From Taurinivorans muris (GTDB lineage: Bacteria; Desulfobacterota; Desulfovibrionia; Desulfovibrionales; Desulfovibrionaceae), in contig NZ_CP065938.1 of assembly GCF_025232395.1 (NCBI RefSeq), positions 558,001 through 622,000 of the forward strand: a DNA stretch of 64,000 bases. Direction: 5' to 3'. Both the position numbers and the translations under genes were made by a program. Of the stretch, positions 1 to 64,000 are shown piece by piece (the stretch's first letter is position 1; each line of letters opens with the position of its first letter). The notes beneath the pieces were generated by a model. It did no database searches. It was given only the letters and a program-made list of their open reading frames with translations, and had not been told where the DNA came from.

Positions 1-233
1 TTATAGGTTTCGTATTGCAAAAATCTGCCGATATCGTGATATAAAGCGATCAATCTTGCGCAATACCGGTCTTCTTCGGATAAATCCAAGCGGTTGATGA
101 TATGTTCCGTATTGCTAACCACACGCAGCGTGTGTTCTCTTTTTAAAATCAAACAAGGTTCATTTTTGTTTTGTAAAAAAGAATCGACATAGGTTAAAAA
201 ATTTTGTTCGTGCCGTGCGTAATTATTTGTCAT
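1..233 (-). CDS. HD-domain phosphohydrolase, N-terminal part (cut by window edge)
   Basis: The first 77 codons of a gene that runs off the left edge. The reading frame starts at an ATG whose complement is at 231-233, with an A/G-rich stretch (GGAAGAAAAGAAAC) just upstream as ribosome site. About residue 39 there is REHT and about residue 70 YHDIGRF; a His followed by a His-Asp pair at this spacing is the metal-binding signature of the HD superfamily. Members hydrolyse phosphate esters, often nucleotides, but the rest of the protein is missing, so no substrate can be named. The start overlaps the end of the small membrane-protein gene upstream by 11 bases, so the two are probably translationally coupled. 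Confidence 0.75.
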   Translation of the reverse strand, partial: MTNNYARHEQNFLTYVDSFLQNKNEPCLILKREHTLRVVSNTEHIINRLDLSEEDRYCARLIALYHDIGRFLQYETY

Positions 234-387
234 GTTTCTTTTCTTCCGTGTTTTTCCATAAATTTTTTCTTAAAATTCCGCGTGGTCCGTACAAGAAGCG
301 CAGGAAAAAAATAAAAACAAAACAAACGGCGAACATAAGCAGCATGTTTAAAAACTTTGTTTCCAAAAGACCATATATGGTATTCAT
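223..387 (-). CDS. small single-pass membrane protein, 54 aa
   Basis: A 55-codon frame (ATG at 387, TAA at 223) upstream of and overlapping the HD-domain gene. GGTGAG lies 5-6 bases before the ATG. The product has one strongly hydrophobic segment at about residues 12-31, followed by a basic, polar tail with the motif YGPRG. Exact stop/start overlap with the next gene, a plausible ribosome site and the membrane-protein composition argue that it is real. I do not recognise a family. A neighbouring frame over the same bases (230-427) is longer but has no such signals. Confidence 0.6.
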   Translation of the reverse strand: MNTIYGLLETKFLNMLLMFAVCFVFIFFLRFLYGPRGILRKNLWKNTEEKKHDK

Positions 388-504
388 AACTCACCGAAAT
401 TATAAATAATTTTTTGAATACTTTCAAAAAAAAACATTTAAGTCAAGCATTATTCCGCTTGAAAAATATTTTTTTTTGGACTAATTAAAGCAGAGGAGTT
501 TCTT

Positions 505-3500
505 ATGTCTTTTGTACATTTACATTGTCACACGGAATACAGTTTGCTTGACGGTGCGATAAGGATTGGTGATTTGACAAAAAAAGCGAGCAGCTTGGGT
601 ATGCCCGCCGCAGCCATCACCGACCACGGAAATATGCACGGCGCAGCGTATTTTTACATGTCCTGCAAAGATCATGGAATCACCCCCATTTTGGGCTGTG
701 AAGTCTACGTTACAAAAGACCATAAAGACAGCACGAGCGAACTTGCGAAAATTCGGCACCACCTCATCTTATTGGCAAAAAACAAGCAGGGATATCAGAA
801 TTTGATTGCTTTGGTCAGCCGAAGCTTTTTAGACGGATATTATTATAAGCCGCGTGTGGATAAAGGACTTTTGGCTCAATACAATGAAGGGATCATCGCC
901 TTATCCGCCTGTATTGCGGGTGAAATTCCGCGCACTTTGCGGGGCAATAACGCTTTTATTCAGGGAGGCGGAACATTTGAAGACGCAATCACCATTGCCA
1001 AGGAATATGCAAGTCTTTATCCCGACAGTTTTTATCTTGAAGTGCAGTCAAACACCTTGCCGGAGCAAAGTTTGGTCAATAACAGGATTTACGAGCTCGC
1101 CCACGAAACAAAACTTCCCATTGTCGCCACAAACGACTGCCATTATCTGAACAGCAACGATGTGGAAGCCCATGACATTTTGCTTTGCGTCCAGCAGCAG
1201 CGTACGGAATTTGATGAAAACCGCTGGAAATTCGATGCCAAAGACCTTTATTACAAAACTCCGGAGGAAATGATAGCGTCTTTTAAAGACCATCCTGACG
1301 CTATTGAAAATACCCTTAAAATTGCTGATGAATGTAAGGGATTGGAAATCCAATTAAAAACTCCTCCTTATCATTTTCCTGTTTATGAATTGCCCGAAGG
1401 CATGACCCTTGAAACGGAATTTAGAAAACTTGCCAGGGAAGGCTTGGAAAGACGGATTGAAAAACATCCTAAACGGGATACTCTTGATATAAATTTATAT
1501 AAGGAACGGCTTGAAATGGAGCTCAATGTCATTTGCGGCATGGGCTTTCCGGGCTATTTCCTTATCGTGCAGGACTTTATCAACTGGGCTAAAAACAAAG
1601 GGATCCCCGTTGGTCCCGGGCGCGGTTCCGCTGCCGGCTCCTTGGTTGCGTGGTCGCTTCGTATCACGAACCTTGACCCTATTCCTTACCATTTGTTTTT
1701 TGAACGTTTTCTCAATGTGGAACGTGTTTCCATGCCTGATATTGATGTTGATTTCTGCGAAGACAGGCGTCTTGAAGTTGTGGAGTATGTTTCCCAAAAA
1801 TACGGCAAGGACAAAGTCGCCCAAATCGCCACGTTCGGTAAGATGAAAGCAAAAGCCGTCATCCGCGATGTGGGACGCGCCATTGGTCTTTCTTTTCAGG
1901 ATACAAGCAGGATTTGTAAGATTTTAGGCGATGATTTGGGGATCACCCTTGAAAAATCCCTTGCCAACAATAAAGAATTTAAAGAAGAATACGATAAAAA
2001 TCCTTCTTCCAAACGGCTTATCGATATTTGTCTGCGTCTGGAGGGGCTTTCCCGTCATGCTTCCACTCACGCCGCCGGTGTTGTCGTGTCCGATAAGCCC
2101 ATGCATGAATATTTGCCGCTTTTTAAAGGCAAGAAAGACGAACTTGTCACCCAATTCGACATGAAAATCGTGGAAAAAGTCGGTTTGGTGAAATTTGACT
2201 TTTTGGGACTCAGAACCATCACATTAATCAATAAAGCCATTAAAAATATCCTTCATCAGGGAAAAACGCCGCCCGATTTGGATACGCTTCCTTTTGACGA
2301 CCCACAGATTTATGATTTGTATTCAAAAGGGGATACGGACGGGGTTTTCCAAGTTGAAAGCACAGGCATGCGCAAATATCTGAGAATGCTGCGTCCGAGC
2401 TGTTTTGAAGATTTGATCGCTATGCTTGCGCTGTACCGTCCCGGACCGCTTAACTCCGGCATGGTCGATGAATTTTGCAAAAGAAAGCATGGAGAAGTCG
2501 AAGTTACCTATCCTTTGCCGGAATTGGAAGCTTGTTTGAAAGATACTTATGGTGTTATCGTATACCAGGAACAAGTCATGCAGATCGCCCAAATCGTCGC
2601 CCAATACACGCTTGGCGGTGCGGACCTGCTGCGCCGCGCCATGGGTAAGAAAAAGCCTGAAGAAATGGCTCAGCAGCGGGGCATTTTTCTTGACGGTTCC
2701 GGAAAGCGCGGGGTTCCTGAAGATAAGGCGAATGAAATTTTCGACCTTATGGAAAAATTCGCCGAATACGGTTTCAATAAGGCACACAGCGCCGCATATG
2801 CTGTTATTTCGTATCATACCGCGTACTTAAAGAGATATTTTCCTGTGGAATTCATGAGCGCATTGCTGAGCTCTGAAATCGGAAATCAGGACAAAATTTT
2901 AAAATATGTCGCTGTTTGCAATGAAATGAACATAAAAGTCAAAGCTCCTGACATTCAAAAAAGCAGACGGGAATTCACTCCGGATGACGATTGCATCATT
3001 TATGGATTAGGCGGGGTAAAAACCGTTGGTGATGAAGCAATCAATGAAATTGTGCGCAACAGGGAAGAAAAAGGACCTTATAAGTCTTTTTATGATTTTT
3101 GCCTGCGGGTCAATCTTCGTAAGGTTACCAAGCGGGTATTGGAAAATCTCATAAAATCCGGCGCATTGGATTGTTTCGGTGTGTCACGCAACGGGCTTTT
3201 GGCAAGTATGGAAAGCGTTCTTGCCAAAGTCGCAAAAAAGCAAAAAGAAAAAGAATCAAGACAAGTGTCGCTTCTCATGTTCGCACCGATGGACGAAGAA
3301 ACCGGTCAAGGCGGAATTGGCTTTACCTGCCATGAAAACAGCCTTCCCGAATGGGTGGAAGAAGAAAAAATCAATTTTGAAAAAGAAGCCTTGGGATTTT
3401 ATTTAACTTCCCATCCTTTGCAGGCGTATAAGACAGATTTTGAACGGCTAGGCATCATTCCCCTTGAAGATGTCAAACAAATGGATAACAAGGCGCTTAT

Positions 3501-4026
3501 CAATACCGCAGTTTTGGTTACGGGAATAAAAGAAATCATAACCAAAACGGGCAAAAAAATGGCGTTTTTGCAAATCGAAGATTTGACGGGACATGGGGAA
3601 CTGATCATTTTTCCAAAAAAATATGAAGAACTGCGTTCGTATTTTTCAGAAGAATCAAATAATCTTTATTATTTAACGGCAACTGTCGATAAGAGCCAAG
3701 TTGAAGAAAACAGTTTTGACGAAGATAAGGACGATGATGAAGAAGCCAAAGTCGAATTGAAACTTCTTGCGGAAAATATGATACCGCTTTTGGAAGCGTG
3801 TGAAAATTGCCATAAGGAAGTTTGCATTGATTTCGGCTCAAAACAAATCGCAGATACCGCATTATTCAAACAAATATTGCAAAAACATAGGGGAAAGGCT
3901 CCTTTCTACGCTTGGGTAAAAGTTGACGGCGAATTTGCCTGTCAATTGAAGTTCGGCGAAAATTGGAACATTAAGGCAACGCCTGAATTTTATCGGGATA
4001 TAAAAACATTTTGCGACACGCAATAA
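505..4026 (+). CDS. dnaE: DNA polymerase III alpha subunit
   Basis: Catalytic subunit of the replicative polymerase, 1173 residues, the usual length for DnaE1. The PHP domain is at about 1-290, beginning HLHCHTEYSLLDG. The palm follows, with catalytic acids in PDIDVDF (D412, D414) and KFDFLGL (D565), then the tandem HhH region (about 830-960) and an OB fold at about 990-1075. Unlike the degraded PHP domain of E. coli DnaE, all nine usual metal ligands seem present: the N-terminal His pair and D16, DHG, GCE, the His of HHLILL, C136, and the D and H of NDCH. An intrinsic metal-dependent exonuclease is therefore possible. The start is set by AGAGGAG at 492-498. queD follows after 10 bases. Confidence 0.97.
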   Translation: MSFVHLHCHTEYSLLDGAIRIGDLTKKASSLGMPAAAITDHGNMHGAAYFYMSCKDHGITPILGCEVYVTKDHKDSTSELAKIRHHLILLAKNKQGYQNLIALVSRSFLDGYYYKPRVDKGLLAQYNEGIIALSACIAGEIPRTLRGNNAFIQGGGTFEDAITIAKEYASLYPDSFYLEVQSNTLPEQSLVNNRIYELAHETKLPIVATNDCHYLNSNDVEAHDILLCVQQQRTEFDENRWKFDAKDLYYKTPEEMIASFKDHPDAIENTLKIADECKGLEIQLKTPPYHFPVYELPEGMTLETEFRKLAREGLERRIEKHPKRDTLDINLYKERLEMELNVICGMGFPGYFLIVQDFINWAKNKGIPVGPGRGSAAGSLVAWSLRITNLDPIPYHLFFERFLNVERVSMPDIDVDFCEDRRLEVVEYVSQKYGKDKVAQIATFGKMKAKAVIRDVGRAIGLSFQDTSRICKILGDDLGITLEKSLANNKEFKEEYDKNPSSKRLIDICLRLEGLSRHASTHAAGVVVSDKPMHEYLPLFKGKKDELVTQFDMKIVEKVGLVKFDFLGLRTITLINKAIKNILHQGKTPPDLDTLPFDDPQIYDLYSKGDTDGVFQVESTGMRKYLRMLRPSCFEDLIAMLALYRPGPLNSGMVDEFCKRKHGEVEVTYPLPELEACLKDTYGVIVYQEQVMQIAQIVAQYTLGGADLLRRAMGKKKPEEMAQQRGIFLDGSGKRGVPEDKANEIFDLMEKFAEYGFNKAHSAAYAVISYHTAYLKRYFPVEFMSALLSSEIGNQDKILKYVAVCNEMNIKVKAPDIQKSRREFTPDDDCIIYGLGGVKTVGDEAINEIVRNREEKGPYKSFYDFCLRVNLRKVTKRVLENLIKSGALDCFGVSRNGLLASMESVLAKVAKKQKEKESRQVSLLMFAPMDEETGQGGIGFTCHENSLPEWVEEEKINFEKEALGFYLTSHPLQAYKTDFERLGIIPLEDVKQMDNKALINTAVLVTGIKEIITKTGKKMAFLQIEDLTGHGELIIFPKKYEELRSYFSEESNNLYYLTATVDKSQVEENSFDEDKDDDEEAKVELKLLAENMIPLLEACENCHKEVCIDFGSKQIADTALFKQILQKHRGKAPFYAWVKVDGEFACQLKFGENWNIKATPEFYRDIKTFCDTQ

Positions 4027-4036
4027 AGAGGAATAC

Positions 4037-4429
4037 ATGGCACGTTCTTTTTGGCAGTTGACAGTGCGGGAAGGCTTTTCTTCCGCCCATGCCCTGCGTA
4101 ATTACCAAGGCAAATGTGAAAATATGCATGGGCATAATTATTTGGCGGAACTTGTTGTTGAAGGGGATACCCTTACGGAAGATACGGAACTTGTGGCGGA
4201 CTTCACAGTGTTGAAAAAAATTCTGCGGGAGGAATTGCAGAAACTTGACCACTGTGTTTTAAATGAAACACCGCCATTTGACAAAATCAATCCTTCTTCC
4301 GAAAATATCGCAAGATACTTATGGAAATGTATCGAACCCCGTTTAAAAGAGTTTCCTGTAAGGTTGTACAGTGTGAGTATCAGTGAAAAATCAGCCCAAA
4401 CGGCGACATATCGGGAAATTAAAGATTGA
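4037..4429 (+). CDS. queD: 6-carboxytetrahydropterin synthase (QueD/PTPS family)
   Basis: 130 residues, the usual size for the short bacterial PTPS fold. Zinc ligands are H18, H31 and H33 (HGH), and the catalytic Cys is C27 in KCENMHGH. The family converts dihydroneopterin triphosphate to 6-carboxytetrahydropterin, the second step towards queuosine. AAAGAGGA lies just upstream of the ATG. No queC, queE or queF is in the window, so assignment to queuosine rather than another pterin route rests on the family alone. It sits between dnaE and a methyltransferase-like gene on the same strand, probably in one transcript. Confidence 0.9.
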   Translation: MARSFWQLTVREGFSSAHALRNYQGKCENMHGHNYLAELVVEGDTLTEDTELVADFTVLKKILREELQKLDHCVLNETPPFDKINPSSENIARYLWKCIEPRLKEFPVRLYSVSISEKSAQTATYREIKD

Positions 4430-4436
4430 TTGAGCC

Positions 4437-5060
4437 ATGCGTAATTTTGTTTTGCATTCTTTTTATCATAAATTGTATTTTAAAATCGCTCAAACCATTT
4501 ATTCCGACCATAGGATAAATTCTGTCGTCGCCATTGAAAATATTTTAAAAAGCGATGAAAATGACAATATTTGCGATTTTGCTGTGGCATGCAAAAATTT
4601 TTCTTTGCCAACCACAATACTTGATAAAGAATTTCAAATCGTTACGCAGGGAGAAACTGTTCCTTGCTTTTCTTTGACCGTCAATGAATATGATATTGTT
4701 GTTTCGCTTTTCAACCTGCATACGCAAAATAGGGAAGAGCAAATTCATTTTATCAGGCAAATGAGGCAAAGCGCATCAAAAGCGATTTTTCTCGAATATG
4801 AAAATCCGGAGAGAAATATAGCCTATCTTGGATATTTACCTGTTATTTTAGGGCAATACATAAGCCTTTATTATGAAAACAGAAAAAAATCCGTGCAAAA
4901 TTCACAGCTAGAAAATATGAAGTCATACCTGAAAAGGGGAGCTTTGGAAGGTATTTTATATGAATTGCCGGCAATTTTACCGGAAAGTTCAATAACTGTT
5001 CTTCAGCGTAAAAGCTTTGGTATTGGCGGTATCGGAATGGCATATCTGGAATGGGATTAA
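4437..5060 (+). CDS. methyltransferase-like protein, class I fold, degenerate
   Basis: 207 residues starting 7 bases after queD. Signs of a SAM methyltransferase are weak. VNEYDIVVSLF (about 82-92) is in the place of the post-motif II strand, FLEYENPERN (about 119-128) follows, and the C-terminus SFGIGGIGMAYLEWD resembles the last beta hairpin of class I methyltransferases. A clear glycine-rich motif I is not visible, so it may bind SAM poorly or be a non-catalytic relative. Its stop codon overlaps the stop of the convergent DUF3179 gene (5057-5060), with no room for a terminator between them. Substrate unknown. Confidence 0.5.
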   Translation: MRNFVLHSFYHKLYFKIAQTIYSDHRINSVVAIENILKSDENDNICDFAVACKNFSLPTTILDKEFQIVTQGETVPCFSLTVNEYDIVVSLFNLHTQNREEQIHFIRQMRQSASKAIFLEYENPERNIAYLGYLPVILGQYISLYYENRKKSVQNSQLENMKSYLKRGALEGILYELPAILPESSITVLQRKSFGIGGIGMAYLEWD

Positions 5061-6271
5061 TTCCAAGGAATAGCCATATCGCTGTTTTCAACAGGACCTT
5101 TCAAATCTTCGCCAATTGTTTTATCTTGAAAAACGCCGATTTCCAAAGCGGAATCAGGAACTTCGCTTTTTCCGGGAATAAGTTCTGTTTCGGGATTATG
5201 TGCGGCAAAACTATACCAAAAAGCATAAATGCCATAATATTCTTTCATAAAAGACCCCAAGTAATTTCCGTTTCTGCACACGCCGTCGAAATCCCATGTG
5301 CTTTGCGTCTGCAAGTCTTTAAAATTTCTGTTTGTGCCTTTGACAATAACGAGCGGGTCTTTGCCCAGCCATACGGTTCTGTCAAAAATGCGTACAACAT
5401 CGAGCTTTTTATCATGTACGGCAACTAAGGCGTATTTATCAAAGAAAAAATTGACTATGCCTTTTTTCTTCACGTAATTTATATTGATTGCGATAAGTTT
5501 TTTATCAAGTTCCAAACCGATAACCATATCTTTCAGCCTCATCCGCGTATCGATATTGGAAACCGGATAAACGAGCTGGTCATTATAATAAAAACTCTCA
5601 GGGTCAAGATACGAACCGTAGGGGTCTTTTCCATAGCGTTTTTTGGTTCTCGGAGTCAGCAGCACTTTTGCGTTTTCCTTATCCATGAAATATTCACGTG
5701 CCTTATCCCATGTCGTCCAGTATGTCGGCATAAGCTCAAGACCGCGTCCCGTGAGAGTTCCTAAAAAACACAATCCGTACATCTGCGACCAGCGGCTGTT
5801 GGTATTGATATCCATTAATACGCTGTTGGCATTGTATTGTCTGCCGTCAGCCTGAAGCTGCAAATATAAATCGTCCCTTTTCGTATTATATGTTGCCAAT
5901 GTTCCTGAAATCGGACTGTATGTTACGGCAAATGCTTTGTCAGATTCGATAATGTTCAGCACCTCATGCCAAACCATGATTTTTTGCGGTAAAATAATGA
6001 CTTCACGCTGTTGCAACGGTTTTAGTGAACCGGTAGCCACAATGAACACAATATCGTTCTCATCCAATGCCATTGAGGCCAAACTTACCGTTGTGAACTC
6101 CGGATTTACAAGGGGCTGCAAATTGTCGGAATCAATTCCGGTGAAAACCAAATGTTCGGCAATATATTCCAAGTCCTGCTGCGATTGCGGAAATGAATAA
6201 CATCTTGAATTAAAAAATAAAATACTTGTCAAAACAATAAAAAAAGATAAAACGCATGCTTTGTATTTCAT
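5057..6271 (-). CDS. secreted DUF3179-domain protein
   Basis: 404 residues with an N-terminal signal peptide (hydrophobic residues 5-25, cleavage likely near CYSFP). The body matches DUF3179 features: VWHEVLNI (about 110), VTYSPISGT (about 125), DPYGSY, and a YPVSNIDTRM segment. DUF3179 proteins are exported and of unknown function; several carry a Cys in the TYCPL motif that is Ser here. CAGGAG precedes the ATG. The gene is monocistronic and converges on the methyltransferase-like gene, with overlapping stop codons. Confidence 0.8.
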   Translation of the reverse strand: MKYKACVLSFFIVLTSILFFNSRCYSFPQSQQDLEYIAEHLVFTGIDSDNLQPLVNPEFTTVSLASMALDENDIVFIVATGSLKPLQQREVIILPQKIMVWHEVLNIIESDKAFAVTYSPISGTLATYNTKRDDLYLQLQADGRQYNANSVLMDINTNSRWSQMYGLCFLGTLTGRGLELMPTYWTTWDKAREYFMDKENAKVLLTPRTKKRYGKDPYGSYLDPESFYYNDQLVYPVSNIDTRMRLKDMVIGLELDKKLIAININYVKKKGIVNFFFDKYALVAVHDKKLDVVRIFDRTVWLGKDPLVIVKGTNRNFKDLQTQSTWDFDGVCRNGNYLGSFMKEYYGIYAFWYSFAAHNPETELIPGKSEVPDSALEIGVFQDKTIGEDLKGPVENSDMAIPWN

Positions 6272-6589
6272 AACAAACTCCTGAAAAGAAGTATAACAAT
6301 CTTTTAAAAATAGTCAAAAAAAGCCTGCGGAACATTCAAAGCAGGAAAAATTCTTATTCCTGTGCGGATTAGCAGCAACAATTAAAAATAAAAAAACAAT
6401 CTGTTTTACAAATTTTTACAAATTGCTTTTCCTGGTTGAAATAAGCGGACCTTGAATAGGGAATATTCCTATGATAAATCAATTTGTCCCATAATGTAAA
6501 TTATGTAAACTTTGAAAAAACATTTTTTCAATTAATATATGAAAGTCTTAGTTCAATTCCTATTAGATTACAACACCATAATACACAAA

Positions 6590-6609
6590 CTTGATAAAAT
6601 TTTATCAAG
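6590..6609. promoter_or_regulatory. perfect 20-bp palindrome, operator-like
   Basis: CTTGATAAAATTTTATCAAG reads the same on both strands. Its half-site TGATAAAA recurs at about 6612 and 6634. Spaced half-sites like this suit a dimeric repressor binding upstream of the tiny ORF at 6701. No promoter boxes could be assigned with confidence. Confidence 0.35.
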
Positions 6610-6700
6610 GTGATAAAAATAATTCCAAGCTTTGATAAAATTAAGAAGATTATGAAAATACATTTATACCAGTTTCTTGATTATTTTGATTGGAGATAAA

Positions 6701-6760
6701 ATGCTTTTTCTTTGTATTGCTTTATTCATTGTTTTATTTTTATCTATCAAAAAATACTAA
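6701..6760 (+). CDS. putative 19-aa hydrophobic peptide
   Basis: ATG to TAA, 20 codons, with GGAG at 6692-6695 five bases before the start, one of the clearer ribosome sites in the area. The peptide is almost wholly hydrophobic (MLFLCIALFIVLFL) and ends SIKKY, so it would sit in the inner membrane. Its size and character fit type I toxins or small membrane regulators such as KdpF-type peptides, but nothing nearby confirms either. The surrounding DNA is AT-rich, so chance is a real alternative. Confidence 0.35.
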   Translation: MLFLCIALFIVLFLSIKKY

Positions 6761-7013
6761 ACATTGATAATATTGTGTATGCGAGCGAGATGTTCTGCAT
6801 AAGATTTCGGGATATTTTTTATCTTTCTTCATTTTATATATGGAAATTTCATTCCAAAAATAAAAAGACCGATTAAGTTCTTGGTCTTTTGGTTGTAAAA
6901 AGTACCAGCTAAGCTAATGGAGAATAAAAAATCTTCAGGTATACTTTTGGGATATGCATTTTTTGATGTGCTCCTCAATCATAAACTTACGGGGACAGTC
7001 GTATAAGCGGCAG

Positions 7014-7094
7014 TCAAGGTTTAGCTAGAATTTTATCCGTTTCCGGAACCTGCAAACCTTTTTCGGCGTCGAAAATGATATTATATTGTGACAT
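7014..7094 (-). pseudogene. phage baseplate J-like gene, 5' stub
   Basis: A 26-codon frame beginning at an ATG inside the end of the upstream phage gene, with GGAG nine bases before it. The N-terminus (IIFDAEKGLQVPETDKIL) resembles the opening of Mu/P2-type baseplate J proteins, which commonly run on for 300 or more residues. Here it stops at once in a TGA, so this looks like the surviving 5' end of a truncated gene. The match is short. Confidence 0.45.
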
Positions 7095-7439
7095 AAATTA
7101 TTTCTCCGTTTTCAAGGGTCAATTGCAGATTGCCGTGCATAACCCGGTTTTCAAAAGACAAATCGCCAAGTTTCGCGCTGTTCACCTCCGGAAACTTCAA
7201 GGCTTCGCCTTCCATATGGTAGGCGAGCAGGGCGGGGTTTATCTGCCTTGAATTTGAAATATCCGTATAAAAATGCGGTATGCCGTCCTCTTGGTTGAAA
7301 TACATATCTTCCGTGAAAGCACGGCAGGCACACATGCCACATTTTGCGCGACGTCATATTTTCCTGATGTCCAAGCGAGGTTATTGCTGCCGTCAAGCCC
7401 GATGTCCCAGTTGCCGTCCAGTAATAGACTTTTATCCAT
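7081..7439 (-). pseudogene. phage tail/baseplate protein, frameshifted
   Basis: Two frames join into one 118-residue product if two bases are removed from the TGTGTG run near 7334-7340: frame one gives MDKSLLLDGNWDIGLDG to QNVAC, and the other continues ACRAFTEDMYFNQEDG to the TAA at 7081. The combined protein resembles small contractile-tail proteins that precede baseplate J genes in Mu-like prophages. AGGTGA before the ATG and overlap with both flanking genes are typical of a phage late operon. The extra TG repeat unit probably inactivated it, unless it is a sequencing error. Confidence 0.6.
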
Positions 7440-7442
7440 AAT

Positions 7443-8384
7443 TCACCTGTCAAACCGTGATTGAAAGCCACTTATCGGCTTGCTGCCCATTGCCGTGCAT
7501 TTACCAAAAATCATGCCGCTTTTTGCCGCAAACACAGCCCTGTATACGTCGCGGGCGGATTGGACTGTTGCCAGTACGCCAAGAACCCTGCATGCTTTCA
7601 GATATACCTGACCTGCGCTGTCAAAAGCCATACTGTCAAACTCGCCCGCAAGCGGCATGACTTCCCGCACAGCCAGCTCTGTCGCTCTCATTTCTTCACG
7701 AATTTCTTTTTTGATTGTGTTCATATCCTGCGCCATACTCTTGTTTCTTGACTTTTTCTTTAGTTGGTTTATTATTTCTTCAAGGTCTTTATCAGCTCCC
7801 AAGCAGAGACGACAAAGAATAGGCTCTGCTTGCGTAGGTGGGTGTATTGTACAAACCTTTCCCCATTCATCTGATACAAGACCTTTCTTTAAATATTCCT
7901 GTTTTTCTTCTTTTGGGTCTGTTCTTATATCCCAGCCTGTAAGCAGCCATGTTTTTTTCTCTCCATTTTTTTCTAATCGTAACACTGCTTGTATGTTATC
8001 TTTTTGAAGAACTATCGAATTGTTACTTTCTGTTCTTCTTTCAATTTTCCCTTCAACAACAGTATCTAAAATATCCCCTAAATAATGCTCCCTGCCGTTT
8101 TCAATAATATGTACAATGCCTTCTTTTTTATTGCCGCGTATAAGCGTTACATCATTGGTGCCGCCGTATTGTTCAAGATCATTGCGTAATTTTGGTAAGG
8201 CTACTTCCTCTTTACCGTTTGCTATTTCCCTGAGAGCGTTTTTTATTTGTTTCTTCTTTTCCGAAACATCCGCCTCTTTTTCTATTTTCCTGCCGACAGC
8301 ACCGCCGGTTCCCGTTGACACGTTGCCGGAAATAACGGTGTTCGGCGTGTTCAGATTGACCGCGGTGCTTGCGGAAACGTTCAT
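7443..8384 (-). CDS. phage-derived protein with Barnase/EndoU/RelE-like nuclease domain
   Basis: 313 residues. Residues about 64-155 (GIVHIIENG, then ERRTESNNSIVL, AVLRLEKNGEKKTWLLTGWD) match the layout of the phage-borne Barnase-EndoU-ColicinE5/D-RelE-like (PBECR) nuclease domains: a His-containing helix, strand pairs, and the terminal WLLTG strand. The N-terminal 45 residues are Ser/Thr/Asn-rich. The C-terminal half (about 215-313) is helical and phage-like, with DSAGQVYLKACRVLG and later segments that I cannot assign. Its start overlaps the preceding fragment (ATGA), and its stop lies 3 bases before the frameshifted tail gene. It is intact while its neighbours are broken. Nuclease activity is an inference. 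Confidence 0.55.
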   Translation of the reverse strand: MNVSASTAVNLNTPNTVISGNVSTGTGGAVGRKIEKEADVSEKKKQIKNALREIANGKEEVALPKLRNDLEQYGGTNDVTLIRGNKKEGIVHIIENGREHYLGDILDTVVEGKIERRTESNNSIVLQKDNIQAVLRLEKNGEKKTWLLTGWDIRTDPKEEKQEYLKKGLVSDEWGKVCTIHPPTQAEPILCRLCLGADKDLEEIINQLKKKSRNKSMAQDMNTIKKEIREEMRATELAVREVMPLAGEFDSMAFDSAGQVYLKACRVLGVLATVQSARDVYRAVFAAKSGMIFGKCTAMGSKPISGFQSRFDR

Positions 8385-8524
8385 GGTTTCACACGCTCTA
8401 TATCAAGCGTTTTTGTTTGAATGGTCAGGCGTTCAGGACACACGAGATTTGCAATGTACTTTTTACTAATAAACTGCCCTATTAAACCAAGACAGGAAGC
8501 CGCATTTACAGCTTCCCTGCCCTG
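8381..8524 (-). pseudogene. C-terminal fragment of an upstream phage gene
   Basis: A 47-codon open stretch with no start, ending ERLTIQTKTLDIERVKP at a TGA that overlaps the ATG of the nuclease-domain gene. Stop/start overlap suggests the true 3' end of the preceding gene of the phage operon, the rest being deleted. The product is not recognisable. An imperfect hairpin (GGGAAGC / GGCTTCC) lies at its far end, around 8491-8520, near the likely deletion junction. Confidence 0.35.
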
Positions 8525-8689
8525 TTAGGAGTCTTATGAAGATGAATATTTCAAGGTGATTATCACAACCTTTAACTATCATATCGTATAACATCCTAAA
8601 AACTTTACTAAAAAAAATGATTTTTTTAATCTTGCGTCAATGCATTGAATACAGTAAAAGTATTGAGATACATTTTATAAGAGGTAATT

Positions 8690-9310
8690 ATGAGTTTTCT
8701 CAAGCCAAGCACAAGTTTCACACGGTTTAGGGTTCTTGATGACATCACTCCGGAACTGCATGAAAATATAGAGGAAATTTTACGAAAATTTGCAGCGAGG
8801 GATATTGACGATACCGCTGACGAACGCGAATACGGCTGGACAAGCTTTGATGACATGCTTGATACGGGGTTTTCCGAAACAAGCCCCCGCAAGGCCGAAT
8901 TTTTTGTTTTCGCTCTTCGCATTGACACACGAAGAATTGCGCCGGCTGTCATAAAGAAACATGTGACCATAGCTCTTCGCCAAGAAGAGGAAAAACTTGC
9001 GGAGTTTGGCAAAAAATACATCAGCAAGGACAGAAAAAAAGAAATCATCGAACAGGTGAAACTTCGCTTGCGGGCAAGAACGCTTCCTATTCCTGCTGTT
9101 TTTGAAGTTATTTGGGATTATGCCAATAAAACAATATATTTTGCTTCCACACAAAGAAAAATCATCGATTTATTCAGTGAATATTTTGTCAGAAGTTTCA
9201 ATGTTGCGATTGAGCAAATGCTTCCTTATACCCTTGCGCAAAAAATCTTGGGCGCTGGCTGTGAAGAAGAACTTGACAGTCTTGAACCGACAACGTTCAA
9301 TATCGATTAA
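8690..9310 (+). CDS. rdgC: recombination-associated protein RdgC family
   Basis: 206 residues. The product carries features I associate with RdgC-family proteins of sulfate-reducing Deltaproteobacteria: FLKPSTSFTRFRVLD at the N-terminus, DIDDTADEREYGW (about 38-50), FALRIDTRRIAPAVIKKH (about 74-91), KLRLRARTLPIPAVFEV and a C-terminal ASTQRKIIDLF. RdgC is a ring-shaped non-specific DNA-binding protein that restrains RecA. This form is shorter than E. coli RdgC (about 300), so the C-terminal part of the ring is missing or different. The next gene begins 31 bases later and appears to form a pair with it. Confidence 0.75.
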   Translation: MSFLKPSTSFTRFRVLDDITPELHENIEEILRKFAARDIDDTADEREYGWTSFDDMLDTGFSETSPRKAEFFVFALRIDTRRIAPAVIKKHVTIALRQEEEKLAEFGKKYISKDRKKEIIEQVKLRLRARTLPIPAVFEVIWDYANKTIYFASTQRKIIDLFSEYFVRSFNVAIEQMLPYTLAQKILGAGCEEELDSLEPTTFNID

Positions 9311-9341
9311 TTAAAAATACCGTTAAGTAAAGGAAAACAAT

Positions 9342-9893
9342 ATGGCTGACGTTCCCTATCTTGGTGATAATATAGATATTTTATTAGGACAAGAATTTCT
9401 TACATGGCTTTGGTACAGAAGTGAATACGCCAACGGGCTTTTCCGCGCGAAAAATGATGAATACAGTTTTCATGTGCGCATTGAACAACGTCTGGTCGTG
9501 CGCGGCGGCGAAGGCGAACATCAGGAAACCGCTTCTGTTTCCGGCTCATTTTCTCCGCTTCGTGAAGCGAGGCTCGGACTTTCCACAGGAAAAAAGGTCG
9601 TGCGCGCTTTGGTCAATTTTTACAAAGATGAAATGGTTTGGCAAGTCGCTTTGAAAGCGGAAGATTTTTGTTTAAATTCTTTTAAAACTCCTGCGATTGC
9701 AAAAGAAAATATGAATGACGCTGACGAAGACGCAACATTTTATATAAAAATGCAATTCATCACCGAAGGTCTAGCGCTTATTGACGAAATTTACCGTCAG
9801 TTTCTTGAAATCAGACTTTCCGAAAATGCATGGAATGAAGAAGTTCATGCTGTAAATGATTGGATAAATCACGATATTTCCAAAGGAGCATAA
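9342..9893 (+). CDS. RdgC-partner protein, function unknown
   Basis: 183 residues, soluble, no signal peptide. It begins with DNIDILLGQEFLTWLWYRSE, has a beta-rich middle (HVRIEQRLVVRGGEGEH, ASVSGSFSPLREARLGL) and an acidic C-terminus. TAAAGGA lies upstream of the ATG. I know no function. The close same-strand linkage to the RdgC-like gene suggests a joint role in DNA transactions, which is inference. The stop codon at 9891-9893 follows the SD sequence of the next gene. Confidence 0.65.
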   Translation: MADVPYLGDNIDILLGQEFLTWLWYRSEYANGLFRAKNDEYSFHVRIEQRLVVRGGEGEHQETASVSGSFSPLREARLGLSTGKKVVRALVNFYKDEMVWQVALKAEDFCLNSFKTPAIAKENMNDADEDATFYIKMQFITEGLALIDEIYRQFLEIRLSENAWNEEVHAVNDWINHDISKGA

Positions 9894-9898
9894 CACAG

Positions 9899-10903
9899 TT
9901 GCGTTATTCCGTGCTTGGTTTTTTATTGTATTGCTCAAAAAAACTTTTGTGGATATTGCTTGTTTTTTTAGGAATTACCCTCATCAGTTTTTTTGTCATG
10001 CACTTAGCACCGGGTTCGCCAACGGATATGCAGACAAGTTTGAACCCTCTTGTCAACGAAGCATACAGAGAAAAGCTCAATGCCCTGTATGGTCTTGATA
10101 AACCTATTTTCATTCAATATTATGACTGGCTTTCCCGTTTGGTTCAATTCGATTTTGGCAATTCCTTATCCGGAAACGGACGCCCCGTCCTTGACGCCAT
10201 TTTGGAACGCTTGCCCCTGACTGTCGGATTGAACGTAACTTCCCTGCTTCTCGCGCTTTTCTTCGCTTTTCCCATCGGAATAATTTCAGCTGTCCATCAA
10301 GGAAAATTCATTGACAAGTTTTTTACTTTCTTGGTTTTTTTGGGTTTTGCCATGCCGGGGTTTTGGCTTGCGCTTCTTTTAATGCTGTATTTGGGCATTG
10401 AACATAATCTTGTCCCTTTATCCGGAATAACAAGTTTGGATTTCGATACCTTATCATTTACGGAAAAATGCCTTGATGTCATACATCATCTGTTTTTGCC
10501 AGTGCTTGTTTCAACAGTCGGCGCATTAGCGGGAACCTCACGTTTTTTACGTTCTTCCATGCTTGAAGTTTTACGTCAGGATTATATTCTTACGGCAAAA
10601 GCGAAAGGACTGACAAAAAATATCATTATTTACAAACACGCCCTAAGAAACGCCCTACTTCCCGTAATAACCCTGCTTGGACTTTCCATACCCGGTCTTA
10701 TAGGCGGCAGTGTGATTATCGAAAGCATTTTTGCGCTTCCCGGACTTGGACAATTATTTTACAATGCGGTCATGGCAAGGGATTATCCGCTTATTATGGG
10801 AAATTTGGTTTTCGGAGCTGTGCTTACGCTCGCGGGAAATTTGCTTGCTGATTTCTGTTACAAACTGGCTGACCCGAGGATTTCACTTAAAACAGGAAAT
10901 TAA
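9899..10903 (+). CDS. dppB: dipeptide/oligopeptide ABC transporter permease, DppB type
   Basis: 334 residues, six membrane segments, with the permease EAA-type loop at TAKAKGLTKNIIIYKHALRN followed by ALLPVITLLG. The long first periplasmic loop containing LYGLDKP is typical of DppB/OppB. I place the start at TTG 9899, ten bases after AAAGGAG (9882-9888), because upstream in-frame starts lie inside the previous gene. It pairs with the DppC-type gene that follows. The matching ATPases and binding protein are not in the window, so the substrate (peptides, nickel or other) is open. Confidence 0.88.
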   Translation: MRYSVLGFLLYCSKKLLWILLVFLGITLISFFVMHLAPGSPTDMQTSLNPLVNEAYREKLNALYGLDKPIFIQYYDWLSRLVQFDFGNSLSGNGRPVLDAILERLPLTVGLNVTSLLLALFFAFPIGIISAVHQGKFIDKFFTFLVFLGFAMPGFWLALLLMLYLGIEHNLVPLSGITSLDFDTLSFTEKCLDVIHHLFLPVLVSTVGALAGTSRFLRSSMLEVLRQDYILTAKAKGLTKNIIIYKHALRNALLPVITLLGLSIPGLIGGSVIIESIFALPGLGQLFYNAVMARDYPLIMGNLVFGAVLTLAGNLLADFCYKLADPRISLKTGN

Positions 10904-10904
10904 T

Positions 10905-11729
10905 ATGCTTGTGCCTATAAAAAAACATTTTTTATTTTTTCTCGGGACAGGAATTGTTTTATGCATGGCATTTTTTGCTGTATTCGCCCCCTATTTAACA
11001 CCTTATTCCCCGACGGAACCGAATGTCGACATGATGCTGCTTCCTCCAAGTTCTTCGCACGTGCTTGGAACGGACGCGGTAGGAAGGGATATTTTCACAA
11101 GGCTTTTATATGGGGCGAGGGTTTCATTATGGGTCGGCTTTATCGCTGTGGGCATTTCTTCCGCCATCGGCATAGCTCTCGGACTTATTTCAGGATACTT
11201 TGGCGGAATTATTGATGAAATTATCATGCGCCTTGTGGATATCATGCTTTGTTTTCCCTCATTTTTCCTGATTTTGGCGGTTATCGCTTTTTTGGAACCC
11301 AGCGTCACGAATATCATGGTTGTCATAGGTCTTACCTCTTGGACAGGACTTACAAGACTTGTACGGGCGGAAACCCTTTCTTTGCGCGAGCGTGATTTCG
11401 TTCTTGCCGCAAAATTGTCCGGTGCAAGTAAATTCCGTATCTTATTCGTCCATATTTTGCCCAATACCTTAGCGCCTGTTTTCGTATCCGCAACACTTGG
11501 CATCGCAGGCGCCATCTTAGTGGAATCGTCCTTGAGCTTTTTAGGACTCGGAGTACAGCCACCCTATCCCAGCTGGGGCAATATGCTTTTGGACGGAAAG
11601 GATGTTCTTAGCAATGCGCCGTGGTTATCCCTTTTTTCCGGACTTGCAATTTTCATTACCGTACTTGGCTATAATTTATTGGGAGAAAGTTTGCGTGACA
11701 TGCTTGACCCGAGACTCAAACAACGTTAG
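10905..11729 (+). CDS. dppC: dipeptide/oligopeptide ABC transporter permease, DppC type
   Basis: 274 residues from ATG 10905, one base after the dppB stop, with AGGAAA just upstream. It shows the DppC/OppC hallmarks: an N-terminal membrane anchor, FAPYLTPYSPTEPN, HVLGTDAVGRDIFTRLLYGARVSL, the EAA loop (LAAKLSGASKFRILFVHILPN) and the C-terminal PSWGNMLLDGKDVL and LGESLRDMLDPRLK. It forms a heterodimeric channel with the preceding permease. recN starts 14 bases later and may be read through. Confidence 0.9.
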   Translation: MLVPIKKHFLFFLGTGIVLCMAFFAVFAPYLTPYSPTEPNVDMMLLPPSSSHVLGTDAVGRDIFTRLLYGARVSLWVGFIAVGISSAIGIALGLISGYFGGIIDEIIMRLVDIMLCFPSFFLILAVIAFLEPSVTNIMVVIGLTSWTGLTRLVRAETLSLRERDFVLAAKLSGASKFRILFVHILPNTLAPVFVSATLGIAGAILVESSLSFLGLGVQPPYPSWGNMLLDGKDVLSNAPWLSLFSGLAIFITVLGYNLLGESLRDMLDPRLKQR

Positions 11730-11743
11730 CATATGAGGTTGTC

Positions 11744-13336
11744 ATGTTAGAATATTTGAGAATACGTGATTTAGCTTTGATTGATGATACGGAATTGGAC
11801 TTTACGCAGGGCATGAATGTGCTTACCGGTGAAACCGGCGCAGGCAAGACATTTATTCTGAAAGCGATACAGTTTCTGCTCGGTGAAAAATTAAGTGCGG
11901 ATATGGTGCGAAAAGGCAAAGAAAAAGCGCAAGTGGAAGCAATTTTTTACATAGGCGACGAAGAATACATGCTTCGCCGCGAACTTGTGGCTGAAACGGG
12001 AAGAAGCAGATTTTTTCTCAACGGCAACGTCAGCAACCAAGATACTATCAAGGAATTGCGTCCGTTACTGATTTTACATGTCGGGCAGCACGGGCAGCAA
12101 AGGCTTTTGCAGCCCAGTTTCCAAGCCGGTCTCATTGATGATTTCATTGAAAATAAAACGCTCCTGCAACAAAAGGAAGAAAGCGTCAAGGCTCTTAAAA
12201 ACTGCATTCAGGAGAAAAAGGATTTATTGGATAAGATTGCGGTTCTGAAAGATAAACGGGAACTTTTGGAAATGCAGCAAACGGAAATCGAAAAAGTGGA
12301 TCCGGAACCTCATGAAGAGGAAAATCTTGAAAATTTAAGACTTCAATTTAAAAACAGTGACCATATTCGGCAAGCCTATGAGGAAGGCTTGGGAATTTTG
12401 TTCGGCAATGACGGATCGAGCGGACTTATTCAGCAGCTGAACCAATTGGAACGCGTCATTGCAAATTTAACAAAAGATACTTCATTTGACCATGATATGG
12501 GAACAGCTTATGACGCTTTACTCAATTTTCAGGAAGAAGTGAAAGAATTGGGCAATAAATTCAGAAATATCCCAAGTCCAGATGTTGACAGTGAAATGAA
12601 TTTAAATGAAATCGAGTCCCGCCTGTTCCAATTGGCGCAATTAAAACGTAAACTCAACCGTTCAATCGAACAAATTCTAACTCTTAAAGAAGAAGTTGAA
12701 GAAAACCTTTCTTTTCTTGACGCTTGTAATCTTGACATTATTAATATTGAAAAAAGAGAAAGAGAATTGACGCAAGCATTGCAGGAAATTTTGGAACAAA
12801 CCAATACGGCACGGGAACAAGCCGCAGCAAAATTTTGCTTAGCCCTGCAAGAAGAGCTGCGCGGACTCGGTTTTTCCGAAAAAGTACAAGTCATTCCTGA
12901 ATTAGTTGAACATGCTGTGATAAAAGACAGCCTATCCCCTTGCATAGAAAAAACGGTTCGCCTGCTTTGGGCGCCGAACCCCGGACAAAATCCGCAAGCT
13001 CTTGACAAAATCGCCTCAGGCGGTGAATTATCCCGTTTCTTATTGGCTGTAATCGGCTTACAGCAATCCCAATATGAAGACGCAACGCTTATTTTTGACG
13101 AAGTTGATGCGGGTGTTGGCGGAATAACATTGAACCGGGTTGCGGAACGTCTTTCCGCTTTGGCGGAAAAAAGGCAAATGCTTTTAATAACCCACTGGCC
13201 GCAATTGGCTATGCGTGGAAGAAATCATTTTAAAATCACCAAGGAATTTATTGATGATGAAACATACAGCCGCTGCGTCCGCCTCAATGAAGCAGAAAAG
13301 CAAAAGGAACTGGAACGCATGGCGGGAAAAGAATAG
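11744..13336 (+). CDS. recN: DNA repair protein RecN
   Basis: 530 residues, slightly shorter than the usual 550 or so. SMC-like: Walker A GETGAGKT at 29-36, long coiled coil at about 140-390, and C-terminal half ATPase with SGGELSRFLLA (signature) and IFDEVDAG (Walker B, about 450-457). RecN gathers double-strand break ends for RecA-mediated repair. No LexA box was identified upstream because the gene follows the permease genes by only 14 bases. The convergent rimI stop lies 1 base beyond. Confidence 0.95.
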   Translation: MLEYLRIRDLALIDDTELDFTQGMNVLTGETGAGKTFILKAIQFLLGEKLSADMVRKGKEKAQVEAIFYIGDEEYMLRRELVAETGRSRFFLNGNVSNQDTIKELRPLLILHVGQHGQQRLLQPSFQAGLIDDFIENKTLLQQKEESVKALKNCIQEKKDLLDKIAVLKDKRELLEMQQTEIEKVDPEPHEEENLENLRLQFKNSDHIRQAYEEGLGILFGNDGSSGLIQQLNQLERVIANLTKDTSFDHDMGTAYDALLNFQEEVKELGNKFRNIPSPDVDSEMNLNEIESRLFQLAQLKRKLNRSIEQILTLKEEVEENLSFLDACNLDIINIEKRERELTQALQEILEQTNTAREQAAAKFCLALQEELRGLGFSEKVQVIPELVEHAVIKDSLSPCIEKTVRLLWAPNPGQNPQALDKIASGGELSRFLLAVIGLQQSQYEDATLIFDEVDAGVGGITLNRVAERLSALAEKRQMLLITHWPQLAMRGRNHFKITKEFIDDETYSRCVRLNEAEKQKELERMAGKE

Positions 13337-13337
13337 C

Positions 13338-13769
13338 TTATTCCAACTGCATGACAAGAGCATCATCGTCAGGATAATAATTTTTTCTCACATGAATTTT
13401 TTTAAAACCAAATAATCCGTATAAGTTTTGTGCCGGAAGATTTTTCGCCCGCACTTCCAGAATAATATGAATACCTTGAATGTGTTTTTGCCGGAGCCAA
13501 AAAGAAAGAAGCTTTTTCGCATAACCTTTTCGCCTCTGACTTGGATGTGTGGCGATATTTAAAATTTCCGCATAATCACCGACGACACTGCAAAGCAAAT
13601 AGGCAACAACGTTTTCATCTTCTGTACAAATTCCAAAAAGTTCGGTAAAATCATCCTGCAAAGCATGCTGAAACTGTTCAATATTCCAAGGACAGGGAAA
13701 GCAAAGGCTTTCCAGTTCCGCAACACGTGTTAAATGTTTTTCTGTAATTTTAATAACAGGATATTCCAT
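13338..13769 (-). CDS. rimI: ribosomal protein alanine N-acetyltransferase-like GNAT protein
   Basis: 143 residues from ATG 13769, chosen over a TTG at 13781 because GGAG sits six bases before the ATG. It has the GNAT acetyl-CoA loop (ATHPSQRRKGYAKKLL, motif A R-x-x-G-x-A) and the RimI-type LEVRAKNLPAQNLYGLFGF motif with the catalytic Tyr region. It acetylates the N-terminus of S18 in E. coli; in many bacteria it also acts on other proteins. The start codon overlaps the start codon of the divergent Nudix gene in a shared CATG. Confidence 0.85.
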   Translation of the reverse strand: MEYPVIKITEKHLTRVAELESLCFPCPWNIEQFQHALQDDFTELFGICTEDENVVAYLLCSVVGDYAEILNIATHPSQRRKGYAKKLLSFWLRQKHIQGIHIILEVRAKNLPAQNLYGLFGFKKIHVRKNYYPDDDALVMQLE

Positions 13770-14331
13770 GCATAACTCCAAAAAGCGATATGATGATTTT
13801 CCCTATCTTCTTGATTCGGAAACAAGAAAAAACCTTGTGGAAATTACCGACAACAACGGTCTTCCCTTTTTACTCATGCCGGAACATCTTGTAAAGAAGA
13901 AAAAAATGCACCACCGTATCATTATCGTTCTTTTAAAAGATAAGAAAAATCGTGTGTTGTTCGTTCAAAAACATTCAAATCAAACGCAAAATGCAAAAAA
14001 TATCTGGGAATTTCCTTGCCATGGCATTGTTTTTGCCGGAGAAAGCGCGGAAGGAACCGCCTATGCGGAATTGCGAACGCATTTTTACATCGATGACAGT
14101 ATCAAAATGAAAGAAATAGCCACGCTGCCTTATTTGCAGGATGATATTTATGTTATGGCGACAATATTTTATGCCGGTCCCCATTATGGGACATTCCGCT
14201 ATAACGAAGACACGGTGAAAGATGCGATGTTTGTCGATAAAGATGAATTTGCAGGGCTTTTAGCCTATGACCCTGACATGTTCAATCCCATTATCAAATG
14301 GGCGCACAGGGCAAACTGGATATATAAATGA
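13768..14331 (+). CDS. Nudix-fold protein with degenerate Nudix box
   Basis: 187 residues. A Nudix fold is suggested by HHRIIIVLLKDKKNRVLFVQKH then GIWEFP-like IWEFPCHGIVFAGE. The Nudix box, expected as GX5EX7REUXEEXGU, is at 86-108: G86 and E92 are present, but the REUXEE core reads AELRTH, so the metal-binding glutamate pair is lost. It may therefore bind rather than cleave a nucleotide, or use other ligands. AGGA lies six bases before the ATG. It is divergent from rimI with overlapping starts, so its promoter must lie inside rimI. Confidence 0.65.
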   Translation: MHNSKKRYDDFPYLLDSETRKNLVEITDNNGLPFLLMPEHLVKKKKMHHRIIIVLLKDKKNRVLFVQKHSNQTQNAKNIWEFPCHGIVFAGESAEGTAYAELRTHFYIDDSIKMKEIATLPYLQDDIYVMATIFYAGPHYGTFRYNEDTVKDAMFVDKDEFAGLLAYDPDMFNPIIKWAHRANWIYK

Positions 14332-14468
14332 TTTCCCCGGCAGCTCGATAAAATCCTGCGGGTGACTGTCCAACGCTGTTTCAGCCGTTTCAAAACGCCT
14401 AACCAAGTTTTTTTCGTGGGCAGAAAACCACTCTCCGCTTTTATGCGGACGTTTTTAAATGAAAATTC

Positions 14469-15182
14469 TTATATTCCCTCTGATTTATACGCATAGATGG
14501 CAGCTTTTTCAACATCTCTGCCGACGATATATCCGTCTTGGTAGTATTCGGCAAGCATCGGATACACTGTCGGGTCTTCCGGAGCATGGCGTTCGGCTTC
14601 CAAAATAAGGGAAATCGCCTTTCGCACATCGCGCTGAACTCCATATCCCTCATTATACAAGCCAGCCAACAAGATATATGTACGCGGGTGGCTGACAAAC
14701 TGCATGGCTTTGTCCGCATAGTTCAAAATTGTTTGCGTATCGCGCGGAACCAGCTGCCCCTGCATACTGAAAGCCGCCATAAGATAGCAAGCTTCCGGAT
14801 GTCCGGCTTCGGCTAAATTTCTGATACTGTCGACAGCTTTCTGCGGTTCGCCTTTATCAAGCAAATCATAGGCATATTTCAAAACCTTGTTCATTGCATC
14901 GATTTTTTGTGCGATATACCGCCATTTAAGAGTATTGAGTATTTTTTCCTGTTCTTCGGTTAAGGTTTGAGGTAAAAAAGCAGTAAAGGTGTCGGCATAA
15001 AATTCCTGAAAAGGAACAAATTGTTTTTGTTTGACATATTCCTTGTCCTTTCGGAAAAGGTTCAATAATTTTTCTTCATCGGGAACCGCATGCTGAAAGG
15101 TTTGCTGTGAAATCTGATTGAAAGGTGATTCCTTAAGCCATTTTTTGAATAATTTTTCTTCATTTTGAGAGGTGAATTCCAT
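14469..15182 (-). CDS. Sel1-like repeat protein
   Basis: 237 residues, no signal peptide. The N-terminal half is helical and charged. From about residue 115 there are Sel1-type repeats of about 36 residues: AGHPEACYLMAAFSMQGQ, YILLAGLYNEGYGVQRD and YPMLAEYYQDGYIVGRD, each with the A-x2-LG-x2-Y-x2-G-like pattern. Such solenoids are protein-interaction scaffolds. It lies 9 bases downstream of the membrane glutaredoxin gene on the same strand and is probably co-transcribed. Partner unknown. Confidence 0.75.
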   Translation of the reverse strand: MEFTSQNEEKLFKKWLKESPFNQISQQTFQHAVPDEEKLLNLFRKDKEYVKQKQFVPFQEFYADTFTAFLPQTLTEEQEKILNTLKWRYIAQKIDAMNKVLKYAYDLLDKGEPQKAVDSIRNLAEAGHPEACYLMAAFSMQGQLVPRDTQTILNYADKAMQFVSHPRTYILLAGLYNEGYGVQRDVRKAISLILEAERHAPEDPTVYPMLAEYYQDGYIVGRDVEKAAIYAYKSEGI

Positions 15183-15191
15183 AAAAAACCC

Positions 15192-15614
15192 TTATGCGTT
15201 TTGTTTCAATCTTTCTATCGTTTCTAACAAAAGGTTTTCACGAAACCCGATAACAACAGACCCGTCAGGAAAAATAACGGTCGGAAAGGAAGCCCGCGGA
15301 TTGTATGTTTTCAATTTTTCAACAATTTCTTTTCTTGCATCGCCGATATATTTATCAACGACAATGTCATTATACTCGACACCATGTGTTTGCAGAAATT
15401 CCTGCAGTCTTGTGCAATGCCTGCATGTTGTCAAATCATACATGAGGGTTTTTCCGTCTTTGCAAGGATCAAGGGCTAAGGCGAAATTTTCTTCACAGCC
15501 AAAAGGAACACCATGGTCGGTATGATTTTTTTTCGTATTTTTCTTTGTGAGAATACCGGTAAGAATAGCAGCAATAAAGAGGACGCTTATAATAACGAGC
15601 ATACCTTCTGTCAT
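15192..15614 (-). CDS. membrane-anchored glutaredoxin-like protein
   Basis: 140 residues. One N-terminal membrane segment (about 5-22), a basic linker, then a thioredoxin-fold domain with the redox pair C64-R-H-C67 (LTTCRHCTRLQEF), a cis-proline loop RASFPTVIFPDGSVVIGF and a C-terminal helix: a glutaredoxin/NrdH-like layout. Extra cysteines occur at 40 and 51. AAGGAG is ten bases before the ATG. The topology with a short N-terminus is compatible with the domain on either side of the membrane; the basic linker after the segment favours the cytoplasm by the positive-inside rule. Confidence 0.75.
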   Translation of the reverse strand: MTEGMLVIISVLFIAAILTGILTKKNTKKNHTDHGVPFGCEENFALALDPCKDGKTLMYDLTTCRHCTRLQEFLQTHGVEYNDIVVDKYIGDARKEIVEKLKTYNPRASFPTVIFPDGSVVIGFRENLLLETIERLKQNA

Positions 15615-15694
15615 AGAGTAAACTCTCCTTCATTCAACCTTTTTCATAACGAATACCATAGTGTTAAAGGAAAGTATAGTAAAAATTTCCTATT

Positions 15695-15994
15695 CTATTG
15701 AATAGGGACTTGTTTTTCGGAATATTGCCCGTAAAATTCATAAGGGTTGCTGCAAATAACCGGCAAATCAAAAAGCAGACCGTTTTCGATTTCCGGTGTC
15801 TTTTCCTCGGTATCAAGAGGAATCAGCTTCCATAAATCACGTATCATCGCTCTTTTTTTAAGGATATACAATGCGTCCTGCCCGATGCAGGAATTGTTTT
15901 CAATAGTCGAATATTGAAAATTGGTTCTCAACGTTTTCGTATCAAAACCGTAATTATACGCGGATTGTGCAAAATCATGACATAATGTACTCAT
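15695..15994 (-). CDS. hypothetical protein, 99 aa
   Basis: Start placed at ATG 15994, which has a strong GGAGGG seven bases upstream; a longer in-frame start at 16030 has none. The product is soluble and mixed alpha/beta, with three Cys and several Tyr/Phe, and has no motif I recognise. The strong ribosome site supports it as a real gene. About 200 bases upstream is the divergent fliR, and a gap of about 80 bases separates it from the glutaredoxin gene downstream. Confidence 0.5.
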   Translation of the reverse strand: MSTLCHDFAQSAYNYGFDTKTLRTNFQYSTIENNSCIGQDALYILKKRAMIRDLWKLIPLDTEEKTPEIENGLLFDLPVICSNPYEFYGQYSEKQVPIQ

Positions 15995-16198
15995 AAAATT
16001 TCCCTCCGCAAATGTATTTGCATTTTTCATGCTATTTTTATTTTTATTTATAATTTTACATTGTTACAGATAAGTTATTTTTAAAATCTTTCCCGCAATG
16101 CAAAAATTTCCTTTTTTTTCATTTTTTTGACATAAATTAAGTTGAAATAATTGCATATTTAAAATAACATGTTCAAATAAAACACCGTATAACTCATT

Positions 16199-16984
16199 AT
16201 GGATATTTTTGATTTTGACCCCGCATATTTCTTAAGCTTTTTGCTCACGTTTCTGCGAATGAGCATTATTCTTTTCATGTTGCCTATTTATGCCACGGAA
16301 GGGCTTCCCAACCAATGGAAAGCCGCATTCTGCCTGATCATCACATTGGCGATTTTTCCAAATGTCAGCCTGGACCCCAAAACAATGCCGGCGCATCCTT
16401 TCGCCATTGCCCTGCTTATTCTGGGGGAGGCGGTTTTAGGACTTATCTTGGCTCTTGCAATTCAAATATTTTTTGCAGGCATTCAAGCCGGCGGTGAACT
16501 GATTGCCATGCAAATGGGATTTAGCATGCTTCAATTTGCAGACCCGACAACCAATACGCAGGTAGGCGTCATTTCCCACATGCTCTTTATTGTGACGTCA
16601 TTGATTTTTCTCATGTTTGACGGGCATATTTACTTATTGAAAGCCTTTATAGAAACATATAAGTACATTCCAGCCGGCGGGCTTTTTATCGGTCAAACGA
16701 TTTTCAATCAGATTTTTCTTCTCGCCAATATGCTTTTTTCCTTGGCATTGAAAATTATCGCACCTGTTTTAGCGGCGATTTTCTTAACGGAACTGGGACT
16801 TGCTTTCATGGGCAGAATGGCTCCGCAAATGCATATTATGGAACTTGGATTTCCATTGAAAATTTTAGTGGGATTTTTCTTTTTGGGTTCAATTTTCCAA
16901 TTATTAACACTGGATATACAAAATTATATCATTTCCATTGACGATTTATTTTTAAATCTCATTAATGCATTGAAACCAAGGTAA
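16199..16984 (+). CDS. fliR: flagellar export apparatus protein FliR
   Basis: 261 residues, normal length, with several membrane segments. FliR features: FLRMSIILFMLPI near the N-terminus, QAGGELIAMQMGFSM (about 97-111), LPAxxF-like regions and the C-terminal APQMHIMELGFPLKILVGF. It forms the FliPQR export gate of the flagellar type III secretion system. No convincing ribosome site precedes the ATG. flhB starts 3 bases after its stop. fliP and fliQ are not in the window. Confidence 0.95.
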   Translation: MDIFDFDPAYFLSFLLTFLRMSIILFMLPIYATEGLPNQWKAAFCLIITLAIFPNVSLDPKTMPAHPFAIALLILGEAVLGLILALAIQIFFAGIQAGGELIAMQMGFSMLQFADPTTNTQVGVISHMLFIVTSLIFLMFDGHIYLLKAFIETYKYIPAGGLFIGQTIFNQIFLLANMLFSLALKIIAPVLAAIFLTELGLAFMGRMAPQMHIMELGFPLKILVGFFFLGSIFQLLTLDIQNYIISIDDLFLNLINALKPR

Positions 16985-16987
16985 AAT

Positions 16988-18052
16988 ATGGCGAAAGACC
17001 CCAGCAAAACCGAACGGGCGACCCCTAAACGGCGAAATAAGCTCCGAAAAGAGGGAAACGTTGCGAAATCAATGGAGTTTACAAAAACCTGCACGCTTAT
17101 CGTAGGTTTTGCCACCATGTATTTTTATTTGCCATATGCCGGTGAAAAGCTCGGAAATTATTGGGTCGAATGTTTCAATACTTTGGATGAGAATATCATT
17201 ACCCCTACGACGGCATATGCCATTTTATGGGAATTTGTCACCCAACTTGCCTTAATTTGCGGACCTATTGTTTTTGCCGTCGCAATTTCCGCCTTTGTCA
17301 CGCTTCGCAGGCAAGTCGGAAAATTATGGACGACAAAAGTTTTTAAATTCAAATGGTCGCGCTTTAATATTGTCAATGGATTGAAACGGGTCTTTTTTTC
17401 CTTTGAAACGTATGTTCGGCTTTTAAAAGCTGTTGCCATTGCAGCCATTATCGGTTATGTTCCTTTCATGTTCATTGTCGGACAGACGGCAGTTTTTCCG
17501 GGCTTGTATTATACCAATGCCCATGGCTTGGCGTCGTATCTTTTAACCGCCAGCGCGCAAATGATAAAATATACCATGATACCGGTTGTTGCCTATGCGC
17601 TGTTTGATTTGTGGCATAGTTTTCATCAGTATGAAGAAAACAACAAAATGACCAAGGCGGAAGTTAAAGACGAAATGCGGCAAGCATTCGGTGATCCTGT
17701 CATTAAAAACAAACAAAAGCAAAAAATGATGCAGTTTATGCAGCAACGTATGATGCAGAGCGTTCCGAAAGCGGATGTTGTTGTCACAAACCCTACTCAT
17801 TATGCTGTTGCCTTACAATATGATCCCACCATTTGTCCGGCTCCCGTCGTGCTGGCGAAAGGTGTGGATAAACTTGCCTTACGGATAAAGGATGTTGCGC
17901 GTGAACACGGAGTGCCTATCAAAGAAAACAAGCTTCTTGCCCGCAGTTTGTATTCTTCTGTGGAAATAGGCGAACCGATTCCAGAAGATTTATACAAAGC
18001 TGTCGCAGCAATCATTGCAGAAATTTGGCGTCTTAAAGGTAAAATACAATAG
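16988..18052 (+). CDS. flhB: flagellar export switch protein FlhB
   Basis: 354 residues: a cytoplasmic N-terminus (SKTERATPKRRNKLRKEGNV), four membrane segments, then the soluble FlhBc domain with the autocleavage motif N268-P-T-H (VVVTNPTHYAVAL). FlhB switches export from rod/hook to filament substrates. It lies directly after fliR and before the 1054-residue protein, on one strand and with almost no gaps, so the three are likely one operon. Confidence 0.97.
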   Translation: MAKDPSKTERATPKRRNKLRKEGNVAKSMEFTKTCTLIVGFATMYFYLPYAGEKLGNYWVECFNTLDENIITPTTAYAILWEFVTQLALICGPIVFAVAISAFVTLRRQVGKLWTTKVFKFKWSRFNIVNGLKRVFFSFETYVRLLKAVAIAAIIGYVPFMFIVGQTAVFPGLYYTNAHGLASYLLTASAQMIKYTMIPVVAYALFDLWHSFHQYEENNKMTKAEVKDEMRQAFGDPVIKNKQKQKMMQFMQQRMMQSVPKADVVVTNPTHYAVALQYDPTICPAPVVLAKGVDKLALRIKDVAREHGVPIKENKLLARSLYSSVEIGEPIPEDLYKAVAAIIAEIWRLKGKIQ

Positions 18053-18061
18053 GTGGTGACT

Positions 18062-21000
18062 ATGCAAATGAATTCATTTTTTTTCGATAAACAAGATAAG
18101 ATTTTCCTTGAAAGCGTCAATAACAGCATTGAATGCAGCAAGACGTTGGAAAGCCATTATCAGCAGGAAATTCACCCCAACGGCATTATCGATATGTGCA
18201 TTTCCCAAGAAATACGCATGGCGACCGCTGTCATCAGTTTGCTTGACAGACTGCAAACCAACAATATCGATGAACGTCTTATAGCCCTTAATAATCTGCA
18301 TAATGAAGTGTTGCTGACCTCAAGAACGAAATTCAGAAGAAATACCGCCCGTGTTCTCATTGAAATCATGAAGGAGCTTATCCGCACCTACGGCAATGAA
18401 GAAAAACAATTGCAGCTCGCCCACGATTTTCGTATTGCGGCAACGGGAAAACCGACTATTGTCCGTAAACTTTTGCGCCGTTATCATTTACTGGAAATGC
18501 CGGAAGCATGGAATCAGCTTGTTTTCGACCACCATATCCATGATGCCAACACGAAAGGCAGAAAATCGCCTACCCACCTCATAATGGACGCCTGGGTTAA
18601 AGGGATACGCTCCCTAACCGTCATTTATTATAACTATATTAAACCGGAAACCGCCTATGAACTTTTGGAAGCAAGCAAAATCATGGGTATAAAGGTTCGT
18701 ATCGGTTTGTTATACAATATCATTTACCGCCACAGACTTATCGACTTTATTTGGGTTCCTCAGGGTTTATACGGCACTGACGAATTTTTGGATTTCATTG
18801 CGGAGCCCGATATGCAGGCTTTAATGCAGGACGCAAGGCAAATCAGCCGCTGGCGCGAGAAATTCATATTTAAAATTGTTGATGAATGGAATCAAAATCT
18901 TAAAAATAAAATCAATGAAGAATTTTCTCTCGATTTGTCGCCTATTTCGACGGAAGAATATAAGAAATTCGTCAGTATCGGGCAAAGTTCGGTTTTGCAC
19001 TTGGCGGAACTTATCCATGATGATGCGAAAAAAACACTCACGGAACGTGTTTCCGTTATTAAAGAAAAAATGCAGCACACGAGCGACCCTCAGGAATTGC
19101 AGATTTTAACAAACCAATTGAATAATTATGATAAGCTGACAACGGAATATTTTCTTGAACTTCTTGAAGATTGCGAACATCTTATTGAAAAGGAACTTAT
19201 TGCGGAAGTGCTTACGGAAGAAGATCTGGATAAAATTCCAAGTATTGTGAAATATAGTCCCCACCAGCTTGTTTACCGTTTAAAACAAGTCCATTCAAAC
19301 AGCTATATTGTTTTAAACCTCGCCAATACGACTCCTGAAGAAGTTATCAACCTGCTTTGGGATACTGACGGTGAAATCACCCATTTGGAAATTTTCAACG
19401 TATACGACTGGCAGAAAGGCAGATCAAAACATATCGCCGAAATCAATGAATTGATGGTTGCTATCAATAAAAACAACACCCCGCTTTTAAAATCAATTTT
19501 ATTAAAACTCATTGAAACTTGTAAAAAAAGCGCTGAAATAACGTTGTTTGACGAAGACCATGAACATTTATTGTCAGCAGCAAGCAATGCGGACGAATTT
19601 GCAGACAAATCCAAAATTCAGGAATACCGTGACAACCCCAAATTGCGGCCTGTCACGCTTGAAGAAAGAGTTAAAGCTTTACAGCAAATATTGAGCAATA
19701 TCCCTACTGTTATCAATTATTACCGGGGAAAAAAACTTTTCACCCGCATTGGTACGGATTCCACAAGCCGTGTCGGCAGATTGGCTGGCATGGGGCTTGC
19801 TTACATCCAATGTCTGCCGGCTAGAACCATTAAGGAGTTGAAGAAAAGTTCGAACGAATCAAGAATGATTATTCCAATTCGTAAAGAAGTCCGCTTGGTT
19901 GAAACCTATATTTTGCCCCATAACAATGAAAAAGTTTCATGGTTTTGCAAGCTTCTCAGAAAAATTCCGCTCATTAAAAAGCTTACCTATAAAAAAATCA
20001 AAACCTATACGGATTTTGAAACGGATACTTCTGTTTTCAATAACGGCAATTGTTCTTATGCCTTGGAAGATTTCTCTTCCGATAAGGGCGATATTGTCAC
20101 CTTGGGAGGAAAAGGGCTGCGCACGACAAACGGCTTTGTTGCCAGCACGCCTAAAAACACCCTTCATAAATACAATTACTTAAACAGTAACCTGTCGAAC
20201 TTTATCAAAGTATTCATCGGTTATGTTTCCGCCTTGTATTCTTTCCAGGACACGCAGGATATCGCATTCCTCGCATGGTGGGGAGCCCTCATTTGGTTCA
20301 TTATTACCGGAGTGCGGAATATTTTCCAAGCCATTCTCGGAGTCGGCGGATTGCAGCGGTCGCCGCTCATGCGCTGGAATAACTATGTCAGTTGGAGCCG
20401 TTTATGCGATTCTCTCATGTATACGGGTATTTCCGTAATTTTATTGGAATCGATAGTGCGTGTCGACTTTCTTGAGCAAACCTGCGGCATAACAGCATCG
20501 AATAATCCTTTGCTCTCCTTTACGGTTATATCCCTTGTGAACGGTTTTTATATCATGGGACACAACTATATTCGAGGTCTGCAAACGGAAGCCATTATCG
20601 GCAACTTCTTCAGAAGTTTTCTTGCCATTCCGATTTCCCTTGTTTACAATAATATTTTCTTTTCATTTTTATTGGCAATAGGCGTGCATAATGCCGTAGA
20701 GCTTGTGGTTGCCTGTTCCGCCATCACATCGAAAATGGCTTCCGATACCGGAGCCGCCCTTGTGGAAGGATATGCCGACAAAAACAGCAATGTTTGGTTC
20801 AGGCAATGGGATTACAAGCTGGCTTTTGAAAAGCTGTATACGCAGTTCACCAAACTTGAGCTGCATTTTCCTGAAAAGGGATGCTTGGAACTTTTGAAAA
20901 ATCCTCAGGAACTGCTCAATAATTTAAAGCAGGTTGACAAACAGCTTTACACAAGCATGATAATCAACGCTCTTGATTTGATGTATTTGTATTATTATCA

Positions 21001-21226
21001 GCCCCGCTCCAATTCAACACTCAGGAACATCATTAAAAATATTTCCGAAAATGAAAAATTGGTAATGCTGCGCATGCAGTACGTACTGCTTTGCCATAAG
21101 GACGTCAGTCAACTGTTCATTGATGAAACATTGGGCGAAAATTTTGCAAAAGCGTTGTCTTTCTATCTTGATACCCATCAGCAATACTTGAAACAATTGC
21201 AAAAAATTTGCCAAATTGAATATTAG
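18062..21226 (+). CDS. large uncharacterised membrane protein with PHP-like segment
   Basis: 1054 residues from ATG 18062, with AGGTGG (18051-18056) as ribosome site overlapping the flhB end. The N-terminal 150 residues are helical. At 154-161 is VFDHHIHD, followed by THLIMDAWVKGIRSLTVIYY and YELLEASKIMGIKVRIGLLY, which recall a PHP-type metal hydrolase; the usual second motif (TDH) is absent. A long helical, partly coiled region follows (about 270-540). From about 700 to 860 come several hydrophobic segments likely to span the membrane, then a helical C-terminus. I do not recognise a named family. The position behind fliR-flhB suggests a flagellar or envelope role, which is inference. Confidence 0.75.
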   Translation: MQMNSFFFDKQDKIFLESVNNSIECSKTLESHYQQEIHPNGIIDMCISQEIRMATAVISLLDRLQTNNIDERLIALNNLHNEVLLTSRTKFRRNTARVLIEIMKELIRTYGNEEKQLQLAHDFRIAATGKPTIVRKLLRRYHLLEMPEAWNQLVFDHHIHDANTKGRKSPTHLIMDAWVKGIRSLTVIYYNYIKPETAYELLEASKIMGIKVRIGLLYNIIYRHRLIDFIWVPQGLYGTDEFLDFIAEPDMQALMQDARQISRWREKFIFKIVDEWNQNLKNKINEEFSLDLSPISTEEYKKFVSIGQSSVLHLAELIHDDAKKTLTERVSVIKEKMQHTSDPQELQILTNQLNNYDKLTTEYFLELLEDCEHLIEKELIAEVLTEEDLDKIPSIVKYSPHQLVYRLKQVHSNSYIVLNLANTTPEEVINLLWDTDGEITHLEIFNVYDWQKGRSKHIAEINELMVAINKNNTPLLKSILLKLIETCKKSAEITLFDEDHEHLLSAASNADEFADKSKIQEYRDNPKLRPVTLEERVKALQQILSNIPTVINYYRGKKLFTRIGTDSTSRVGRLAGMGLAYIQCLPARTIKELKKSSNESRMIIPIRKEVRLVETYILPHNNEKVSWFCKLLRKIPLIKKLTYKKIKTYTDFETDTSVFNNGNCSYALEDFSSDKGDIVTLGGKGLRTTNGFVASTPKNTLHKYNYLNSNLSNFIKVFIGYVSALYSFQDTQDIAFLAWWGALIWFIITGVRNIFQAILGVGGLQRSPLMRWNNYVSWSRLCDSLMYTGISVILLESIVRVDFLEQTCGITASNNPLLSFTVISLVNGFYIMGHNYIRGLQTEAIIGNFFRSFLAIPISLVYNNIFFSFLLAIGVHNAVELVVACSAITSKMASDTGAALVEGYADKNSNVWFRQWDYKLAFEKLYTQFTKLELHFPEKGCLELLKNPQELLNNLKQVDKQLYTSMIINALDLMYLYYYQPRSNSTLRNIIKNISENEKLVMLRMQYVLLCHKDVSQLFIDETLGENFAKALSFYLDTHQQYLKQLQKICQIEY

Positions 21227-21233
21227 GATACGT

Positions 21234-21719
21234 ATGCATATTGTTCTTTATAATCCTGAAATTCCGCCGAATACCGGCAATATCGCCCGCCTTTGCGCCG
21301 GAACGCGGATAGAACTGCACCTCATAGAACCATTGGGATTTTCTTTGGACGATAAATATTTAAAGCGAGCCGGACTTGATTATTGGCCTTATGTGAACCT
21401 TTCCGTCTGGAAAAATTTTGAATGCTATATGAATAAGACGGGAAAACATCACCGCCTTGTCATGACGAGCGCAAGAGGCGGAAAAAGTTTGCACAGGTTT
21501 GATTTCACGCGGCAGGACGCACTCATTTTCGGACCTGAAACGAAAGGGCTGCCTCAGGATATTCTTAATTTATCCGAATACAGAGTAAAAATTCCGATTT
21601 TTAATACGGTGAGAAGTCTCAACCTTTCCACAAGCGCGGGAATTGTTTTGTATCAAGCGCTGGCAAATTCCGGAATTTTGGATGAATGGGAACAAACAGA
21701 TATGAACATCATTAAATAA
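21234..21719 (+). CDS. trmL: tRNA (cytidine(34)/5-carboxymethylaminomethyluridine(34)-2'-O)-methyltransferase
   Basis: 161 residues from ATG 21234 (AGGA eight bases upstream; an earlier in-frame start overlaps the previous gene). A SpoU/TrmD-knot protein: NPEIPPNTGNIARLCAGT at the N-terminus, LIFGPETKGLP and the knot RVKIPIFNTVRSLNLSTSAGIVLYQAL at the C-terminus, with conserved N and S residues that bind SAM. The family methylates the wobble base of two tRNA-Leu species. It is the last gene of the fliR operon and is followed at once by a terminator. Confidence 0.92.
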   Translation: MHIVLYNPEIPPNTGNIARLCAGTRIELHLIEPLGFSLDDKYLKRAGLDYWPYVNLSVWKNFECYMNKTGKHHRLVMTSARGGKSLHRFDFTRQDALIFGPETKGLPQDILNLSEYRVKIPIFNTVRSLNLSTSAGIVLYQALANSGILDEWEQTDMNIIK

Positions 21720-21745
21720 AAAAAGGGCGTTACGCCCCTTTTTAT
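21718..21745. terminator. bidirectional intrinsic terminator
   Basis: AAAAAGGGCG, a TTA loop and CGCCC(C)TTTTT give a GC-rich stem flanked by A and T runs. It serves both trmL (+) and the convergent ZraP-like gene (-). Confidence 0.85.
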
Positions 21746-21756
21746 TTAATATTTTC

Positions 21757-22338
21757 TTACATTTTTTCCTGCATTTTTCCTGGTTTTTCCATAGGAACTT
21801 GTCCGTCTTCGGCAAACGGAGGCATTTCACCGAACAATTCATGATGAGGCATGGCTCTTCTTACGTGGTGAGGCGGTATTTTGCGCATTGGAACTTCCCC
21901 GTTGAATGCGGGGCAATTCATTAGCGGGTATTGTGAATTGAAGCATGGCGCAAAATTCCTGTGAAATTCAAATCCCATAAAATCAACCCCGTAATTTTCA
22001 CGGGTATTTTTTATGAATTCTTCATTCAATGTTTGGATTTGACGGTCAAGCATCACAATATCACGTGCGGCTTTTGAAATTTGCTTGGGTTCCGCATTGG
22101 GATTATGGGTAAACGCCTTATACTCCAACCGTCTGACACGTCTTTCGTCTTTTAATTCCTGTATTTTTTTAATGTGGACGGCATGGTCTTTTTCCCATTT
22201 TGCAAAATTGTTTTCATCTTGAACAAATTCTTCAAAAGTTCTCAACGTATCTTCTTTGGCAAAAGCATACCCGTCAGATACGGCAAAAGACAATCCTAAA
22301 ATCATTGCGCAGGCAATAACAATATTTTTTATTTTCAT
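21757..22338 (-). CDS. ZraP/Spy-like periplasmic protein
   Basis: 193 residues from ATG 22338, chosen because AAGGAG lies six bases upstream and the product then opens with a clean signal peptide (MKIKNIVIACAMILGLSFA). The mature part is helical and highly charged (about 30-120, resembling the LTxxQ/CpxP-Spy-ZraP hairpin). The tail is Pro/Met/His-rich with HHVRR and PHHELFGEMP, a possible metal-binding end. It is divergent from a sensor kinase/NtrC regulator pair, the arrangement of zraP-zraSR. A sigma-54 promoter is visible upstream. ZraP is a zinc-binding periplasmic chaperone; the metal specificity here is untested. Confidence 0.7.
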   Translation of the reverse strand: MKIKNIVIACAMILGLSFAVSDGYAFAKEDTLRTFEEFVQDENNFAKWEKDHAVHIKKIQELKDERRVRRLEYKAFTHNPNAEPKQISKAARDIVMLDRQIQTLNEEFIKNTRENYGVDFMGFEFHRNFAPCFNSQYPLMNCPAFNGEVPMRKIPPHHVRRAMPHHELFGEMPPFAEDGQVPMEKPGKMQEKM

Positions 22339-22362
22339 ACAATTCTCCTTATCGTTATATAC

Positions 22363-22378
22363 AGCAATTTTCATTCCA
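22363..22378 (-). promoter_or_regulatory. sigma-54 (-24/-12) promoter of the ZraP-like gene
   Basis: On the - strand TGGAATGAAAATTGCT has GG and GC separated by exactly ten bases, as required for sigma-54. It lies about 25 bases before the ATG, leaving room for transcription start and the AAGGAG site. The divergent operon encodes an NtrC-type activator with an intact GAFTGA loop. Repeats at 22481-22498 (TGTCACATTTTTACACAT) are at a suitable distance for activator binding. Confidence 0.7.
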
Positions 22379-22589
22379 AAATCACCGTATATGATTTTCA
22401 ATCGATTTTTCCTGTTTTTTCACTTTTAACTTGTAATCTTCATAAAAACATGTAAAAAAATACACAACATAAAACATTATTGTCACATTTTTACACATTT
22501 TTATTTTGCATTTCTTGATATTGTATAACCATATGTTAAAGGAATGCATTTTGCAAGCAAAAGAGTAAAGCGACATTTAAAGAGAAACC

Positions 22590-24314
22590 ATGCAAAAAAA
22601 ATTTTTAAAAATAGCTCCCTATGGCATTCTGCTTATTGTTTTTATTGTGGCGTCTTCCCTTTTGCTATGGGATATTCAAATTTCAAAGAGTAATATTCAT
22701 GTTTCAAGTTTTCTTATTCATGAACGGGGCAAATCGATTTTACAAACAATAGAATCCAATATTATCGCTTCCAATGTGAACACAAAAGAAAGATTGGATG
22801 ACTTGATCGTGAATTACGCCTTGCAGGACGATGTCGAATTTATCGCGCTTGCCAATGAACGGGGCGAAGTTCTTATTTCCAATAATTCCGCCATGATCGG
22901 ACAAATGCTTCCCGTCAATTCCCCTGCATGCGATATGAATAACGGCAACGGCAATTTTTGTATCAATTTAGATTTTTCATTCGATGAGGCAAAGTTGAAT
23001 AAAACCGAGTATATTATCGTGCAAAGAACGCTTTTTCGTTCCCGTCCCCCAAAACATTCCATGCATAGTCAACACAGAAGAGAACGCTTCATGCAGCACA
23101 GATCGGATTTTAACAGAAATTTAAATGCCGAAAACCGTCAGCTTTTTCTGGTGGTCGGCTTTAAAACAGAAGAAATTATGCAGGCAAAGCTGTTGGACGA
23201 CAGAAAAATTCTTATCAATACCATTGCATTCGGCTTTCTTCTGTTCATGAGTATCTTATCCTTCATCCTCTTGAAAAAATATCAAAAATACTACCAACTT
23301 ATTGAAGAATCAAAAGTGTATTTCGACGGACTGATGACCACAATTCCTTTGGGTATCATCACAATCAATATGCAAAATACGATTATCACATGCAACCCGA
23401 TTACGGAAAAAATGTTCAAATCAGGCAATCTCACAGGAAAAAATATTTGTGATTTTATTCCTGCCATAGCATATTTGGATTTCAACAAGCCTGTTATCAA
23501 TGCACTGGTGAAAATTGCCGGCAATTCGGGAAACAATTTTGAACTGAACAGTTTCAGCATCAATATTGATAATGAAAAAAAAGCAATAGGCATCATTTTG
23601 CGCGATTTAAAAGAAATTCAGAAATTACAGGAAGAATTAAACAGAAAAGACAAGCTTGCTTCCGTCGGACAATTGGCAGCCGGCATAGCGCATGAAATCC
23701 GCAATCCGTTAAGTTCCATCAAAGGCTTTGCGAGAATTTTTGAAGAAAATGCCAAAGAAGGCAGTGAAGAAAAAGCGCTTGCGCAAATCATGAACCAAGA
23801 AATCTGCCGCGTTGACAAGGTTATTTCCGATTTGCTCGAGTTTTCCAAACCGAATACCCTTGTCTTGAATAAGGTTTCCCTACAAAAACTTATTGAGCAG
23901 GTTGAAAAATCGCTTATGCTTCAAGCAAAAGAACATGGTATACGATTTGTCAACGAAATAGCCATACAGGAACTTACTTTGGATTTCGACAGGATGATAC
24001 AGGTTTTTTATAACCTGCTCATCAATTCCATCGAAGCGATGCATAAAATTTCCGATGACAACAAAAAAACAATAACCATTAAAGCATGGCAGGAACAAAA
24101 TAATACGCTTATCACCATTCAAGACAAGGGACAAGGAATACCGCAAAACAAACTTTCCAGTCTGTTCACCCCCTATTACACCACAAAAGCGAAAGGAACC
24201 GGACTTGGACTTGTCATAGTGCAAAAAATCATTGAAGCCCATAAAGGCTCGGTCAAAGCGGAAAGTGAAGAAAATGCGGGCACAACCTTTATTATTACGC
24301 TGCCGATAAACTAA
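22590..24314 (+). CDS. ZraS-like membrane sensor histidine kinase
   Basis: 574 residues. Membrane segment at about 8-30, a periplasmic sensor of about 175 residues rich in His/Arg towards its end (RPPKHSMHSQHRRERFMQHR), a second membrane segment at about 208-230, a PAS domain (about 240-345), HisKA with H368 in IAHEIRNPLSS, and the ATPase domain with N box NLLINSIEAM, G1 DKGQGIP and G2 GTGLGLVIVQKIIEAH. It is the likely kinase for the regulator encoded 10 bases downstream. The His-rich periplasmic stretch would suit metal sensing, as in ZraS, or interaction with the His-rich ZraP-like protein. Confidence 0.85.
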   Translation: MQKKFLKIAPYGILLIVFIVASSLLLWDIQISKSNIHVSSFLIHERGKSILQTIESNIIASNVNTKERLDDLIVNYALQDDVEFIALANERGEVLISNNSAMIGQMLPVNSPACDMNNGNGNFCINLDFSFDEAKLNKTEYIIVQRTLFRSRPPKHSMHSQHRRERFMQHRSDFNRNLNAENRQLFLVVGFKTEEIMQAKLLDDRKILINTIAFGFLLFMSILSFILLKKYQKYYQLIEESKVYFDGLMTTIPLGIITINMQNTIITCNPITEKMFKSGNLTGKNICDFIPAIAYLDFNKPVINALVKIAGNSGNNFELNSFSINIDNEKKAIGIILRDLKEIQKLQEELNRKDKLASVGQLAAGIAHEIRNPLSSIKGFARIFEENAKEGSEEKALAQIMNQEICRVDKVISDLLEFSKPNTLVLNKVSLQKLIEQVEKSLMLQAKEHGIRFVNEIAIQELTLDFDRMIQVFYNLLINSIEAMHKISDDNKKTITIKAWQEQNNTLITIQDKGQGIPQNKLSSLFTPYYTTKAKGTGLGLVIVQKIIEAHKGSVKAESEENAGTTFIITLPIN

Positions 24315-24324
24315 AGAGGAATGT

Positions 24325-25662
24325 ATGAACAACCATATTCTGATTGTCGATGACGATAAACCCCATGGACTCATGCTTGAAACGCTTTTGAAAAAATGGC
24401 AGTTTAAAATTTCAAGAGCTGAAAACGGACTTGAAGCCGTTGAAAAAATAAAAGAAACCCCCTATGATTGCGTACTCATGGATATCCGTATGCCGGACAT
24501 GGACGGCGTCACGGCTTTAAAATTCATTCATGCGTATAATCCCGCCATTCCTATTGTTATGATGACGGCTTTTTCCGATATCGACAATGCCGTTGAATGC
24601 GTCAAAAACGGCGCATACGATTATCTCACCAAACCACTTGATTTTGACAGACTGAAAATCACCCTCGATAACAGCCTTGAACATGCGAAATTAAAAAAAC
24701 AAGTGAAATCAATGGAAATGGAATTTCAAACCGATATTATCGGCAACAGCAAAGCTATTATCGAATTGAAATCATTGATAAAAAGTTTCGCTCCTTCGGA
24801 CGCGACCGTTTTAATTCATGGCAAATCAGGCACCGGCAAGGAACTTGTCGCCCGCACCATTTACGAATTAAGCCACCGCAAAGACAAACCGTTTGTAACG
24901 GTCAACTGTGCAGCCCTTTCTGAAACGCTTTTGGAATCGGAACTTTTCGGGCATGAAAAAGGCGCGTTCACCGGAGCGGACAAAAAACGGGAAGGACGTT
25001 TTTTTCAAGCGAACGGCGGAACGATTTTTCTTGATGAAATTGGCGAGATTTCCCCGCAAATGCAGGTCAAACTCCTCAGGGTCCTTCAACAGAAAGAAAT
25101 TCAGCGGGTCGGCAGCGATGAAGTTCTATTCATTGATGTAAGGATTATTGCCGCCACAAACAGAAATTTGGAAGAAGAAATTCAAAAAGGCAGTTTCAGA
25201 GAAGATTTATATTATAGGCTCAATGTCATAACGCTTGACGTTCCGGCTCTTGCGGAACGAAAAGAAGATATTCCCATTCTCGCCCAGCATTTCCTTACGC
25301 AATTTTCGAGAAAAAACAATAAGAATATCAAAGGGTTTACGCCAAAAGCGATGGATTGTCTCATTAGACACGAATGGCGGGGAAATGTTCGGGAACTCGA
25401 AAACGTTATTGAAAGGGCAAGCATTTTAACGTATGGCGATTATATCGATGTTGCGCAATTGCCGGAACTTTTGCAGCATCACCATAAGCAAAAGAACGAA
25501 TTTGAAAATATCACCACGCTGGAAGATATGGAAAAAGCTTTTATTTTAAAAACATTGAAAGAAAATAACGACAATAAGTCAGAAACGGCGAAACATCTCG
25601 GTATCTCACGCAAAACCCTGCATACGAAACTGAAGCTGTACAATTTGGAAGGTGAAGAATGA
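24325..25662 (+). CDS. ZraR-like NtrC-family response regulator
   Basis: 445 residues: receiver domain (D53 in VLMDIRMPDMDG, T/K in TKPLDFDRL), AAA+ domain with GKSGTGKE Walker A, GAFTGA at 213-218 for sigma-54 contact, TIFLDEIGE Walker B, R fingers, then a Fis-type helix-turn-helix (KSETAKHLGISRKTLHTKL). It should activate the sigma-54 promoter of the divergent ZraP-like gene. The ribosome site AAAGAGGA precedes the ATG. The stop overlaps the cobO start by four bases. Confidence 0.92.
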   Translation: MNNHILIVDDDKPHGLMLETLLKKWQFKISRAENGLEAVEKIKETPYDCVLMDIRMPDMDGVTALKFIHAYNPAIPIVMMTAFSDIDNAVECVKNGAYDYLTKPLDFDRLKITLDNSLEHAKLKKQVKSMEMEFQTDIIGNSKAIIELKSLIKSFAPSDATVLIHGKSGTGKELVARTIYELSHRKDKPFVTVNCAALSETLLESELFGHEKGAFTGADKKREGRFFQANGGTIFLDEIGEISPQMQVKLLRVLQQKEIQRVGSDEVLFIDVRIIAATNRNLEEEIQKGSFREDLYYRLNVITLDVPALAERKEDIPILAQHFLTQFSRKNNKNIKGFTPKAMDCLIRHEWRGNVRELENVIERASILTYGDYIDVAQLPELLQHHHKQKNEFENITTLEDMEKAFILKTLKENNDNKSETAKHLGISRKTLHTKLKLYNLEGEE

Positions 25663-26162
25663 TCATTGTTTACACAGGAAACGGCAAAGGCAAAACAAGC
25701 GCCTCGGTGGGGCAGGCAATCCGTGCTTTGGGAAACGGCATTCCCCTTTGTTTTGTGCAGTTCATGAAAAGCGATGTGCAGGCCGGAGAACAAATTTTTC
25801 TTCAACAGCTGCTTCAAGATAATCTGTATATCGGCGGAAAAGGCTTTTTCCGAAAAGAGGAAGAACGTCCGAAACACAGAGAGGCCGTTCTTGCCTGTTT
25901 AAAATGGATAGAAACAAAGAAAGAAACAGTTTCCATGCTTGTTTGCGATGAAATCCTTTACGCATACCATGCGAAACTCATAAGCAAGGAAGAAATCGAA
26001 AATCTCATTTCTTTTTGCAGAGCAAACAAGAAGCATCTTGTCTTATCGGGACGTTACGCTCCAGACTGGCTTATGGAACAAGCCGACATCGTTTCGGAAA
26101 TTCAAGAAATAAAACACGCCTGCTCCAAGGGCGTACCCGCACAAAAAGGAATTGAGTTCTAA
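25659..26162 (+). CDS. cobO: cob(I)yrinic acid a,c-diamide / cobalamin adenosyltransferase, CobO type
   Basis: 167 residues. P-loop at the very start (IVYTGNGKGKTSAS), then VQFMKSD, the DEILYA Walker B and LVLSGRYAPDWL, all features of the CobO/BtuR family, which transfers adenosine from ATP to the cobalt of corrinoids. It overlaps the regulator gene (ATGA), which is odd company: co-transcription with a ZraSR-like pair may simply be operon rearrangement. The C-terminus (HACSKGVPAQKGIEF) matches the family's characteristic end. Confidence 0.88.
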   Translation: MIIVYTGNGKGKTSASVGQAIRALGNGIPLCFVQFMKSDVQAGEQIFLQQLLQDNLYIGGKGFFRKEEERPKHREAVLACLKWIETKKETVSMLVCDEILYAYHAKLISKEEIENLISFCRANKKHLVLSGRYAPDWLMEQADIVSEIQEIKHACSKGVPAQKGIEF

Positions 26163-26250
26163 TTTATCATATTATTTCAGTATATTATAAAAATTTATAA
26201 AAAATTTCATTTTTTTTTATAAAAAACACTTGTCGAATAAAAAATCATAC

Positions 26251-26289
26251 TTATTTATTCCTTGTAAGGACGAAAGTCCGAATAAATAA
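26251..26289 (+). promoter_or_regulatory. inverted-repeat hairpin in the dnaK leader
   Basis: TTATTTATTC (26251-26260) pairs perfectly with GAATAAATAA (26280-26289). Between them sit a seven-base bulge and a GGAC-GAAA-GTCC hairpin with a GNRA loop. The structure ends 14 bases before the dnaK ribosome site GGAGGAA. A TTGTCG-N16-TATTTA pair (26230-26257) could be the promoter, which would make the repeat an operator rather than RNA. No CIRCE sequence is present. Confidence 0.5.
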
Positions 26290-26313
26290 CAGATAATCCG
26301 TTTGGAGGAATAT

Positions 26314-28215
26314 ATGAGTAAGATTATTGGTATTGACTTAGGTACCACTAATAGCTGTGTTTACGTAATGGAAGGCAAAGAGCCTAAATGCATTACAAAC
26401 CCGAATGGTGGCCGCACAACCCCTTCCGTTGTCGCTATCACCGATAAAGAACGCTTGGTTGGCGATACCGCTAAACGTCAAGCGATCACCAACCCTGAAA
26501 GAACCATTTTTGCGGTAAAACGTCTTATGGGACGCCGTGCGGACGCAGAAGAAGTTACAAAATGGAAAGACCATTCACCGTATCGTATTGTAGCTGCTCA
26601 AAACCAAGACGCCGCCGTTGAAGTTGACGGCCGTCATTACAGCCCGCCGGAAATTTCCGCAATGATCTTAAGTAAACTGAAAGCCGATGCCGAAGCATAT
26701 CTTGGTGAAACCGTTACCGAAGCCGTTATTACCGTTCCTGCATATTTCAATGACGCACAGCGTCAGGCAACGAAGGACGCAGGTCGTATTGCCGGTTTGG
26801 ATGTGAAACGTATCATCAACGAACCTACCGCTGCTTCCCTTGCCTATGGTTTTGACAAGAAAGCGAATGAAAAAATTGCCGTTTACGACTTGGGCGGCGG
26901 CACGTTTGATATTTCAATTTTGGAAGTTGGCGACAATGTTGTTGAAGTCCGCGCGACCAACGGGGATACGTTTCTTGGCGGTGAAGACTTTGACCAACGT
27001 ATCATTGAATACCTTGTCAATGAATTCAAAGCGCAAAACGGCATTGACTTGGCTCAAGACCGCATGGCATTGCAGCGTTTGAAAGAAGCTGCCGAAAATG
27101 CTAAAAAAGAACTTTCCACCTCCATGGAAAGCGAAATCAATTTGCCGTTCATCACCGCCGACCAAACTGGTCCTAAACATATGATGGTGAAATTGAGCCG
27201 TGCCAAACTTGAACAGCTTGTCATGGATTTGGTTGAACGCAGTATCGAGCCTTGCAAAAAGGCCCTTGCCGACGCCGGTTTATCCGCTAAAGACATCGAC
27301 GAAGTCGTGCTTGTCGGCGGTATGACCCGTATGCCTCTTGTTCAGCAAAAAGTCGGTGAGTTCTTCGGTAAGGAACCTAACCGCTCCATGAACCCTGACG
27401 AAGTTGTCGCAATGGGTGCCGCTATCCAAGGCGGTATCTTAGCAGGAGATGTGAAAGACGTTCTGCTGCTTGATGTCACCCCGCTTTCACTCGGTATTGA
27501 AACCATGGGCGGAGTATTCACTAAACTTATCGAACGCAATACCACCATCCCTACGAGAAAAAGCCAAACGTTCACCACTGCGGCGGACAATCAGCCTTCA
27601 GTATCAATCCATGTATTGCAAGGCGAACGTCCAATGGCTGGCGATAACATGACTTTGGCGCGCTTTGACCTTACCGGCATTCCGCCTGCACCCCGCGGTG
27701 TTCCGCAAATTGAGGTTTCTTTTGATATTGACGCTAACGGTATTGTTAACGTTTCAGCAAAAGACCTTGGCACAGGCAAAGAACAATCCATTCAAATCAC
27801 CGCTTCTTCCGGTCTTTCTGAACAGGAAATTCAAAACCTTATTCATGAAGCGGAAGCACATGCGGCTGATGACAAGAAAAAACAAGAAGTTATCGAAGCA
27901 CGCAACCAAGCAGACAGCCTCATTTACGGAACAGAACGTTCCATCAGTGATTTGGGCGACAAATTGGACGCAAGCTTAAAAGCGGATATTGAAGCCAAAA
28001 TTGCTGACCTTAAAACAAAAATGCAAGGTGAAGATGTTGCCGCTATCAAAACGGCAAGCGACGAACTTGGCAAAGCTTCCCATAAATTGGCAGAACAGCT
28101 TTACGCACAGCAAGCTGATCCGAATGCGCAGACAGGGGCAGCCCAAGGTGCAGCAGGTTCTGACAAAAAAGACGGCGACGATGTAATGGACGCTGATTTT
28201 ACGGAAGTGAAATAA
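26314..28215 (+). CDS. dnaK: chaperone protein DnaK (Hsp70)
   Basis: 633 residues from ATG 26314 with GGAGGAA upstream. Starts [15 protein letters not shown]. ATPase domain with the [10 protein letters not shown] phosphate loop, linker [19 protein letters not shown], substrate domain, helical lid, and an acidic end [11 protein letters not shown] (the EEVD-like tail of bacterial DnaK). grpE and dnaJ are not adjacent, so this is a stand-alone dnaK gene with its own leader and terminator. Confidence 0.98.
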
Positions 28216-28239
28216 ACGCTTTCATTCATAAATAAATGC

Positions 28240-28264
28240 GCCCCGCTTCATGCGGGGCTTTTTT
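28240..28264 (+). terminator. intrinsic terminator of dnaK
   Basis: GCCCCGC, five-base loop, GCGGGGC, then six T. Confidence 0.92.
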
Positions 28265-28822
28265 ATGTTAACATACATGAATAATTGACAGTTATCTTAC
28301 AAGATACTGATAATCCTTATCGGTGCTTTTCAATGCAAAGAAAATAGTTTTATCTTTTGCAGTTATACAAAAAATGCATATGTCTTTGCGTGCGGAAGAA
28401 AAATTTATGATACTTCTTTCCCTTTTCCTTTATACAAGTCTTAATATGTACAGGTTCAATACTCATATTACAAACAATGATTATTCTGTATCGGCTTTTT
28501 GATATGATTTTTTTATTGATAATTAAACCGTTCCTAAAATTGCCGTTCCTTATTGAATACCATGGCTCGGCAACCTGCGTTCACACCAAATTTATTTTAG
28601 CTTTGGACATTCATCGCTTTTGAATTGAGTTTAATCTCACTTTGCACTGGCAGTTAAATCAGCTGTAAAACATTTAATGATTTTTTTATAAACGTTATAG
28701 CTGCTTAACCTGCGAGATTTCATCCGGCATTACCGCAAATACTCTCAAAGACAACGGACAGCAGTTTTTTAATGTGTTTTTTTATTTAAAGAATGAATTG
28801 AAGACGTAATGATTTTTTTGCT
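28265..28822. other. intergenic region without recognisable gene
   Basis: About 560 AT-rich bases between the dnaK terminator and the tRNA promoter. Short open stretches with many stops, no ribosome site worth reporting, no clear hairpin. It may be decayed coding DNA; I cannot name a parent. Confidence 0.4.
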
Positions 28823-28851
28823 TGACTATGTAAACAAATTTATGTACAAAG
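28823..28851 (+). promoter_or_regulatory. sigma-70 promoter of the tRNA array
   Basis: TTGACT, 17-base spacer, TACAAA; the expected start falls about 12 bases before the first tRNA-Thr. Confidence 0.65.
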
Positions 28852-28869
28852 ACGTTTCGTGATTAAAAC

Positions 28870-28945
28870 GCCCATGTGGCTCAGTCGGTAGAGCGTATCC
28901 TTGGTAAGGATAAGGTCAGCAGTTCAATCCTGCTCATGGGCTCCA
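28870..28945 (+). tRNA. tRNA-Thr(GGT), copy 1
   Basis: 76 bases with encoded CCA. Acceptor GCCCATG/CATGGGC, D arm GCTC/GAGC, anticodon stem TATCC/GGATA with loop TTGGTAA (anticodon GGT), T arm AGCAG-TTCAATC-CTGCT. Identical to the copy at 29065. Confidence 0.97.
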
Positions 28946-28957
28946 CTTTTTTTATGT

Positions 28958-29034
28958 CGGGATGTAGCGCAGTCTGGGAGCGCACTTGAATGGGGTTCAA
29001 GGGGTCGGAGGTTCAAATCCTCTCATCCCGACCA
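28958..29034 (+). tRNA. tRNA-Pro(GGG)
   Basis: 77 bases with CCA. Acceptor CGGGATG/CATCCCG, D arm GCGC/GCGC, anticodon stem CTTGA/TCAAG with loop ATGGGGT (anticodon GGG), T arm GGAGG/CCTCT. It lies between two identical tRNA-Thr genes. Confidence 0.96.
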
Positions 29035-29064
29035 TGAAAAAATATCACAAAAATTTTGCACATC

Positions 29065-29140
29065 GCCCATGTGGCTCAGTCGGTAGAGCGTATCCTTGGT
29101 AAGGATAAGGTCAGCAGTTCAATCCTGCTCATGGGCTCCA
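29065..29140 (+). tRNA. tRNA-Thr(GGT), copy 2
   Basis: Base-for-base the same 76-nt gene as copy 1. Flanks differ beyond one or two bases, so this is an old local duplication or gene conversion. Confidence 0.97.
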
Positions 29141-29145
29141 TTTTC

Positions 29146-29171
29146 AAAGTGAGTTATCGCTCACTTTTTTA
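29146..29171 (+). terminator. terminator after the tRNA-Thr/Pro/Thr array
   Basis: AAAGTGAG, six-base loop, CTCACTTT and a run of T. Confidence 0.85.
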
Positions 29172-29258
29172 TTTTAATTGTTTTTTATGGATTGGATTGA
29201 TTGCTGTTCCAACGTATCAATACGTAAAATAAAAAATAAGAAAAACATAAAAAAATAT

Positions 29259-29287
29259 TTGACAAAGTGAAATCTATTCTATATAAG
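29259..29287 (+). promoter_or_regulatory. sigma-70 promoter of tRNA-Phe (29299)
   Basis: TTGACA, exact 17-base spacer, TATAAG; the tRNA begins 12 bases after the -10 box. Confidence 0.85.
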
Positions 29288-29298
29288 AGACAAATGTT

Positions 29299-29374
<76 letters not shown>

Positions 29375-29618
29375 TAAATTTTACCATTAGTTTTTCCTAT
29401 GCTGAATCTTCATATATATATATATATTAAAGAATAAATTTCATAATTATTTATTATTCTTATGAAACAGAAAGATTTTTTATTCAGCTATAAAATTTTT
29501 CTGTTTTTTTATTTTAAATTCCTTACGAAATTAATTGTCCATCGTATTCTCATTCAAAAAAAATATTTCCGTTTTTATAACAAAAAGAAAAAGTATCTTT
29601 TTGCATAGGAATAAGAAT

Positions 29619-30587
29619 ATGAAAAACCTGCTCATAACTTCCAACGGTTCTTTTTCCTGCGAAGAAATCATTTCCTCGCTTCACGGTGAAGCGGATTGCC
29701 TTGTCGGAACGAATATTTATCCCCAATATCTTGTCGGTGTTTCACATTTGTTTGATTATACGTATTTGATACCCAAACCCGATAACCACAACTATATTTC
29801 AACACTTTTATCCATTTGTAAAAAGCATGACATACGGTATATATTTCCTTTAATCGACACGGAAGCTGATATTCTCTCAAAAAACAGAAATGTTTTTTCC
29901 AATCAGGGGATAACTGTTTGTCTTTCCAACCATAAAAGCATCACGCTTTGCCGCAACAAATACGCGCTGTATAAAATATTTCTGCATGATTCTGTCATCA
30001 CACCGATACCGACATATTCCTATGCGGATATAAAAAAAAATCAATGCGAAGAACTCTTAAAAACTTCCGACATCATTGCAAAACCTTTTAACGGCAGAAG
30101 TTCCAACGGATTAATTCATCTGTCCGATTTATCGGAAATTGATTACATTCCCAATAAAGAGCGTTATGTTTTCCAGCCCAAAATCAAAGGAAATTTTTTT
30201 ACGGCAGACTATGTTCGGGATTCATTCGGTCATGATTTTTCCATTGTAAGAAAAGAAATTTTAAGAACACAGCACGGCGCAGGACTAAGTGTAAAAATAA
30301 AACAAAATGAAACAGTTCAAAATATGATTTCCCATTTAGGAAAAAAACTTCAAATTTTAGGAGCGATCAATGCGGAATTCATATTCGATGGAAAACAATA
30401 TTATCTTATGGATGTCAATCCGAGGTTTTCAGCAGGCATAGCCTTTTCACGTCTGGCAGGTTATGACATAGTAAAAAATCATTTTCTTTGTTTTCAAAAT
30501 AAGGAAATAGAATATGAAACAAAAATCAAAACCTGTTATGCCGTAAAACGGTATATATCATACATAACGAGAAATAACCATGATTGA
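29619..30587 (+). CDS. ATP-grasp domain protein
   Basis: 322 residues from ATG 29619 (AGGAA nine bases upstream; an earlier in-frame start lacks a ribosome site). N-terminal Rossmann-like part (NLLITSNGSFSCEEIISSL, IRYIFPLIDTEADIL), then an ATP-grasp fold: NKYALYKIFL, SDIIAKPFNGRSSNG (nucleotide Lys/Gly loop), FDGKQYYLMDVNPRFSAG (metal-binding E/N region; D-x-NPRF is typical of the carbamoyl-phosphate-synthase-like branch). Such enzymes ligate carboxylates to amines. It is the first of three overlapping genes with a methyltransferase and a glycosyltransferase, suggesting decoration of a surface glycan or small molecule. Confidence 0.78.
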   Translation: MKNLLITSNGSFSCEEIISSLHGEADCLVGTNIYPQYLVGVSHLFDYTYLIPKPDNHNYISTLLSICKKHDIRYIFPLIDTEADILSKNRNVFSNQGITVCLSNHKSITLCRNKYALYKIFLHDSVITPIPTYSYADIKKNQCEELLKTSDIIAKPFNGRSSNGLIHLSDLSEIDYIPNKERYVFQPKIKGNFFTADYVRDSFGHDFSIVRKEILRTQHGAGLSVKIKQNETVQNMISHLGKKLQILGAINAEFIFDGKQYYLMDVNPRFSAGIAFSRLAGYDIVKNHFLCFQNKEIEYETKIKTCYAVKRYISYITRNNHD

Positions 30588-31293
30588 ATTACAAGATAAG
30601 GAATATTGGAATACCGCTTGGGACAAATACTTCGACCATTATCAGCAAGATTTGCGCCATGCCTATTATATAAACGCATTTTTGAACAATGACGAGCATA
30701 AGATTTTGGAAATAGCCGCGGGGTCGTTCAGAGATTTCCATCTGCTCAATAAATTGGGAAGAAATTGTTTTGCATTTGATTATTGTGAAAACACCGTCAA
30801 GAAAGCGAAAAAATTATTTCCCCAGTATCAAGAGAAAATTTCCCTGCAAAATGCTTTTTCAACAAGCTATCAAGATAAGGAATTTGATTTCTCATACCAT
30901 AACGGTTTTTGGGGATGTTTTGAAAATGAGCAGATAATTCAATTTGCAAAGGAACAGCTCCGTGTAACCAAAAAACGGTTCGCTTTCACTGTGCATAACG
31001 GACACAATCCGGAATTCATACAATATTTTGACAAATTAAAACGGTATGATGTGCTGTATGCGGTGCGTTTTTTCACACTGAATGACATTTATCAAATCAT
31101 CAATGCACTTGATATTGAAATAGAAAACGTAAAAATCTATCCGGTCGGCAAATATAAGAAATATCTTGAGGACGAATTGATTTTGCAAGGTAAAACAGAC
31201 GCGCAAACCATCAGGAATTGTATTGAAAATCAGAAATTCAATAATTTATTCACATCGGAGAAATTGCTATGCATAGTGGAAAATCTCGAATAG
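30580..31293 (+). CDS. class I SAM-dependent methyltransferase
   Basis: 237 residues, overlapping the ATP-grasp gene by eight bases. Motif I ILEIAAGSFRDFHLLNKLG (about 44-62) with the acidic motif II in FAFDYCENTVKKAKK, and DFSYHNGFWGCFENEQIIQFAKEQLRVTKKRF as motifs IV-V. Substrate unknown. The overlaps on both sides show that the three-gene cassette is translated as a unit. Confidence 0.75.
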   Translation: MIELQDKEYWNTAWDKYFDHYQQDLRHAYYINAFLNNDEHKILEIAAGSFRDFHLLNKLGRNCFAFDYCENTVKKAKKLFPQYQEKISLQNAFSTSYQDKEFDFSYHNGFWGCFENEQIIQFAKEQLRVTKKRFAFTVHNGHNPEFIQYFDKLKRYDVLYAVRFFTLNDIYQIINALDIEIENVKIYPVGKYKKYLEDELILQGKTDAQTIRNCIENQKFNNLFTSEKLLCIVENLE

Positions 31294-32234
31294 CTATCGC
31301 CTGCACCACATATAACCATGAAAAATACATTGCCCGAGCTATTGAAAGCTTTTTAATGCAGCAAGTCAGCGAACCTTTTGAAATTCATATTTGCGACGAC
31401 GCATCGACAGACAATACCCAAGCAATTATTACCGCGTATCAAAAAAAATATCCGCATATCATCAAAGCGAATTTACTCAGGAAAAATCTTTGGCAAAAGG
31501 GATACGCAATTTCAAAATACGTTTTGTTTCCAGCAATTTCAGCAGAATATGTCGCCCTATGCGAAGGGGATGATTATTTCACAGACCCCTTGAAATTACA
31601 AAAGCAAGTTGATTTTTTAGATCAGCACAAAGAGTATGCAATCTGTTTCCATCCGGTGAAAGTTATTCATGATAACGGAAAAAAAGCAGAAATTTTTCCT
31701 GATTTTCCAGATATTGTTCAAAGAAATTCTTTCACCCTTTCCGACTTGTTAATAAAAAATTTCATACAAACCAATTCCTGCATGTATCGCTGGCGCTTTA
31801 ATGCAGTAGATACGCCGCAAAAACTTATTCCTGACGCTATGTTGCCTTGTGATCATTGGTGGCATTTGCTTCATGCGGAAAAAGGAAAAATCGGAAAACT
31901 GAATGAAATAATGTCCGTTTACAATAGACATAAAAACGGGATATGGACAATGAATGAAGATAATGACCCGACTTGGTATTTCAATAATGCAATTTTACAC
32001 ATCAACTTTTGCCTTGAAGTTGAAAAAAAATATAAGAATGTTCATTATTCGGATTTGAAAAAAAACTTGGCGATGAATTTATTTATCGTATCATTAGAAC
32101 ATCAACGGTATGAATTCATAGCAGAATTGAAGAAATATCCCGAATTGATGCAATATGCTCTTGAGATGTTAAAAAAAATAAACCCTGATCAAGATATGGG
32201 AAAACTCATAAAATTTATTTTAACCAAAGCATAA
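31269..32234 (+). CDS. family 2 glycosyltransferase
   Basis: 321 residues. GT-A fold: IAIACTTYNHEKYIARAIES (about 7-26), IHICDDASTDNT (nucleotide-binding DD), VALCEGDDYFTDP as the metal-binding DxD-like motif, and LPCDHWWHLLHAEKGKI in the acceptor part. No membrane segment, so it acts in the cytoplasm or at the inner leaflet. It overlaps the methyltransferase gene by 25 bases. The low G+C and its placement directly behind a tRNA array suggest accessory origin. Confidence 0.85.
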   Translation: MHSGKSRIAIACTTYNHEKYIARAIESFLMQQVSEPFEIHICDDASTDNTQAIITAYQKKYPHIIKANLLRKNLWQKGYAISKYVLFPAISAEYVALCEGDDYFTDPLKLQKQVDFLDQHKEYAICFHPVKVIHDNGKKAEIFPDFPDIVQRNSFTLSDLLIKNFIQTNSCMYRWRFNAVDTPQKLIPDAMLPCDHWWHLLHAEKGKIGKLNEIMSVYNRHKNGIWTMNEDNDPTWYFNNAILHINFCLEVEKKYKNVHYSDLKKNLAMNLFIVSLEHQRYEFIAELKKYPELMQYALEMLKKINPDQDMGKLIKFILTKA

Positions 32235-32360
32235 CAAAAAACTTGATCATGAAAATCGTTACGGAGTAATACCGCAATTTTTTTCAACCGTATTGTTTTT
32301 ACGAAAAGTCATAAAACCAAGGTTAAAGCTATTTCAAAAACAATTTATTTTCGGACGAGA

Positions 32361-32383
32361 AAAAAGGGAGCTTCGCTCCCTTC
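32361..32383 (-). terminator. terminator of ettA
   Basis: AAGGGAGC, TTC loop, GCTCCCTT; on the - strand the stem is followed by a T run, pointing to ettA. On the + strand it could also stop the glycosyltransferase transcript. Confidence 0.75.
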
Positions 32384-32431
32384 CTATAAAAAAATCATTC
32401 GTATTACAGTCACATCGTTATGATACACGCG

Positions 32432-34114
32432 TCAGCGCGTCAATTTCCTGAACTTCATGCGATGAGGAGTATCAGCGCCTTTGCCTAAGCGTTTGCGTCT
32501 GTCTTCCTCATATTCGGTATAATTGCCGTCAAAGAAATTGACAACGCCCTCATCTTCAAAAGCGAGGATGTGGGTTGCGATACGGTCCAAAAACCAACGA
32601 TCGTGGCTGATAACAAGCACACAGCCCGCAAAGTTTTCAAGGGCGTCTTCCAAGGCGCGCATGGTATTGACATCCAAATCGTTGGTCGGTTCGTCAAGAA
32701 GAAGAACGTTCGCCCCGGATTTAAGCATTTGGGCTAAATGCAGGCGTCCTCTTTCCCCGCCGGATAAAAGGCTGACATCTTTTTGCTGGTCGCTGCCATT
32801 GAAATTGAAACGGGAACAGTACGCGCGGGCGTTGATGTCGCGGCTGCCAAGCTTTATGAATTCCGCACCTTCGCTGATAATGTCATAAACGCTTTTGCCT
32901 GCCTGCAAACTGTCACGCCCTTGGTCGACATAGGCGAGTTTGACGGTATCGCCGATTTTCATGCCGCCTTTATCAGGACGTTCCTGCCCTGCTATCATTT
33001 TAAACAAGGTGGACTTTCCAGCGCCGTTCGGTCCGATAATACCGACAATGGCTCCGGGCTGAATGATGAAATTCATATTTTCCATAAGGACTTTGTCGCC
33101 CATGGCTTTGCTGATATTTTCCGCTTGGATGACGGTATTGCCAAGGCGCGGTCCCGGCGGAATGTAAATTTCCAAATCAGCGGCAAGACGTTCGCTTTCA
33201 TGGCTGACCATGGCTTCATAGGCGTTGATACGGGCTTTGCTTTTAGCGTGTCTGCCTTTGGGAGCCATTCTTATCCATTCAAGCTCACGGGCAAGTGTTT
33301 TTTGTCTTTCTTTGTCGGAACGCTCTTCCAAAGCAAGGCGTTTTTCCTTTTGTTCAAGCCATGAAGAATAGTTTCCTTTCCATGGAATACCCTTGCCCCT
33401 ATCCAATTCCAGTATCCAGCCTGCGACATTATCCAAAAAATAACGGTCGTGGGTAACGGCGATGACGGTTCCGGGAAAAGTATGCAAAAAGCGTTCAAGC
33501 CAGGCGACAGATTCCGCGTCCAAGTGGTTGGTCGGCTCGTCAAGAAGCAAAACATCAGGATTTTGCAGGAGCAGACGGCAAAGGGCGACACGGCGTTTTT
33601 CACCGCCCGAAATAACGGAAACCGGCGTATCGGAAGGAGGACAGCGCAAAGCGTCCATAGCCATTTCAAGACGGGAATCAATGTCCCAAGCATTCACGGC
33701 GTCCATTTTTTCCTGAACTTTCGCTTGGCGTTCAATAAGAGCGTCCATCTCGTCCGCCTCCATGGGGTCGGCGAACTTGGCATTGATGTCATTAAATTCA
33801 TGGACCAAATCGATGACTTCTTTAACGCCTTCCTCAACAACCTCGCGCACAGTCCGTGTTTCATCGACAAGAGGTTCCTGTTCAAGATAGCCGATACTGT
33901 ATCCGGGAGCGATAACAATATCCCCTTCAAAATTTTTATCGACACCTGCCAAAATTTTTAAAAGCGATGATTTACCTGCGCCGTTTAAACCTAAAACGCC
34001 GATTTTCGCACCATAAAAATATCCAAGCGTGATATCTTTCAACACTTCCTTTTGTCCGTGACGTTTGGTCACACGGTGCATCGAATAAATGACTTTTTCC
34101 TGTTCGTTACTCAT
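32432..34114 (-). CDS. ettA: energy-dependent translational throttle protein (ABC-F)
   Basis: 560 residues, two ABC cassettes in one chain and no membrane segments. Walker A GLNGAGKSS and GPNGAGKST, signatures SGGEKRR and LSGGERGR, Walker B LLLDEPTNHLD and LLLDEPTNDLD. The inter-domain helical linker contains the WIRMAPKGRHAKSKARINAYE stretch typical of EttA. It binds the ribosomal E site and gates the first steps of elongation by ATP/ADP ratio. The amino-acid ABC ATPase gene lies 12 bases upstream on the same strand. Confidence 0.95.
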   Translation of the reverse strand: MSNEQEKVIYSMHRVTKRHGQKEVLKDITLGYFYGAKIGVLGLNGAGKSSLLKILAGVDKNFEGDIVIAPGYSIGYLEQEPLVDETRTVREVVEEGVKEVIDLVHEFNDINAKFADPMEADEMDALIERQAKVQEKMDAVNAWDIDSRLEMAMDALRCPPSDTPVSVISGGEKRRVALCRLLLQNPDVLLLDEPTNHLDAESVAWLERFLHTFPGTVIAVTHDRYFLDNVAGWILELDRGKGIPWKGNYSSWLEQKEKRLALEERSDKERQKTLARELEWIRMAPKGRHAKSKARINAYEAMVSHESERLAADLEIYIPPGPRLGNTVIQAENISKAMGDKVLMENMNFIIQPGAIVGIIGPNGAGKSTLFKMIAGQERPDKGGMKIGDTVKLAYVDQGRDSLQAGKSVYDIISEGAEFIKLGSRDINARAYCSRFNFNGSDQQKDVSLLSGGERGRLHLAQMLKSGANVLLLDEPTNDLDVNTMRALEDALENFAGCVLVISHDRWFLDRIATHILAFEDEGVVNFFDGNYTEYEEDRRKRLGKGADTPHRMKFRKLTR

Positions 34115-34126
34115 AATTCCTCATTT

Positions 34127-34855
34127 TTATAAGATTTCTTTTAAGAACGCTTTCGTTCGCTCATGCTGCGGATTGGTAAAGAAAACTTCGGGGCTTGCTT
34201 TTTCCAAAGTAACGCCATGGTCCATAAAAATAATTCTGTCGGCTACTTCTTTCGCAAATGCCATTTCATGGGTTACGCACATCATGGTCATGCCGTCGGA
34301 AGCCAAATCCTTCATGACATTTAAAACTTCATTCACCATTTCAGGGTCGAGAGCGGAAGTAGGTTCATCAAAAAGCATAACCTTGGGCTGCATTGCCAAA
34401 GCCCGCGCAATGGCGACACGCTGCTGCTGCCCGCCTGACAATTGAATGGGATATTTATGGGCCTGATTTAAAATTCCGACACGCTCGAGAAGTTCCATGG
34501 CATTGGCGACAGCCTTATGCTTCGGAAGTTTGCGGACTTTAATCGGCGCAAGCGTAATATTGTCAAGAACGCTCAAATGCGGATACAGGTTGAATTGTTG
34601 GAAAACCATGCCCACTTCACTCCGCAATTCGTTCACATCCAAATTTTTATCATAAATATCGACGCCCTCAAGCAAAATGGAACCTTGCTGAATAGCTTCC
34701 AATCTGTTCAAACAGCGGATAAAGGTGCTTTTGCCGGAACCGGAAGGTCCGCAAATAAAAACCACTTCACCTTTTTCAACCGTTTCACTGATTCCGTTTA
34801 ATACATGAAAATCGCCATACCATTTATGCACGTCACGAATTTCAAGAATTGGCAT
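34127..34855 (-). CDS. polar amino acid ABC transporter ATP-binding protein
   Basis: 242 residues from ATG 34855 (GGAGGA upstream). GlnQ/ArtP-type: Walker [11 protein letters not shown] loop [11 protein letters not shown], signature [15 protein letters not shown], Walker [18 protein letters not shown] loop [14 protein letters not shown]. The APIKVRK segment after the Q loop is typical of amino-acid importers. No permease or binding protein lies next to it, so this is an orphan component serving a transporter elsewhere. Confidence 0.88.
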
Positions 34856-34994
34856 ATATCCTCCGTTATTCAAACACTGCGTAATAACATTCAATCAATT
34901 ATAATACGTATTAATAACCCGATTTGTCAAGTTCAACCTTATGTTTTCAAAAAACAAGCCCTTGAAAAAAAAATATTTTTTATCTGTCAGACTA

Positions 34995-35022
34995 TTGACA
35001 CTTTTTATTTTTGTACTAAAAT
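34995..35022 (+). promoter_or_regulatory. sigma-70 promoter before the sigma-54 activator gene
   Basis: TTGACA, 16-base spacer, TAAAAT, about 35 bases before the ATG at 35058. Confidence 0.65.
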
Positions 35023-35057
35023 AATTATATAATTTTATTTACTCCTACGGAGGAAAT

Positions 35058-36182
35058 ATGTCCCATAAAAATTCAGGGATAATCGGGGAAGACACCTCTC
35101 TTGCGGAAGTATTCAAAATTCTTCGCAAAGTCGCTCCAACTGACAGCACGGTCCTTGTTACCGGAGAATCCGGAACGGGTAAAGAAGTTTTAGTGCGTAC
35201 CTTGCATAGGGAAAGCAAACGCACCAATGCTCCTTTTATTCCTGTCAACTGCGGTGCCATTCCCAAAGAACTTTTAGAATCTGAACTTTTCGGACATGAA
35301 AAAGGCGCATTCACCCACGCCATACGCACCAAACCCGGACGTTTTGAACTGGCGGAGGGCGGAACCATTTTTCTTGATGAAATCGGGGAAATGGATACCT
35401 CTTTGCAAGTAAAAATTTTACGGGTCCTGCAGGAGAAAGAAATCGAACGGGTTGGCGGCAGCGGCCCCAAAAAAATCGACGTGCGCATTGTGGCGGCAAC
35501 GAACAGGGATTTGGAACAGGAAGTCGCTCTTGGCAATTTCAGGGAAGACTTATATTACCGTTTGAACGTTATTCCGCTGCACCTGCCTCCTTTGCGTGAA
35601 AGAGGAAACGATATTCTGACATTGGCGGAAAATTTTCTGAAAGTTTTTTGTGAAAAAAAAGAACGCGAACAACTGACGTTGTCCGAAGATGTCGCAAAAG
35701 TCTTTTTGAATTACTCATGGCCCGGCAATGTGCGGGAATTGGAAAATTTCACCGAACGGTTAAGCATTTTGGCTGACGGTCCGCAAATCGTACTGTCAGA
35801 CCTTTCTCCCAAAATTTTAAACGGAGTCGGGGATATAAGCAGTCTTCCCCCTCTTCCTGAAGAAATAACCATTCAGCCCGCCAAACAAAAAGATACGGCA
35901 ATTTCATTAAATTCAAGCGTAAGCCAAAAAGAGAAGAAATCCCTGACCTCGATTTTGACACAAGGATTTTCCGATTTTTCAAATTCATCCAATATGCTTC
36001 CGTCCTTAATCGATATGAAAAACAACAATATGAATTTGAAAGAATTTTTAGAAATGATTGAAGATAAAATTATTAACGAAGCACTGGAACAAGTTGAAGG
36101 CATTAAAAACCAAGCAGCTGAAATTCTAGGCATAAAACGCACAACTCTTATCGAAAAACTAAAAAAACGCAATACCGAATAA
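35058..36182 (+). CDS. sigma-54-dependent activator lacking an N-terminal sensor domain
   Basis: 374 residues with GGAGGAA before the ATG. The AAA+ domain begins almost at once (Walker A GESGTGKE at 36-43; TIFLDEIGEMD Walker B; NVRELENFTERL). The sigma-54 contact loop reads GAFTHA (83-88) instead of GAFTGA. A Ser/Asn/Lys-rich insert of about 60 residues separates the AAA+ domain from a C-terminal Fis-type helix-turn-helix (IKNQAAEILGIKRTTLIEKL). Without a receiver it must be constitutive or controlled by protein partners. The next gene begins 2 bases later, so the TPR protein is its operon mate. Confidence 0.85.
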   Translation: MSHKNSGIIGEDTSLAEVFKILRKVAPTDSTVLVTGESGTGKEVLVRTLHRESKRTNAPFIPVNCGAIPKELLESELFGHEKGAFTHAIRTKPGRFELAEGGTIFLDEIGEMDTSLQVKILRVLQEKEIERVGGSGPKKIDVRIVAATNRDLEQEVALGNFREDLYYRLNVIPLHLPPLRERGNDILTLAENFLKVFCEKKEREQLTLSEDVAKVFLNYSWPGNVRELENFTERLSILADGPQIVLSDLSPKILNGVGDISSLPPLPEEITIQPAKQKDTAISLNSSVSQKEKKSLTSILTQGFSDFSNSSNMLPSLIDMKNNNMNLKEFLEMIEDKIINEALEQVEGIKNQAAEILGIKRTTLIEKLKKRNTE

Positions 36183-36184
36183 AC

Positions 36185-39100
36185 ATGAAGATAAAAATAA
36201 TTCTCTCCGCCCTCCTGTTAACGTTTGCAAACATTCCTTTTGCACACGCCCTTACTTGGAGTTTCGCCCAAAATAACAATTTTGACCAAATTATTATCAG
36301 CAATAATTTGAATAAGGAAAAAATTGAAACAATCAGAACAGATACCAATAAAATACTTATTCAAGGCAAAAATTTTGATAAAAATCTGCAACTGGTCAAA
36401 GGAAATCTCATAACCGATGTCATTCCGACAGAATACGGCTTAACTGTCCTTTTGAATGATAACGCCTTCGGCTTTATCCAAAATACGGATAAAGACACGT
36501 TGATTATCGGCATATATAAAGACCCTTTGGGCGCTCGCTGGAAACCGACAGAGCAACGTATCGAATTTAATAATCAAGTCAGTGAAAAAGAAGAAACAGT
36601 TAAAGCAAAGCTTGAAGAACTGAAAGCGGAGCAAAAAAATCCCGCGAATAATGCTGCCACCCTTCAAAAAAAAGAAACAACGCAAAATACGGCAGCCGCT
36701 TCCGGCGTTCCTGCGGCAATACCATCTGATAAAACAGCAAATTCAACGCAAGCGGAACATTCTCCGCAAAAACAATCTCCTCTCGCCAAACATATGCTTG
36801 TGGCGGAAGCAAGCACAAAAGCGCCTGCAAATCAGGCAAGTCAACCCGAACCTATTAAAACCGAAGAGTTGCCGGCAGACAAACACGCTTCCGAGTTTAC
36901 TCCCCCTTCCGTATCGTATAAATTGAATACGAATCCGCCGACGGAAGCCGCCCCCATCACTCCCGAAGAATTGAAAACAAATGAGCTGAAACAGCAAGTA
37001 ACAGACAAAAATAAAAATTCCAATTCCGGTTCTTCTGAGTTGATTCAACAAAAACAAGAAAATTTACCCCTTGTTATTGAAGATAAAACGCACGATACCG
37101 TTATTCCGAATACTCCCGAAGAAGCGGGGCTTGTTCCGGCAGAACCGGATAAGCAGGAAATCAATCCCGATGCTCCCCCTGTCGGAGAAATTATCTATGT
37201 TGACGAGCAAGGCAATGAAGTTCCGCCTCCCCTTGACATTCCCGCAACAATACAAACCATGCGAAAGGCGTATAATTTAGGCGTATACGAAACGGTTTTT
37301 GAGGAAGCAGAAAAATTAAAAGGATTTAATTTACCGAAAAACCTTTTGGAAGAAATTTATTATAACAGGGCGAAAGCGTTTTTTATCATGAACAGCACAA
37401 ATATCGCGAATGTCGGAGAACAGTTCATCAACTTCGCCCATGAAGCTTTGAACGCAAGCAGCGAATCTTCTAGAAAACCCGAAATTCTTGCGGACTTGGT
37501 CGTAACGTACCTCGCCCTGAACAGACCGGAAGAGGCAAGGGCTTATACCGACATGCTCTATAAAAATTTTCCTTACAGCGTCGACACGCCCAATGCGATT
37601 TTGCTTTTAAGCGATTACTATTTGAAACAGAATGAATATGCCATTGCTTCGCAGTACCTGCAAATTTTAATTGATAATTACCCGGACAACACCTATGCCA
37701 AGAATGCGGCTTTGTTACAAATCAAAGCTCTTCATAAACTGGGAAACAATGAAAGAACCCTTTCGATGATAAACTTTACCGACCGCCGCTGGCCTAAAGT
37801 TTATTTGGAGTCTTCCGACTATCTCGTCATTAAAGCCTATATTTTTGAAGAACAGGGGCTTATCCAAGAAGCCATCGCGACTTATTGGCAGATTTTCAAC
37901 TTAAATCCGAAAGCGGAAAACGCCGGCGACATACTGTTTAAAATCGCTAATCTTTATTTTGACATCAACGAGAAAGAATCGGCAAAAAAAGTTCTCAATC
38001 AACTGTATCAAGAATTTCCTGAACATAAAAACGCCCCGAAAGCCCTGCTCTATGTCGGAGAAAACGGGCGCTACGACAACGGCTTGTCTTTGGATGAAAC
38101 CATTCAAATATTCAGCGAACCCAATTCAGAATATCCTCCTAAGTATTACAGAAAAATCATTGCCGAATATCCTGACAGCAAAGAAGCTGTCCTTGCAAAA
38201 CTCCGTTTAGCCACCCAGACATATCTTGAAAAAAACTATCTTGAAGCGGCACATCTGGCACAAAATCTGTTCAATGAGAATATTGACAAAATAGAGAGCG
38301 ACAATGCCTTGGATTTGCTGCACAGGGCGTTTAATCCGCTCATGGAGCTTTCTTTGGCGGAGCAAAACTTTGAAAGAACGTTGATCTTATGGGAGGATTT
38401 TCCCGCCATTCACGCTTTTTATGAACCTATCAGCGTAAATTTGCGAATGGCTATGGCAAGGGCTTACCTGAATAGGGATGATACCGCCAAGGCGGAGGAA
38501 CTGCTCACATATTTCATGGACAGAACACCAAAAAACGATGAGGAATATCAAAACGGACTGTATGCCTACGATATTTTCTTAGCCCATGCCATTAATAAAC
38601 AAGATTGGAACAAGGTCTTGGAAATAAATCAAAAAATTTCTCCATGGACGTTACCTGTTGAAAAAGAAAACAACAGGAAATATACAACGGCGCTTGCGGC
38701 GGAAAACATAGGGCTTGAAGCAAGGGCGCTTCCGCTTTGGCAGGAACTCGCCGCCAATGAAAGCATTCCCCTTTACCAAAGGGCTTATGCGCAGTATTTC
38801 ATTGCACGTGACGCTGAAAAGAAACAAAATCTGCGCGGAGCATATCAAGCCAATTTGGACGCTCTTGCCATGTTTGAAGATTTGCGCTCCATGCAATCCC
38901 CTTATTCCAGTATGGAAAGAGAACGTGAAAGCATTGCCGCCCTCATGGACATCACCGAAATTGCGGGCAGATACACCGAATCCATGGAATGGCTGAACCG
39001 TTACCGCAACTATGTTTCCAATACATCGACAGATTATGCCGGTTTGCAGCTTCGTGAAGCCCGCTTGCACAAAAAAATGGGCGACACCACAAGATGGAAA

Positions 39101-39220
39101 AGCATTTTGGAGGATATCAGGCGGCGTGAACCAGAATCCGTTTATGGAAAAATGGCGAGCTCTGAATTGAACACTTTTGAAATGGCAAGGGATTTAACCC
39201 GTTTTACAGGAAATAACTAA
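36185..39220 (+). CDS. large secreted TPR protein, possibly flagellar (PflA-like layout)
   Basis: 1011 residues. Signal peptide 1-22, a beta-rich N-terminal domain (about 23-120), a long Pro/Gln/Lys/Ala-rich linker (about 130-340), then a helical solenoid of tetratricopeptide repeats to the end (for example RPEEARAYTDMLYKNFPYS, NEYAIASQYLQILIDNYPDN, GLIQEAIATYWQIFNLNP). Beta domain, linker, TPR superhelix is the plan of the periplasmic flagellar disk protein PflA of Campylobacter, but length and sequence cannot prove kinship. It is coupled to a sigma-54 activator, and pth follows with no gap. Confidence 0.75.
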   Translation: MKIKIILSALLLTFANIPFAHALTWSFAQNNNFDQIIISNNLNKEKIETIRTDTNKILIQGKNFDKNLQLVKGNLITDVIPTEYGLTVLLNDNAFGFIQNTDKDTLIIGIYKDPLGARWKPTEQRIEFNNQVSEKEETVKAKLEELKAEQKNPANNAATLQKKETTQNTAAASGVPAAIPSDKTANSTQAEHSPQKQSPLAKHMLVAEASTKAPANQASQPEPIKTEELPADKHASEFTPPSVSYKLNTNPPTEAAPITPEELKTNELKQQVTDKNKNSNSGSSELIQQKQENLPLVIEDKTHDTVIPNTPEEAGLVPAEPDKQEINPDAPPVGEIIYVDEQGNEVPPPLDIPATIQTMRKAYNLGVYETVFEEAEKLKGFNLPKNLLEEIYYNRAKAFFIMNSTNIANVGEQFINFAHEALNASSESSRKPEILADLVVTYLALNRPEEARAYTDMLYKNFPYSVDTPNAILLLSDYYLKQNEYAIASQYLQILIDNYPDNTYAKNAALLQIKALHKLGNNERTLSMINFTDRRWPKVYLESSDYLVIKAYIFEEQGLIQEAIATYWQIFNLNPKAENAGDILFKIANLYFDINEKESAKKVLNQLYQEFPEHKNAPKALLYVGENGRYDNGLSLDETIQIFSEPNSEYPPKYYRKIIAEYPDSKEAVLAKLRLATQTYLEKNYLEAAHLAQNLFNENIDKIESDNALDLLHRAFNPLMELSLAEQNFERTLILWEDFPAIHAFYEPISVNLRMAMARAYLNRDDTAKAEELLTYFMDRTPKNDEEYQNGLYAYDIFLAHAINKQDWNKVLEINQKISPWTLPVEKENNRKYTTALAAENIGLEARALPLWQELAANESIPLYQRAYAQYFIARDAEKKQNLRGAYQANLDALAMFEDLRSMQSPYSSMERERESIAALMDITEIAGRYTESMEWLNRYRNYVSNTSTDYAGLQLREARLHKKMGDTTRWKSILEDIRRREPESVYGKMASSELNTFEMARDLTRFTGNN

Positions 39221-39814
39221 ATGGAAATCGGCGGTGTTTTAATCGGGCTGGGAAATCCGGGAAGCCAATATGCGGCAACAAGGCACAATATCGGTTTTCT
39301 CGCACTGGAAGCATTTTTAAAAGACATGTCCAAGGAATATCGTGTCGACCAAATTTCAAGCACAAAATTTAACGGAATAACGTTTAAGCTCGCGTATAAA
39401 AATGCCGATTGGATTTGCGCTTTTCCGCAGACATTCATGAATTTAAGCGGCGACTGCGTTCAGCCCCTGCTTGCTTGGTACAAACTGTCACCCGAAAAAC
39501 TCTTTGTCATTCATGACGAACTTGATTTAATTCCGGGCAGGATACAGCTAAAAAAAGATGGCGGAAATGCGGGACATAACGGCTTAAAATCAATCAGTTC
39601 ACGGCTGGGTACGCAAAATTATTATCGTCTGCGCATCGGTATCGGACGCCCGAAAGATTCCTCACAAGTAAGTTCCTATGTTTTAAGCGGCTTTGGACAG
39701 GACAGGGATGAGATAGAAAGCGCAATCGCTTCAAGCGTCACAGCATTGAAAGAAATACTTGAATCAGGCGCGCTGAAAGCCATGAACAAAATTAATATGA
39801 AGAAGAAAGATTAA
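39221..39814 (+). CDS. pth: peptidyl-tRNA hydrolase
   Basis: 197 residues, starting directly after the TPR gene stop. GLGNPGSQYAATRHNIGF with catalytic H22, FPQTFMNLSG, HDELDLIPGRI with D99, GGNAGHNGLKSI and RIGIGRP are all family signatures. It recycles peptidyl-tRNA released from stalled ribosomes. Confidence 0.96.
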   Translation: MEIGGVLIGLGNPGSQYAATRHNIGFLALEAFLKDMSKEYRVDQISSTKFNGITFKLAYKNADWICAFPQTFMNLSGDCVQPLLAWYKLSPEKLFVIHDELDLIPGRIQLKKDGGNAGHNGLKSISSRLGTQNYYRLRIGIGRPKDSSQVSSYVLSGFGQDRDEIESAIASSVTALKEILESGALKAMNKINMKKKD

Positions 39815-39913
39815 TCTTGCCAAAGCTGAAAAAAATGGCTATAAGGCAAATGCAATCCATTTTTATATCTTTTTTCCCCTTTACAATCTATTTTTATTAC
39901 GGACGGATTTTTT

Positions 39914-41479
39914 ATGTCTGAAACTGTTGCAAAAACAAAAAGAAGAAAAATTGTGGCTGAGAATGTTGTTGAAGAAAAACCCGTGAAATCAACACGCGGA
40001 AGAAAACCAAAAAAAGAAACAGAAAATATTCAAGAACAAGAAATCTCTTCCATGCCTGATCTTTCTTCAGAACAAGAAATTTTTTCCGAGCCGCAGCCTC
40101 TTGATGATTATTCCTACGCACTTGCTGATGATACTACCCCAAAAAAACAATATAAAAGAAAATTCATTCATAAAAAGACACCTTCCCAAGAACAAATTTC
40201 CGAGAAAAATTCCGCAGCGGAAACATTTTTAAGCTTATCGGAATTAAAAACCCGCAGTATGAACGAGCTGATGGATTTAGCAGAAAAATATCAACTCGAT
40301 AATGCAAGCAGCATGCGCAAACAAGAATTGATTTTCGCGTTATTGCAGTCCTGCGTTTCACAAAACGGAACCATCATAGCCGACGGAGTTCTTGAAGTTC
40401 TTCCGGACGGATACGGATTTTTGCGTTCCCCTTTAAGCAGTTATATGCCGGGGGCTGATGATGTTTATGTTTCTCCTTCGCAAATCCGCCGTTATCATTT
40501 GCGCAAAGGCGATATTGTCAAAGGGCAGATCCGCCCTCCCAAAGAAGGAGAACGCTATTTCGCCCTTGTGAAAGTCAATGAAGTGGGCTTTGAACCTCCG
40601 GAAAATGCCAAGCATTTGGTATTGTTTGACAACCTGACCCCTATTTTTCCGGATCAGCAGCTGCGCATAGAAACCGATGAAAACAACCTTTCCGGACGCG
40701 TTATCGATATGATGTCCCCCATCGGACGCGGACAGCGCGGTTTAATTTTGGCTCCTCCCAAAACCGGGAAAACAACGTTACTGCAAAATATCGCCAACGC
40801 AATCAGCGCTTCTTATCCGGAAATATATCTTATCGTGCTTCTTATCGACGAAAGACCCGAAGAAGTCACGGATATGGAGCGCACGGTTAAAAACGCCGAA
40901 GTGATCAGCTCCACCTTTGACGAACCGCCGCAGCGCCACGTTCAAGTTACTGAAATGGTTTTAGAAAAAGCCAAACGTTTGGTCGAAAGAAAAAAAGACG
41001 TTGTGATTATTTTAGATTCAATAACCCGCTTGGGACGAGCTTACAACGCCGTTACGCCTTCTTCCGGCAAAGTTTTGTCAGGCGGGCTGGATGCCAACGC
41101 GCTGCAAAGACCCAAACGTTTTTTTGGCGCGGCAAGAAATATTGAAGGCGGCGGAAGTCTGACCATTATCGCTTCCGCATTGATTGATACCGGATCACGC
41201 ATGGACGAAGTGATTTTTGAAGAATTTAAAGGCACCGGCAATATGGATATCTATCTTGACCGCCATTTGGCTGAAAAACGGGTCTTTCCGGCAATTGACA
41301 TCAATAAGACCGGTACTCGGAAAGAAGATTTGCTCCTTTCCGAAGAAAATCTTAATCGGATTTGGATATTGAGAAAAATTCTGGCGCCGATGTCCTCCAT
41401 CGACAGTATGGAATTTTTGCTTGATAAAATGCGCGGTACCAAAAATAACAAAGACTTTCTCAATGGAATGAGCAAATAA
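39914..41479 (+). CDS. rho: transcription termination factor Rho
   Basis: 521 residues, about 100 more than E. coli Rho because of a charged, low-complexity N-terminal extension (about 1-110). Then the N-terminal helical domain ([13 protein letters not shown]), the RNA-binding cold-shock-like fold ([16 protein letters not shown]), Walker A PPKTGKTT (281-288), Walker [18 protein letters not shown] loop and R loop regions. N-terminal extensions of this sort are known in several phyla and can add RNA binding or phase separation. It has its own short upstream gap. Confidence 0.97.
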
Positions 41480-41485
41480 GACAAT

Positions 41486-42646
41486 ATGAGCAATAACCAA
41501 GAAAATAACGAGAATACGTCTAAAAAAACAAAAATAAAAGCCAAACAGTTTGAAAATCTTTTTGAAGAATTAAAACTTGAAAAATCAGGCATAATTCATA
41601 AAATATTCGCACCCGTCATAAAAATATTCAAACCTGTTTTTTCCAAGCTTGCTTTCCTTAAAAAGAAAAAAATTTGGATACCGCTTCTTGTTTTTCATAT
41701 TCTCTTATTTTCCGGCATAGGCATTTTCAGCTATTATCAATCAATAAAAAATTACAGAGCCGATTATATTCTCAGCTCTCTGCAAAATTCATTAATCAAT
41801 AACGACCCTGTTCTTTTTAATGAAATTATCGATTTTTCAGATTTTTCCACACATTTTATCAATGATTTCATTAAATTAATTCAGGGATACAAATATGTGT
41901 ATACGCAAATCGGTGAAATTCCCTCCACGAAAACCATAGAAGACAATATTTCCTTATTATTGCTGGATATTTTTAAAGGAAATGAATATAAGAACGATTT
42001 CATCAATAAAACCCGGTTCATTCCCCAAAATATCAGCCAGCTCCTGAAAGAAGCGAATTTTAAAATATCCAAAGACGATAAGACAAAAACGTACACAATC
42101 ACCACGACGATTTTTGACGAATATTGGCAAAGCATCCCTATCAGGCTTGAACTGCAAAAAACAGATGAAGGGCTTAAAATCATAAAATTAGCCAATCTCG
42201 ACGAAATATTGCAAACGTACAATTATCTGCTCTCGAAACGCCATAATCAGGAACAGAATTTCAATACCTTAAAAGACCGTAAAGAACGTTACAACATCGT
42301 AAGATACTTGCCAAATTCCAAATGTACGGCAAAATTGACCAAAAACCGTGAAAAAGACATGCTTTTTATTTCTTATAGCGCTGATCCGAATTTTCTTTCG
42401 GAAAACCTTGTTTCTTATGCCGTAACTATCACTGTCAGCAATGACGAAGGATTGAATATTTTAGAGCAAACGTTTAAAAACAATACGATAGTTACTCCGG
42501 ACAGCGGCGTTCAAACGGCTTGGCAAATTCCCCTCACCGCAGAACAGCTTGAGCAGCTCTCGGCAGCCAATGCCGTACTTTGTGAAGCAACGCCTTCCAT
42601 GATCAATGCGGAAAACGGAGATTACTTCGACGTTAGAAAAAAGTAA
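41486..42646 (+). CDS. conserved membrane protein of unknown function, next to rho
   Basis: 386 residues. Polar N-terminus, two short amphipathic/lysine-rich helices, one membrane segment (about 68-86, IWIPLLVFHILLFSGIGIF), and a periplasmic domain of about 300 residues with a helical first half and a beta-rich second half ending LCEATPSMINAENGDYF. This is a type II membrane topology. I recognise no domain. The gene starts 6 bases after rho and is likely in its transcript. Confidence 0.65.
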   Translation: MSNNQENNENTSKKTKIKAKQFENLFEELKLEKSGIIHKIFAPVIKIFKPVFSKLAFLKKKKIWIPLLVFHILLFSGIGIFSYYQSIKNYRADYILSSLQNSLINNDPVLFNEIIDFSDFSTHFINDFIKLIQGYKYVYTQIGEIPSTKTIEDNISLLLLDIFKGNEYKNDFINKTRFIPQNISQLLKEANFKISKDDKTKTYTITTTIFDEYWQSIPIRLELQKTDEGLKIIKLANLDEILQTYNYLLSKRHNQEQNFNTLKDRKERYNIVRYLPNSKCTAKLTKNREKDMLFISYSADPNFLSENLVSYAVTITVSNDEGLNILEQTFKNNTIVTPDSGVQTAWQIPLTAEQLEQLSAANAVLCEATPSMINAENGDYFDVRKK

Positions 42647-42703
42647 TTGCCAGTTTTTAAATTTAACCGTATAATTACGTATGATTTTTTCTAAGGAGAA
42701 AAT

Positions 42704-43447
42704 ATGGCTCGTTCAATACATTTAGCACTTCATATTCACAAAGACCCTGCCGCCATGGCGGAACGCGTTGCACACCATTTGGTACAAATTTGTGAAGAAG
42801 CAATCGAAGAAAGAGGTATTTTCACTCTTGCGCTCTCAGGCGGCACCACGCCTATCCCTCTTTTCAGGCTTTTGGCGGAAAATGACTGGGCGGAACGGCT
42901 GCCATGGGAAAAAATCATGATTTATTGGGGCGATGAATACTGCGTTCATCCTGACGACCCCAAAAGCAATTACGGCATTGCCAGACGCGAACTTTTGTCA
43001 AAAGTACCCGCAACCCGTTTTTACAGAATGAAAGGTGAAGGCAATCCGGTAGAATCCGCACTTGCTTATGAAAATTTAATTAAGGAACATTTCCGCTTAG
43101 CCCCCGGAGAATTTCCAAAATTCGACTGTATTTTGTTAGGGCTTGGCGACGACGGACACACCGCATCCCTTTTCCCCGGAGAATACGCCATTCAAGAAAA
43201 AGAGCGCATTGTTATCGACCAATACGTGCGCAGCAGAAATGCGGATAGGATTACACTGACACTTCCTGTTTTAAATAATGCCCGCTGCTGTTTATTCATG
43301 GTCACCGGCAAAGAAAAGCATGACGCTTTAAGCAAAACCCTCAATCTTTTAAGCGAACCGGAACTTCCCGCTCAATTCGTACGTCCCACCGGCGGGGACT
43401 TGATTTGGGTTGTTGATGAAAGCGCTGCCCTTGGCATTGATAAATAG
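42704..43447 (+). CDS. pgl: 6-phosphogluconolactonase
   Basis: 247 residues of the DevB/SOL family: LALSGGTTPIPLFRLL (about 43-58), MIYWGDEYCVHPDDPKSNYG and LLGLGDDGHTASLFPG, the latter holding the catalytic Asp/His. It hydrolyses 6-phosphogluconolactone in the oxidative pentose phosphate pathway. AAGGAG stands before the ATG. zwf and gnd are not nearby. Confidence 0.93.
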   Translation: MARSIHLALHIHKDPAAMAERVAHHLVQICEEAIEERGIFTLALSGGTTPIPLFRLLAENDWAERLPWEKIMIYWGDEYCVHPDDPKSNYGIARRELLSKVPATRFYRMKGEGNPVESALAYENLIKEHFRLAPGEFPKFDCILLGLGDDGHTASLFPGEYAIQEKERIVIDQYVRSRNADRITLTLPVLNNARCCLFMVTGKEKHDALSKTLNLLSEPELPAQFVRPTGGDLIWVVDESAALGIDK

Positions 43448-43500
43448 TGACAATTCAATTTATCATTTTTATAATTACCAATCGAATATAGGAAAAAAGC

Positions 43501-44217
43501 ATGGATATAAAGGAAATCGATATCTTAGGTGATGATATTGACAACCACTGGTATTATAAGTCAAAGGCTTTGGCTGTTTCCAAAGTTTTACAGCCCTATA
43601 AGAAAGATACGATTTTTGACATAGGAGCAGGTTCCGCTTTTTTCTCTAAATACCTTATCAAAAATTCAGGGGTAAAAGAATCTTGGTGCGTCGACATAGC
43701 GTACGATTCCGAATATGACGAACAGTATGCCGAAGGACTTATCCATTATAGAGAGGAATGTCCGGAAGTTGAACCTGATTTGACTTTATTTGTCGACGTA
43801 CTCGAACATATTGACGATGATGAGGCATTTCTGAAAAGTTATGTGGAAAAAGCACCAAAAGGAAGCTATTTCTTCATATCCGTTCCCGCATTCAAGTTTT
43901 TATGGAGCCAGCACGATGTTTTTCTTGGACATAAACGGCGCTATACGTTAAAAAACTTAGAAAATCTTGTTGAAAATTCTTCTCTTTGTCCTGTGAACAG
44001 TTTTTATTATTTTGGTTCCGTTTTTCCTTTAGCCGTACTAACCCGTATGGCTGACAACCTCTTTTCAAAAAAAGACACTCCTAAATCCCAATTGCAGCGC
44101 CATTCAAAATTTGTAAATTCCTTTTTGTCTTTTCTTTGCACTCAAGAAACAAAAATTATGCAAAAAAATCGTTTCTTCGGTCTTTCCGCCATGTGTATCG
44201 CGTATAAAAAAGACTAG
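43501..44217 (+). CDS. class I SAM-dependent methyltransferase
   Basis: 238 residues: motif I TIFDIGAGSAFFSKYL (about 37-52), CVDIAYDSEY as motif II, LFVDVLEHIDDDEAFL as motif IV, and HDVFLGHKRRYTLKNLENL, a motif common in methyltransferases linked to lipid or glycan pathways. The C-terminal half has hydrophobic patches that may touch the membrane. It is preceded by AGGAAAAAAGC and stands alone. Confidence 0.78.
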   Translation: MDIKEIDILGDDIDNHWYYKSKALAVSKVLQPYKKDTIFDIGAGSAFFSKYLIKNSGVKESWCVDIAYDSEYDEQYAEGLIHYREECPEVEPDLTLFVDVLEHIDDDEAFLKSYVEKAPKGSYFFISVPAFKFLWSQHDVFLGHKRRYTLKNLENLVENSSLCPVNSFYYFGSVFPLAVLTRMADNLFSKKDTPKSQLQRHSKFVNSFLSFLCTQETKIMQKNRFFGLSAMCIAYKKD

Positions 44218-44680
44218 AATATTTCAGCATAGCATGCATATTTTTTATGACTCTTGACCACTATCTTTTTCAAGATTATGATTATGAATTCAGAAATGAG
44301 AATTTTGCGGATTTTATGGAACAAATTTACTTTAAAAACAAAAAGTGATGTCTAGCCCCTTTTTTATTTTTTGGGGAATTATAGCTCTGCTGTCGCTATC
44401 CGCAAAGCTCGTAAACTCGCTGACGGCTATTGCACCCCCTAAACGCAAACCCGCTATGGGCAAAGTCTGTAACGGTGTTGTTTTATTATCTGATTTTATC
44501 AATATTGTCTTGTAATATTAAAACGTTTTGAATAGGGAGCACAGGAAAACTTTTGGAAAAGTTTTCCCCGTGAAAGTTTAAATTTTGTATCTGTAATTCT
44601 AGATGCTAGAAAGATGTGTTATCTGTCTGAATTTTTTCGTTCCTCCGGCTTAGCCAGTGTTTTTCTACACTGAAGCGACA
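44218..44680. other. intergenic region with nested inverted repeats
   Basis: About 460 bases. A 33-codon frame at 44247-44348 has no ribosome site and is doubtful. GGGG (44373) and ATAGC (44381) pair with GCTAT (44426) and CCCC (44435) around a repeat-rich core, suggesting one structured element. A perfect 24-base palindrome (11-bp arms) lies at 44544-44567. Copy 1 of a dispersed repeat follows at 44631. Confidence 0.5.
44544..44567. repeat. perfect 24-bp inverted repeat
   Basis: GGAAAACTTTT, GG, AAAAGTTTTCC. Stem of eleven pairs with a two-base centre; not followed by a T run, so not an ordinary terminator. Confidence 0.7.
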
Positions 44681-44688
44681 AAAAAGCC
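44631..44688 (-). repeat. dispersed repeat, copy 1 (downstream of pyrG)
   Basis: Shares an ordered set of blocks with 58361-58421: CTGAA-ATTTTT, TAGCC-GGTG-like, poly-T, then CG-C-AAAAAAGCC. Both copies abut the 3' side of an intrinsic terminator of a - strand gene (pyrG, glyA). Confidence 0.5.
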
Positions 44689-44705
44689 TCTCAAAAAGAG
44701 GGGCA
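44681..44705 (-). terminator. intrinsic terminator of pyrG
   Basis: On the - strand GCCCCTC, TTTTT loop, GAGAGGC and a T6 run. Confidence 0.85.
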
Positions 44706-44710
44706 ACTTT

Positions 44711-46363
44711 CTATGCTTCGTTATTTTTAATCGAAGCCGCAATAAAATCTCTGAATAAAGGGTGTGCTTTCATGGGATTGGATTTGAATTCCGGATGGAA
44801 CTGACAGCCGACAAACCATGGGTGATTTGCAATTTCCACAATTTCCATAAGTTCGTCATCAGGTGATGTTCCACTGAAAATAAGACCTTTTTCTTCAAGT
44901 ATCGCTTTAAACTTATTGTTAAATTCGTAACGGTGGCGGTGTCTTTCAAAAATTTCATCCGCCTTGTAGGCATCATATGCCTTAGTGCCTTTTTTCAATT
45001 TGCAGGGGTACGCGCCAAGACGCATGGTTCCGCCCTTATCGCTTGTGCAATCGCGGATTTCACGTTTATTTGTTCTAAAATCAAACCATTCTTTAATCAA
45101 ATAAATAACATTGTTTTCGCAATCAGGCACAAATTCTTCAGAATTGGCATCGGATATTCCGGCAACATTACGTGAAAATTCCATAACGGCGCATTGCATG
45201 CCCAAACAAATTCCGAAAAACGGAATCTTGTTTTCACGTGCATAGCGTATCGCCTCAATTTTTCCCTCAACACCTCTATACCCAAATCCACCGGGAACCA
45301 AAACACCGTTACAACCCGCAAGCATATCCGCGACATTGTCTTTGCTTATTTCTTCGGAATTCACATAACGCAGCTGGACTGTTGCAAAATTGGCAACGCC
45401 GGCATGAATAAGCGCTTCATGCAAGCTTTTATATGCCTCTTTCAAATCAACATATTTTCCGACAATCCCGATAGTTACAGTATGTTTTGGATTGTTGAAA
45501 TCAGCGATCAGCTTGCGCCAAGGGTCAAGTTTCGGATTTCCCGCATTGAGCTGCAGCATGATTACAACTTTTTGGTCAAATCCTTCCTCATAAAATTTTA
45601 AAGGAACTTCATAAACATTTTTGACGTCAACAGAAGAAAAAACCGCTCCTTCTTCAACATTGCAGAAAAGGGAAATCTTGCGCTTCAATTCTGTCGGGAT
45701 TGTTTCCTCACAGCGGCAAAGAACAATATCAGGCTGTACCCCAATGGAAAGAAGCTCTTTTACGCTGTGCTGGGTCGGTTTCGTCTTATATTCGCCGGCG
45801 GCGCGAAGGTAAGGAACCAAAGTCAAATGGATATTCAGGCAATTGTTCCTGCCAAGTTCGGAGCGAAGCTGGCGCATAGCTTCCAAAAACGGCAAACTTT
45901 CAATATCGCCGACAGTACCGCCGATTTCAATAATAGCGACATCTGGAGCGTCTTCAGGACTTGCGTCCGCAGCCAAACTCAGCATACAGCGTTTGATTTC
46001 ATCGGTAATATGCGGAATGACCTGCACGGTTCCTCCGAGATAATCGCCGCGGCGTTCCTTATTCAAAACAGTGTAATAAACACGTCCTGCCGAAGTGCTG
46101 TTTCTTTTGGACAGTGAAATGCCGAGATAGCGTTCATAATGCCCTAAATCAAGATCGGTTTCCGCGCCGTCGTCAGTGACATACACTTCCCCATGCTGAA
46201 AAGGGTTCATTGTTCCGGGGTCGACATTAATATATGGATCAAGCTTTTGAATAGTAACTTTAAGCCCTCTGGCTTTGAGCAATGCTCCTAAAGAAGCTGC
46301 TGCAAGACCTTTACCTAAAGAAGATAAAACACCGCCGGTTACAAAAATAAACTTGGTTTTCAT
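44711..46363 (-). CDS. pyrG: CTP synthase
   Basis: 550 residues, full length. N-terminal synthetase domain ([33 protein letters not shown] with the P-loop; [39 protein letters not shown]), then a class I glutamine amidotransferase domain with [10 protein letters not shown] (catalytic Cys) and the His-Glu pair in [10 protein letters not shown]. It makes CTP from UTP with glutamine. It is divergent from purQ, about 195 bases away. Confidence 0.98.
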
Positions 46364-46558
46364 GCTGACCTCAATAAAAGTTATTACTCAAATAAGAAAG
46401 AAAGCCAAAAACGAACAAAAATTTTTCTTTTTATCACGCATTGACCTTTTATTATTTCGCTACTATACTATATTTTCAAAAGAAGAAAAGAAAATTTTTT
46501 TAATAAAAAAATATAAATTAAAACAAATAGTTTTATTAAAAAACATAATGGAGCTAAA

Positions 46559-47374
46559 ATGGCAACTGTAAAAGCGCTTGTTTTAACCGGGTATGGCACA
46601 AATTCACATAAGGAAACCGCATATGCCGTCCGTCAGGCCGGTGCCGGTGAAGCGGATATCGTACATTTTTCAGATATTGTTTCCGGTGCGGTAAAATTAA
46701 ACGATTATCAATTTCTTCTTTTTCCCGGTGGCTTTTTAGACGGCGACGATTTAGGCGCAGCACATGCCGCCGCCCAACGCTGGCTTTATTTAAAAGACAG
46801 CGAAGAAAAACCGCTTCTTGAGCATTTAAACAAATTCCTTGATGACGGCAAATTAATTATGGGAATTTGCAACGGATTTCAATTGCTTGTCAAACTCGGA
46901 ATTTTGCCCTGCCTTGACAATAAACGTTTTGAACGCCAAGTTTCCTTAACCCATAATCTTTCCGCCCGCTATGAAGACAGATGGGTGGAATTAAAAGCCA
47001 ATCCCAAAAGCCCCTGCATTTTCACACAAGGAATTGATTTGCTGCAAGTTCCGGTTCGCCATGGTGAGGGAAGAATTGTCACGCCTGATGAAGCAACCCT
47101 CGACCGTTTGGAACAAGAGAATTTGATTTGCCTGCAATATACAAATCCCAATACAAGTGAAATTACGCAAGAATATCCTTACAATCCGAACGGTTCACCT
47201 AAAGCGATCGCCGGTCTGACAGACCCCACAGGACGTGTTCTCGGACTCATGCCGCATCCCGAAGCGTTCAACCATAGCACGAACCACCCTCATTGGGCGA
47301 ACAGCAACGATAAAAAAACAAGGACGTTGGGAACGGTTATTTTTGAAAACGCAATCAATTATCTAAAAAAATAA
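46559..47374 (+). CDS. purQ: phosphoribosylformylglycinamidine synthase subunit PurQ
   Basis: 271 residues, a class I glutamine amidotransferase: VLTGYGTNSHKETAYAVRQAG, FLLFPGGFLDGDDLGAA (oxyanion region), GICNGFQLLVKLG (catalytic Cys) and GLMPHPEAFNHS (His-Glu). The length and the FERQVSLTHN and AVRHGEGR-like segments match the PurQ/PurL C-terminal type. It supplies ammonia to PurL in purine synthesis. GGAG stands before the ATG. A strong terminator follows. Confidence 0.88.
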   Translation: MATVKALVLTGYGTNSHKETAYAVRQAGAGEADIVHFSDIVSGAVKLNDYQFLLFPGGFLDGDDLGAAHAAAQRWLYLKDSEEKPLLEHLNKFLDDGKLIMGICNGFQLLVKLGILPCLDNKRFERQVSLTHNLSARYEDRWVELKANPKSPCIFTQGIDLLQVPVRHGEGRIVTPDEATLDRLEQENLICLQYTNPNTSEITQEYPYNPNGSPKAIAGLTDPTGRVLGLMPHPEAFNHSTNHPHWANSNDKKTRTLGTVIFENAINYLKK

Positions 47375-47476
47375 TATTTTCTTAAAAAATGTTATGAAGT
47401 TATTTGATATACTTTGATATACGTAGAAATATTCCTGACATATTCATAATCATAACATCGAACAAAAAAGACAAGC

Positions 47477-47507
47477 AAAAAGTCCCTCGCACCATGAGGG
47501 ACTTTTT
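47477..47507. terminator. bidirectional intrinsic terminator
   Basis: AAAAAGTCCCTC, seven-base loop, GAGGGACTTTTT; it separates purQ (+) from the convergent AI-2E-type gene (-). Confidence 0.9.
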
Positions 47508-47530
47508 GTTTGTCCGCTTTTCATGTTTTT

Positions 47531-48598
47531 TTAATTTTCATTCTCACTTTCATCTGTATCGTCATAATTAAATTCCAGAGAAAAAATTTCCCAACTGGCG
47601 ATAAACAGCGTCGCAATAAGCGGCCCGACAACAAAACCGTTCATGCCATATATGACAAAACCTCCCAAAGTGGATAACAATATAAGATAATCCGGCAGCT
47701 TCGTATCACGCCCGACTAAAACAGGACGTAAAATATTATCCATCAACCCAATAACGACAGCGCCGAAAAAGAGCAGGATAAAACCTTTTAAAACCGCGCC
47801 CACGGCAAAGAAATAAATGCAGACGGGAAGCCAGACAATACTGGCTCCGACCATGGGAATAAGGGAAAACAAGGTCATAACGACCCCCCACAGCAAGGCG
47901 GAACTCACCCCTAAAAAATAAAAAACAAGCCCGCCCAGCGTTCCCTGCACAATAGCAACAATCAAACTTCCCTTGATAGTCGCACGTGTCACTTCGGTAA
48001 ACTTTGCAAAAAACAGCTGTTCTCGCTTATAGCCGAGAGGCAATGCTTTATGCAGTTTCATGACAAGCATTTTGCTGTCGCGCATTATGTAAAATGCAAC
48101 ATAAAGCATAATGGCAACCTGCATGATGAAAGAAAGCGTTCCTTGTCCGAGATGTACTGTTTGCTGAGCGACAAAACCGCTTACTCTTAAAGCGAATGAA
48201 CTGATTTTTTCTTTTACCTGCGCAGGGTCGAGATTTAATTGATTAAAAATATCCTGTATGAAAGGATACGCCTTTTGAATTTCATCAAAATAATAGGCAG
48301 GATTAATTGTGCCGGAACTCAATGAAGCATAAATTTTAACGCATTCCGCTATTACGGAACTGATAATGAACAAAAACGGCAAGACAACAATCATGGTGCA
48401 GCAAAACAATGTGCACAATGTGGCGGTGTTTTTCCATTTAATATGGCGGCTGAAAAAATTTTGCACGGGAGCGAAAACAATAGCCAAAGCGACAGCCCAA
48501 AAAATCGCTCCCAAAAAAGGCATTAACAGGGCGAAAAAAAGCAAACTTACAAAAATAAGGAAAACTAAAAATGAACGGAACTCGAAAACACGCTGCAT
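47531..48598 (-). CDS. AI-2E family transporter (PerM/YdiK type)
   Basis: 355 residues. About seven or eight membrane segments with the central soluble helical loop (residues about 95-150) characteristic of the family, and the conserved FSLIPMVGASIVWLP and MDNILRPVLVGRDTKLPDYLILLSTLGG segments. Members export signals, glycolate-type metabolites or act as Na+/H+ exchangers; the substrate here is unknown despite the family name. The ferredoxin gene is 35 bases upstream on the same strand. Confidence 0.87.
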   Translation of the reverse strand: MQRVFEFRSFLVFLIFVSLLFFALLMPFLGAIFWAVALAIVFAPVQNFFSRHIKWKNTATLCTLFCCTMIVVLPFLFIISSVIAECVKIYASLSSGTINPAYYFDEIQKAYPFIQDIFNQLNLDPAQVKEKISSFALRVSGFVAQQTVHLGQGTLSFIMQVAIMLYVAFYIMRDSKMLVMKLHKALPLGYKREQLFFAKFTEVTRATIKGSLIVAIVQGTLGGLVFYFLGVSSALLWGVVMTLFSLIPMVGASIVWLPVCIYFFAVGAVLKGFILLFFGAVVIGLMDNILRPVLVGRDTKLPDYLILLSTLGGFVIYGMNGFVVGPLIATLFIASWEIFSLEFNYDDTDESENEN

Positions 48599-48633
48599 AA
48601 TGATTTCAGTACGACCTCGATTTATGGAATGTT

Positions 48634-49305
48634 TTACAAAATATTTCCTTCAAGAGAAATTGTTTTTACAATTAAAGAAGTATCTGCTCCGCTAAGCTCC
48701 AGTGCGTTTTTGAGCATGGTTTCCAATTTGGAACAGCAAGGGACAGCCATTTTTACAAGCAAAATGCTTTCGACTGAATTTATTTTTAAAATTTCAGCCA
48801 GTTTTTCAGTATAATCTTCAACCGCAAATTTTGGACAGCCAATCAGCGTTATTCTTCCTTGGATAAATTCGCTGTGAAAATTTCCATACGCAAACGCTGT
48901 GCAGTCTGCGGCAATCAACAAATCAGCTTCTTTTAAAAATTCGGAATTTGAATTGACAAGGCTGATTTTCAAAGGCCATTGCGATAATTTCGAATGAATT
49001 TGTGACGGGTTCAAAATCTTATTTTTTAATTCACTTATGGTATTGCCCGGAGAATTGCCGTTTTTTTGATTTTTAAAGTGCGAAAACAAAATCGCTTCAT
49101 TAAACGGCAAGGCTTCCCTCTCGATAAAGCTTATCGCCCCCATCGGACACACCGGCAAACAACTGCCGAGTCCGTCACAATAATCGTCGCGGACGAGCTT
49201 CGCCTTTCCATTTTCAAGAACAAGCGCTCCCTCGTGGCAGGCATTTATGCAAAGCCCGCATCCGTTGCATTTGTTTTCATTGATTTCTATTATTTGCCTT
49301 TTCAT
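48634..49305 (-). CDS. ferredoxin-like [4Fe-4S] protein with extra domain
   Basis: 223 residues. N-terminal two-cluster ferredoxin fold: first motif C13-x2-C16-x2-C19-x3-C23 (CNGCGLCINACHEG), second motif C43-x5-C49-x3-CP (CDGLGSCLPVCPMG), in which the second Cys is Leu46. The C-terminal part (about 90-223) is alpha/beta, with Cys in AADCTAFAYGNF, LIGCPKFAVEDY and VPCCSKLE, conserved-looking positions that might bind another cofactor. GGAGAAGCT precedes the ATG. Electron partner unknown. Confidence 0.75.
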   Translation of the reverse strand: MKRQIIEINENKCNGCGLCINACHEGALVLENGKAKLVRDDYCDGLGSCLPVCPMGAISFIEREALPFNEAILFSHFKNQKNGNSPGNTISELKNKILNPSQIHSKLSQWPLKISLVNSNSEFLKEADLLIAADCTAFAYGNFHSEFIQGRITLIGCPKFAVEDYTEKLAEILKINSVESILLVKMAVPCCSKLETMLKNALELSGADTSLIVKTISLEGNIL

Positions 49306-49409
49306 AGCTTCTCCGATTTTAAAAAAATTTCATAGTTGCAAAAAAATACATTTGACTATACTTCCGTTTTATGAAAAAAAACAAAAATATTTATCGAAAC
49401 TAACAGCAT

Positions 49410-49459
49410 ATGCTTTACCCGACAACGAACAACAAAATCACGCGTTGAGGGGAAAGCAT
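49410..49459 (+). promoter_or_regulatory. long hairpin in the leader of the small membrane protein gene
   Basis: ATGCTTTACCC pairs with GGGGAAAGCAT (one mismatch), and inside it CAACG pairs with CGTTG: a 15-pair stem with a 15-base loop. It ends about 38 bases before the ATG at 49498 and has no T run, so a leader regulatory element or processing site is more likely than a terminator. Confidence 0.45.
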
Positions 49460-49497
49460 ACCTTAAAAACATAACCGATGATATAAAAAAGGTCAAC

Positions 49498-49689
49498 ATG
49501 GAAAACTTAATGCTTTTCTTCATTATTCTTGCGGTCTCAAGCACTTTTATCGCATTATGCAGCCTTATTGCGCCGCGCTGCACAGCTTTTTTCATGAAAA
49601 AACCGACAACAGGCAAAGCCCTTGCATTTTGGTTTGTCCTTTCTTTAATAAGCAGCTGCATGGTCGCTTATCTGCGTACGCAAGTATAA
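49498..49689 (+). CDS. small membrane protein, 63 aa
   Basis: Two hydrophobic segments (about 4-26 and 41-59) joined by a short basic loop (FMKKPTTGK). AAGG lies before the ATG. It is followed after 2 bases by the DUF457 gene, which favours translational coupling. Family unknown. Confidence 0.5.
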   Translation: MENLMLFFIILAVSSTFIALCSLIAPRCTAFFMKKPTTGKALAFWFVLSLISSCMVAYLRTQV

Positions 49690-49691
49690 GA

Positions 49692-50198
49692 ATGAAATGG
49701 TTTTCGCACAGAATTTTCGCCGTCGGCGTAGCTGCAATGTGCAAATTCGACATATCGGGAATAGCCTCGTGTTTTTTAGGCTCGACAATTCCGGACAGTA
49801 TTGATTTTTTTCTGACAAAACTTGGTTTCAGCTTCAATAAAATCCATAGGAAACACAGCCATGCATGGATATGGTATGCTGTTTCTCTGCTTCTTGTTTA
49901 TGCGGTCATCATCCCCCGCATGCAAAAGGACTTTCAGGAATTAATGGAATACGAAGAGATTATCCCCGCCTTCTTCATAGGGATTTTTTCACATATTTTT
50001 CTTGATATGTTAACCGTGAAAGGAGTTCCGCGTTTTATCAATCCCGACAAGAAATTCGCCGTGAAGCTTGTCCGGACCAATACCTATTCGGAATATATTT
50101 TCATTTTTACGTTTTTTGTCACGGCATGTTTCTATTTATATTTAACCGAAAATCAGTATCTTACCGTATTTATTGATTTTGTTTATAACCAACTGTAA
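49692..50198 (+). CDS. membrane-bound metal-dependent hydrolase, DUF457/YdjM family
   Basis: 168 residues from ATG 49692; a longer frame runs back over the previous gene in another phase and is rejected. Family motifs: GSTIPDSIDFF, the HRKHSHAW repeat of the HRx2THS type, and GIFSHIFLDMLTVKGV with the His/Asp ligands. Four membrane segments. In E. coli YdjM is LexA-regulated; no LexA box was seen here. Substrate unknown. Confidence 0.78.
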   Translation: MKWFSHRIFAVGVAAMCKFDISGIASCFLGSTIPDSIDFFLTKLGFSFNKIHRKHSHAWIWYAVSLLLVYAVIIPRMQKDFQELMEYEEIIPAFFIGIFSHIFLDMLTVKGVPRFINPDKKFAVKLVRTNTYSEYIFIFTFFVTACFYLYLTENQYLTVFIDFVYNQL

Positions 50199-50204
50199 AA
50201 AGAT

Positions 50205-51182
50205 TTATTTTTTCGTCATCCTGTGAACCCGATAACGCAAAGCGACAATTTCCAAAAATTGTGCCAAATCCTCACTGATCACACGCATAATGATTTTAAA
50301 ATCGGTGTCGAATTCTTTGGGACTTGCTGAAGCTAAACATAATACCGCCGCAATATTTTTTTCAACGCGGACAGGAATGCAGACCGTGGCGGAAAAAAGC
50401 GGCAATCCGTCATTTTTTGAATACAAAGGCAAACTGCGGTTATTTTCTTTTCCGTCGTTTTGAATCATTTCTTCATTTTTATACACCCAGCCCACAAGTC
50501 CGCCGCCGAAGCCGAATTCCTTATTCATTGTAATCGCAGGAAACTCCCCGTCTATATAATAATGGTCCTTTTTATCGGACAAAGAGGTAAAAGCGACATA
50601 TTCAAAGCCCAAGGAAGAAGACAGCAGCTGCAAAAGCTTTCTTAAATACGGCGACCAGCCGTTATAATTTTTTTTCAAATCGGCAAGCTGTTCCAACAGC
50701 TGAAAATAATCTTCAGCCGTATGGATTTGCATGCTGTTGTTAACAATCGTAAAAAGCTGAGGTAAAATCTTTCCGTACAAATCCAGCAGTTTTTGCTGGT
50801 TTTCGGAAAAAAAATTCGCTTTTTTGCTGTCCAGGCACAAAGCGCCGTTTCCTGCGATGAACGTTCCCATGAAAGAATGAATGGAATCTTCGGTATCATC
50901 AAGATAATATCCTAAATTCGCCTGATTTTCTTCAGGAATTTGATATAATAAAGGCTGTTTGTTTTTTAAAATCCACCCCACCAAACCTTTTCCTTGAGCA
51001 AGCTGCGCGTTCTGATTTACGGACTTGTCGCTCATACTGAAAAAAGAAACCAATTTCGCCGCGCTGTTTTCGCTTTCGGGCATGAACAACAAAACAGAAT
51101 GCGCGTCGAACGTGCTTGCGATCAACGCTAAAAAATTATCAAAAATACCGCTTTTATCAAAAAAAATATTTGTATTTTCCAT
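50205..51182 (-). CDS. tandem GAF-domain protein
   Basis: 325 residues from ATG 51182 (AAAGG eight bases upstream), no membrane segment. Two GAF-like domains: about 10-150 (GKGLVGWILKNKQPLLY) and about 180-325 (GFGGGLVGWVYKNEEMI, FSATVCIPVRVEKNIAAVLCLAS). The repeated GLVGW and K-N signatures show internal duplication. No output domain is present, so it may sense a ligand and act on a partner protein. The gene stands alone between convergent and divergent neighbours. Confidence 0.72.
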   Translation of the reverse strand: MENTNIFFDKSGIFDNFLALIASTFDAHSVLLFMPESENSAAKLVSFFSMSDKSVNQNAQLAQGKGLVGWILKNKQPLLYQIPEENQANLGYYLDDTEDSIHSFMGTFIAGNGALCLDSKKANFFSENQQKLLDLYGKILPQLFTIVNNSMQIHTAEDYFQLLEQLADLKKNYNGWSPYLRKLLQLLSSSLGFEYVAFTSLSDKKDHYYIDGEFPAITMNKEFGFGGGLVGWVYKNEEMIQNDGKENNRSLPLYSKNDGLPLFSATVCIPVRVEKNIAAVLCLASASPKEFDTDFKIIMRVISEDLAQFLEIVALRYRVHRMTKK

Positions 51183-51340
51183 ATGGACAACCTTTCTCCC
51201 GTTCATTACGATATAGCAAGAAACGCCTTGGTTAATCAATAGAAAAACACTAAAAAAAATTCATTTTTCAAGAAATTTTGACTGGATAAATTTGCAAAAT
51301 TGCGATATTATGAAGTCAGGAATTTTCAAGGATAATACGA

Positions 51341-53068
51341 ATGAAACAATATACCGAAGCTTTTTCTCAATCTAAATGGAAATTTGACAATCAGCCGGAT
51401 TCCTTTAATTTCATTTCTATTACCACCCTTGCAGATCTCAAAGAATACCTTGATTTTGTCCATATCCGCGAAACGCTGCTCAAACCGTTTTTTGAAAATA
51501 AGAATTATCCGCTTATCGACATGCGGTCCTTATTGCCCTCTTTTGAATCCGACAGTTACGAATACCATAATTTGCCCGGATTTTCCATGCTTGTGCTCGA
51601 CAGGGAACTTTCTTCCTTTCAAGAAGTTTTCCAGTATGATTCCCTGCACCCTATTTCCGAATTTCTATCGTTTTCAAAAGGTCCGTGCTGTCCTTTGGAA
51701 AGTTATGTCACGCAAAAAAACAACCATACCATGCTTGCGAGAATGCCCCGCAATCTGCACGATGAATTTAAAAAACGCTTTCAACGCCAAGACATCACGG
51801 TTTTGGAGCTCTACCCGTATCTTTTGCCCTATCTTATTGAAATGGACAGAGCGCACGTAATCAGCAAAAGTTTTTACGGACATTACCAACTTTCCGGAAT
51901 ATTCGCCTCTTTTCCGTCCGATATGAACGGCGAGATTAAGCGCTTCGGTCTTCGTATCGGCAAATTTCAAATGGGCAACGATCAATTGTACCAACGTAAC
52001 AGAAATTTCGTCATGCAATATTTAATGGAACTTTACGGATTTCCCATTGCCTCGGAGCGAAGAACTTCGGCTGCCCTTTTTTCAAGACGTTTGCATAAGA
52101 CAGGAGAAAATTTCCTTATCCGCGTTCTCGGTCAATCAGACAGAGTTATCACAACGATTTGGAACAACCACCAACATATACGGTATCCGGCTGTCGATAA
52201 AATCACCCTTGTGAGCATCGATAAGGAGCAAACGGATTTAATCAATGAAATCAAAGAACAAAACGCTTTTGTGGATGAAAAAAGACGTGTGGTCATCCTG
52301 CGCGTGCACTATAAGCAGCACGCTTTCAACAAAGGAAACATCAGGCAGGACAGAGCCTTGTCCATCATGTCCCATGAAATCACCCATCCGCTGACAGGCA
52401 AAGCCATTACCAATATCAATGTTCTCCGTGACACAACCAATCTCATCATCCGCCTGAACGATATCATACGGGGCGAATATTACGGCACCGTCCTTTACAA
52501 GAAAACAGAGCTTATTGAAAATACCGACACGGAAGAAAAACGCTTAAAATTTCTGTTCACATGGCTGTCCAAACATCAAAGGAGAATTATCGGTTACAGC
52601 GATGAATTTTTCCTTGATTTGAGCAAAATCATCGAAGCTTATTTTGTAAAACTCCATGAAGAAGATACGCTTGATCTGCATGAGCTCATACAGGAAAATC
52701 TCAATAAATTCAGCTTCATCGTACAGGCAAGAAAAGTCAGGGTTTTAGAGGAAATCCGTTCCAGAAAATACAAGGACAAACAGCTCAGCTATGAGCAAAT
52801 GCTTGTTGAAGCCGTCGCCATTGCAAAAGAACTGCGTTTCGAAAGCATACATTATTTTGATACGATAGCTGAAAGCACGCTTTATGAAATCAACAAAATT
52901 CTGAATAACCGCTACCTGCTGAAACATTACATAGAAAAACCGGACAGCCAGCTGACGGCTAAAGGTCTTGAAATCAAAAAAAATTACAGCAAACTCATCA
53001 CTGTGAAAGACGAGATTGCCGGCATCCAAAAATCACATACGAAAGATACTCTTTACAACGGATTTTAA
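51341..53068 (+). CDS. conserved hypothetical protein, 575 aa
   Basis: Soluble and mostly helical with no signal peptide. Segments such as RRVVILRVHYKQHAFNKGN, MSHEITHPLTGKAITNINVL (an HEITH sequence that recalls, but is not surrounded like, a zinc protease site) and a long C-terminal helical part stand out. I do not recognise a family. It begins a run of closely spaced + genes (rsmE, rarA, plsC, rsmG). Translation starts at ATG 51341, 110 bases from the divergent GAF gene. Confidence 0.65.
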   Translation: MKQYTEAFSQSKWKFDNQPDSFNFISITTLADLKEYLDFVHIRETLLKPFFENKNYPLIDMRSLLPSFESDSYEYHNLPGFSMLVLDRELSSFQEVFQYDSLHPISEFLSFSKGPCCPLESYVTQKNNHTMLARMPRNLHDEFKKRFQRQDITVLELYPYLLPYLIEMDRAHVISKSFYGHYQLSGIFASFPSDMNGEIKRFGLRIGKFQMGNDQLYQRNRNFVMQYLMELYGFPIASERRTSAALFSRRLHKTGENFLIRVLGQSDRVITTIWNNHQHIRYPAVDKITLVSIDKEQTDLINEIKEQNAFVDEKRRVVILRVHYKQHAFNKGNIRQDRALSIMSHEITHPLTGKAITNINVLRDTTNLIIRLNDIIRGEYYGTVLYKKTELIENTDTEEKRLKFLFTWLSKHQRRIIGYSDEFFLDLSKIIEAYFVKLHEEDTLDLHELIQENLNKFSFIVQARKVRVLEEIRSRKYKDKQLSYEQMLVEAVAIAKELRFESIHYFDTIAESTLYEINKILNNRYLLKHYIEKPDSQLTAKGLEIKKNYSKLITVKDEIAGIQKSHTKDTLYNGF

Positions 53069-53069
53069 T

Positions 53070-53795
53070 ATGCATACGTTTTATTTGGAACCTGAAAATT
53101 GGCATACACTGACACTGACCGGAAACGAGTTTCACCACTTATCCAAAGTGCTGCGTTTGAAAGCGGGCGAAGAAATCAGTTTGCTTGACGGAAGAGGCAA
53201 AGAAGCGATTTGCCGGATTTCAGGCATAGACAAAAAAGAAGCGAAACTCACATTGCTTGCGGAAAAAATGTACCCGGAAGAACAATCGAGAATAACGCTC
53301 GCTCTCGGTTGGGGCAAAGCCGCAAGAAGAGGATTCATTCTTGAAAAATGCGTTGAACTGGAAGCCCATGCCCTATGGTTTTGGCAAGCGGAACGCAGCC
53401 AATTCCCTGTGCCGAAAGACATGAAAAACTCATGGCAGGAACAGCTCATTGCAGGCGCGAAACAATGCAAAAACCCCTATCTTCCCGAAATTTCCGCTCT
53501 TTCCAAAGGGGTGAAAGAACTTATTGAAAAATCGAAAGACTTTGAGCATAAACAATTATTAGTGGAAAGCGATTATCAGCACGAAGCTTTTTTGGCTGAA
53601 AAAGATTTGGGATTGAAAGGCGATACCCTTTGCGTTATCGGCCCGGAAGGCGGATTCAGCCCGAAAGAAGTTGAATTGCTTGTCGACGCGGGCTTTAAAA
53701 CATATACGATCGGTAATAGGATTTTACGATGGGAAACAGCGGCAGTCATGGTGCTTGGACTTCACTGGTGGAACAAACAGCAAAAGAAACAATGA
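53070..53795 (+). CDS. rsmE: 16S rRNA (uracil(1498)-N(3))-methyltransferase
   Basis: 241 residues from ATG 53070. N-terminal PUA-like part (GNEFHHLSKVLRLKAGEEISLLDG), and a SPOUT knot at the C-terminus: VIGPEGGFSPKEVELLVDAGF and IGNRILRWETAAVMVLGLH. It methylates U1498 in the decoding region of 16S rRNA. Its stop overlaps the rarA start by four bases. Confidence 0.94.
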   Translation: MHTFYLEPENWHTLTLTGNEFHHLSKVLRLKAGEEISLLDGRGKEAICRISGIDKKEAKLTLLAEKMYPEEQSRITLALGWGKAARRGFILEKCVELEAHALWFWQAERSQFPVPKDMKNSWQEQLIAGAKQCKNPYLPEISALSKGVKELIEKSKDFEHKQLLVESDYQHEAFLAEKDLGLKGDTLCVIGPEGGFSPKEVELLVDAGFKTYTIGNRILRWETAAVMVLGLHWWNKQQKKQ

Positions 53796-54991
53796 AGCCA
53801 CTTCCGGAAGAATTGCGCCCCCTTGATTTAAAAGACTACGTCGGACAGGAACACCTTTCCGACCAGCTCCAAACGCTTTTCAATTCTCCGCGGCTGCCCA
53901 GCCTTTTGCTTTTCGGACCTCCGGGCTGCGGAAAATCTTCTCTCGCGCTCATTTTAGCCCATCAGCACTCAAAGCATATTCTGCGCCTCAGCGCCCCGGA
54001 AGTCGGTTTGCAGCAGCTCAGAAAACAAATACAGGGCATTGACATCCTCATTCTTGATGAAGTGCACAGATTTTCCAAGGCGCAGCAGGACTTTTTCCTG
54101 CCCATTTTGGAAAGCGGAGAAATCACCCTTATTGCGACAACAACGGAAAATCCCTCTTTTTCCGTGACAAGGCAGCTTTTATCACGCCTGCACGTTTTAA
54201 AACTTAATCCGTTACATAAAGAAAACCTCAAAAAACTTGCATTATCAGCATGTGAAAGAAAAAATATATCCATTGAAGAAAATCTTATCGACTTTCTCTG
54301 TTCCGCATGCCACGGCGATGCAAGAACATTGTTCAATCTTCTTGAATATGTTTTTTCCCTGCCTAAAGAAAAACAAAACCTAGAACAAGCCCAAAAAGCT
54401 TTGCCTAAAATTATCGCAAGGCACGACAAAAATGGGGACAGCCATTACGAACTCGCTTCCGCACTCATAAAATCCATTCGGGGCAGTGACCCGAACGCGG
54501 CACTGTATTATTTGGCTTGCCTTATTGAGGGAGGCGAAGACCCGCGTTTTATTTGCAGAAGGCTCATCATCTCCGCATCCGAAGATATCGGCTTAGCCGA
54601 CCCGAAAGCGTTGGGGTACGCGGTTGCATGCCAGCAAGCCGTCGAGTTTATCGGAATGCCCGAAGGTGTCATCCCCCTTTCGCAAACCGTTGTCTATTTG
54701 GCGTTGGCTCCCAAAAGCAACAGCACCTATACGGCTTTTCATAACGTGACACGGGAAATCCATAAAAACGGCATGCACCCTGTCCCCTTGCATTTAAGAA
54801 ACGCTTCCACTAAACTGCAAAAGGAATGGGGATATAAAAAAGGCTATCTCTATCCCCATGATGCCCCGAACGGCTATATTGAACAACAGTATCTTCCCGA
54901 AGAAACAAAAAGCAAGGAATTTTATTTTCCGAAACAAAACGGAGAAGAAAAAAATCTTTATTTCAACTGGAAACGTATAACGAAAAAATAG
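53792..54991 (+). CDS. rarA: replication-associated recombination protein RarA (MgsA)
   Basis: 399 residues from ATG 53792, overlapping rsmE (ATGA). AAA+ ATPase: LRPLDLKDYVGQEHL, Walker A GPPGCGKSS, Walker B ILILDEVHRF, sensor ATTTENPSF, C-terminal tetramerisation and DNA-binding part with SIRGSDPNAALYYLACLIEGGEDP and SASEDIGLADP. It acts at stalled replication forks. Confidence 0.95.
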   Translation: MKPLPEELRPLDLKDYVGQEHLSDQLQTLFNSPRLPSLLLFGPPGCGKSSLALILAHQHSKHILRLSAPEVGLQQLRKQIQGIDILILDEVHRFSKAQQDFFLPILESGEITLIATTTENPSFSVTRQLLSRLHVLKLNPLHKENLKKLALSACERKNISIEENLIDFLCSACHGDARTLFNLLEYVFSLPKEKQNLEQAQKALPKIIARHDKNGDSHYELASALIKSIRGSDPNAALYYLACLIEGGEDPRFICRRLIISASEDIGLADPKALGYAVACQQAVEFIGMPEGVIPLSQTVVYLALAPKSNSTYTAFHNVTREIHKNGMHPVPLHLRNASTKLQKEWGYKKGYLYPHDAPNGYIEQQYLPEETKSKEFYFPKQNGEEKNLYFNWKRITKK

Positions 54992-55000
54992 GACTTTTCT

Positions 55001-55762
55001 ATGGAAATGATTTACCATTACGCACAAAATTACCGTTCTGAAAACAAAAAACGCCCTTTTGCCACGCCTATTTTTTATGCGAAATTATTTAAAATAGTTT
55101 ACGACGCTTCGCGTGTCGCCCTGAAAGGCGAATACTCCGATGAACGCTGGGTTTATGACAGTTTTCTTGTCGGTCAGGCTATGGAATCGGTCGGTGCGGA
55201 CATTGTCATCGAAGGGCATGAAAACATTAAAAAACTTGACAGACCATGTGTTTTTGTCGCAAATCACATGAGCACGCTGGAAACCTTTTTTCTTCCAAGC
55301 ATAATCCAGCCCGTTTGCAATCATACTTTTGTCGTTAAGGAATCCCTTTTGAACTATCCTTTGCTCGGACCGGTTTTAAGCGCTGAAAAGCCTATTACCG
55401 TCACAAGAACGAATGCCCGTCAGGATTTAATGACGGTGCTTGAAAAAGGACAAGAAAAACTGGCGAACGGCGAATCAATTATCATCTTCGCTCAAGGCAC
55501 GCGCAAACCGGACGTGAAAGCGGAAGATTTCAGTTCGCTTGGAGTGAAATTAGCGAAAAAAGCCAATGCTCCCGTTATCCCTATCGCCCTCAAGACAAAT
55601 GCATGGGGAACAAGCCCCGTCACAAAAGATTTCGGCACTATCAATCCTGATATTCCAATTCGCATTTCATTTGGCGAACCCTTTGAAATCATAAGCAATA
55701 ATGGAAAAGAAGAACATCAAAAATGTCTTGATTTCATCATTAATACCTATAACTCATTTTAA
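55001..55762 (+). CDS. plsC: 1-acyl-sn-glycerol-3-phosphate acyltransferase-like protein
   Basis: 253 residues with one possible membrane-facing N-terminal helix. PlsC fold: the block I motif is NHMSTLE (H89 to E94), giving HX4E instead of HX4D; block III reads FAQGTRKP (163-170) with Gln for the usual Glu; then VPVIPIAL-like APVIPIALKT. The two substitutions occur at catalytic or substrate-binding positions, so it may be a divergent acyltransferase with another acceptor. It lies between rarA and rsmG on one strand. Confidence 0.75.
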   Translation: MEMIYHYAQNYRSENKKRPFATPIFYAKLFKIVYDASRVALKGEYSDERWVYDSFLVGQAMESVGADIVIEGHENIKKLDRPCVFVANHMSTLETFFLPSIIQPVCNHTFVVKESLLNYPLLGPVLSAEKPITVTRTNARQDLMTVLEKGQEKLANGESIIIFAQGTRKPDVKAEDFSSLGVKLAKKANAPVIPIALKTNAWGTSPVTKDFGTINPDIPIRISFGEPFEIISNNGKEEHQKCLDFIINTYNSF

Positions 55763-55765
55763 TAT

Positions 55766-56590
55766 ATGAATAAAAAGCCTAATCCCTATAAACCGATTTA
55801 TTCGGTAAAAAAAAGCTCCAAAAAATTTCAGCAAATACAAAAATCAACACGGAAATTATCTGTTGAAAATTTGAAAGAACAATGTTTGAGGCTTGGCTTT
55901 TCCCTTACGCTGCCGCAGCTTTCCGCTTTGTATGAATATCTTTTCCTGCTGCAAAAATGGAATCTGTCCATGAACTTGGTGGGAAAATCGGATTGGGAAG
56001 AAATTTTATCAGAACTTGTCGCGGACAGTTTTCACCTTGCGAAATATCTTAATTCCCACCCTGTTTTTGCACCCCTTTCCATTCCGATCGCACAAAAAAA
56101 CGAAAAAATCCATTCCTTTGAACCCTATGAAAACGAACATGATTTTACTGCATGGGACTTGGGTGCTGGAGCGGGACTGCCGGGCATTCCTTTACGGATA
56201 CTTTGGAAGCAAGGAACATATACCCTTGTTGAGGCAAGGGAAAAACGTTCGCTTTTTTTAAATACGGTTTGTACCAAACTCGGATTGGAAAATACTTTTG
56301 TCAGCCGCGGGCGGGCGGAAAATTTTATGCAGGGAAAAAAAGCTCGGCTCATTGTCAGCCGAGCGTTCATGCCCTATGATAAAATGCTTCCTTTCATCGC
56401 CCCATATTTGACCTCAACCCAAGATCCGGCAAATTCTGCAAACGGTTCCGTTATTTTCCTGAGTTTGGAACCAATTCGTGCCGAACGCTTCAATTCTTCG
56501 GAATTTAAATGGAATACGAAAAATATTTACGAATATACAGTGAAAAATAAGAAAAAATATCTTTGTGAAATTGAAAAAATCAGCCAATAA
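55766..56590 (+). CDS. rsmG: 16S rRNA (guanine(527)-N(7))-methyltransferase
   Basis: 274 residues, longer than E. coli RsmG (207), with a basic N-terminal extension (about 1-35) and an insert after SHPV. Core: LLQKWNLSMNLVGKSD, motif I WDLGAGAGLPGIPLRIL, VEAREKRSLFLNTV, SRAFMPYDKMLPF. The enzyme methylates G527 of 16S rRNA; loss gives low-level streptomycin resistance in other bacteria. It starts 3 bases after plsC. Confidence 0.92.
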   Translation: MNKKPNPYKPIYSVKKSSKKFQQIQKSTRKLSVENLKEQCLRLGFSLTLPQLSALYEYLFLLQKWNLSMNLVGKSDWEEILSELVADSFHLAKYLNSHPVFAPLSIPIAQKNEKIHSFEPYENEHDFTAWDLGAGAGLPGIPLRILWKQGTYTLVEAREKRSLFLNTVCTKLGLENTFVSRGRAENFMQGKKARLIVSRAFMPYDKMLPFIAPYLTSTQDPANSANGSVIFLSLEPIRAERFNSSEFKWNTKNIYEYTVKNKKKYLCEIEKISQ

Positions 56591-56646
56591 ACACTAAATT
56601 CTTTGGTTCATATGCAAATTTTAAATAGAAATGCTCAACAAAAAAC

Positions 56647-56675
56647 TTGCCATTACAGATAAAGTAACGTATAAA
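56647..56675 (+). promoter_or_regulatory. sigma-70 promoter of tRNA-Phe copy 2
   Basis: TTGCCA, 17-base spacer, TATAAA, 13 bases before the tRNA. Confidence 0.75.
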
Positions 56676-56688
56676 GAAACCTCACGTT

Positions 56689-56764
<76 letters not shown>

Positions 56765-56806
56765 CAAATTAAAACTTTTATGCATTATAAATATAAAGTA
56801 TTATAA

Positions 56807-56836
56807 AAAAACTGCCGCAATTCATGGCAGTTTTTT
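56807..56836 (+). terminator. terminator of tRNA-Phe copy 2
   Basis: AAAAACTGCC, nine-base loop, GGCAGTTTTTT. Confidence 0.88.
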
Positions 56837-56899
56837 GTTTTTATCGGAATAAGTTTCCCAATTACTTTGATACGTCTTCTTTGAAAATTTTTTATAGCA

Positions 56900-57060
56900 T
56901 ATAATGAATACACACCAAGGGGTTCACCTCTTGAACCCGGTCAAAGGATAAGATAACGGTGGAAATCCCGCCTTTTGTTTCGCAGTCCTTATCAGTAACT
57001 TACTTCCGCTTCCAAAAAGTGAAACGTCTGAACGCAAAAAACATGCACAACGTTTTTATA
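56900..57060 (+). ncRNA. candidate structured RNA, faintly cobalamin-riboswitch-like
   Basis: A TATAAT box at 56900-56905 precedes a run of local helices: GGGTTCA-loop-TGAACCC (about 56920-56938), GATAAG / CTTATC enclosing GGTGG-AAATC-CCGCC, and a closing AAAAAAC / GTTTTTAT with T run near 57053. The order GGTGGAAATCC, CGCAGTCC, CAGTAAC, CTTCC, AAGTG and GTCTGAACG parallels the core and box order of cobalamin riboswitches, but key bases differ. No + strand gene follows, so it is either a stand-alone RNA or an orphaned leader. Confidence 0.4.
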
Positions 57061-57107
57061 TGTTATTATGATACGTTGATTATATAATTCCAAACAATTT
57101 TCATAGC

Positions 57108-57968
57108 CTAGTTCGGGTAAATGACAGCTAACGCTTCACGAACGACAGAAACAGGCATTTGGGTCGGATTTGAGCCTTTAACACCTGATGCAAAAGTCAA
57201 ATCAATACCGAACAAGCCTCCTATCAATCGGGAAATTCTGCCGATATCCCCGCTTGCGGAAGCAATGACAGGATATTTTGAATACGTACGGCGGAATGTC
57301 AATATGCCCTTTAAAAACGTTAATACATCTTCTTCGCTGTTTGGTTTCACGACGATTTTTGCAATATCAGCACCTGCGGCAATTTCCCTGTCCATAATCT
57401 TTACTATTTCATCGGCTGTCGGAGTCGCATTCATATCATGATACGCCACAACCAAGGAAATTCCGGAATTAACCAATTCTTTTTTAAAAGATTGAATTTT
57501 TTCTTCTCCGTAAGCCAGTTCCATATCGATCAGTTCAACTAACTTTTCTTTTGCGGCAGCCCTGTAAAAATTAAACTTAGCTTTGTCGGAAACGTCTTTA
57601 TATCCCCGTTCGGCTTTTATCCGGACGGTTAATAACATCGGAACATCACCAATGATTTTATCAATATCCCTAAGCATTGCGACAGAAGCATGAGTATCTT
57701 CAATACAATCCCAAAAATCAGCACGCACTTCGACCATATCAGGCTTCAGTTCAGCAACGAATTTTGCTTCTTCCAGTATTTTGTCTTTTGCCGTTGCTGT
57801 AAGCGGAACGCACACTACCGGCATGTTTCCGCCAAGAACGGTATTTCCATAGCTTAGCGGGTGTGTCGGCATCGGACGTTTGTAAGCTTCCGCAAAAGCC
57901 ATTGCAGCAAATGATGAAATAAGCAGTGCGATAACCACGGTAAAAAAAATAGTTTTTTTAATATTCAT
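57108..57968 (-). CDS. aroD: type I 3-dehydroquinate dehydratase with signal peptide (exported)
   Basis: 286 residues. Residues 1-26 form a signal peptide (KK, then hydrophobic 6-22, AMAFA-E cleavage site). The rest is a complete type I dehydroquinase: EVRAD (E80, R82, D84), TVRIKAERGY (R116, E120), catalytic H177 in AYHDMN, Schiff-base K204 in ADIAKIVV, SRLIGGLFG, and Gln in SNPTQMP. It would dehydrate 3-dehydroquinate to 3-dehydroshikimate outside the cytoplasm, as in quinate-using bacteria, rather than in aromatic biosynthesis. An AGGAGGAA ribosome site precedes it. It stands alone, with no quinate dehydrogenase nearby. Confidence 0.88.
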   Translation of the reverse strand: MNIKKTIFFTVVIALLISSFAAMAFAEAYKRPMPTHPLSYGNTVLGGNMPVVCVPLTATAKDKILEEAKFVAELKPDMVEVRADFWDCIEDTHASVAMLRDIDKIIGDVPMLLTVRIKAERGYKDVSDKAKFNFYRAAAKEKLVELIDMELAYGEEKIQSFKKELVNSGISLVVAYHDMNATPTADEIVKIMDREIAAGADIAKIVVKPNSEEDVLTFLKGILTFRRTYSKYPVIASASGDIGRISRLIGGLFGIDLTFASGVKGSNPTQMPVSVVREALAVIYPN

Positions 57969-58411
57969 AGGATATTCCTCCTAAAAAGTTTCCTATCGTA
58001 TTAATTAAAATAAAACCTTTTCCTTGTCAACTATCAGGATTTACAAGCATTATTTCCTATAACTATCCATAACCAAAGATACGTGCAAATGAGGCGGAAC
58101 AGATAAAACATCATGCGGATATGGCAATGCAGTCCGTCATTTCTATCATAATGACATTCTTTTAATCACCGGATTGCCGTAAAATTTTACCAATTTCATC
58201 TTATAATCATACATATATTTCTTCAGAGCAAAATGTTAAAGTGCTCTGTCAACAACCATTGACTGTTGTTCGTACGGTATACCGCTCTTTGATTTCGGCA
58301 GAGTTTTTGCCTGGCGAACACAGCAAAACATACCGGAAAAGGACTATCTTGGTTTCTGAAAATTTTTCATTGCGTCGGTCTAGCCGGTGCTTTTTTTTGT
58401 GCTAACGCCGC
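57969..58411. other. intergenic region, mostly featureless
   Basis: About 440 bases between the glyA terminator and aroD. Apart from copy 2 of the dispersed repeat at its left end I see no gene, promoter or hairpin to report. Confidence 0.4.
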
Positions 58412-58421
58412 AAAAAAAGCC
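58361..58421 (-). repeat. dispersed repeat, copy 2 (downstream of glyA)
   Basis: Second copy of the element at 44631-44688, again directly 3' of a - strand terminator, with longer T and A tracts. Confidence 0.5.
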
Positions 58422-58450
58422 ATTGGCATAACTATGGTTATAACAATGGC
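58412..58450 (-). terminator. intrinsic terminator of glyA
   Basis: On the - strand GCCATTG...CAATGGC encloses ATAAC-CATA-GTTAT and is followed by T7. Another G5/C5 hairpin (about 58463-58488) lies between it and glyA. Confidence 0.85.
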
Positions 58451-58529
58451 ATATAAGGATTGGGGGAAATAATTCCCCCCCAAAAAAAAACAAGATTATT
58501 GCAAAAATAAAATTATCATAACAAAAAAA

Positions 58530-59780
58530 CTAATACGCAAACAACGGATAGCGGCTTGCAAATTCCGCAACGGCTTTGTTGATTTTTTCCAAATGGCTGT
58601 CGTCATTCACATGAGCAAGCACATCGATAATCCATTCAGCCACTTGATCCATTTCTTTTTCTTTCATGCCGCGGGTTGTAAGCGCAGGTGTTCCGATACG
58701 TACGCCGCTCGTCACAAAAGGTGAACGGGTTTCAAAAGGAACGGTATTTTTATTCACGGTAATACCGGCCTTATCAAGAGCATGTTCCGCGTCTTTGCCC
58801 GTAATGTCCTTATTGGTCAAATCCAAAAGCATCAAATGATTATCCGTTCCGCCGGAAACAATATCATAACCGGCGTCAAGCAAACGCTTCGCGAGATGAC
58901 TTGCATTTTTGAGAACTTGTTTTTGGTACTCGACAAAGCCGGGACGGAGAGCCTCACCGAAAGCCACAGCTTTGGCAGCAATGACATGCATTAAAGGTCC
59001 GCCTTGAATGCCGGGGAAAATTTGGCTGTTAATCGTTTTCGCCAAACCATTTTCTTCCGTGCTGTTTGCCAAAATCATACCGCCGCGAGGACCGCGCAAT
59101 GTTTTATGGGTGGTTGTCGTCGTAATATGGGCATGAGGGACAGGAGAGGGATGAAGCCCCGCTGCAACAAGCCCCGCAATATGAGCCATATCGACTAACA
59201 GTTTCGCGCCGATACTGTCTGCGATTTTGCGGAAACGTTCAAAATCAATAATACGTGAATAAGCGCTCGCACCAGCAACGATGACCTGCGGTTTCTTTTC
59301 ATGTGCGATTTGCTCTAACGCTTCATAATCAATTACGCCTGTTTCCTTATCAACGCCATAGGAAATGATATTGAAAAGCTTACCGGAAAAGTTTACGGGA
59401 CTGCCGTGGGTCAAATGCCCGCCGTGGGATAAATCCATTCCTAAAATAGTATCTCCGGGTTTCGCAATGGCGAAATAAGCTCCCATATTTGCCTGACTTC
59501 CGGAATGAGGCTGCACGTTCACATAATTGCAGCCGAAAATCTGCATGGCACGTTCCTGAGCGATGCTTTCCGGAATATCAACGTACTCGCAGCCGCCATA
59601 ATATCTTTTACCCGGATAACCTTCTGCATATTTATGAGTCAAAATGGAACCTTGAGCTTCACGAACAGCGTTGGAAACAAAATTTTCAGAAGCGATCAAT
59701 TCCAATTTGGTTACTTGTCTTCTGTTTTCATCATAAATTGCTTCTGCAATTCTGGGGTCTTGGGAAATGATGTTTTGCAT
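58530..59780 (-). CDS. glyA: serine hydroxymethyltransferase
   Basis: 416 residues, full length. [51 protein letters not shown] and the PLP lysine in [14 protein letters not shown] are all intact. It converts serine and tetrahydrofolate to glycine and methylene-tetrahydrofolate. It is the last gene of the fatty-acid cluster but is separated from fabF by a strong hairpin with T7, so only part of its transcription should come from there. Confidence 0.98.
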
Positions 59781-59802
59781 AAAAAACTCCTAATAAAAAT
59801 AC

Positions 59803-59845
59803 AAAAAAACGCTATAAAAAGACAAGTCTTTTATAGCGTTTTAAG
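59803..59845 (-). terminator. terminator between fabF and glyA
   Basis: CGCTATAAAAGAC, short loop, GTCTTTTTATAGCG then T7 on the - strand: 13-14 pairs with one bulge. Confidence 0.85.
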
Positions 59846-59864
59846 AAAAATTTAGCAATAAGAA

Positions 59865-61112
59865 TTATGCTTCATAACGTTTGTAAAGCATGCTCGCATT
59901 TGTTCCGCCAAAACCGAAATTGCTGCACAAAACATATTTGGGATCAAGCTTTTTAGGTCCATCGGGCATATAATTCAAATCGCACACAGGATCAGGATTT
60001 TCCAAATTTATGGTTCCGGGAACCATACCGGTATCAAGGGTTAAAACGGAAAGTACGCTTTCAACGCCGCCGGCTGCGCCGAGCAAATGTCCCAACTGTG
60101 ATTTGTTTGAACAGATAGCGATATTTTTCGCATGATCGCCGAAAACTTGTTTGATAGCTTTTGTTTCCGCTTCATCATTGGCATGGGTGGAAGTCCCATG
60201 GGCGTTTATGCTGTCGATTTCGTTAGGGTCGACTTGGGCGTCTTGCAAGGCTCTCTTCATCGCAAGAGCCATACCCTCGCCTGTTTCAAGCGGAGCAACC
60301 ATATGATTTGCATCATCGGAAGCGCCGAAGCCCACAACTTCCGCATAAATATGGGCACCGCGAGCCAGCGCGCTGTCAAGGCTTTCAAGCAACAGCATGC
60401 CTGCCCCTTCGCCCATGACAAAGCCGCCGCGTTCGGCATCAAAAGGACGGGAAGCCTTTTCAGGGCTATCGTTGTATTTTGTGCAAAGGGCTTTCATAGA
60501 GGTAAAGCCGGAAATACCCATTGGCGTAATTGTGGATTCCGCACCGCCCGTAATCATGGCATCACAGCGTCCCATAACAATTTCCGTATACGCGCTGCCG
60601 ATGGAATGGGTTGCGGAAGCACAGGCGCTGGTTAAAACATAGTTCGGTCCTTTGGCACCCACGGCGATGGCGATTTGTCCCGGAGCTATATTGGAAATAA
60701 GCATAGGAATATAAAAAGGAGAAACACGGGAAGGCCCCGCTTCGACCAATTTGGAATGAAAGACTTCGATAGTCGCCAAACCGCCAAGACCGACACCAAG
60801 AATAACGCCAACTCTGTCCGCATTTTCAGCTGTGATCGTATACCCGGAATTTTCAATGAGCTGCATAGCCGCGCAAACGGAAAGCTGGGTAAATCTGTCC
60901 ATGCGTTTGCTTTGTTTCGGCTGAATATAAGTATCCGGATTAAAATCTGTAATTTCACCTGCAATGTCAGTGTCAAACCCCGTCGTATCAAAACTGGTGA
61001 TTTTTTTGATACCGGATTTGCCTGCCAAAATTCCTTCCCAAGTGCTTTCAACATCAAGCCCTAAAGGAGTAATTGCGGAAATTCCAGTAACAACAACGCG
61101 TTTTCTAGTCAT
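59865..61112 (-). CDS. fabF: 3-oxoacyl-[acyl-carrier-protein] synthase II
   Basis: 415 residues. Condensing-enzyme triad: Cys in TSACASATHSIG, His in NAHGTSTHAND, His in KSQLGHLLGAAG, and the C-terminal NFGFGGTNASMLYKRY. It elongates acyl-ACP. Located after acpP, with a 24-base hairpin in the gap. Confidence 0.97.
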   Translation of the reverse strand: MTRKRVVVTGISAITPLGLDVESTWEGILAGKSGIKKITSFDTTGFDTDIAGEITDFNPDTYIQPKQSKRMDRFTQLSVCAAMQLIENSGYTITAENADRVGVILGVGLGGLATIEVFHSKLVEAGPSRVSPFYIPMLISNIAPGQIAIAVGAKGPNYVLTSACASATHSIGSAYTEIVMGRCDAMITGGAESTITPMGISGFTSMKALCTKYNDSPEKASRPFDAERGGFVMGEGAGMLLLESLDSALARGAHIYAEVVGFGASDDANHMVAPLETGEGMALAMKRALQDAQVDPNEIDSINAHGTSTHANDEAETKAIKQVFGDHAKNIAICSNKSQLGHLLGAAGGVESVLSVLTLDTGMVPGTINLENPDPVCDLNYMPDGPKKLDPKYVLCSNFGFGGTNASMLYKRYEA

Positions 61113-61146
61113 CTCACATCCTTATACTTATATTTTTTTTATAAAA

Positions 61147-61171
61147 TAAGACGCCTTGATAAGGCGTCTTA
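61147..61171 (-). terminator. hairpin between acpP and fabF (partial terminator)
   Basis: TAAGACGCCTT, ATC loop, AAGGCGTCTTA followed by only TTTT on the - strand: eleven perfect pairs but a short T run, so it may reduce read-through into fabF or stabilise the acpP message. Confidence 0.65.
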
Positions 61172-61176
61172 CAAAA

Positions 61177-61413
61177 TTATTCGCCTACGTGTTTTTTCAC
61201 GTAGTCGATAGCATCTTTAACTTTTAAAATCTTTTGTGCGTCTTCATCTTTGATTTCACAGTCAAATGCATCTTCCATAGCCATGATGAGCTCGGTAAGA
61301 TCAAGAGAATCAGCACCTAAATCTTCAACAAAAGATGCATCCATTTTCACTTCTTCTTCAGAAACGCCTAATTGGTCTTGAATAATGGTTTTAATTTTTG
61401 CTTCAACAGACAT
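61177..61413 (-). CDS. acpP: acyl carrier protein
   Basis: 78 residues, acidic, with the phosphopantetheine serine S36 in [20 protein letters not shown] precedes the ATG, a strong ribosome site fitting high expression. It lies between fabG and fabF as in most bacteria. Confidence 0.98.
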
Positions 61414-61441
61414 ATTCCCTCCAACGGGTTTTATTTTTTAG

Positions 61442-62188
61442 TTAACAATAAAGACCACCGTTAACCGATAGTACCTGACCTGTAATATATGCTGCCTTAT
61501 CAGATGCTAAAAAGGAAACAGCATCTGCGACATTTTGAACAGAACCAAAAAGCCCCAAAGGAATTGCTTCAGCATATTTCGCTTTCACATCGTCAGGCAA
61601 TTTAGCTGTCATATCCGTTTCAATAAAACCGGGGGCAACAGCGTTAACAGTAATACAGCGGGAACCGAACTCTTTTGCGGCTGATTTCGTAATGCCGATA
61701 AGCCCCGCTTTTGCAGCCACATAATTGGCTTGTCCTGCATTTCCCATAAGTCCGACAACGGAAACAATGTTCACAACACGCCCGAAACGCTGTTTAGCCA
61801 TAATTTTTGTCGCTTCCCTAAGACAAGTAAAAGCTCCTTTCAGATTGACATCAATAACTGCATTGAAATCTTCATCCTTCATGCGGAGAATTAAACCGTC
61901 TTTCGTAATTCCTGCATTATTGACCAAAACATCCAAACGAACTTTATCTTTAATTTCATCTTTGAAAAACTGATTCACAGCTTCACTGTCACCGACATTC
62001 AGACAAAAGGCTTTCGCTTTTCCGCCTGAAGCGATAATTTCCTGCACAACATTTTCCGCTTCCTGCGGTTTTGATACATACGTGAGGTAAACCTGATACC
62101 CGTCTTTCGCAAGAGTCAGGGCAACAGCTTTGCCGATACCCCGTGAAGCTCCCGTAACAAGAGCGGTTGAAACCAATTCGTTACTCAT
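61442..62188 (-). CDS. fabG: 3-oxoacyl-[acyl-carrier-protein] reductase
   Basis: About 248 residues from ATG 62188; ATG 62194 is also possible and neither has a strong ribosome site. Short-chain dehydrogenase: TGASRGIGKAVA, NNAGITKDGLILRM, S-Y-K triad in NIVSVVGLMGNAGQANYVAAKAGLIG, and VAPGFIETDMT. NADPH-dependent reduction of 3-oxoacyl-ACP. Confidence 0.95.
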   Translation of the reverse strand: MSNELVSTALVTGASRGIGKAVALTLAKDGYQVYLTYVSKPQEAENVVQEIIASGGKAKAFCLNVGDSEAVNQFFKDEIKDKVRLDVLVNNAGITKDGLILRMKDEDFNAVIDVNLKGAFTCLREATKIMAKQRFGRVVNIVSVVGLMGNAGQANYVAAKAGLIGITKSAAKEFGSRCITVNAVAPGFIETDMTAKLPDDVKAKYAEAIPLGLFGSVQNVADAVSFLASDKAAYITGQVLSVNGGLYC

Positions 62189-62297
62189 AATCATACTCTG
62201 TTTCAAATTTATTAAAAAACTTTAAAACAGTTTTTATGTTTTTTCAAGCTTTAATTTACTTTATTAAGAATTTTTTTTATAAAAAAAATTACTCATG

Positions 62298-63317
62298 TCA
62301 TGAAATTAAAGCCGACCCCCAAGTCAAACCAGCTCCGAAAGCAGTCAGCAAAGTTTTTTGCCCCTTTTTCAAAAGGCCTTGTTCCCGCGCTTCCGCCATA
62401 GCCAACACAATGGAACTTGCGGAAGTATTTCCATACTTCTCCAAGTTTGTAAAAACTTTCTCTTTGGGAATAGCCAAACGCTCGCCGACAGCCTCAATGA
62501 TCCGCAAATTTGCCTGGTGGGCGAGGAACAAATCGACATCTTGCACGGACAAATTATTTTTTTCCAATAATTTCAAGCTTTCCTGAACCATTCCCCGTAC
62601 TGCGCATTTAAAAACTTCCTTGCCTTGCATGGTCAAAAAAAAATCTTCAGAAATTCTGTCTCCGACCCGGACCTTTTTATCCGTTCCGCCGCCGATACGA
62701 ATCAAATCCTTATAATCGCCATCCGCACCGAGCGATACATCAATAATATCAAAAAGCGCTTCGCCATTTTTTTGAATAACGACAGCCCCCGCCCCGTCAC
62801 CGAACAAAACACTTGTGGTCCTGTCCTGAAAATTCATTCTCCGGGATAAACTTTCAGCCGTGACAAGCAAAACAACGGCATTATCATCAAGAGCGAGAAA
62901 AGCGCGGGCAAGTTCAAGCCCGTAGACAAAACCGGAACAAGCCGCATTGAAATCAAAACAAACAAGGCTGGAATTGGAATTTGAGATGAGCTGCAAACCG
63001 GAATACTCTGAAAGCCCCAGTTTTTGCGCTATGATACAAGAAACGCTTGGCGACAATGTTTCAGGCGAACATGTGGCAACAAGCAGGTGGGTTATTTTAG
63101 AAAGGGGAATTTGCGCTTCTTCGATTGCTTTTCGAGCCGCAACACAAGCATATTCAGAAATATTTTCATCATCACGCAAAATACGGCGGTTTTTGATACC
63201 GGTACGGGTGCTTATCCACTCGTCACTCGTATCCATGATTTTTTCCAAATCAAAATTCGATACGGTATTTTCCGGAACACTGACACCAAGACCTGTGATT
63301 TGACAAAACATACTCAT
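62298..63317 (-). CDS. fabH: 3-oxoacyl-[acyl-carrier-protein] synthase III
   Basis: 339 residues. Catalytic Cys in FNAACSGFVYG, His in AHQANLRII, Asn in KYGNTSASS; TRTGIKNRR at the N-terminus for CoA. A small insert (EYSGLQLISNSNS) precedes the active Cys. It starts condensation of acetyl-CoA with malonyl-ACP. It overlaps or abuts the plsX end (2-base gap). Confidence 0.96.
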   Translation of the reverse strand: MSMFCQITGLGVSVPENTVSNFDLEKIMDTSDEWISTRTGIKNRRILRDDENISEYACVAARKAIEEAQIPLSKITHLLVATCSPETLSPSVSCIIAQKLGLSEYSGLQLISNSNSSLVCFDFNAACSGFVYGLELARAFLALDDNAVVLLVTAESLSRRMNFQDRTTSVLFGDGAGAVVIQKNGEALFDIIDVSLGADGDYKDLIRIGGGTDKKVRVGDRISEDFFLTMQGKEVFKCAVRGMVQESLKLLEKNNLSVQDVDLFLAHQANLRIIEAVGERLAIPKEKVFTNLEKYGNTSASSIVLAMAEAREQGLLKKGQKTLLTAFGAGLTWGSALIS

Positions 63318-63319
63318 GA

Positions 63320-64000
63320 TTATACGGAAGAACGGGCATAACTTGTAAGTTCTTCATTTTCTTTAAGATTTGCCAATAAACGGTTATGGGTGCCTTTTTC
63401 AAGATATGTATTCGCCATAAGGACGGCATTTTCAATAGCACGGGAATTGCTGGCGCCATGGCAAACAAAACTGCTGCCTTGCAACCCCAAAAGCGGCGCC
63501 GCGCCGTATTCGGCATAATCGATTTTTTTCGCTAAATTCTTAAAAGCTTTTTTCGCTAAAAAAGCGCCGATTTTCGGCAAAAGACCGTTTCCGAGCAATT
63601 CCTTTTTTAAAATATCGAAAAGGGAAAGAGCCAAGCCCTCACTCAATTTCAAAGCTATATTGCCGACAAATCCGTCGCAAACGATAACATCGACATTGCC
63701 GATAAAAATATCACGTCCTTCAACGTTTCCGACAAAATTGATATTATGGGCGACTTTCAATAAATCATAGGCTTCCTTAACGGTGCATGTGCCTTTGCCT
63801 TCTTCTTCACCGATACTTAAAATGCCAACGCTGGGTTCTTCATATCCCAAAATATCTTTGGCAAAGGCGGAACCCATTAAAGCAAATTGAAACAAATGAT
63901 GCGGTTTGCATTCAACATTGGCCCCGACATCAAGCACCAGCCGGGGAGTTGTTTTCGTAGGCATGATTGTTGCCAGACAAGGACGTTCAACCCCGGAAAT
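63320..64000 (-). CDS. plsX: phosphate acyltransferase PlsX, C-terminal part (cut by window edge)
   Basis: At least 226 codons; the frame is open to the right edge and begins ISGVERPCLATIMPT, an internal PlsX segment, so the start lies outside. LVLDVGANVECKPHHLFQFALMG, LSIGEEEGKG, GNVEGRDIF and VDVIVCDGFVGNIALKLSEG are conserved family motifs. It makes acyl phosphate from acyl-ACP for phospholipid synthesis. In related genomes rpmF usually precedes it. Confidence 0.96.
   Translation of the reverse strand: MSGVERPCLATIMPTKTTPRLVLDVGANVECKPHHLFQFALMGSAFAKDILGYEEPSVGILSIGEEEGKGTCTVKEAYDLLKVAHNINFVGNVEGRDIFIGNVDVIVCDGFVGNIALKLSEGLALSLFDILKKELLGNGLLPKIGAFLAKKAFKNLAKKIDYAEYGAAPLLGLQGSSFVCHGASNSRAIENAVLMANTYLEKGTHNRLLANLKENEELTSYARSSV

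Follow-up and report, generated by a model that had tools for sequence, protein, structure and literature searches.

The minus-strand gene at positions 57108–57968 of the window, a 64,000-nucleotide stretch of the chromosome of the mouse-gut sulfidogen Taurinivorans muris, encodes a type I 3-dehydroquinase-family protein with a predicted signal peptide. We propose, with a probability of about one half, that its product is a periplasmic dehydratase of 3-dehydroquinate or a close analogue, which gained its leader, changed its substrate pocket and is kin to an anaerobic, flavoprotein-linked system. What appears new here, as read from sequence, is the remodelled pocket of the clade to which the protein belongs (clade A), the independently acquired leaders of a further clade (clade B), and the linkage of such genes to sensor, regulator and flavoprotein genes in Sutterellaceae.

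A leader-bearing type I dehydroquinase gene

The open reading frame (57108..57968, minus strand) is complete, with 286 codons encoding 286 amino acids. Its ATG (57966–57968) lies 8 nt downstream of a Shine–Dalgarno sequence, AGGAGG (57977..57982, minus strand). The protein is a member of the type I 3-dehydroquinase sequence family: PF01487 matched over the full model (1e-52, 180 bits against a cut-off of 22.2), and NCBIfam aroD TIGR01093 scored 152 bits against a cut-off of 139.3. By sequence, the closest solved structure was 2yr1, a type I dehydroquinase (1.7e-40, with the alignment starting at residue 40). The AlphaFold2 model, built from three aligned rows, had a mean pLDDT of 72, with residues 23–38 and 245–275 below 50; the best 35 Foldseek matches of this model in the PDB were all type I dehydroquinases (top TM 0.75/0.83).

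Residues 1–26 (57891..57968, minus strand) form a predicted Sec signal peptide, with an MNIKK start containing two lysines, a hydrophobic core and an AMAFA-EA end, the predicted site falling between AFA and EA. This leader was called from composition, the AXA site and a hydropathy comparison rather than by a signal-peptide predictor. Its maximum 15-residue hydropathy was 2.61 (2.03–2.78 across the four clade A proteins), as compared with 0.53–1.69 in 18 sequences with a cytoplasmic label, among them E. coli AroD, and 1.45–1.53 in two further leaderless relatives. The form of the leader is conserved and its sequence hardly at all, with 9/26 residues identical to the Mailhella copy (L004) and 7/26 to the Sutterella copy (L005). 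A spurious start is unlikely, because the leader lies behind a Shine–Dalgarno sequence and an ATG, and because L004, L005 and L038/L040 show the same pattern despite the low identity to L004 and L005. The reading frame, ribosome site, PF01487 match and Sec-type leader bear out the first-pass annotation of a dehydroquinase with a signal peptide at this place.

The gene appears to stand alone, given a gap of ∼560 nt to its upstream neighbour, a glyA-like gene from the list of reading frames, named by eye (58530..59780, minus strand). A tRNA gene lies downstream (56689..56761, plus strand; Rfam RF00005, 64 bits) and was the only RNA element found by an Rfam search of 56500–58700. No qui-like gene was seen beside the dehydroquinase gene. 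There was no compositional sign of recent transfer, since its GC3 (0.37) falls within the range of eight neighbours (0.34–0.47).

Other shikimate-pathway genes in T. muris

The genome is a single contig of 2,172,708 bases, in which the window gene was the only PF01487 match. A type II dehydroquinase (AroQ, 1.6e-42), AroE and a class II dehydroquinate synthase are encoded elsewhere. Because these are present separately, the window copy need not be biosynthetic, and the presence of AroQ rejects it as the sole, biosynthetic dehydroquinase. The first-pass annotation had been staked beforehand on a second dehydroquinase in the genome, which AroQ supplies. TIGR03074, the model for membrane PQQ dehydrogenases such as QuiA, matched 0/7 genomes tested, that of T. 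muris included, while it matched four control genomes, E. coli among them. These results urge caution against annotating the T. muris window gene as biosynthetic aroD.

The metagenome-assembled genome UBA8003 encodes an identical protein, and its DNA is 99.0% identical over 4 kb. UBA8003 has been assigned to T. muris, for which the strain LT0009 genome is given as 2.2 Mb (PMC10507020). Collinearity between the window and the UBA8003 contig ends at the tRNA gene 3′ of the dehydroquinase gene. Past this tRNA (window 56670–56761), the UBA8003 contig continues with DNA like that at 27–29 kb of the window, which reflects either a rearrangement between strains or a wrong join at a repeat.

Distribution and descent

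Clade A consists of four sequences: the window protein, L004 from Mailhella (L004 and L082 are one locus), L005 from Sutterella massiliensis, and L038 from genome G199. When the window protein was searched against 149 genomes of its family, 11 matched at 1e-3, and a clade A profile matched 5 of 348 genomes of the class at 1e-50. In these searches, clade A genes with a leader occurred in two T. muris entries and in a single Mailhella genome (the L004 contig), and two matching genomes held leaderless sisters (L009 and L010). Four further genomes of the genus were examined, and none had a match. Broken clade A-like remnants were seen in two other Desulfovibrionaceae (L016/L018 in G073, L019 in G126), which suggests, as far as sequence can tell, gain and loss of the gene within this family. 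A pattern-limited scan of genome contigs returned only three relatives and missed L038. A tblastn search of 72,556 plasmid records gave 60 matches, all below 60% identity; judged by eye, a type I copy on a Novosphingobium plasmid also begins with an RR-type leader.

Of the 67 genomes in the family to which Sutterella genome G149 belongs, two had clade A at 1e-60, and PF01487 gave 31 matches in 24 genomes. Sorted by reading their N-termini, these comprised 13 with a leader (2 clade A and 11 clade B, G211:C10 included in the 13), 17 leaderless genes and one fragment. The hydropathy of clade B leaders (1.19–1.79) overlaps the cytoplasmic range, and they were recognized instead by an RR-type start, an AXA end and an extended N-terminus; they are possibly Tat leaders. 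In the Sutterella locus, two HipA/HTH-like genes, named by eye, separate the clade A gene from another stretch that matches it in part (L005:9017-10910). This suggests that an insertion duplicated the end of the clade A gene.

Clade A, including the window gene together with the Sutterellaceae copies, was recovered as one clade with support of 100/99, with the leaderless L009 and L010 as its sisters. Clade B was likewise one clade (99/98). The first tree, like the residue table below, leaves out L011, L017, L048, L049, L050, L056 and L062 (further leaderless copies, several nearly duplicating rows that were retained) and the fragments L016, L018, L019 and L065. A single clade of A plus B was rejected (p-AU 0.0005), and the two sets of leaders were therefore gained independently. 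Judged from these sequences, leaders on type I dehydroquinases arose more than once and are not new in themselves.

Catalytic residues are kept and surrounding residues differ in clade A

Residues were compared across 35 aligned sequences (4 clade A and 31 others) with E. coli AroD as the ruler. Ten of ten positions checked (E46, R48, T80, R82, E86, H143, K170, R213, S232 and Q236) were kept in all four clade A proteins. PMC9902378 assigns carboxylate binding to R213 and Q236, the latter on a substrate-covering loop, and binding of the C4/C5 hydroxyls to E46, R48 and R82. In the window protein, the Schiff-base, catalytic, carboxylate and loop residues K204, H177, E120, R247, S266 and Q270 are all present. 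By alignment, the Schiff-base lysine K204 (E. coli K170) is encoded at 57357..57359, the catalytic histidine H177 (E. coli H143) at 57438..57440 and the carboxylate-binding arginine R247 (E. coli R213) at 57228..57230, all on the minus strand. Aspartate replaces the catalytic E86 in 5/31 non-A sequences, all of them in clade B. Between the window gene and L004, pN was 0.158 and pS 0.886, synonymous change being saturated.

Six positions, picked out of 33 inspected, differ in all four clade A proteins from all 31 others: F145M/L, M174K, M203S, M205S, A233N and G235T/W. Among the 31, F145, M205, A233 and G235 are invariant, M203 is found in 28 (I in three) and M174 in all but one (I). The window residues at F145, M203, M205 and A233 are M, S, S and N, absent from every one of the 31, so that on this alignment the protein does not carry the residues of a canonical 3-dehydroquinate-specific AroD. 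The model places the changed residues where barrel strands 5–7 end or just beyond and, at low confidence, in the loop that leads into the last helix. S237-A238-S239 (57252..57260, minus strand), in which S237 and S239 replace Met203 and Met205, is placed by alignment and model at the end of strand 7; S266-N-P-T-Q270 (57159..57173, minus strand) forms the altered loop, placed by alignment in a region of low model confidence. We take Met203, Met205, Phe145 and Ala233 to line the substrate pocket, a placement we also draw from strand position. These Met, Phe and Ala residues are not found by name, under the spellings searched, in the available part of PMC9902378.

Clade A thus shares with biosynthetic type I AroD of E. 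coli and others the fold and the checked catalytic, carboxylate-binding and hydroxyl-binding residues, and differs from it in having a leader and in F145, M174, M203, M205, A233 and G235. Clade B is canonical at these six positions. Catalysis looks intact in clade A and the pocket looks remodelled. The earlier claim that all active-site residues are intact therefore holds for the ten catalytic and contact positions, but not for the six that surround them.

The Sutterellaceae sensor–regulator–flavoprotein neighbourhood

In Sutterellaceae, sensor, regulator and flavoprotein baits all matched within ∼6 kb of 12 of the 13 leader-bearing dehydroquinase genes, although several of these loci come from close relatives and so are not independent. 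L076 was the one locus without this module. The baits were taken from L005, L040, L071 and L080; when these four source loci were omitted, 8/9 leader-bearing genes still had the module. Sensor or regulator baits matched near 0/17 leaderless genes, some on short control stretches (6.0, 8.6 and 12 kb), and a lone flavoprotein match was present in two, > 8 kb away. An FMN_bind+FAD_binding_2 bait matched within ∼210 nt of 10/11 clade B genes. Because genome G199 has 84 PF00890 (FAD_binding_2) matches in 2.8 Mb, flavoprotein linkage alone is weakened as evidence, and the sensor–regulator linkage is the stronger. G149 and G199 each hold both an A and a B copy, and each copy has its own sensor–regulator–flavoprotein set. 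Clades A and B have separate origins and yet the same kind of neighbourhood, which we count in favour of a module-linked role.

Domains in the module members sampled (the kinase in L005 and L071, the regulator in L005, and several flavoproteins) were Phosphonate-bd/HisKA, Response_reg/GerE, FAD_binding_2 and FMN_bind+FAD_binding_2. The best NCBIfam match of the L071 kinase was TtrS, at 174 bits under a cut-off of 750. The same cassette, a TtrS-like kinase with a regulator of LuxR type and an FAD flavoprotein that bears a leader, recurs next to leader-bearing dehydroquinases in L005, L039, L040, L071-L075 and L077-L080. An AP_endonuc_2-type TIM barrel was encoded near 4/13 loci (L071, L078, L079 and L080), with a leader by eye in three (L071, L078 and L080). 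For the two barrels scanned (L071:11930-12883 and L080:4616-5575), QuiC, a 3-dehydroshikimate dehydratase, was the sole NCBIfam match, at 2e-7 and 9e-9, far under its cut-off.

The module flavoproteins matched flavocytochrome c3 fumarate reductase (1kss/1qo8) and urocanate reductase (6t85). A canonical fumarate reductase as partner was unsupported, since two aligned module flavoproteins lack several of what we take to be the fumarate-reductase, fumarate-binding positions; in this they differ from the known periplasmic flavoprotein reductases. We know of no dehydroquinase in the flavocytochrome c3, urocanate reductase or methacrylate reductase systems. The methacrylate reductase of Geobacter AM-1 resembles the module proteins in being a Tat-exported flavoprotein (PMC4427408). 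Among the open-access literature matches listed, no title or abstract opening described a dehydroquinase that is exported and belongs to a flavoprotein module.

The window locus differs from these systems in that no such flavoprotein lies beside the dehydroquinase gene. No module neighbour was found in the 19 kb of the window searched, nor around the Mailhella gene. The Mailhella genome gave 48 PF00890 matches, 15 of which came with loci; L107, L109 and L111 were left out, and none of the 12 read had a clear leader. In T. muris, none of 13 PF00890 matches had a leader by eye. The T. muris and Mailhella orphans mean that the enzyme occurs also without the module.

Proposed role and alternatives

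We suggest that the window enzyme descends from a leaderless type I enzyme through acquisition of a Sec signal peptide and alteration of the pocket lining. K204 would form a Schiff base, and water would be removed outside the cytoplasm from 3-dehydroquinate or a close 3-keto-cyclitol acid. In Sutterellaceae, the dehydratase would produce 3-dehydroshikimate or an analogue, an unsaturated keto-acid whose O=C-C=C-COO- group is fumarate-like, and the leader-bearing flavoproteins of the fumarate-reductase superfamily may then handle it in anaerobic electron transfer. 3-Dehydroshikimate carries such a fumarate-like keto-enoate, which makes its reduction by a flavoprotein plausible; we infer this step, since the two aligned flavoproteins lack several of the presumed fumarate-reductase residues. 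In T. muris, where the module is missing, the product would probably be imported, AroE being present, or left to neighbours. Import towards AroE would have a precedent in A. baylyi, in which the route from quinate through 3-dehydroquinate to 3-dehydroshikimate is periplasmic and 3-dehydroshikimate crosses the membrane (PMC4213383). Export, activity, substrate, the electron-acceptor role and the fate of the product in T. muris are all inferred. The periplasmic interpretation of the first-pass annotation is reasonable, and its view of a non-biosynthetic, leader-bearing enzyme accords with the separate AroQ, AroE and class II synthase; quinate use is one of several readings, and the Sutterellaceae neighbourhood speaks for a role in anaerobic redox no less than for simple catabolism of quinate or for cross-feeding.

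The plain catabolic or salvage role of QuiB, in which dietary or cross-fed 3-dehydroquinate is converted to 3-dehydroshikimate for import and aromatic biosynthesis, is possible but doubtful for the window enzyme. QuiB of A. baylyi is a periplasmic dehydroquinase that coexists with a biosynthetic one, as the window protein would, and its product feeds aromatic synthesis (PMC4213383). The T. muris genome fits this pattern in the leader, called by rules rather than a predictor, in the separate AroQ and in AroE; it departs from it in having no TIGR03074 match for QuiA and no qui-like gene next to the dehydroquinase. Acinetobacter baumannii has a leader-bearing type I copy (L136) in a pca-type cluster, after genes for the PcaK transporter and protocatechuate dioxygenase, which we take to be QuiB by its position in the gene order. 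A leader-bearing beta-helix protein, presumably QuiC, follows it, and the adjoining genes are for protocatechuate catabolism, unlike those at the window locus. Common descent with QuiB was rejected: clade A and QuiB as one clade had a p-AU of 0.0003, with QuiB on a long branch, and QuiB has the canonical pocket that clade A lacks. An enzyme that keeps the imine chemistry and acts on a substrate other than 3-dehydroquinate is an unlikely reading, although the pocket changes could signify another substrate. The six altered positions fall where barrel strands end and in the loop that leads into the last helix; the loop following strand 8 closes on the Schiff-base intermediate (PMC3931744), Q236 is on the substrate-covering loop (PMC9902378), and the co-occurrence of A and B copies with separate modules in G149 and G199 is consistent with divergence in function. 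Against this, clade A retains the residues that bind the C1 carboxylate and the C4/C5 hydroxyls in ligands of quinate type, and the six were chosen from 33 positions, their placement in the pocket being partly our assumption.

That the gene is a horizontally spread relict, functionless in T. muris and heading for loss, we consider improbable, and the least likely of these readings. Its orphan context, its absence from the four other genomes of the genus and the broken remnants in G073 and G126 would fit such a fate, but the frame is intact with a good ribosome site and every checked catalytic residue, amino-acid constraint against Mailhella is strong, and UBA8003 has the identical protein. The module-linked dehydratase remains our preferred reading. 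A bolder extension of it, which we regard as speculative and rather unlikely, is that in gut bacteria the exported A and B enzymes open a so far undescribed pathway by which quinate- or shikimate-type plant acids are respired anaerobically: the dehydratase would make the keto-acid, the flavoproteins would reduce it as terminal acceptor and the TtrS-like sensor would detect it, with clade A having taken a new substrate and moved between Sutterellaceae and Desulfovibrionaceae. Plant diets are rich in chlorogenic and quinic acids, and to our knowledge the use of the quinate ring by anaerobes is poorly resolved. The candidate periplasmic dehydratase with its linked sensor and flavoproteins offers concrete genes for a possible new electron acceptor in Sutterellaceae.

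Gluconobacter oxydans provides a further comparison: a membrane quinate dehydrogenase, QuiA, and a dehydroquinate dehydratase convert quinate to 3-dehydroshikimate, but the dehydratase is type II (AroQ) rather than type I (PMC8102297), and the PQQ-dependent step is absent from the T. muris genome. Outside the window, T. muris encodes leaderless FAD_binding_2 proteins of ∼550–610 amino acids (L021-L026), some adjoining permease-like genes by eye; these are possible paired uptake and redox systems.
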